From the IMG/VR virus record IMGVR_UViG_3300009593_000152, positions 1 through 21,067 of that record: a DNA stretch of 21,067 nt. The stretch is one strand, 5' to 3'. Positions 1-21,067 of this stretch are shown one piece after another. Each line of letters starts with the position of its first letter. Within the stretch, counting starts at the first letter, position 1. The DNA comes from a virus. The notes beneath the pieces are model-generated. The model made no database searches. It saw only the letters and a list, made by a program, of their open reading frames with translations, and was not told the origin of the DNA. Both the position numbers and the translations under genes were made by a program.

Positions 1-19
1 ATTCGTTCCATTCTGTCAT
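1..19 (-). CDS. Start of next gene (partial, six codons visible)
   Basis: An ATG at 19-17 opens a frame reading MTEWNE before the window ends. It lies about 33 bases downstream of the -10 box of the sigma70-type promoter at 52-80. A weak AAGG stands about 10 bases before the ATG. Too little is visible to name the product; it is probably the first gene of the next early transcription unit. Confidence 0.5.
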
Positions 20-34
20 AATCTTTATACCTTT

Positions 35-89
35 TTATTTAATATACCGTTATTATGCACTCTGGCGGACCATAAGTCAAGCATTTTAT
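35..89 (-). promoter_or_regulatory. Sigma70-type early promoter, left copy of a 55-bp repeated module
   Basis: Read on the minus strand, a TTGACT -35 box (80-75) is followed after exactly 17 bp by a CATAAT -10 box (57-52). The surrounding 55 bp match 20776-20830 at 52 of 55 positions. The site lies between the stop of the oxygenase gene (119) and the ATG at 19, so it should drive the gene leaving the window. The box sequences and the repeat are seen directly; promoter function in the host is inferred from bacterial sigma70 consensus. Confidence 0.8.
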
Positions 90-118
90 CAAATCTTTTC
101 CTCTGTGATATCAGTAAC

Positions 119-733
119 TTATCCTAAATGTAAGTAAGTTTCTAGCGTATATTTGTCATGAAAGTTGGATTTATGCTGATTTAAAGGGTATTCCCATGAT
201 GTTGGTGTAATAACTACCCTACCTTTAATTGGCTCAACTCCTATATGTTGCATAGGATAATCCACATTACCCTCGTTCTCATTTAAGAAAAAGACAAAAC
301 TGACTGCTCGAATAGCACTTGCATGATCTACTGATTCTATATGTAAATTATGAAACCCTTTCTTTTCATCATATTTTTTAATTTTCATCTCTTCAAAACC
401 TGATACTTTAATCATATTCGTTGTACCTAGATCTTTCAGATAATGTTTATATAGTTTTCCTATATGCTCCATAAGTCTGCCATGGATATCTTCATCCTTA
501 TGATTTGAGGTATAGTTGTATTCTGTGTAATCGTAATTCTCGCCTTGGAGAATTTTATGTAGCTTTTCATTGGTATAAAAAACTTCTAATAAGTCATCAC
601 AAAATTCTTCACTTAGAGCACCGTCATAGATTTTTAGTGCTGCTGGTTTTTGTATAAATGCCTTTTTAGATTCGTCTATAGGACTTTTATCTAGGCCTAC
701 TACGCCGTCGTTATCTCTTCTTCCGTCTTCCAT
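119..733 (-). CDS. 2OG-Fe(II) oxygenase-like protein (HxE variant)
   Basis: A 204-residue protein whose C-terminal half looks like the double-stranded beta-helix of prolyl-4-hydroxylase-type 2-oxoglutarate/Fe(II) dioxygenases. H131-x-E133 sits where the family has HxD. It is followed by R142 and a beta-rich stretch ending in FFLN, then GRVVITP, a distal H187 and K194 just before the last strand (KYTLETYL), which could bind 2-oxoglutarate. Substrate is unknown; phage homologues are often thought to hydroxylate proteins. The ATG at 733 overlaps the previous gene by 34 bases and has GGAG about 10 bases upstream. It is the last gene before the left promoter. The N-terminal 30 residues are charged and unlike the fold. 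Fold assignment is moderately sure; Glu instead of Asp as iron ligand leaves activity open. Confidence 0.65.
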   Translation of the reverse strand: MEDGRRDNDGVVGLDKSPIDESKKAFIQKPAALKIYDGALSEEFCDDLLEVFYTNEKLHKILQGENYDYTEYNYTSNHKDEDIHGRLMEHIGKLYKHYLKDLGTTNMIKVSGFEEMKIKKYDEKKGFHNLHIESVDHASAIRAVSFVFFLNENEGNVDYPMQHIGVEPIKGRVVITPTSWEYPLNQHKSNFHDKYTLETYLHLG

Positions 734-930
734 ACTAATTTCACTCCACGTCTGTTTAACTCATTAATAAATTTATTTCTATGTTTCTTTTTGCCTGTAT
801 TTATGGCCTTTATTATTTCCTCGGTTGAGGTTTGTTTCAAATAATAATGTTTGATTTGGGTTCTTCCGGTTAATCTACCATCTTTACCTCTAATATTTTC
901 TTTAGCGCTTGGCTTGAACTTTGGGGGCAT
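700..930 (-). CDS. Conserved basic phage protein of unknown function
   Basis: A 76-residue, lysine- and arginine-rich protein beginning MPPKFKPSAK and containing NELNRRGVKLVWKT near the C-terminus. From memory, small basic proteins with this start and this ending are widespread in T4-like marine phages, but no function is known to me. The ATG at 930 overlaps the preceding stop as TGATG. A GTG three bases upstream is in frame, but the GGAGA Shine-Dalgarno is 6 bases from the ATG and only 3 from the GTG, so the ATG is preferred. The charge suggests nucleic-acid contact, which is only inference. Confidence 0.7.
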   Translation of the reverse strand: MPPKFKPSAKENIRGKDGRLTGRTQIKHYYLKQTSTEEIIKAINTGKKKHRNKFINELNRRGVKLVWKTEEEITTA

Positions 931-1343
931 CACTTATCTCCATTTTTAATTTTTGCAATTTCATCTCCATTTCTTTTAATGTTAGCATCTTGTAAAGCAT
1001 CTACTAATCGTTGTGCCCTTTCTTGATCTGTATCCCTGTGCAAATCAGGATCTACTATTTTTTCCAACTTTAAAAACTCTATTCTAGTATTCGGAACATA
1101 CCTCCATGTATATCCATCTTCTCCATAGATTCCGAAAACTGTTTCACTCAAACCTATTTTAACAATAAGCGCAGGCTGGCCGTCTAATATAACTTTATCA
1201 CCTTCTACGAATGCTTTGTTTAATCTAAACTTTGCACCCTTGACAAAAGATGTAGCTGCGTCCCTAATACTCAACCCTACGATTAGGGTCAGTAAAAAAC
1301 CTATGAACTCTACATAGAAATCTGATAAAACTATCTCAGGCAT
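930..1343 (-). CDS. Minimal MscS-like membrane protein (one TM plus beta domain)
   Basis: A 137-residue protein with one hydrophobic segment (about residues 9-25), a linker (RDAATSFVKGAKFRLNKAF) and a segment closely resembling the MscS pore-lining helix exit and beta domain. That segment has FVEGDKVILDG at 45-55 and RYVPNTRI at 81-88, matching the family's F-x-x-GD-x-V-x-x-x-G and (V/I)PN signatures. MscS proteins are heptameric small-conductance mechanosensitive channels of the inner membrane. E. coli MscS has 286 residues, three TMs and an alpha/beta cage; here only a TM3-like helix and the beta domain remain, with a charged tail. AAGGA lies 6 bases before the ATG. It directly follows the two-TM protein gene (2 bases between). 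Function could be membrane permeabilisation, turgor response or interference with a host channel; none is shown. Confidence 0.65.
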   Translation of the reverse strand: MPEIVLSDFYVEFIGFLLTLIVGLSIRDAATSFVKGAKFRLNKAFVEGDKVILDGQPALIVKIGLSETVFGIYGEDGYTWRYVPNTRIEFLKLEKIVDPDLHRDTDQERAQRLVDALQDANIKRNGDEIAKIKNGDK

Positions 1344-1345
1344 TA

Positions 1346-1699
1346 TTAATCCTTATTATGATCTGTGCTTGTGCTATTTACATACAAACCAAACCACGCT
1401 GCTCCAGCTCCTACGATAACACTTACTAAAGCAGACTGTTCTGCTATAGGTGCTGGCAAATTCATGAACCAAGTTACAACCTTAAATAACAAGTAAATGT
1501 ACATGCTTATAAATGCACGAGGAAATAACCTCCATCTACTAAAATACTCTGGTGCAATCCAAATCCAACCTCTATCGTCAGGTGCACTCCACCAAGGTTT
1601 TGCGTCTACTGCTGCTGGTTCATCAGTAGGTATTTGTGCCTTTAGTTCTTCATACTCGTCTAAACTTATTTCTACGAAATTTTCTCTTTTCTCAGCCAT
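1346..1699 (-). CDS. Two-TM membrane protein, holin-like candidate
   Basis: A 117-residue protein with a soluble, tryptophan-rich N-terminal part (1-60) and two hydrophobic segments (about 61-80 and 88-108) separated by a short PAPIAEQ turn, ending in a short polar tail. Size and hairpin topology fit class II holins, which form lesions in the inner membrane at the end of infection. No specific holin motif is visible, so this is inference. The gene overlaps the end of the upstream unknown by 8 bases with AAGGA just before the ATG. A TATAAATA late-promoter box lies about 73 bases upstream inside that gene, consistent with late expression. It is followed by the MscS-like gene. Confidence 0.6.
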   Translation of the reverse strand: MAEKRENFVEISLDEYEELKAQIPTDEPAAVDAKPWWSAPDDRGWIWIAPEYFSRWRLFPRAFISMYIYLLFKVVTWFMNLPAPIAEQSALVSVIVGAGAAWFGLYVNSTSTDHNKD

Positions 1700-2441
1700 C
1701 TTCCTTAAATAACTCCCATTGATGTTTACTTTTTCTCTTACACTTTAAAAAATAATTTGTAAGGTCATTAGTATTTATATCATCTTTGAGTTTAGCAAAC
1801 GGAATATATCCACATCTTAGGGCTGGATCGTCTATATCAGGTAAATTTAATTTAACTTTTAATTTATCATGAGCCATTTGTATCCTTGGTTGGAACAAAT
1901 TTACATTTTCAACTGATATTGGATCGCCCAACCATATATGAAAACTTGGCCTCATAAATTCTTGTGGAACATATTGATGTTCCTCTATGTCATAATCGTT
2001 ACTCCAAGCTATCTCGGCAAAATGTTTACCTACATGAGGGTAACTAATATATAACCAACCAGGTTGTCTTTCTAATGTAAAGTACTCATAGTCCTGTGGA
2101 AATAATTCTAATGTTGAGTGTCCATTCATCATTCCCCATCTAGGTGGAAAATTATTAATCACCAATTCATAATAATGAATAAGATTATTCAAACGAGACA
2201 TTTCCTCTTCGTCATCGTGATCTGCGAAATATTCATGTAACTTGTTCATATTTCTTGTAGGCTCTTTTCCTAACATATAAACAATCTTATCTATTTCTGC
2301 AAGAATTTCTTCTTCTCTATCACCCATAAAATAAAACTCTTTTGTTTCATGCAAATGCTCTTTAAGGAATTGAGAATATCTCTTTGCTAAAACATTGTCT
2401 AGTACTTCAAATTCTAAATCTTTAATATGTAATGTCGTCAT
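1692..2441 (-). CDS. Conserved hypothetical protein downstream of gp41
   Basis: A 249-residue acidic protein with no family I recognise. The N-terminal third is predicted helical and charged (KEFYFMGDREEEILAEIDK, then a run of acidic residues). The rest is aromatic-rich with many Trp, Tyr and His residues and ends in a basic patch (KCKRKSKHQW). No Walker, zinc or membrane motif is seen. The frame is open 15 codons further upstream, but the ATG at 2441 has GGAG 7 bases before it and overlaps the helicase stop by only 20 bases, so I start there. It shares a transcript with gp41, which may hint at a replication or recombination role, but nothing else supports that. Confidence 0.7.
   Translation of the reverse strand: MTTLHIKDLEFEVLDNVLAKRYSQFLKEHLHETKEFYFMGDREEEILAEIDKIVYMLGKEPTRNMNKLHEYFADHDDEEEMSRLNNLIHYYELVINNFPPRWGMMNGHSTLELFPQDYEYFTLERQPGWLYISYPHVGKHFAEIAWSNDYDIEEHQYVPQEFMRPSFHIWLGDPISVENVNLFQPRIQMAHDKLKVKLNLPDIDDPALRCGYIPFAKLKDDINTNDLTNYFLKCKRKSKHQWELFKEDG
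1772..1779 (-). promoter_or_regulatory. T4-late-type TATAAATA box before the two-TM gene
   Basis: The minus strand reads TATAAATA inside the 3' part of the 249-residue gene. It is an exact T4 late (gp55-dependent) -10 consensus about 73 bases from the ATG of the membrane protein at 1699. Exact 8-mers occur by chance in AT-rich DNA, but the placement before a candidate lysis gene fits. Confidence 0.5.
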
Positions 2442-3780
2442 ATTTGTTCTCCGACTGGTTACCACTATCAAATACCGGTACTTCAATATTTGAATCTGTT
2501 AATGCGTTTTGTGCTGAGTCTTCTAAATCAAATAATTTCATTTTAGAACGATCAACCCCTATCATAAACCTTTTATTTTTTATAGGATCAGCATATCTGT
2601 TTTTTAATTGTTTTATCATAAACTGCCCTAACTGTTCTAACTCCTCTGTACTTATAATAGCAAACATCAAGTCTGCTGTAGCTGGAAGGCCAAAACTTTC
2701 TGAGGTATCTGTTAATGAAACATCACTGCTTTCAAAACCTGACCTAGTTGTTTGTGTAGCACTAAAAATAGGTAAATCCATTTCTACTGCTAAACCTCTA
2801 AGTTCTTCTGCAATACTCTTAATAATTGTATAAGAGTTAGCATTACTTCCTGGCCTGAACCTAGAGCTTGTACATATATTTAAATAATCAACAAAAATAA
2901 TATCTGGGTGGAAATTTCTTTTTAACTTCAATTCATTAATCAATGCTTTAAAGTGTCCTGTATGTGCTGACGCTGTAGGATATTCTTTAACAATAAGTCT
3001 TCCCTCAAATTTATCTTTTAATATACCTATTCTATCTTGATACATTTCCTTAGATAAATCTTTTAATTCCTGTATAGGAATATTCATTAAGTTAGCATCT
3101 ATTCTTTCTGCGATTCTTTCTTCTGACATTTCTAGAGTAATATATAAGACATTTTGCCCCTTAGAGATGCAAGCAGACGCCATATGGCACATAAACAATG
3201 ATTTACCTACACCAGTGCCTGCTAGTGCTATATTCAATGTCTTATTACTTAAACCACCCTCTGTAATAATATTAAATCTATCTAAATCAAACTCTACCTT
3301 TTCTTCCAGCCTGTGATAAAAATCAAACCTTTTATCTGCATCCTCTATAAAATCATGGCCTACATTAGTATCAAAACCTACTTGTAAAGCTTCTGTTAAT
3401 AAATCTGGTAATGCATCAGGACTCTTATCTTTATTCTTACCATCAATAATTTGTATGCCTTCTAATACTGCATTAAATACAGCTTTATCTTTACAGAATT
3501 TTTCTGTTTCATCAACGAGCCATTCTAGTTCCTGTGGCTCTTGTTTATATTCAAATATTGTCTGTAAGAGTTTTCTTTGTTCTTCAGTTGCTTTGTCTGA
3601 TGCAACAGACATTGCTTCTAATGTTGGTGTAGTATTATATTTTTCTATATACTCTCTTATCTGTGTGAACGCATAAGAATGATCTGTATCTTGGAAATAC
3701 TCTTCTTTTATAAAAGGTAGAACTTTTCTGACATATTGTTCGTTTCTTACTAAATTGACAAGTATAACCGTATCAAGCAT
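2422..3780 (-). CDS. 41: Replicative DNA helicase gp41 (DnaB/RecA-like)
   Basis: A 452-residue homologue of T4 gp41, the hexameric 5'-3' helicase that unwinds the fork and works with primase. The N-terminal 165 residues form the helical domain and a RecA-like motor follows. Walker A is GTGVGKS at 188-194, with the following ITLEMSEE catalytic-glutamate region, and Walker B is DIIFVDYLN around 293-301. A glutamine after the next strand (SATQTTRSG) and an arginine-rich region (IKQLKNRY) match DnaB motifs H3 and H4. Length is close to T4 gp41 (475). The ATG at 3780 overlaps the zinc-finger stop as TAATG, with AGGA 9 bases upstream inside that gene. It sits in the uvsX, zinc-finger, gp41 block. 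Confidence 0.95.
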   Translation of the reverse strand: MLDTVILVNLVRNEQYVRKVLPFIKEEYFQDTDHSYAFTQIREYIEKYNTTPTLEAMSVASDKATEEQRKLLQTIFEYKQEPQELEWLVDETEKFCKDKAVFNAVLEGIQIIDGKNKDKSPDALPDLLTEALQVGFDTNVGHDFIEDADKRFDFYHRLEEKVEFDLDRFNIITEGGLSNKTLNIALAGTGVGKSLFMCHMASACISKGQNVLYITLEMSEERIAERIDANLMNIPIQELKDLSKEMYQDRIGILKDKFEGRLIVKEYPTASAHTGHFKALINELKLKRNFHPDIIFVDYLNICTSSRFRPGSNANSYTIIKSIAEELRGLAVEMDLPIFSATQTTRSGFESSDVSLTDTSESFGLPATADLMFAIISTEELEQLGQFMIKQLKNRYADPIKNKRFMIGVDRSKMKLFDLEDSAQNALTDSNIEVPVFDSGNQSENKYDDITY

Positions 3781-3938
3781 TAAACTTTATCCTTATATTC
3801 ATTATAAACCTCAATAACACAAGGGGCACAAATATACACCTCTTGTTCATCACTATGAAAGCAATATGCTTTATCTTTTTTCTTTATAGGTTTTTCACAC
3901 CTATCACACTTTATCGTATTCTTGTTGGATATCTTCAT
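3780..3938 (-). CDS. Short zinc-finger protein between uvsX and gp41
   Basis: Manual translation gives a 52-residue protein, MKISNKNTIKCDRCEKP at the start, then KAYCFHSDE and YICAPCVIEVYNEY near the end. C11-x2-C14 and C37-x2-C40 form two CxxC knuckles, so a zinc-ribbon or treble-clef fold is likely; C26 and H28 lie between. The ATG at 3938 lies inside the 3' end of uvsX (35-base overlap) with AGAGGA 8 bases upstream, and its TAA overlaps the gp41 ATG. That coupling, the good ribosome site and the cysteine spacing argue that it is real although it is short. It could bind DNA or RNA, or a partner in the replisome; the role is unknown. Confidence 0.8.
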   Translation of the reverse strand: MKISNKNTIKCDRCEKPIKKKDKAYCFHSDEQEVYICAPCVIEVYNEYKDKV

Positions 3939-4977
3939 CACTAATTTCCTCTGCTATCATATCCACAGAGCCTATTGTATATTGTTTTTGCACCCAGTCA
4001 CTAAATCTTTTATCCGTTAATATAGGTAACCAAAAATCTTTATTTAAGTCTTTAAGTCTTTGCTTTGTACCAATAGGAGCATTATCTAAATCGAAATCAA
4101 CTCTTTGATACCAACCATTACTAGGTTTTATAACATGGCCTGATGCTAATGCCATATCAAGCAATCCAGACCACTTACTAATACCATCTTCCCATGTAAC
4201 TTCTACAGGGATTTTAGATTTCTCTCTTACAAACCTAGACTTCTCAACATTTATTACAAATTCATAACCTGTAACTTCTGTTCCTGTTTTTTGTTGTCGT
4301 CTACCAACAATAAAAATATTATCTGCTGAATAGTAAATACCTGTGCCACCACTGACAACATCTTTAGGGAATAGCCCTATCTCTTTATATGTGTGATTAA
4401 CTACAATAGCAGGGATATCTTTAATTGTTAAATGTGGTGTAACCATTCTAAACAATGACTTCATTTGTTTGGCTCTTGTCATATCAGCAACACTCTTACC
4501 TTCTAAAGCATCTTCTACTTCTTTCTTAGAAGCTAAGTTACCTACAGAGTCTACAATAATCATAATATGATCGTCTCTTTCAACTCCATTTAACTGTTGC
4601 ATAATATCATGTTTTAATTGTTCAATGTCTGAAATAGGACTATGTACTACTCTTGTTGTATCAATCTCAAAAGTTTCAAAATAGGATTGAGGTGCTCCAA
4701 ACTCACTATCATAAAACAACACGACACCATCGTCATATTTCTCTAAATAAGACTTTGCTAGTAACATAGCAAACGCTGTTTTAAAATGTTTACTAGGTCC
4801 TGCAAATACAGTTAGGCCAGGAGTCAATCCTCCGTCTAACCTCCCACTTAAAGCAACATTCACTGCTGGAACAGATGTCTGTATCATATCCTGTTCATTA
4901 AAGAACTTAGATTCAGTCAGTATATCTGTTTCCTTTATCGTAGAATTTTGCTTAATTCTATCAAGTAATTTATTCAT
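3904..4977 (-). CDS. uvsX: UvsX recombinase (RecA/Rad51 family)
   Basis: A homologue of T4 UvsX, which coats single-stranded DNA and catalyses strand exchange in recombination-dependent replication. Walker A reads GPSKHFKT (about residues 61-68), almost the T4 form GPSKSFKS, and Walker B is IIVDSVGNLA (about 141-150). The GGLTPGL entry strand and the FVINVEKSRF segment are also typical. Length of about 357 is near T4's 391. Two ATG codons are adjacent (4980 and 4977); AGGAG lies 5 bases before the second but only 2 before the first, so the second is preferred. It overlaps the dehydrogenase stop by 8 bases and is followed by the zinc-finger gene, then gp41. Confidence 0.95.
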   Translation of the reverse strand: MNKLLDRIKQNSTIKETDILTESKFFNEQDMIQTSVPAVNVALSGRLDGGLTPGLTVFAGPSKHFKTAFAMLLAKSYLEKYDDGVVLFYDSEFGAPQSYFETFEIDTTRVVHSPISDIEQLKHDIMQQLNGVERDDHIMIIVDSVGNLASKKEVEDALEGKSVADMTRAKQMKSLFRMVTPHLTIKDIPAIVVNHTYKEIGLFPKDVVSGGTGIYYSADNIFIVGRRQQKTGTEVTGYEFVINVEKSRFVREKSKIPVEVTWEDGISKWSGLLDMALASGHVIKPSNGWYQRVDFDLDNAPIGTKQRLKDLNKDFWLPILTDKRFSDWVQKQYTIGSVDMIAEEISDEDIQQEYDKV

Positions 4978-5731
4978 CATCTCTCCTGTGTTTATTAGCC
5001 CATATGGCCGTATTCATAATATTATAATCAGTATAGCACAATCCAGAAGCATGAGTCAAATCTTTTGGTAAACAAGTACCACCAAATCCTACCTTTCCAT
5101 CTGGCCCTGGGACAGCCCAATGTGTGCCTCCTAGATTTTCATCGTTCTCTAAAAACTCTTGTATGTTATCATAATCGATATCATACGCTTCACATATATT
5201 TTTGAAGTCATTTGCTAATCCTACTTTAACTGCTAGTGCAGCATTTCTAAATAGTTTTATAGCACTTGCTTGGCACGGTGTTACCGGCTTTACAAATTTA
5301 CTTCCACATGACATTAGGTCAACAAATTCATTATGATTATGATGTCCTATAAGAAGATCTATATTAGGATCGTCTACATCTTCCTTCCAATGATTTTCTC
5401 TTAAAAACTCTGGCATAATAATACAACCTTTATTAGCGTAATTGATACATTGATCAGGACCTATTGTACTTCTAATCACTGGTATAATTCCAACATAAAG
5501 CGTAGACAGTATATTATCTATAATAGAAGTGTCTAATTTTCCGTGCTTTAGGTTAGTTGGAACACAAATAAAAGCATAATCCATTTCTGCCCAATTATTA
5601 ATCGTATGGCCTAAATCAGGATCGTGAATAAAGACCTCTTGTTCTCCGTCTATATGTTTTTGTAACAGGTATTCTGTAGCTTTACCTACAAATCCGTATC
5701 CGACGATTGCATATTTTGTATTTTTTGCCAT
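4970..5731 (-). CDS. Truncated UDP-glucose/GDP-mannose dehydrogenase-like protein
   Basis: A 253-residue NAD-dependent sugar-nucleotide dehydrogenase homologue. The N-terminal Rossmann fold has VGYGFVG at 10-16 and D37 at the end of strand two. Downstream, IRSTIGP, PEFLRENHW, IKLFRNA (Lys with Asn four residues later) and GFGGTCLPKD (C220, D224) correspond to the catalytic Thr, Glu, Lys, Asn, Cys and Asp of UDP-glucose 6-dehydrogenase. Cellular enzymes have roughly 400 or more residues; here the protein stops soon after the catalytic Cys helix, so the C-terminal UDP-binding domain is missing. If active it would oxidise a hexose-nucleotide to a uronate for surface glycans, possibly with another acceptor. 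It lies between the polymerase-linked basic peptide and uvsX, an odd location for sugar metabolism. Confidence 0.85.
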   Translation of the reverse strand: MAKNTKYAIVGYGFVGKATEYLLQKHIDGEQEVFIHDPDLGHTINNWAEMDYAFICVPTNLKHGKLDTSIIDNILSTLYVGIIPVIRSTIGPDQCINYANKGCIIMPEFLRENHWKEDVDDPNIDLLIGHHNHNEFVDLMSCGSKFVKPVTPCQASAIKLFRNAALAVKVGLANDFKNICEAYDIDYDNIQEFLENDENLGGTHWAVPGPDGKVGFGGTCLPKDLTHASGLCYTDYNIMNTAIWANKHRRDDE

Positions 5732-5758
5732 TGTTCTTCTATTCTCTCTGCTTGATCC

Positions 5759-5989
5759 TTAACGGTTTTCTCTTGAAACATAACCCTTTGTTTCTGATGT
5801 TTTGATTCTTCCTTCAAGTGTTTCAATTTGTTTTTCTTTTTTCTCTGTCCAGTTCTTTTCATTTCTTTCCTTCCCGTTAGACATTGTCTTAGGTTTGAAC
5901 TTAGTTTTTTGTAAACGCTCTAATGCTCGTTCACGCCTTGCTTTCCTGCCTCCTGTGGCAGAGTATGGTCTATCTTTTCCGTGTCTCAT
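5759..5989 (-). CDS. Small, highly basic phage protein
   Basis: A 76-residue protein starting MRHGKDRPYSATGGRKARRE and continuing as a lysine/glutamate-rich, probably helical or coiled chain. I do not recognise a family. The frame is open 14 codons further upstream, but those lie within the polymerase gene; the ATG at 5989 overlaps the gp43 stop as ATGA and has GGAGG about 10 bases upstream. The charge and coupling to gp43 suggest nucleic-acid binding or a polymerase-associated role, as inference only. Confidence 0.65.
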   Translation of the reverse strand: MRHGKDRPYSATGGRKARRERALERLQKTKFKPKTMSNGKERNEKNWTEKKEKQIETLEGRIKTSETKGYVSRENR

Positions 5990-8484
5990 CCAAATAAATC
6001 CTCCAATGTTGCTTGAGGTTCTGTATTCCACCCCAAAGGTTTTAAAATATTTTCCAAAGGATCTACAAATGCCTTTTGGAAAATTAAATCATAATCTACA
6101 TATTTGTCAACATCAAACTCTTTAGGGAGTTTTGTTACAAATGCAATGGTATTCTCACCAATATTATTAGGTTCTTTTAAATACAAAAATTTAATTTTAT
6201 CTCCTTCTTGTATCATCTCATATTTGAGATTAAGATTCTTTTTCTTAATTAAATTATTATATAATAAACTTCCTCTGACATGTATAGGTGTTCCTTTTGT
6301 GTATATGTCAGAACCTGAAGTGTACTTTCTTAAATTATTACACCCTCTAGGAAATGCAATATCCTCAGGTGTTCTAGATTTAAAATCCTGTTTGGCTTCC
6401 TCTATAAATGTTTGTAAGTGTTCCTCGTCTGAGGTAAGTATAAGTCTAACAGCTTCTTTTAGAGACTCTCTAATAGGGCCAGGAGTGCTACTTCTCACTA
6501 TCTCTAAACCCATAACCTTTAACTTGGGTTCTTTTAATCTCAATCCTTCATCATCTAATACATTTAAAGCGTATCGTTTCTTAGCAACAAATACACCTTT
6601 ATCTGCTATAACTTCTCTCTTAAAATCTATTTTATGTTCAAAAGCATTAGTATAATTCCCTAACTTTGTCATTGCTTGTGCAATAGCAGGTTCAATTTTA
6701 TCTGTGCCTATCTTATCAAGAAGGCCTACAACCTTATCTATACTTTTATCAGGAAAGAAATTCTCTACCAATTTTTTACATGTAACATAACAAGAATCAG
6801 TATCACTATAAAAAGAATACATTTCATCATCTGTGCCACATACTTTATTCATATAAGCATCTAATGCTTTAGCTGTATCTCTAATAATTAATTGACCTGA
6901 CATTGTAATACCTTCTGCAATCCTATCATCATAGAATCTAAAGTACTGATTAGCTAATGCACCATATAAACTGTTTAATTGAATCTTACGAGCCATCTGG
7001 AAATTATTATATTTACTAATCTCATTCTTGTGATGTAATGCTCCAGTCTCCTGAAAGTCTGATTGTGCTTTTTGCATAAGTCTTTTATATCTTAATCTAT
7101 CATCAAAAAACTTCTGTACTATCTCAGGAAATAATCCTTTCTTTTCTCTTGTATAACAGGAACCATTCCCTGCCATAGTATAATTCTTTTCTTTTAACTT
7201 ATCTAATTGATATCTATCTAATTGATCGTCTACTTTAACATCATATGCAAATCCAGGAACAATAGTCTCTGGACTCATATTGTGTTGCATTAGGATACTA
7301 GGATACAGGCTAGTAGCATCAAAACTACACACCCAATCATAAGCTCCAGGATTTGGTTCTTGAACATAAGCTCCCTCTATTTGCCTTTCTTTTCTTCCAC
7401 CACCTTGGTGGACTACGATATTCTTTTCCCATAAATGATTATATAATAAACTATCCCAAGTTCGAACAGCTGAGAATACATCATTATAATTACATTTAGC
7501 GTCATAGGCCATTGTAATAGCCAGTTCAATAAGTTTCATCTTATCTTCTAACTCATCAACAATAACTGTATCTATAATATTATATTCTACAAATCTATTC
7601 CAGTCTTTCTCATAAAACTCTTTAAATGTGTCAAAGCCAGACTCAAGTTTGTTTTTACCTAGTTCTGTTTCAGCAATAAAGTCTAGTTTATAACTCTCTC
7701 TTGTAACATAAGTAAACTTCTTATATAAGTCTAAATAATCTAATTGTGCAACACCTGTAATCTCGAATGCTGTCATCTCACGATTAGCAAATCTAATAGG
7801 CCTTTTGTTAACTAATCCAAAAGGAGAGAATCTTTTATGTTCATTCTCACCTAATACCCTTTGAACTCTTGTAATAAGATAAGGCATGTCAAACAAATTG
7901 CTGTTCCAACCTGTAATAATATCAGGAGTATTATCCTTCCACCATCCTAAGAAACTTACAAGCAGTTCTGTTTCATCTTTACAATTAATATATTCTATAT
8001 CTAAATGTTTTGTATCCTCACCAGGAGTGAACTCTCCCAAACCCCATGTTGTTATCTCTTTGGTGTTGTTGTTTTGAAGTGTGATAACTAACACTTTCTC
8101 GGAGGGAGAGTCCACATTTGGAAATCCACCTTCTGATGTTGTTTCAATATCAATAGAATAGATTGCCATACTTTTAGCATCCCATTCTACAACACCAGGA
8201 TAATTCTCGGTGATATATTGGTATGCGTAATAATTTTGTCCATATATAGGGAAATTGTCTACATCTTTATAACTGTCAAAGAAAGCGGTGGCCTCCTTAT
8301 TAGTAGAGAATTTTATTGGTGATACATTCTCACCAAAGATGCTTTTGTATTTGGATTTTTCTTTGCTCTTAACAAAGAGTGTAGGCCTGAAATCATGCTT
8401 AGCCGTAACACGGCCACCATATTTGTCTACACCACGGAAAAGTATCTTATCGCCGTAATGTCTTGCATAAGTATAAAAATTCAT
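5986..8484 (-). CDS. 43: Family B DNA polymerase gp43
   Basis: An 832-residue homologue of T4 gp43, the replicative polymerase with 3'-5' proofreading. Exonuclease motifs are SIDIETTSEGG (D112, E114), TGWNSNLFD (191-199) and YNIIDTVIVD (301-310). Polymerase motif A is SFDATSLYPSI (D389 region), motif B KIQLNSLYG (500-508), motif C YSDTDS (559-564), followed by a KKRYAL segment that contacts the primer. T4 gp43 has 898 residues, so this is slightly shorter but complete. The C-terminus ends TLEDLFG, a plausible clamp-binding peptide. The ATG at 8484 has AAGG 7 bases upstream and is about 27 bases from the -10 of a sigma70 promoter, so it is expected early. No intein or split is seen. Confidence 0.97.
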   Translation of the reverse strand: MNFYTYARHYGDKILFRGVDKYGGRVTAKHDFRPTLFVKSKEKSKYKSIFGENVSPIKFSTNKEATAFFDSYKDVDNFPIYGQNYYAYQYITENYPGVVEWDAKSMAIYSIDIETTSEGGFPNVDSPSEKVLVITLQNNNTKEITTWGLGEFTPGEDTKHLDIEYINCKDETELLVSFLGWWKDNTPDIITGWNSNLFDMPYLITRVQRVLGENEHKRFSPFGLVNKRPIRFANREMTAFEITGVAQLDYLDLYKKFTYVTRESYKLDFIAETELGKNKLESGFDTFKEFYEKDWNRFVEYNIIDTVIVDELEDKMKLIELAITMAYDAKCNYNDVFSAVRTWDSLLYNHLWEKNIVVHQGGGRKERQIEGAYVQEPNPGAYDWVCSFDATSLYPSILMQHNMSPETIVPGFAYDVKVDDQLDRYQLDKLKEKNYTMAGNGSCYTREKKGLFPEIVQKFFDDRLRYKRLMQKAQSDFQETGALHHKNEISKYNNFQMARKIQLNSLYGALANQYFRFYDDRIAEGITMSGQLIIRDTAKALDAYMNKVCGTDDEMYSFYSDTDSCYVTCKKLVENFFPDKSIDKVVGLLDKIGTDKIEPAIAQAMTKLGNYTNAFEHKIDFKREVIADKGVFVAKKRYALNVLDDEGLRLKEPKLKVMGLEIVRSSTPGPIRESLKEAVRLILTSDEEHLQTFIEEAKQDFKSRTPEDIAFPRGCNNLRKYTSGSDIYTKGTPIHVRGSLLYNNLIKKKNLNLKYEMIQEGDKIKFLYLKEPNNIGENTIAFVTKLPKEFDVDKYVDYDLIFQKAFVDPLENILKPLGWNTEPQATLEDLFG

Positions 8485-8510
8485 AACAACACCTTAAACA
8501 TAATATACAC

Positions 8511-8539
8511 ATTATAAGCTCTTACGAACCTTGAGTCAA
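8511..8539 (-). promoter_or_regulatory. Sigma70-type early promoter for gp43
   Basis: The minus strand has TTGACT (8539-8534), 17 bp, then a perfect TATAAT (8516-8511). The spacer shares GGTTCG and AGAG with the cobS promoter, and GTATATTA lies just downstream in both. It fills the only gap between the nuclease gene and gp43, so it should start an early transcript through gp43, the basic peptide, the dehydrogenase, uvsX and gp41. Confidence 0.88.
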
Positions 8540-8941
8540 TTATATTTCTTTAACTTTGGTCCTATTTCGCAAGTGGCCTTCTGCTATATCTTCCTTACTT
8601 GCGCCGTGATAGGAAACGGCATGATGTTTACGGATCATAAGTTCATTAATATTAGTGTTACCATCTAAACTAATAAATTCACCAAGTATCCTTCCATATT
8701 TTCCTTTTTTATCGAGCCTTGTTTTGAGTATAGCTCCGTTCTCAATCTGCTGCGTGAGGAATTTCTTCGCCATAAGTCCGTATCGTTTCTCGTCGAGGTC
8801 ACGGGTTCTACTTTCGGGAGTATCGATCCCATGCAGACGTATTCTCTGTTTTTTGAGCCAACAACCGAAGCCCAAGTCGATATCCACATCTACTGTATCT
8901 CCGTCAATTATTTTGACAATCTTAACTCTATATTCATACAT
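8540..8941 (-). CDS. Staphylococcal-nuclease-like (thermonuclease fold) protein
   Basis: A 133-residue protein with the SNase OB-fold. Seen in order: VKIIDGDTVDVD with the calcium-binding aspartates, RIRLHGIDTPESR carrying the first catalytic Arg and the Glu of DTPE, then DKKGKYGRILGEF with the second catalytic Arg, and a NINELMI...HHAVSYHG end. All expected catalytic residues are present. There is no evident signal peptide, so it would act in the cytoplasm, perhaps degrading host or nicked DNA or RNA. Cyanophages carry similar proteins. The ATG at 8941 follows the preceding stop directly (TAA then ATG) and AGGA stands 6 bases upstream. The gene ends at the gp43 promoter. Confidence 0.88.
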   Translation of the reverse strand: MYEYRVKIVKIIDGDTVDVDIDLGFGCWLKKQRIRLHGIDTPESRTRDLDEKRYGLMAKKFLTQQIENGAILKTRLDKKGKYGRILGEFISLDGNTNINELMIRKHHAVSYHGASKEDIAEGHLRNRTKVKEI

Positions 8942-9283
8942 TTACTTTCCTTTTTTAGATTCGTTCAACACCTTTTTATTTATAAAGTCTGGCTGAACAA
9001 TTCCAGATCCAAATTTCTTATTATATGCGTTTAACATATCTTTACCTGGATCATATACTGAAACAATATGAGTTGGAAAGACTGGTACTTTGTGGTCTTT
9101 TGCAAATGGAGCGTAAGGAGCAAGTCCCACGCTAAAATCAGTTTCACTTCCAGGATTTGGCATCATCATTATAATGGCCGGTTTATCTATAACTAGAAAT
9201 CCTCTACCTTCAATCTCCGACTCTGTTACATCACCTATTAGATCCTCACCTGTTGTTAGTTTAACTATTTGAATGTTTGACAT
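8942..9283 (-). CDS. Conserved marine-phage protein, possible Sm-like fold
   Basis: A 113-residue protein starting MSNIQIVKLTTGEDLIGDV, followed by beta-rich segments (FLVIDKPAIIMMMP, SVGLAPYAPF, VPVFPTHIVSVYDP) and a lysine-rich tail. A VKL-x-TGE-x-L-x-GxV opening followed by short strands resembles the first strands of Sm/LSm barrels. I recall that a cyanophage-derived Sm-like protein has been described structurally, but cannot confirm that this is the same family. If so, it might bind RNA. AGGAG lies close before the ATG at 9283. The gene sits between Hsp20 and the nuclease and abuts the latter. Confidence refers to the gene being real; the fold is tentative. Confidence 0.7.
   Translation of the reverse strand: MSNIQIVKLTTGEDLIGDVTESEIEGRGFLVIDKPAIIMMMPNPGSETDFSVGLAPYAPFAKDHKVPVFPTHIVSVYDPGKDMLNAYNKKFGSGIVQPDFINKKVLNESKKGK
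8977..8984 (-). promoter_or_regulatory. Possible T4-late-type box before the nuclease gene
   Basis: TATAAATA on the minus strand, inside codons for FINKK of the Sm-like gene, 36-43 bases upstream of the nuclease ATG. The match is exact, but AT-rich lysine/asparagine codons make a chance hit likely. Confidence 0.3.
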
Positions 9284-9301
9284 GCTCCTTATCTCCTATA
9301 A

Positions 9302-9751
9302 TTATTTAATGTCTATCACTTGTGGTTTTTGAGATTCGGGAACAACATTTTCTAATGCTATTGCCAAAACACCATTATCCATTTTTGCAGACTTAATTTC
9401 TATTGTGTCTGCAAGGTTCCAAGCTCTAGTAAAGTTTCTTTCAGCTATACCTTTGTGTATAAAATTAGATTCTTTATCTTTTTCTTGGTTACCTTCTACA
9501 ATAAGTACTGAACCATCTTTAGATTCTTTTCTTATTGTAATTTCATTTTTCTTAAAGCCTGAAACAGCTATCTCGATAATGAAATTAGTATCATCCACTT
9601 TCTTAACATTGTAAGGTGGAAAGGAACTTTGCACTCCAGGGCTAGATGCTGTTATTGCATCAAATACCTTATTGAAGCCTATGAATTCTCTTTCGATTTG
9701 TGGAAATGTTTGGACGAAATTGTCCCAGTTTGTCGTGTTTATGCTTACCAT
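9302..9751 (-). CDS. Small heat-shock protein (Hsp20/IbpA-like)
   Basis: A 149-residue alpha-crystallin-domain protein common in marine T4-like phages. The N-terminal arm contains FIGFNKVFDAI. The crystallin domain runs from PPYNVKKVDD through FIIEIAVSGFKKNEITI, and the signature MDNGVLAIALEN near 125-136 matches the family's A-x-x-x-GVL-x-I motif. The C-terminus ends QVIDIK, an IxI-type oligomerisation motif. It is an ATP-independent holdase that would keep phage or host proteins soluble during assembly. A TATAAATA late box lies about 62 bases upstream of the ATG, so late expression is likely, which suits an assembly role. Confidence 0.92.
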   Translation of the reverse strand: MVSINTTNWDNFVQTFPQIEREFIGFNKVFDAITASSPGVQSSFPPYNVKKVDDTNFIIEIAVSGFKKNEITIRKESKDGSVLIVEGNQEKDKESNFIHKGIAERNFTRAWNLADTIEIKSAKMDNGVLAIALENVVPESQKPQVIDIK

Positions 9752-9787
9752 TTTAGTTTCCTCCTATTAGTTAGCAAGGTTAATATA

Positions 9788-9808
9788 TGATACCCTTCCG
9801 GCGTATCA
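9788..9808 (-). other. Stem-loop at the predicted 5' end of the Hsp20 late transcript
   Basis: Perfect 6-bp arms TGATAC and GTATCA flank a 9-base loop. The late box at 9813-9820 would place the start of transcription close to 9807, so the hairpin would sit at the extreme 5' end of the RNA. It could protect the message, or end readthrough from the oxygenase gene, although no U-run follows. Confidence 0.4.
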
Positions 9809-9812
9809 TTAT

Positions 9813-9820
9813 TATTTATA
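9813..9820 (-). promoter_or_regulatory. T4-late-type promoter for Hsp20
   Basis: Exact TATAAATA on the minus strand, overlapping the stop of the upstream oxygenase gene and opening the 64-base gap before Hsp20. Intergenic placement makes it one of the better late-promoter candidates here. Confidence 0.65.
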
Positions 9821-10475
9821 CACTCTTTTCGCTTTCTAGCCATTTTTGGTATAAATTATTGTCATAAACACCACGCCTAAACCATAAATTACATGCCATT
9901 TTTTCTCCTCTTATAACAGGAAGACTAGCATGGAAACTGGTTTCTAAAGGTACTTCTGTACCTGTGTGCGTGTTTTGAAAAAAGACACATCTACCTTTCT
10001 TAGGTTTTACTGTAATATTTAACTGTGGAAAATCTGTTTCGCCACCGTCTTGTACATCACACAAATAAAGTAATGCTGTTGCTACTCTATTTCCTGCTTG
10101 AGGTACATATTGTTCTATTTGTTCTAGGGTAAAGGCATCATGATGGCCTTCATACTGTTCTCCCTTTTGATATTTAATAATAGATAAAGGCTCTGCTTGA
10201 GATTGATGAAGTCTTAATGTATTAGAACACGCATTTAAAAATGCTACTGCTGAGGGAGAATGTAAGTAATGAAGACTCGTTGATGAGTTAGTTCTTCTAA
10301 TATCAGAAGTTCCTGTACCATCGTTAGAAACCACTTTTGCTTTTTGGAATTCTCCATGTTTCTCTATATCTTCTACAAGATCATCTATTACTTTTTCAGG
10401 TATAAAATCATCTATTGTATAGATAAATGGATTATTTAAAGACCATACTACTAATTCACCTTGCTTATGTTCCAT
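9816..10475 (-). CDS. 2OG-Fe(II) oxygenase, prolyl-4-hydroxylase type
   Basis: A 219-residue protein with a complete set of dioxygenase ligands. H111-x-D113 lies within YEGHHDAF, followed by ATALLYLCDVQDGGETDFP, then KPKKGRCVFF and the distal H182 with K192 in SFHASLPVIRGEKMACNLWFR, the family's iron His and 2-oxoglutarate-binding Lys. It would hydroxylate a protein or peptide using O2 and 2-oxoglutarate in the cytoplasm. Such genes are frequent in cyanophages. The start at 10475 overlaps the radical SAM stop by 11 bases with TAGGA 7 bases upstream. It is the canonical HxD type, unlike the HxE protein at 119-733. Confidence 0.9.
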   Translation of the reverse strand: MEHKQGELVVWSLNNPFIYTIDDFIPEKVIDDLVEDIEKHGEFQKAKVVSNDGTGTSDIRRTNSSTSLHYLHSPSAVAFLNACSNTLRLHQSQAEPLSIIKYQKGEQYEGHHDAFTLEQIEQYVPQAGNRVATALLYLCDVQDGGETDFPQLNITVKPKKGRCVFFQNTHTGTEVPLETSFHASLPVIRGEKMACNLWFRRGVYDNNLYQKWLESEKSV

Positions 10476-11751
10476 TTCTAAATCCTATCACTCCAAGTTC
10501 TGGGAAGGCTTTTTTAAATTCGGTGCCTCTCCTTCTATCATGTTCTGTTATAAAAGTCCAAAAGTCTTTTCTATTTTTTTCTAGTTCTTCACCTTTGAAC
10601 CTATTTGCTTTTATCCAGCCAACTGTCTTTCTATATTTCTCTATCTCTCCAGTCGTAAACTGTGGATAATTTTCCATTTCTTTTAAACTGTTCTCCATTA
10701 TACTTATATGATAATCGTCAGCGATTTGTGCTGAAAGGTGGTCTGGCTCTACCATATAAGGCATGTCTATTGTAATTAAATCTCCATATGTATTTTTAAG
10801 TTCTGCCATTTTAAAAAGGAATTCACTTGAATTTGGAATAGACAAGAAGTTAAATGTACACATTATTCCTACAGGAACACCACTTGCTAAAACCTTATGA
10901 AGGTTCTCTTCAAAATGTCCCATATCTAATCCGTGCCTGATATACTCTGCTTGTTTGCCCCATGAATCTATACTGACATAAAGTTTTGTATTAGGTATAT
11001 CTTTAACTAGATTAATATATTTTATTACTCTGTTTTCAGTAACCATAAGATTAGAATTACAATGGAATGTTAGGCCTTCCCTAGGATTAGCTTTCACATA
11101 TTCTAAGAGCTTATATGTATTCTTATCTAATAATGGTTCTCCTCCTGTAACCCTAAGAACAAATAAATGTTCATAAGCTTGTGGAAACCACTTCCAAAAT
11201 TTTTGTATATATGGAGAGTTTTCTATTTGAGGTGTATGGATTAAATTATAAGGTTTTGATAATCCATAAGGTCCTTCTTTTTCTATTTCCTTTTCCCAGG
11301 TTGTGCTAAATACAGGACCACAATAACTACATGCCATTTGACATTTATTTGTGAATGATATTTCTAAATACTTAGGATAAACATATTCAAGGCCTGCTTC
11401 TTGTGCCTCTTTTACTATGTCTCGATTATGTTTGAAAAATTGTACTGCAAGTGTCTGCCTATCTGAGATTAAATTAAGATCCTCTACCTCCCAACAATAA
11501 GAGCACTCTGAAGGTTTGCCACCTTGTAACATCGTTGCCCTTTGTTCAACTTTGTGAGGTGTGTTATGTAAATCTGCTCCTAAAGGTATTTGATGTGTAG
11601 GACAATGATAGCAGGAATGAGCTCTACCTGTTCCTAAGTGCATTTCTTGGTGATACCATTTGAGCACACAGAAACCAGGCCCCACTTTGTCCTGTTCTGT
11701 TTTAATAAGTTGGAGGGCTTCTATTTGATTTTTATTTAACTTTCTTTCCAA
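10465..11751 (-). CDS. Radical SAM protein, twitch-type, with extra cysteines
   Basis: A protein of up to 428 residues with the radical SAM cluster motif NKCQMACSYCGP (C137-x3-C141-x2-C144), the S-adenosylmethionine-binding RVTGGEPLL, and later KLYVSIDSWG. N-terminal to the core lie C28, the pair C47/C50 (SCYHCPTH) and the pair C83/C86 (SECSYCW), which could bind an additional cluster or zinc. Such proteins are common in marine phage genomes, with unknown substrates, perhaps peptide or tRNA. The frame opens with a TTG at 11751, 20 bases inside regA, with no visible Shine-Dalgarno. A GTG at residue 23 has AGGA 4 bases upstream and is an alternative, but both keep all cysteines. Confidence 0.85.
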   Translation of the reverse strand: MERKLNKNQIEALQLIKTEQDKVGPGFCVLKWYHQEMHLGTGRAHSCYHCPTHQIPLGADLHNTPHKVEQRATMLQGGKPSECSYCWEVEDLNLISDRQTLAVQFFKHNRDIVKEAQEAGLEYVYPKYLEISFTNKCQMACSYCGPVFSTTWEKEIEKEGPYGLSKPYNLIHTPQIENSPYIQKFWKWFPQAYEHLFVLRVTGGEPLLDKNTYKLLEYVKANPREGLTFHCNSNLMVTENRVIKYINLVKDIPNTKLYVSIDSWGKQAEYIRHGLDMGHFEENLHKVLASGVPVGIMCTFNFLSIPNSSEFLFKMAELKNTYGDLITIDMPYMVEPDHLSAQIADDYHISIMENSLKEMENYPQFTTGEIEKYRKTVGWIKANRFKGEELEKNRKDFWTFITEHDRRRGTEFKKAFPELGVIGFRNGT

Positions 11752-12151
11752 TATTGTATTTGGGGATTAACTCCCACTCACCTTTCTCTTTAAACGAAAT
11801 AATTTTAATTTGGCTTAAAGGCGCCAAATCGTCTGCTTCAGTTAATAATTTTACTAAACCCCAATCTGATAGAAGTTTTGCAATAGTATTTCTTCGCTGT
11901 AAATCGTTGTCTTGAAAGTCTGCTTCCTTGCCGTCAAGTGCGAATAGTTCTTTAAAGTGTGTTATAAAGTATCTACCTTTCTTGTGTAGGATGTGGCAAG
12001 ATTGATAAAGAACCTTGTCCTTTTTTGAAGCTACTCCAATTCGAGACAATGTTTCCCTGACCTTCAAAAAATCTTCTGGGTCGTTTAAGGAAACTTCTAA
12101 AGGTGAATACCCTGGATAGTCTATGTTAAAGTAATTCTCTTGATCACTCAT
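11732..12151 (-). CDS. regA: RegA translational repressor
   Basis: A 139-residue homologue of T4 RegA, which binds mRNA near start codons of early genes and represses their translation. From residue 24, PEDFLKV is followed by ETLSRIG, KDKVLYQSCHILHKKGRYF, HFKELFALDG, an RRNTIAKLLSDWG segment and the C-terminal WELIPKYNIG. All correspond to T4 RegA in order. The T4 protein (122 residues) begins about eight residues before PEDFLKV, so this one has an N-terminal extension of about 16 residues rich in Tyr and Asp. I chose the ATG at 12151 (AGG 8 bases upstream) over a TTG two codons earlier. It follows gp62, as in T4, and likely autoregulates the clamp/loader operon. Confidence 0.93.
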   Translation of the reverse strand: MSDQENYFNIDYPGYSPLEVSLNDPEDFLKVRETLSRIGVASKKDKVLYQSCHILHKKGRYFITHFKELFALDGKEADFQDNDLQRRNTIAKLLSDWGLVKLLTEADDLAPLSQIKIISFKEKGEWELIPKYNIGKKVK

Positions 12152-12195
12152 TCTCAATACCTGTTTTTCTTAAATAATAAATTAAGTTATAAAGG

Positions 12196-12203
12196 TATTT
12201 ATA
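12196..12203 (-). promoter_or_regulatory. T4-late-type box before regA
   Basis: Exact TATAAATA on the minus strand overlapping the gp62 stop codon, about 45 bases upstream of the regA ATG. It could give late expression of RegA, the radical SAM protein and the oxygenase. Confidence 0.55.
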
Positions 12204-12657
12204 CTTTTCCGCCTTTAGATGTAGCTAAGTGAAGTTTTATGATATCAATTTGTGTATCATTTAAAAGACTGAGGGCCTGTTTTGCTTTAATTAAAGAATA
12301 ACCAAAAAATTTCTGTATTGCTTCTATATTTTCTTCATCATTCTTTAGCCATTTATTGTATCTTTTGCCTTGCCTAACGACATCAAATAAAAAGTCAAAC
12401 TGCATTTTATTATCTAAATGATGTCGTGAATTCATTTCATTAGCTGCAATACAAGTATCTTTACCAAAGCCCATTGCACGATTTACCATGAAAGGATTAT
12501 ATTCTTTTTCAGTCCTTTCATCTACCATAATATTGTTTTTTGTATAGATGCTGTTAGCAAAGTCAAAAGGAGAAATCTTTTTAAGTTTCTCTTGAAACTC
12601 TTCTTCATTAATTTCTTCTATTGGATCGCCAAATCCTTCTAATATACTATCACTCAT
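12199..12657 (-). CDS. 62: Clamp loader small subunit gp62
   Basis: A 152-residue protein placed between the clamp loader ATPase and RegA, the T4 position of gene 62. Similarity is moderate: NPFMVNRAMGFGKDTCIAANEMNS, QFDFLFDVVRQGKRYNKWLK and a helical C-terminus match the FMVENAL, NYL and GKRYGKW features I recall for T4 gp62 (187 residues). gp62 clamps the gp44 ATPase ring to open gp45 and load it at primer ends. The ATG at 12657 is preferred over a TTG three codons upstream; neither has a strong Shine-Dalgarno site. Confidence 0.85.
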   Translation of the reverse strand: MSDSILEGFGDPIEEINEEEFQEKLKKISPFDFANSIYTKNNIMVDERTEKEYNPFMVNRAMGFGKDTCIAANEMNSRHHLDNKMQFDFLFDVVRQGKRYNKWLKNDEENIEAIQKFFGYSLIKAKQALSLLNDTQIDIIKLHLATSKGGKV

Positions 12658-12679
12658 ATTAACCAAAACTGTAACTGAT

Positions 12680-12714
12680 TATTAACATTATTATTATAAA
12701 ATATATTGTTAATA
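12680..12714. repeat. 8-bp inverted repeat upstream of gp62
   Basis: TATTAACA (12680-12687) and TGTTAATA (12707-12714) face each other across a 19-base AT-only spacer in the 81-base gap between the one-TM gene and gp62. It could be an operator for the neighbouring ribbon-helix-helix protein, a translational hairpin, or chance in AT-rich DNA. Confidence 0.4.
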
Positions 12715-12738
12715 TTTTTATATCTGTATCGTTATCCA

Positions 12739-12870
12739 TTAAAAATGCCTTATCACTCCTGCTATAATGAAGAAGCATGTAAAGAAATTAACAAGAACAA
12801 CGATTGTTCTGAAAATAGCAACCATGTCTGCTTCTGCAGAATCATCGCTTGCTTTTTCTCCTAGGGACAT
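12739..12870 (-). CDS. 43-residue single-TM membrane peptide
   Basis: Manual translation gives MSLGEKASDDSAEADM followed by a long hydrophobic stretch (about residues 17-40, including VVLVNFF and FFIIAGVI) and an RHF end. It has one TM with an acidic N-terminal tail. The ATG at 12870 has GGAAG about 9 bases upstream and follows the ribbon-helix-helix stop by 19 bases. Its position inside the clamp-loader operon is unusual for a membrane protein. It might tether the replisome to the membrane or act on the host; there is no direct evidence for either. Confidence 0.65.
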   Translation of the reverse strand: MSLGEKASDDSAEADMVAIFRTIVVLVNFFTCFFIIAGVIRHF

Positions 12871-12889
12871 ACACCATAACTTCCATATT

Positions 12890-13042
12890 CTACTTAAAGT
12901 CAATATATTTCCCTTCTTTCAATGTTTCATATCCTTCTAACATTAGTTGGGAAACTGTCATATTTCTTTTCTTAGCTTCTTTCTTAATTTCTTCTCTTTT
13001 TGATTTTTCAATCCTAATCTGTATCCAAGCGTCTTTGGCCAT
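12890..13042 (-). CDS. Ribbon-helix-helix (Arc/CopG-type) small protein
   Basis: Manual translation gives 50 residues: MAKDAWIQIRIEKSKREE, then a charged helix, then NMTVSQLMLEGYETLKEG. The IQIRI strand, the helix of about 14 residues, a turn at NMT and a second helix starting SQLMLEG match the ribbon-helix-helix fold, which binds DNA as a dimer through the strand (here Q8, R10 and K13 would face DNA). The gene begins 1 base after the gp44 stop (TAA, A, ATG). A weak GGAA lies 10 bases upstream. T4 has no gene between 44 and 62, so this is an insertion. It may repress phage or host promoters. Confidence 0.75.
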   Translation of the reverse strand: MAKDAWIQIRIEKSKREEIKKEAKKRNMTVSQLMLEGYETLKEGKYIDFK

Positions 13043-13043
13043 T

Positions 13044-13988
13044 TTACTTAAATTCCGAATCTACCATGATTTGTGTTAAACACGCTGTCAAGTTAATCTC
13101 CTGATCTGCAACGAATGCTGCTTTATACTGATAATCTGCAATATCCATTACTAATCGAGCTGGGCTCTTAATCTCAGGGAGGAGTATATCGTATATTTGA
13201 CGGAATATAGCCTGTGGGTCTGTGTCTACATTGTTTGCCACCCATTGTCTCATCTTACGCCAATCTTTACCCCTAAGACTTTCCACAAGGGCCTTAGCAT
13301 TAATTTCTTGGAAGTTACTTAATATACCCTCATCTATAATACCGCCTGCTGAGTACCTCTGCAGTTCATTTAGTACCCTTCTATAATCAGGAAAGTGCTT
13401 ATTTAGGAGCTCAGCGAGCACCCTCTGGTTGTACTCTACTCCCTCGGTGTCTAGTATATACTCCATCCTTTTAAGGAACTTAGAGGCTAATACAGGGCGA
13501 TCTGAGGGTTTTAATTTAAAGTCTATAACAGTTGTCCTACTATGTAAGGGTTCTATAAGTTTGTTAGCATAGTTACATGTAAATATGAATCTACAGTTCT
13601 CAGCAAACTGTTCTATGAACCCTCTAAGGGCTGGTTGAACACTATCTCTGTTCATGTAGTCTGCCTCATCAAGAATAACAACCTTAGTCTTGCCTTCAAA
13701 TGATACTGCTGATGCAAACTGCCTAATTTTAGTTCTTAGGGTATCTATCTGTCTACCTTCATCACTACCATTAATAACAATATAGTCACACCCCAGTTCA
13801 TTACACAACGCGCGTGCAATAGTAGTTTTACCTGTGCCTGCAGTACCTGACAATAGTAAGTTAGGAACCTCTCCCTTCTTAATGAATTGTGTAAACTGCT
13901 TCTTAACACTTTCAGGCAATACACAATCTTGTATTACTCTGGGTCTGTATCGCTCAACCCATAAAAATTGTTCTGGTGTTGTTGTCAT
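13044..13988 (-). CDS. 44: Clamp loader ATPase gp44
   Basis: A 314-residue AAA+ ATPase of the RFC/gp44 family. Walker A is SGTAGTGKTT (47-56), Walker B KVVILDEADY (102-111), and LHSRTTVIDF corresponds to the SRC-type motif that lets neighbouring subunits trigger hydrolysis; the N-terminal WVERYRP is the RFC box. Length is close to T4 gp44 (319). With gp62 it loads the gp45 ring. The ATG at 13988 has GGAGAT just before it. The 72-base gap upstream of it contains no convincing gene. Codons such as CTA and AGG are more frequent here than in the most AT-rich neighbours. Confidence 0.95.
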   Translation of the reverse strand: MTTTPEQFLWVERYRPRVIQDCVLPESVKKQFTQFIKKGEVPNLLLSGTAGTGKTTIARALCNELGCDYIVINGSDEGRQIDTLRTKIRQFASAVSFEGKTKVVILDEADYMNRDSVQPALRGFIEQFAENCRFIFTCNYANKLIEPLHSRTTVIDFKLKPSDRPVLASKFLKRMEYILDTEGVEYNQRVLAELLNKHFPDYRRVLNELQRYSAGGIIDEGILSNFQEINAKALVESLRGKDWRKMRQWVANNVDTDPQAIFRQIYDILLPEIKSPARLVMDIADYQYKAAFVADQEINLTACLTQIMVDSEFK

Positions 13989-14060
13989 ATTATCTCCATA
14001 ATTTTAGGCGAACTTTTTTTGCTCCAAAATATCGGCCACATTTTCCGAGGGTAAAAAGGT

Positions 14061-14711
14061 CTAGGAAAAAGTCTCCTTAACATCTGTCGTTTCTGAAAAC
14101 TCTAGATCTATATGCTTACCTTCAGTACCTTCTTCAAGTGGTACTGGACTTCCATTAGCATCATAACTACCTTCATACTTACTAGGCCAGCCATAAGCTT
14201 TCACATTGTCTAGTACATTTTCAGGTGTGCTTACATCGTAAGGATCGCCTTCTAAATTGTCTTGAAATCCATCTTCAACAAATGATTGTATTACATTACC
14301 ATCATCAATGATAGCTGCGTATCTCCATGATCTAATACCAAAACCTAAGTTGTCTTTTCTGACATCCATACCCATCTTAATAGTGAACTCTGCACTACCA
14401 TCAGGTATAACTTTTACATTAACTAGATTTTGATCTATTTCCCACTCACGACAAACAAATGAATCGTTTACTGTAACACAATAAACATCATCAATACCTG
14501 CATCTCTAAAATTAGAATACAACATCTCATAACCAGGTAATTGCTGGCCAGAACATGTTGGTGTAAACGCTCCAGGTAGACCAAAAACTATTACTCTTTT
14601 TCCATTGAATAGATTTTCTTTTGTCATCTCTACCCATTTATTTTCTCCTGATGTAGTATAAACCATTTTCTTTACTACAAAATCAGGGACTACTGGTGTT
14701 AATTCGCTCAC
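14061..14711 (-). CDS. Peroxiredoxin (Prx5-like redoxin)
   Basis: A 216-residue protein with the peroxidatic-cysteine motif PGAFTPTCS (C53), the VNDSFVCREW segment typical of Prx5-type redoxins (C87), and IRSWRYAAIIDDG containing the active-site Arg region. It would reduce H2O2 or organic peroxides, using thioredoxin or glutathione systems of the host. Typical Prx5 proteins have about 160-180 residues; a C-terminal extension of about 40 residues (after YGWPSKYEG) is present. Start is GTG at 14711, overlapping the previous stop as GTGA with GGAGG 7 bases upstream. It sits between clamp and clamp-loader genes, so it should be expressed early. Confidence 0.9.
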   Translation of the reverse strand: MSELTPVVPDFVVKKMVYTTSGENKWVEMTKENLFNGKRVIVFGLPGAFTPTCSGQQLPGYEMLYSNFRDAGIDDVYCVTVNDSFVCREWEIDQNLVNVKVIPDGSAEFTIKMGMDVRKDNLGFGIRSWRYAAIIDDGNVIQSFVEDGFQDNLEGDPYDVSTPENVLDNVKAYGWPSKYEGSYDANGSPVPLEEGTEGKHIDLEFSETTDVKETFS

Positions 14712-14887
14712 TCTACATCCTCCAAATTAAACGGGTCTAGTTCACCCTTCATTACTTTTCTAACCAAGTTAATTGCTGGGTTAGGCCTTGTGAAAATATA
14801 CTCTACAGTCTCACCTTCACGATTAAGTTCTACTATCCAGCCATTTGTGGCTTCACGAATAGTAACCTCTAATTTATTTTCGTCCAT
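14708..14887 (-). CDS. Small conserved-looking protein downstream of the clamp
   Basis: A 59-residue acidic protein, MDENKLEVTIREATNGWIVE at the start and EYIFTRPNPAINLVRKVMKG near the end. It is predicted as two or three beta-strands and one helix. I do not recognise a family. The frame is open ten codons upstream, but the ATG at 14887 has GGAGG 5 bases before it and lies just after the clamp stop. It overlaps the peroxiredoxin GTG as GTGA, so the three genes are translationally coupled. Confidence 0.7.
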   Translation of the reverse strand: MDENKLEVTIREATNGWIVELNREGETVEYIFTRPNPAINLVRKVMKGELDPFNLEDVE

Positions 14888-14888
14888 A

Positions 14889-15551
14889 TTAACCTCCAAT
14901 TGTGGAAGAACGCTCAAGCGCCAACCAATATTTTAAATTACCATTACTGCTTTCTAAGAACATGAACTTTTTCTCAGATAAAGTAACCGTATAACCTGAA
15001 GGGACAACCTTAAAGTTTTCAACTGCTAGTTTAGCGTCAAAGGTTTTGTCTGTTGTACCTATAACCTGTCTAAAGGAATTAGACTTAGGTGTAGCAGGAT
15101 CTCCTACTGTAACTACTACCTCAGATCCATCACCAATCACACTCAACATAGGTGCTGCTGTTATAGCTGCTGCTTTCATGATCATGTCAATATCATCTTT
15201 GGATAAATCAAATTGGAAGAAAGTATCTACTTCAATACTTTTATCAGGTGCACTAACAATAATGTTAGGGTCTGCGTAATAGTATTCAAAGACAGATTTG
15301 CCTTTTGTTACTGTAAGACTTTCTTCTCCAAAGCCTACATCAGTATCTTCCATTACAGTAAGAAGTGAAAGTAGTTGATTCAAATCATACACTGCAAATT
15401 CTTTTGGAAACGGGTCTTTAATATCAGCTTTAGCAAATATATTTTTGCCTGTGCTAATAGTAGAAAGCGTATTTCCTTCACGAACTAGAATGTTCGTGTT
15501 TATTGTTGCGAAGTTCTTGAGAACATCAAGAGTTTCTTTGCTAAGTTTCAT
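14889..15551 (-). CDS. 45: Sliding clamp gp45
   Basis: A 220-residue homologue of T4 gp45, the trimeric processivity ring that also couples late transcription to replication. MKLSKETLDVLKNFATIN at the start is nearly T4's own N-terminus; AVYDLNQLLSLL and the C-terminal YWLALE also match. T4 gp45 is 228 residues. GGAG lies 6 bases upstream of the ATG, and a consensus sigma70 promoter lies 32-60 bases upstream. Its presence with TATAAATA late boxes fits a T4-type late switch. Confidence 0.95.
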   Translation of the reverse strand: MKLSKETLDVLKNFATINTNILVREGNTLSTISTGKNIFAKADIKDPFPKEFAVYDLNQLLSLLTVMEDTDVGFGEESLTVTKGKSVFEYYYADPNIIVSAPDKSIEVDTFFQFDLSKDDIDMIMKAAAITAAPMLSVIGDGSEVVVTVGDPATPKSNSFRQVIGTTDKTFDAKLAVENFKVVPSGYTVTLSEKKFMFLESSNGNLKYWLALERSSTIGG

Positions 15552-15582
15552 AATATACTCCAGTTTTTAAACCTATACTGCT

Positions 15583-15611
15583 ATTATAGGTTCTTTCATA
15601 CTAAAAGTCAA
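15583..15611 (-). promoter_or_regulatory. 45: Sigma70-type early promoter for gp45
   Basis: TTGACT (15611-15606), 17 bp, then a perfect TATAAT (15588-15583) on the minus strand in the 76-base gap between the SGNH-like gene and gp45. It should start the clamp, peroxiredoxin and clamp-loader transcript. Confidence 0.88.
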
Positions 15612-15627
15612 TGGCCTATAGGACCAT
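15611..15627 (-). other. Short hairpin after the SGNH gene
   Basis: ATGGTC and GGCCAT (one G-U pair) flank a 5-base CTATA loop, directly after the SGNH stop codon and touching the -35 box of the gp45 promoter. It could mark the end of the upstream transcript, but no U-run follows, so this is tentative. Confidence 0.3.
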
Positions 15628-16578
15628 TTAAAAGTTTCTTTTCGTCTCTAAAAAATGATTTGTTATTTTTTGAGCCATTGTTTTTTGTTTCATTGCACTA
15701 GGGTGATACAAATCTCTACCCACATCATCTGCTGTTAAATTCGCTGCCACTTTACATTCCATAAAAGGTTTGATTATCATGTCTCTAACTTTTTCTGTCC
15801 TATCATCAAAGGAATCTGATTTTTCAAAATAAGATGCTGAATTGTGTCCAAAAACTTTAATAAAATCTTGTAGTGGATACTCATTATATGTTGCATTTTT
15901 ATCTGGGTGTCCAGTATATAACCATGTTAAAGGAATTGTATTAGTATAACACCAATCTATAATTGTTTTGTACGCTAGTCTGTGTTGACCTACAGAAATC
16001 TTCTGTTCTTCATAGGGTCTTAAAAAGGTAAAAGTATTACCACCTTTTAACATAGAACCAGCATAATCTAAATTTGATATTTGATTAGTATTTGATAACT
16101 TATATGTTCCTGTAAAATTCTCTGCCATTTGTACTATAATTCTACTAGGTTCATTGAACCACCTTTTAGACATCTCCAATATATTATTAAGAATAAACTC
16201 TGGCCTGTCACCATATGTACTCATATTATAAACAGGAATGTCTGCATATTTACTTATAAGATTAGACACCATATCTTTTGTATGAACTCCAGGTGCAATA
16301 CCAGAACAGCCTCCAATAAATAACCACCATCTGTCATGTCCACTTACTTCGTCTATCTCTTTATTGTTTCTAAATCCTAAAGTGTCAAACACATATTCAA
16401 TTGGTTCAACATCTCCACTCCAATACCATTCAGGTCCTTGTACTTGTTTAGCTCTATTAAACCACTGTTCAGACTCATGTAACATCCATTTATATCTTAC
16501 ACCTGACCTAGCTGCAAAAGAAATGCAACCATGTTTTCCTAATACTGTCTGTCTTAAAGGTTGATCTTCTTCATTCAT
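15628..16578 (-). CDS. SGNH/GDSL-hydrolase-like protein
   Basis: A 316-residue protein whose blocks fit an SGNH hydrolase. LFIGGCSG carries the candidate nucleophile S92. VYNMSTYGDRPE gives the block II Gly (G123), and IIVQMAEN corresponds to a later core strand. Near the C-terminus RDLYHPS gives D289-x2-H292, the catalytic Asp/His of block V. SGNH enzymes remove acyl or acetyl groups from lipids or glycans. The N-terminal 80 residues, including a Trp-rich patch (WYWSGD), are unassigned. No signal peptide is seen. The ATG at 16578 overlaps the crotonase stop by 8 bases. Downstream of late boxes, it may act in the virion or on host surface glycans; the substrate is unknown. Confidence 0.65.
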   Translation of the reverse strand: MNEEDQPLRQTVLGKHGCISFAARSGVRYKWMLHESEQWFNRAKQVQGPEWYWSGDVEPIEYVFDTLGFRNNKEIDEVSGHDRWWLFIGGCSGIAPGVHTKDMVSNLISKYADIPVYNMSTYGDRPEFILNNILEMSKRWFNEPSRIIVQMAENFTGTYKLSNTNQISNLDYAGSMLKGGNTFTFLRPYEEQKISVGQHRLAYKTIIDWCYTNTIPLTWLYTGHPDKNATYNEYPLQDFIKVFGHNSASYFEKSDSFDDRTEKVRDMIIKPFMECKVAANLTADDVGRDLYHPSAMKQKTMAQKITNHFLETKRNF

Positions 16579-17323
16579 TCTTAAATACTGGTGGCCTCTT
16601 CTCTAAAAAAGCCTTCATTCCTTCTTCAAAATCCTTTGACTCTTCAGTCATTTCTTTAGCCCATAAAGCATAAGATATTGCTTCATCCATATTAGAATTT
16701 ACTGTATGCCAAATAGCACCTTTAGTTCCTCGAACAGCGAGAGGTCCATTTTCATTAGCAATTTTGTGTGCATAGTCTATTGCCTCTGCTATAGGATCTT
16801 CACAAATCTTATTACATAAACCAACTTTGTCTAGCCATTCTGCATCATGTATATCTCCCATCATGAATTCCATTGTTCTATTATGGCCTATCCTTTGTGT
16901 TAGTTTAACCTGTAGTGTAACAGCATTAACTCCTAATTTAGTTTCAGGACATGCTATTTTTAATGTGTTGTCTACAAATACAAAATCACTTGCTAACATT
17001 ATACCTACACCATCACCAATGCAAGCTCCTTTTATTGCTGATACAATTGGTTTTGGTGTAACCATGTCACCATCTGTGTACATGTTACTCCAGCCTTCTC
17101 TGATGCAAGGGCCAAGCTCGTTGACATCAAAGCCTGCTGTAAAATTGTCTTTGTCTGATTTGATAACGAGGATTCTAGAATCATCCTCTCTAAATTCAAC
17201 GATGGCATCGTTGTATCCTGAGTAATAATCTTGTGTTAAGATATTCATAGGACCTTCACCATGTATTGTCATTATGGCTACATGGCCGTCAATATCGTAA
17301 GTTATTCTCTCGCCGAAGTTCAT
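16571..17323 (-). CDS. Enoyl-CoA hydratase/isomerase (crotonase) family protein
   Basis: A 250-residue crotonase-fold protein. FTAGFDVNEL and IKGACIGDGVGIMLASDF are the two oxyanion-hole segments. PETKLGV retains the Glu equivalent to Glu164 of rat mitochondrial hydratase, while the Glu144 position is Gly (GVGIML), as in isomerases or other family members. The C-terminus DFEEGMKAFLEKRPPVFKN is the usual trimer-forming tail. A 21-codon upstream extension of the frame overlaps the preceding gene; the ATG at 17323 matches the family start and follows that stop by 17 bases, though no clear Shine-Dalgarno site is visible. Such genes are rare in phages. It may act on host acyl-CoA, or be repurposed. 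Confidence 0.88.
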   Translation of the reverse strand: MNFGERITYDIDGHVAIMTIHGEGPMNILTQDYYSGYNDAIVEFREDDSRILVIKSDKDNFTAGFDVNELGPCIREGWSNMYTDGDMVTPKPIVSAIKGACIGDGVGIMLASDFVFVDNTLKIACPETKLGVNAVTLQVKLTQRIGHNRTMEFMMGDIHDAEWLDKVGLCNKICEDPIAEAIDYAHKIANENGPLAVRGTKGAIWHTVNSNMDEAISYALWAKEMTEESKDFEEGMKAFLEKRPPVFKNE

Positions 17324-17340
17324 AATATAATTGTGTTGTT

Positions 17341-17667
17341 TTAGAAGTTTGCTAGTTCTGTCCCATCTGAATCTACAACGACGCAAGTTATTGATGCGTC
17401 AATTAGTGCTTGTTTATAGCTTGCTCTAAGAGCTGTTTCACCTGTCACAGCATCTGAAGCAGCTTTTGCTGTATCATATGTTGCTTTATCTGCTGCTGTG
17501 AAAATAACTCTAGTTACTAAACCATCTACATCATAGGTCTTTGTTACACCATTATCAAAAAAGATGGTGTCATTAGCTGCTTTATTGTCTGAATCAAAGC
17601 TAGTTATAGTAGGTATTGCTGTGCCCTCATTAGGCCTAGTCAATGTCCAAGTTACTGTATATGCCAT
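17341..17667 (-). CDS. Unknown 108-residue protein under tandem late promoters
   Basis: A Thr-, Ala- and Asp-rich protein with predicted beta-strands (AYTVTWTLTRP, TRVIFTA), a helix (residues about 59-90) and a closing strand (ITCVVVDSDG). I recognise no family. Its composition is like small virion or scaffold-type proteins, but no homology supports that. GGAGA lies about 7 bases before the ATG, and two TATAAATA boxes lie 26-42 bases upstream, so strong late expression is likely. It heads the cassette with the crotonase and SGNH genes. Confidence 0.75.
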   Translation of the reverse strand: MAYTVTWTLTRPNEGTAIPTITSFDSDNKAANDTIFFDNGVTKTYDVDGLVTRVIFTAADKATYDTAKAASDAVTGETALRASYKQALIDASITCVVVDSDGTELANF

Positions 17668-17692
17668 TTAATTATCTCCAATTATTGTCTAC

Positions 17693-17709
17693 TATTTATA
17701 TTATTTATA
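17693..17709 (-). promoter_or_regulatory. Tandem T4-late-type TATAAATA boxes
   Basis: Two exact TATAAATA octamers (17709-17702 and 17700-17693) one base apart on the minus strand, at the 3' end of the radical SAM gene and in the gap before the 108-residue gene. Two consensus late boxes in 17 bases, in an intergenic position, are unlikely to be chance. Confidence 0.72.
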
Positions 17710-19264
17710 AGGCCAATTTAGAATTTTTATAGTTTTGGAGGTATTGATTTGTGTCTTTTGTAAGTTTTTCCACATCATAACCCATAATTGTTTGTTCTAA
17801 TACACTATCATATGTGTATGTTCCAGGTGTTATAAAGTTAAACAAGTCCCATGTCATTATCTTATTATCTCTAGGGTCATACAAACCCTGTGCCATTGTT
17901 CTAATTAATTCTAATATAGCTGACTTCCAATTATAAGTATCGTGGCTCCAATGTAAGTTATAGTCTTGTGCATGTAATCGCTTTGCGTAACCTTGTAGCA
18001 TAGGATGTTCTGAGAACTCTTCTAAATCCTCTGGTGTTAGCTCTTCTCTAAGTTCTTCTGGATGGAAGTGGCCTGACTGCCTCCATGTTCTACCAAACTC
18101 TGAAGACGCAAAAATATTTTCATCTAAATGCCTGTTTATATAAAGTGGTTGCATTACTAGATTCTCTGTAGACATGTTATCCTTCCACCATCTTAGGCCG
18201 TCATAGAGGCTCTCTGATGTTTCATATGGTAGTCCTAGTATTAGACTTGCCGTTGCTCTATATCTACCACATTGTTTAATCGTATAGTCTTTTGCTTCTA
18301 GTAAACCTACTTTCAATTCTTCTGGATCGATACCTTTACCTACTGTCCTTCCTGCTTGTTGATTAAAAGTTTCTATGCCATAGTACTGAGCCCAAAATCC
18401 CATCTCTGCTAAGTACTTTTTATCATCCTCTCTTCTTGTAAGTAAGTCTGCCCTAACAAACCCTGTTAGATTAGGCGTAAAAGGTAGTCGTTGTATCTCA
18501 CTACCAGCAAATTTTATTTTCTCTTGATTATCGTTTGTTGTTTCATCTGCTACATGGTAACTCGTTACTCCCCACTTCTCATAATTAGATAACATCTCAT
18601 CATACAAGGTATTCATATCCCTAGTTAAGTCTCCTTTCATACCTATTGCATTGTATGAACAGAACTTACATTTGAATTTACAACCACGGGATAGTTCTAA
18701 GGTTAGAGTATCTGAAGGCTGAATATAATCTCTGTCCTCATACTCAACTACCAAATCCTTACTAGGGAAACAAGGGTGATGCCTATCTGCCATAACAGTT
18801 TTTAATCCTTTATACTCTGTTATAACTGCTTCACCTTTTAAAAGTTTTATTAATCCATACTCTCCATAACCACATACATAATAATCACAAGGTAAAACCA
18901 TTATGTCTACCAGCATCTTTGAACCTGCTATTATTGTAACATCAGGATACTCTTTCTTTAACCATTTAAGATGCTCTTGTGCTCGTTGTAATAGTTGTAG
19001 CTTATATCCAAAGGTAACACTCACACCTATGAACTTTGTATCTTTTGTTACTCTTGAACGGATAAATTGTTTGAACTCTTCTTCTTCAAAGGCCAACCAG
19101 TAATCTAGAACTTCTATATCCCAACCCTCTTTGCGCATGAAGGTAGCGATTTTATGTGCGCCACCTGATCTTTTGAGGTTAACCCAGTTTGGATCTAACG
19201 CTCCTAAAGCGCCTTGCCAACCTGGGTTCTGTTGTAGACAGCCTAATATAATACCTTGGTTCAT
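17705..19264 (-). CDS. Radical SAM protein with B12-binding-like N-terminal domain
   Basis: A 519-residue protein. Residues 1-150 resemble the Rossmann-like B12-binding domain that precedes many radical SAM cores (FIGVSVTFGYKL, VTIIAGSKM, YYVCGYGEYGLIKLL), but the DxHxxG cobalamin motif is not seen. The core has SRGCKFKCKFCSYN (C195-x3-C199-x2-C202), then HVADETTND and a SLILGLPYET strand. The long C-terminal part (from about 380) is unassigned. It uses S-adenosylmethionine and a 4Fe-4S cluster for radical chemistry on an unknown substrate. The Shine-Dalgarno site before the ATG at 19264 is weak. It shares an early transcript with cobS and the DUF3310-like gene. Confidence 0.88.
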   Translation of the reverse strand: MNQGIILGCLQQNPGWQGALGALDPNWVNLKRSGGAHKIATFMRKEGWDIEVLDYWLAFEEEEFKQFIRSRVTKDTKFIGVSVTFGYKLQLLQRAQEHLKWLKKEYPDVTIIAGSKMLVDIMVLPCDYYVCGYGEYGLIKLLKGEAVITEYKGLKTVMADRHHPCFPSKDLVVEYEDRDYIQPSDTLTLELSRGCKFKCKFCSYNAIGMKGDLTRDMNTLYDEMLSNYEKWGVTSYHVADETTNDNQEKIKFAGSEIQRLPFTPNLTGFVRADLLTRREDDKKYLAEMGFWAQYYGIETFNQQAGRTVGKGIDPEELKVGLLEAKDYTIKQCGRYRATASLILGLPYETSESLYDGLRWWKDNMSTENLVMQPLYINRHLDENIFASSEFGRTWRQSGHFHPEELREELTPEDLEEFSEHPMLQGYAKRLHAQDYNLHWSHDTYNWKSAILELIRTMAQGLYDPRDNKIMTWDLFNFITPGTYTYDSVLEQTIMGYDVEKLTKDTNQYLQNYKNSKLAL

Positions 19265-19275
19265 ACCAGTATTTA

Positions 19276-19584
19276 TTAGTCGTCTAGATAGTGTTTTGTT
19301 GTGCTCTTGTCGTGTTCGTTAAGTGCAATAATGGCATAATGTAAAACCTTCATTAGGTCTTTCCTATGGTCCTCTGGTGAACCTTTTTTGCCATATCGTT
19401 GTGCATACTTTAGAATATTTCCTATTGAAAATCCTATACCATGCCCACAATCACTGATAAATTCCGTTGATTGGAATTTGTTTCTGCTGTAATGTCCATT
19501 GTATGTCAAGTCTATATAACGACGGAGCTCGTCTATGAGAGCTCCCTCGTTGAACTTATACTCTGGCTTAGCTGTCTTCGCCAT
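19276..19584 (-). CDS. DUF3310-like small protein
   Basis: A 102-residue protein with FNEGALIDELRRYIDLTYNG, then GIGFSIGNILKYAQRYGKKG and KDLMKVLHYAI. That pattern (FxIGN-x-x-KYxxRxGKK then DLxKxxHY) resembles the DUF3310 family found in phages and related to T7 gp1.7, for which nucleotide-kinase-like activity is reported in T7. The function here is not established. The frame is open eight codons upstream, but the ATG at 19584 has AGGAGA about 9 bases before it and overlaps the cobS stop by 17 bases. Confidence 0.75.
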   Translation of the reverse strand: MAKTAKPEYKFNEGALIDELRRYIDLTYNGHYSRNKFQSTEFISDCGHGIGFSIGNILKYAQRYGKKGSPEDHRKDLMKVLHYAIIALNEHDKSTTKHYLDD

Positions 19585-20755
19585 CTTCGTGTATCTCCTG
19601 TTCTGCATCGTCTTCCATTTGTTGTTCTAGTTCAACAGTTGGATCAACCTTGGCATACAAATCTATGAATGCCTCTTTGGTGTCTTCATCGAACCTGTTA
19701 ACACAAAGTTGAACTGCTTTTTGTTTGTCTCCAAACACTGCAAAAGCGTTAACAATGTGCTCCAATCTACGAGTAGATATTAACTCGTCTATTGCGCCTT
19801 CGTAATAAGTTTTTCTTATTACATCACTCCAAGTAACAAGGTGTGTCGCGAAGTCTTCGTCAACATTGTTGACTCTATCCATCTTCTTCAACACAATCTT
19901 TTTCTCGGTAGCCATTGTAGGGTACTCCTGCTCGACTGTAATTGCAAACCTTTCTAGGAATGCCTCGTCAAGTATGTTGGCTGAAATAAACTTGCCATCA
20001 TCTGAACCTCGACCCTTAGTATTGGCAGTTGCCACTAAGTTAAATCCAGGAGCAGGAGTTACGGTTTCGCCTGTCTTCTTGTTGAAATAAGGCTTCCCCT
20101 CAAGGATGGCTTGTAAGCACATCAACTTGTTTGAACCCCTATCGACTTCATCAAGAATAAGAACAGCGCCCCGCTTCATCGCGGTGAGGACGGGCCCTTC
20201 TCTGTAGACGACGTTACCGTCAACTAGAGTATTTCCACCGATTAAATCATCCTCGTCGGTTTCAATACTAATATTAACTCTAATAGCCTCACGCTTTAGA
20301 TTAGCACATACTTGTTCAACCATTGTGGTTTTACCATTACCTGATAACCCACTAATGAATATTGGGTAGAACATGCTGGTACTTAAAACTGTTTTTAGAT
20401 CTTTGTAGAATCCAAATGGAACAAAAGTCTTGTCTTTTCCTGGGACAAGATTTTCTACATCAACTCTAAGTTGAGCTTGAACCAATTCTTTAGGCTGAGT
20501 TTCAACTACTGCTAAAGGTACTTGTTGAACTTCTGCAATGGGCTGTGCCTGTGCAACCTGTCCACCAAACATACTGGTCAAGTTATAAACGCCTCTGTCA
20601 ACTTTGACTTCTGGCATACCGTTAACCAACCACGCTGGGAAACCTAGGCCAATTGACTTGGCAGTTTCAATGATTTGTTTACGAGTAAAAACTCCTGTGC
20701 CATTGTCCTGGCTTTGGAGTGTTGAGATTAAGTTCTCTCTATCTGTTGCTTTCAT
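19568..20755 (-). CDS. cobS: CobS-like AAA+ ATPase (MoxR group)
   Basis: A 395-residue AAA+ protein. A small N-terminal domain (about 1-60, with FTRKQIIETAKSIG) is followed by a Gln/Val-rich linker and then the ATPase: Walker A SGLSGNGKTT (about 135-144), Walker B AVLILDEVDR (about 197-206), sensor 1 FNLVATANTKG, and an arginine-finger region LDEAFLERF. The C-terminus is acidic. CobS is a subunit of aerobic cobaltochelatase; marine T4-like phages commonly carry a cobS-like gene, whose role without CobN/CobT is unresolved and may instead be MoxR-type chaperoning. A GTG five codons upstream is in frame, but the ATG at 20755 has GAGG 9 bases before it. It is the first gene after the right-hand sigma70 promoter. 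Confidence 0.88.
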   Translation of the reverse strand: MKATDRENLISTLQSQDNGTGVFTRKQIIETAKSIGLGFPAWLVNGMPEVKVDRGVYNLTSMFGGQVAQAQPIAEVQQVPLAVVETQPKELVQAQLRVDVENLVPGKDKTFVPFGFYKDLKTVLSTSMFYPIFISGLSGNGKTTMVEQVCANLKREAIRVNISIETDEDDLIGGNTLVDGNVVYREGPVLTAMKRGAVLILDEVDRGSNKLMCLQAILEGKPYFNKKTGETVTPAPGFNLVATANTKGRGSDDGKFISANILDEAFLERFAITVEQEYPTMATEKKIVLKKMDRVNNVDEDFATHLVTWSDVIRKTYYEGAIDELISTRRLEHIVNAFAVFGDKQKAVQLCVNRFDEDTKEAFIDLYAKVDPTVELEQQMEDDAEQEIHEDGEDS

Positions 20756-20756
20756 A

Positions 20757-20966
20757 TTATATGTCCTCACATTTATTATTTAATATACCGTTATTATGCA
20801 CTCTGGCGAACCAAGAGTCAAGCATTTTATTCACTATTTTTGAAATCTTTTTCTCCCTATAAGGGGCTATGGCAGGGGCTAAATCCAGGGTACCTAGGGT
20901 ACTACCTAGGCCTGCTAGGGCCCTTAGAGGGGTGCTAGTAGAGCCGTTTTTGGTTAGTCTTATCAT
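20757..20966 (-). CDS. Doubtful 69-residue ORF overlapping the cobS promoter
   Basis: An open frame begins at the ATG directly after the upstream gene's TAG stop and runs through the CTAG-rich segment and the whole promoter module. The protein has a repetitive start (ALAGLGSTLGTLDLAP) and a basic middle. No Shine-Dalgarno site is obvious, codon use (CTA, GCC, ACC) is unlike that of the neighbours, and its 3' third is the 55-bp module that lies between genes at the left end. It is more likely non-coding, but a real small gene cannot be excluded. Confidence 0.25.
   Translation of the reverse strand: MIRLTKNGSTSTPLRALAGLGSTLGTLDLAPAIAPYREKKISKIVNKMLDSWFARVHNNGILNNKCEDI
20776..20830 (-). promoter_or_regulatory. 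cobS: Sigma70-type early promoter for cobS, right copy of the 55-bp module
   Basis: TTGACT (20821-20816), 17 bp, then CATAAT (20798-20793) on the minus strand. The site matches 35-89 at 52 of 55 positions and is 21 bases from the cobS ATG at its near edge. It should start the cobS, DUF3310-like and radical SAM transcript early in infection. Confidence 0.82.
20850..20945. other. CTAG-rich, GC-richer non-coding-like segment
   Basis: Against an AT-rich background this stretch is visibly richer in G and C and repeats CTAGG at 20894, 20906 and 20915, with further CTAG at 20935. CCTAGG palindromes at 20893 and 20905 could pair. It lies between the upstream gene's end and the cobS promoter, so it could hold a structured RNA or a termination or binding site. 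Confidence 0.4.
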
Positions 20967-21067
20967 CTATGCCACTAAGTCTATGATTTGGTTAAGGAAT
21001 GTTCTGGAAGTCTTCTTACCTTTGTTGAAGTTCCTGAACCCTCTAAGTAAGTCACCTTTCTTATTAG
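20967..21067 (-). CDS. C-terminus of an upstream gene (partial)
   Basis: The frame ending in TAG at 20967-20969 is open to the window edge and gives 32 residues, strongly basic (DLLRGFRNFNKGKKTSRTF, then LNQIIDLVA). The alternative frames hit stops. I cannot name the protein from this fragment; the basic tail suggests nucleic-acid binding. Confidence 0.6.
   Translation of the reverse strand, partial: NKKGDLLRGFRNFNKGKKTSRTFLNQIIDLVA

Follow-up and report, generated by a model that had tools for sequence, protein, structure and literature searches.

A crotonase gene paired with a gene for a cysteine-bearing SGNH-fold protein behind a late promoter of uncultured marine T4-like phages

Why should a T4-like phage carry, amid its early replication genes, a crotonase-superfamily enzyme alongside an SGNH-fold protein behind late promoters, and do the two act together? 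The question is raised by a segment of 21,067 bases from an IMG/VR virus record, the whole stretch of DNA that was analysed, referred to as the window. It belongs to a T4-like phage and has its coding on the minus strand. In sequence searches its gp44 is at most 58% identical to cyanophage and Pelagibacter phage proteins and its gp45 at most 47% identical, to P-SSM2, so that the phage stands outside the cultured groups. A cyanophage reading was rejected, a psbA-type gene being absent from 10 related contigs. The initial annotation described two late promoter boxes that head three tightly spaced genes, ending just before the gp45 early promoter, and all of this was confirmed with the following features.

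17702-17709 and 17693-17700, minus strand: two T4-type late promoters, TATAAATA, upstream of p108
17341-17667, minus strand: p108, the constant gene of the locus
16571-17323, minus strand: crotonase-superfamily enzyme of 250 aa, with a match to PF00378
16571-16578, minus strand: overlap of 8 nt, ATGAATGA, between crotonase stop and SGNH start
15628-16578, minus strand: SGNH-fold protein of 316 aa, named from its AF2 model and structure matches
15628-15610, minus strand: weak hairpin at the downstream border, ahead of the gp45 promoter
15611-15583, minus strand: gp45 sigma-70 promoter, TTGACT-N17-TATAAT, an 11/12 match; downstream border

The spacing between p108 and the crotonase gene is 17 nt, counted from the conserved ATG at 17323 and not from the mechanical TTG start at 17386. 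The window has 6 copies of TATAAATA against a chance mean of 4.0, which is not above chance. The exact 8-mer is found 28-48 nt before the p108 start in every distinct p108 upstream region, often doubled in tandem in related loci, and it is kept even in phages with different upstream and downstream neighbours. In a 170-kb relative, TATAAATA also occurs upstream of the ORFs for tail sheath, tail tube, gp22 and major capsid protein, as named by sequence reading. The box thus has the short fixed upstream distance of a T4-type late unit and is common to virion genes, which supports late expression as initially annotated. The gp45 sigma-70 promoter is a strong one and is kept in nearly all relatives, and some relatives have an additional TATAAATA between the SGNH gene and gp45. 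With late boxes upstream and the hairpin and gp45 promoter downstream, the locus forms a late transcription unit of its own amid early replication genes.

Further copies of TATAAATA in the window (12196-12203, 9813-9820 and 8977-8984, minus strand) lie upstream of the RegA, Hsp20 and nuclease genes, and so the late-type promoters of this clade are not confined to virion genes. Another element of the window is the 25-bp CGCCAGAGTGCATAATAACGGTATA, which is repeated exactly near both ends (43-67 and 20784-20808, minus strand; 0 expected by chance) and resembles a conserved early promoter. Its core CATAATAACGGTATATTAAA is present in 31 related loci, in several of them directly upstream of a cobS-like gene.

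IMG/VR searches with the crotonase, the SGNH-fold protein and p108 each gave the identical gene order. The cassette of three genes is thus recurrent in uncultured marine T4-like phages, in keeping with the co-occurrence that the initial annotation had proposed to look for. An independent sample was obtained by a scan anchored on gp45, where the best 80 of 149 matches yielded 47 distinct gp45 genotypes with a visible upstream region; being interrelated, these genotypes do not count as independent trials. Both enzyme genes occur in 23 of these 47 and neither in another 23, while the SGNH gene is alone in 1 case and the crotonase gene in none. A scan anchored on the crotonase gave no further unpaired crotonase where the downstream gene was visible. 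In all 13 genotypes inspected the two genes overlap in an ATGA-type context, and the 8-nt overlap suggests that they are translationally coupled. What is linked, then, is the pair of crotonase and SGNH genes, and in connecting an acyl-CoA enzyme with an SGNH-fold enzyme the initial annotation is supported.

This does not extend to p108, which had been considered part of the same system. Together with its late promoter it is found in all 47 genotypes (from the best 80 of 149 gp45 matches), and as half of them have it without the pair, it is placed outside the enzyme unit. Thus, p108 is the constant gene which owns the late promoter; between it and gp45 the enzyme pair is inserted as an accessory. 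From phage to phage the interval from cobS to gp45 differs in content, with radical SAM, ferredoxin, diiron-like and other cargo. An upstream radical SAM/B12 gene is optional, being found in 16 genotypes and missing from 31 (same scan, best 80 of 149 matches). Relatives also differ in the slot between DUF3310 and p108 (window 17705-19264; L081:1051-2115; L107:5627-6496; L029:4973-5296), which, by sequence reading, is filled with radical SAM/B12, a 354-aa diiron-like, a 289-aa metalloprotease-like or a ferredoxin gene, or is empty. In L110, a more distant relative, a desaturase is encoded downstream of RegA, and genes of 215, 282 and 212 aa replace the pair between a p108-like gene and gp45 (L110:10744-11508 and L110:4857-6946). 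Several relatives have, between gp44 and gp62, a 426-aa protein that reads as a copper-dependent monooxygenase (L041:11642-12922).

Sequence searches with p108 in Pfam, PHROGs, NCBIfam and PDB gave nothing convincing. Its AF2 model (pLDDT 96) matches 2od6 with a VIA Z of 9.2, the NIPSNAP protein 1vqy with 8.8, 2op5 within the range of 8.8-9.2, and also uncharacterised phage proteins; p108 is predicted to be a small protein of the dimeric ferredoxin-like (alpha+beta) type. The NIPSNAP/antibiotic-biosynthesis-monooxygenase (ABM) proteins, of which 2od6 and 2op5 are from uncultured marine organisms, resemble this predicted fold at a Z of about 9, but sequence identity is 8% and a match to NIPSNAP/ABM at the sequence level was not found. 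The initial suggestion of a structural protein gains no support from this predicted fold and has late expression as its sole pointer, and the late promoter is indecisive on a virion role because TATAAATA also stands before the genes of Hsp20, a nuclease and RegA.

The crotonase belongs to its superfamily by a match to PF00378 (ECH_1) with 100.7 bits (E=1e-28; Pfam cut-off 27), and PDB matches to solved enoyl-CoA hydratases have E-values down to 2e-20. As the ECH_1 match spans the full length, an assignment as ClpP/prohead protease was ruled out. Neither the oxyanion-hole motif G103-[DE]104-G105 nor Glu127, the equivalent of Glu164, varies across 22 unique relatives. The position equivalent to Glu144 is G, S or N in these relatives, with Gly in the window, and thus one of the two glutamates of enoyl-CoA hydratases is missing. 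A weaker match is to ECH_2 (44.6 bits over 17-132). For the 3-hydroxyisobutyryl-CoA hydrolase type, we take a second catalytic Asp to be expected at +8 from the Glu; this position is an invariant Val in the 22 unique relatives. The protein is far under every NCBIfam cut-off among those listed, and therefore its reaction cannot be named. In named phages, all crotonase matches are less than 30% identical and lie in records which resemble bacterial DNA.

Two deep types of this crotonase exist, with an identity of about 40-47%. Type B forms a clade with support 1.0 which contains the L011-like phages, L035 and L061, and the SGNH proteins of these phages come from three distinct regions of the SGNH tree. 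This implies that the crotonase gene has been swapped while its slot stayed filled. Distances of crotonase and SGNH track each other modestly (Spearman 0.41).

For the SGNH-fold protein, no match was found in Pfam, PHROG or NCBIfam and no convincing one in PDB sequences. Its AF2 model, for which 15 phage sequences were used (pLDDT 82, pTM 0.87), reaches a Z of at least 8 with 175 of 1000 chains and shows the SGNH alpha/beta/alpha fold. The best full-length structural match is the peptide hydrolase CgnD (8a2n; PMC10070186), with a VIA Z of 14.4 over 216 residues, an rmsd of 4.0, model residues 6-311 and 11% identity. Escherichia coli TesA is matched with a VIA Z of 11.7 (161 residues, rmsd 3.2, 14% identity), where model residue 82 corresponds to TesA residue 1 and model residue 311 to residue 176. 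If the short end stretches are free of gaps, Cys91 would fall on Ser10 and Asp289/His292 on Asp154/His157, which we take to be the TesA catalytic triad. All 25 unique sequences, whose identity goes down to about 30%, have Cys91, Asp289 and His292. The latter two form the Block V DxxH in the motif RDLxHP, and the oxyanion-hole residues of Blocks II and III are represented by Gly123 and Asn154, each conserved in 24 of 25. A profile alignment with TesA is non-significant, and the Gly123 and Asn154 columns pair in it. The model and the motif spacing (xxCxGxGPG in the relatives versus GDSxxxG in SGNH enzymes) point to Cys91 as the equivalent of the serine.

The catalytic Ser of Block I (GDS) is thus replaced by Cys91 in 25 of 25 sequences. 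A review of the superfamily describes this Ser as invariant and as the residue on which all members depend (PMC9487903). We therefore use the label SGNH-fold and do not speak of a canonical SGNH hydrolase. Of the initially annotated SGNH-like hydrolase, the fold is retained by structure prediction and the canonical esterase is not; conservation of the SGNH residues, on which that assignment had been made to depend, holds for Gly, Asn, Asp and His and is broken for Ser. Ser92, which would be the nucleophile if GCS in the window were read as GDS-like, was discarded, since nearly all relatives have P, F, I, V or L at this position while Cys91 is invariant. A bacterial origin of the SGNH-fold gene was likewise rejected, as the single match in a scan of 84,980 species genomes was a phage contig in a Flavobacteriales MAG. 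This contig (L117, PCBP01000083.1) is of the same phage type including the cassette and is probably a viral contig in the bin. In named phages no relative of the SGNH-fold protein was found at E up to 10, and none of p108, with a diverged p108 searched at E up to 1.

The median pairwise dN/dS is 0.20 for the crotonase and 0.40 for the SGNH-fold protein, compared to 0.10-0.11 for gp44 and gp45. The pair appears to be functional but fast-evolving, as expected for host- or substrate-matched functions. One phage has the SGNH-fold gene without the crotonase (L040:2318-3298). Here Cys91, Asn154, Asp289 and His292 are kept, whereas Gly123, Arg125 and Gly157 are lost; this single case looks as if the protein had been relaxed after the loss of its partner.

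Gene linkage, promoter, folds, residue conservation and purifying selection were all computed. The reading that we tentatively prefer, and to which we give a chance somewhat short of even, is a cytosolic acyl-CoA pathway of two enzymes that is transcribed late and whose genes were inserted behind p108, a late gene constant in these marine T4-like phages. For the chemistry, substrate, acceptor and benefit of this pathway, we infer the following. The crotonase would bind an acyl- or enoyl-CoA thioester and hold the enolate in its oxyanion hole, with Glu127 as the presumed single acid/base for isomerisation, hydration or a retro-reaction. Its product, or the same CoA ester, would be passed to the translationally coupled partner, where Cys91, activated by His292/Asp289, may attack the thioester. 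The resulting acyl-S-enzyme would be stabilised by Gly123 and Asn154, and its acyl group might then be transferred to an acceptor or be hydrolysed. As the nucleophile is a cysteine, transthioesterification or transfer seems somewhat likelier than hydrolysis.

Two-step cytosolic acyl-CoA chemistry is favoured because of the conserved catalytic residues, the coupling, the pairing and the N-termini, which, read from the sequences, have no apparent signal peptide in either enzyme and so make the cytosol likelier than the surface. Also in its favour are the refilling of the crotonase slot, the TesA alignment, dN/dS and the late promoter. SsfX3, an SGNH-fold acyltransferase (titled salicylyl-acyltransferase) whose acyl donor presumably is a CoA ester, is among the fold matches and counts for the pathway as well. 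Against it stand that the best fold match is a peptide hydrolase, so that peptide substrates are possible, that the crotonase is below the listed NCBIfam cut-offs, and that L040 has the SGNH gene without crotonase. A search of these phages for an acyl carrier protein gave none. A narrower proposal, that the proteins are phage-confined SGNH-fold acyltransferases with a Cys nucleophile, fed by their own crotonase, and that late in infection they use acyl-CoA to acylate a molecule of the phage or the host, is unlikely as a whole.

It would be a thioesterase route if the crotonase shaped a CoA ester which the SGNH-fold protein hydrolyses, so that CoA and a fatty or short acid are freed late, with energy, membrane remodelling or CoA recycling as the proposed benefit. 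Among the matched families, that of the acyl-CoA thioesterase TesA comes second to CgnD, and two fatty-acid desaturases (PF00487) are found in the 170-kb relative (L118:9765-10319; L119:13035-13589, G001:C1:33035-33589), but none was found in the other cassette-bearing contigs searched, which are mostly fragments. According to PMC6642262, Cys in place of Ser generally breaks engineered hydrolases. A purely hydrolytic role therefore leaves the invariant Cys unexplained, and we consider this route rather unlikely. That two unrelated auxiliary metabolic genes were captured as an operon in a common late slot next to gp45, with no joint reaction, would agree with the variable cobS-gp45 interval and with a Spearman value of only 0.41. 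It is improbable in view of the near-perfect pairing, with no crotonase alone among the genotypes from the best 80 of 149 gp45 matches, the conserved overlap and the second crotonase type that has come to occupy the slot.

The CgnD match (Z 14.4, model 6-311) brings up a peptide- or amide-bond enzyme acting on a peptide or protein, for which the crotonase makes or modifies an acyl cap. Cysteine is a good nucleophile for amide bonds. However, the nucleophile of CgnD is Ser, identity is 11%, and the locus yielded no precursor peptide, with p108 as a possible candidate; we regard this as quite improbable. The removal or transfer of acyl groups on glycans of the virion or cell surface, as initially annotated, has the least support and is very doubtful. 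Carbohydrate esterases are among the SGNH fold matches, and bacterial SGNH proteins act as surface acyltransferases (PMC9487903, PMC12148441). However, neither enzyme N-terminus resembles a signal peptide, the unit has no glycosyl gene, and the viral SGNH esterases matched by fold often form part of large tail or spike proteins, while the protein here is small, separate and beside replication genes.

Within the reach of our search, which included few subscription papers, neither a natural Cys-type SGNH enzyme nor a phage crotonase or crotonase-SGNH pair was found in the literature. The initial annotation knew of no described phage system with this set, and searches of named phages gave no relatives beyond distant crotonases of bacterial type. 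Both folds are already known, and what appears to be new, as far as found, is the pairing of a crotonase with a Cys-type SGNH-fold protein in phages. An SGNH lineage that naturally has only Cys, invariant to about 30% identity, would be a model for the conversion of this fold from hydrolysis to transfer; in contrast, engineered Ser-to-Cys exchanges in hydrolase triads generally destroy activity (PMC6642262). For phage biology, the locus adds a late acyl-CoA cassette, of which no description was found, to uncultured marine T4-like phages; its companion p108 is constant, being present in every genotype sampled (best 80 of 149 gp45 matches).

Of the named phages, the nearest to this clade are the Pelagibacter phages HTVC008M and Mosig and the Prochlorococcus phage P-SSM2, which are T4-like and have the cobS-gp45-gp44 core in common with the window phage, and HTVC008M and P-SSM2 also a DUF3310-like protein at the locus. 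The corresponding interval of the three phages has no homologue of p108, crotonase or SGNH-fold protein. With the PF00378 enoyl-CoA hydratase/isomerase family, the phage crotonase shares the fold family, the oxyanion-hole motif and the Glu164 equivalent (E127); it differs by Gly at the Glu144 position, by an acidic residue in G-[DE]-G and in reaching no subfamily cut-off. SsfX3 and the OatA/PatB-type acyltransferases have the SGNH fold and transfer acyl groups instead of hydrolysing, but they use a Ser nucleophile where the phage protein has Cys91, and OatA and PatB act outside the membrane with a membrane partner. We know of no such acyltransferase that is coupled to a crotonase. CgnD, from crocagin biosynthesis, likewise has a Ser nucleophile and is a peptide-releasing hydrolase of a RiPP pathway. 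E. coli TesA (thioesterase I/lysophospholipase L1) shares with the phage protein the fold, the triad positions, the Block II Gly and the Block III Asn, but it is periplasmic and has Ser10, whereas the phage protein has Cys91 and about 80 extra N-terminal residues.
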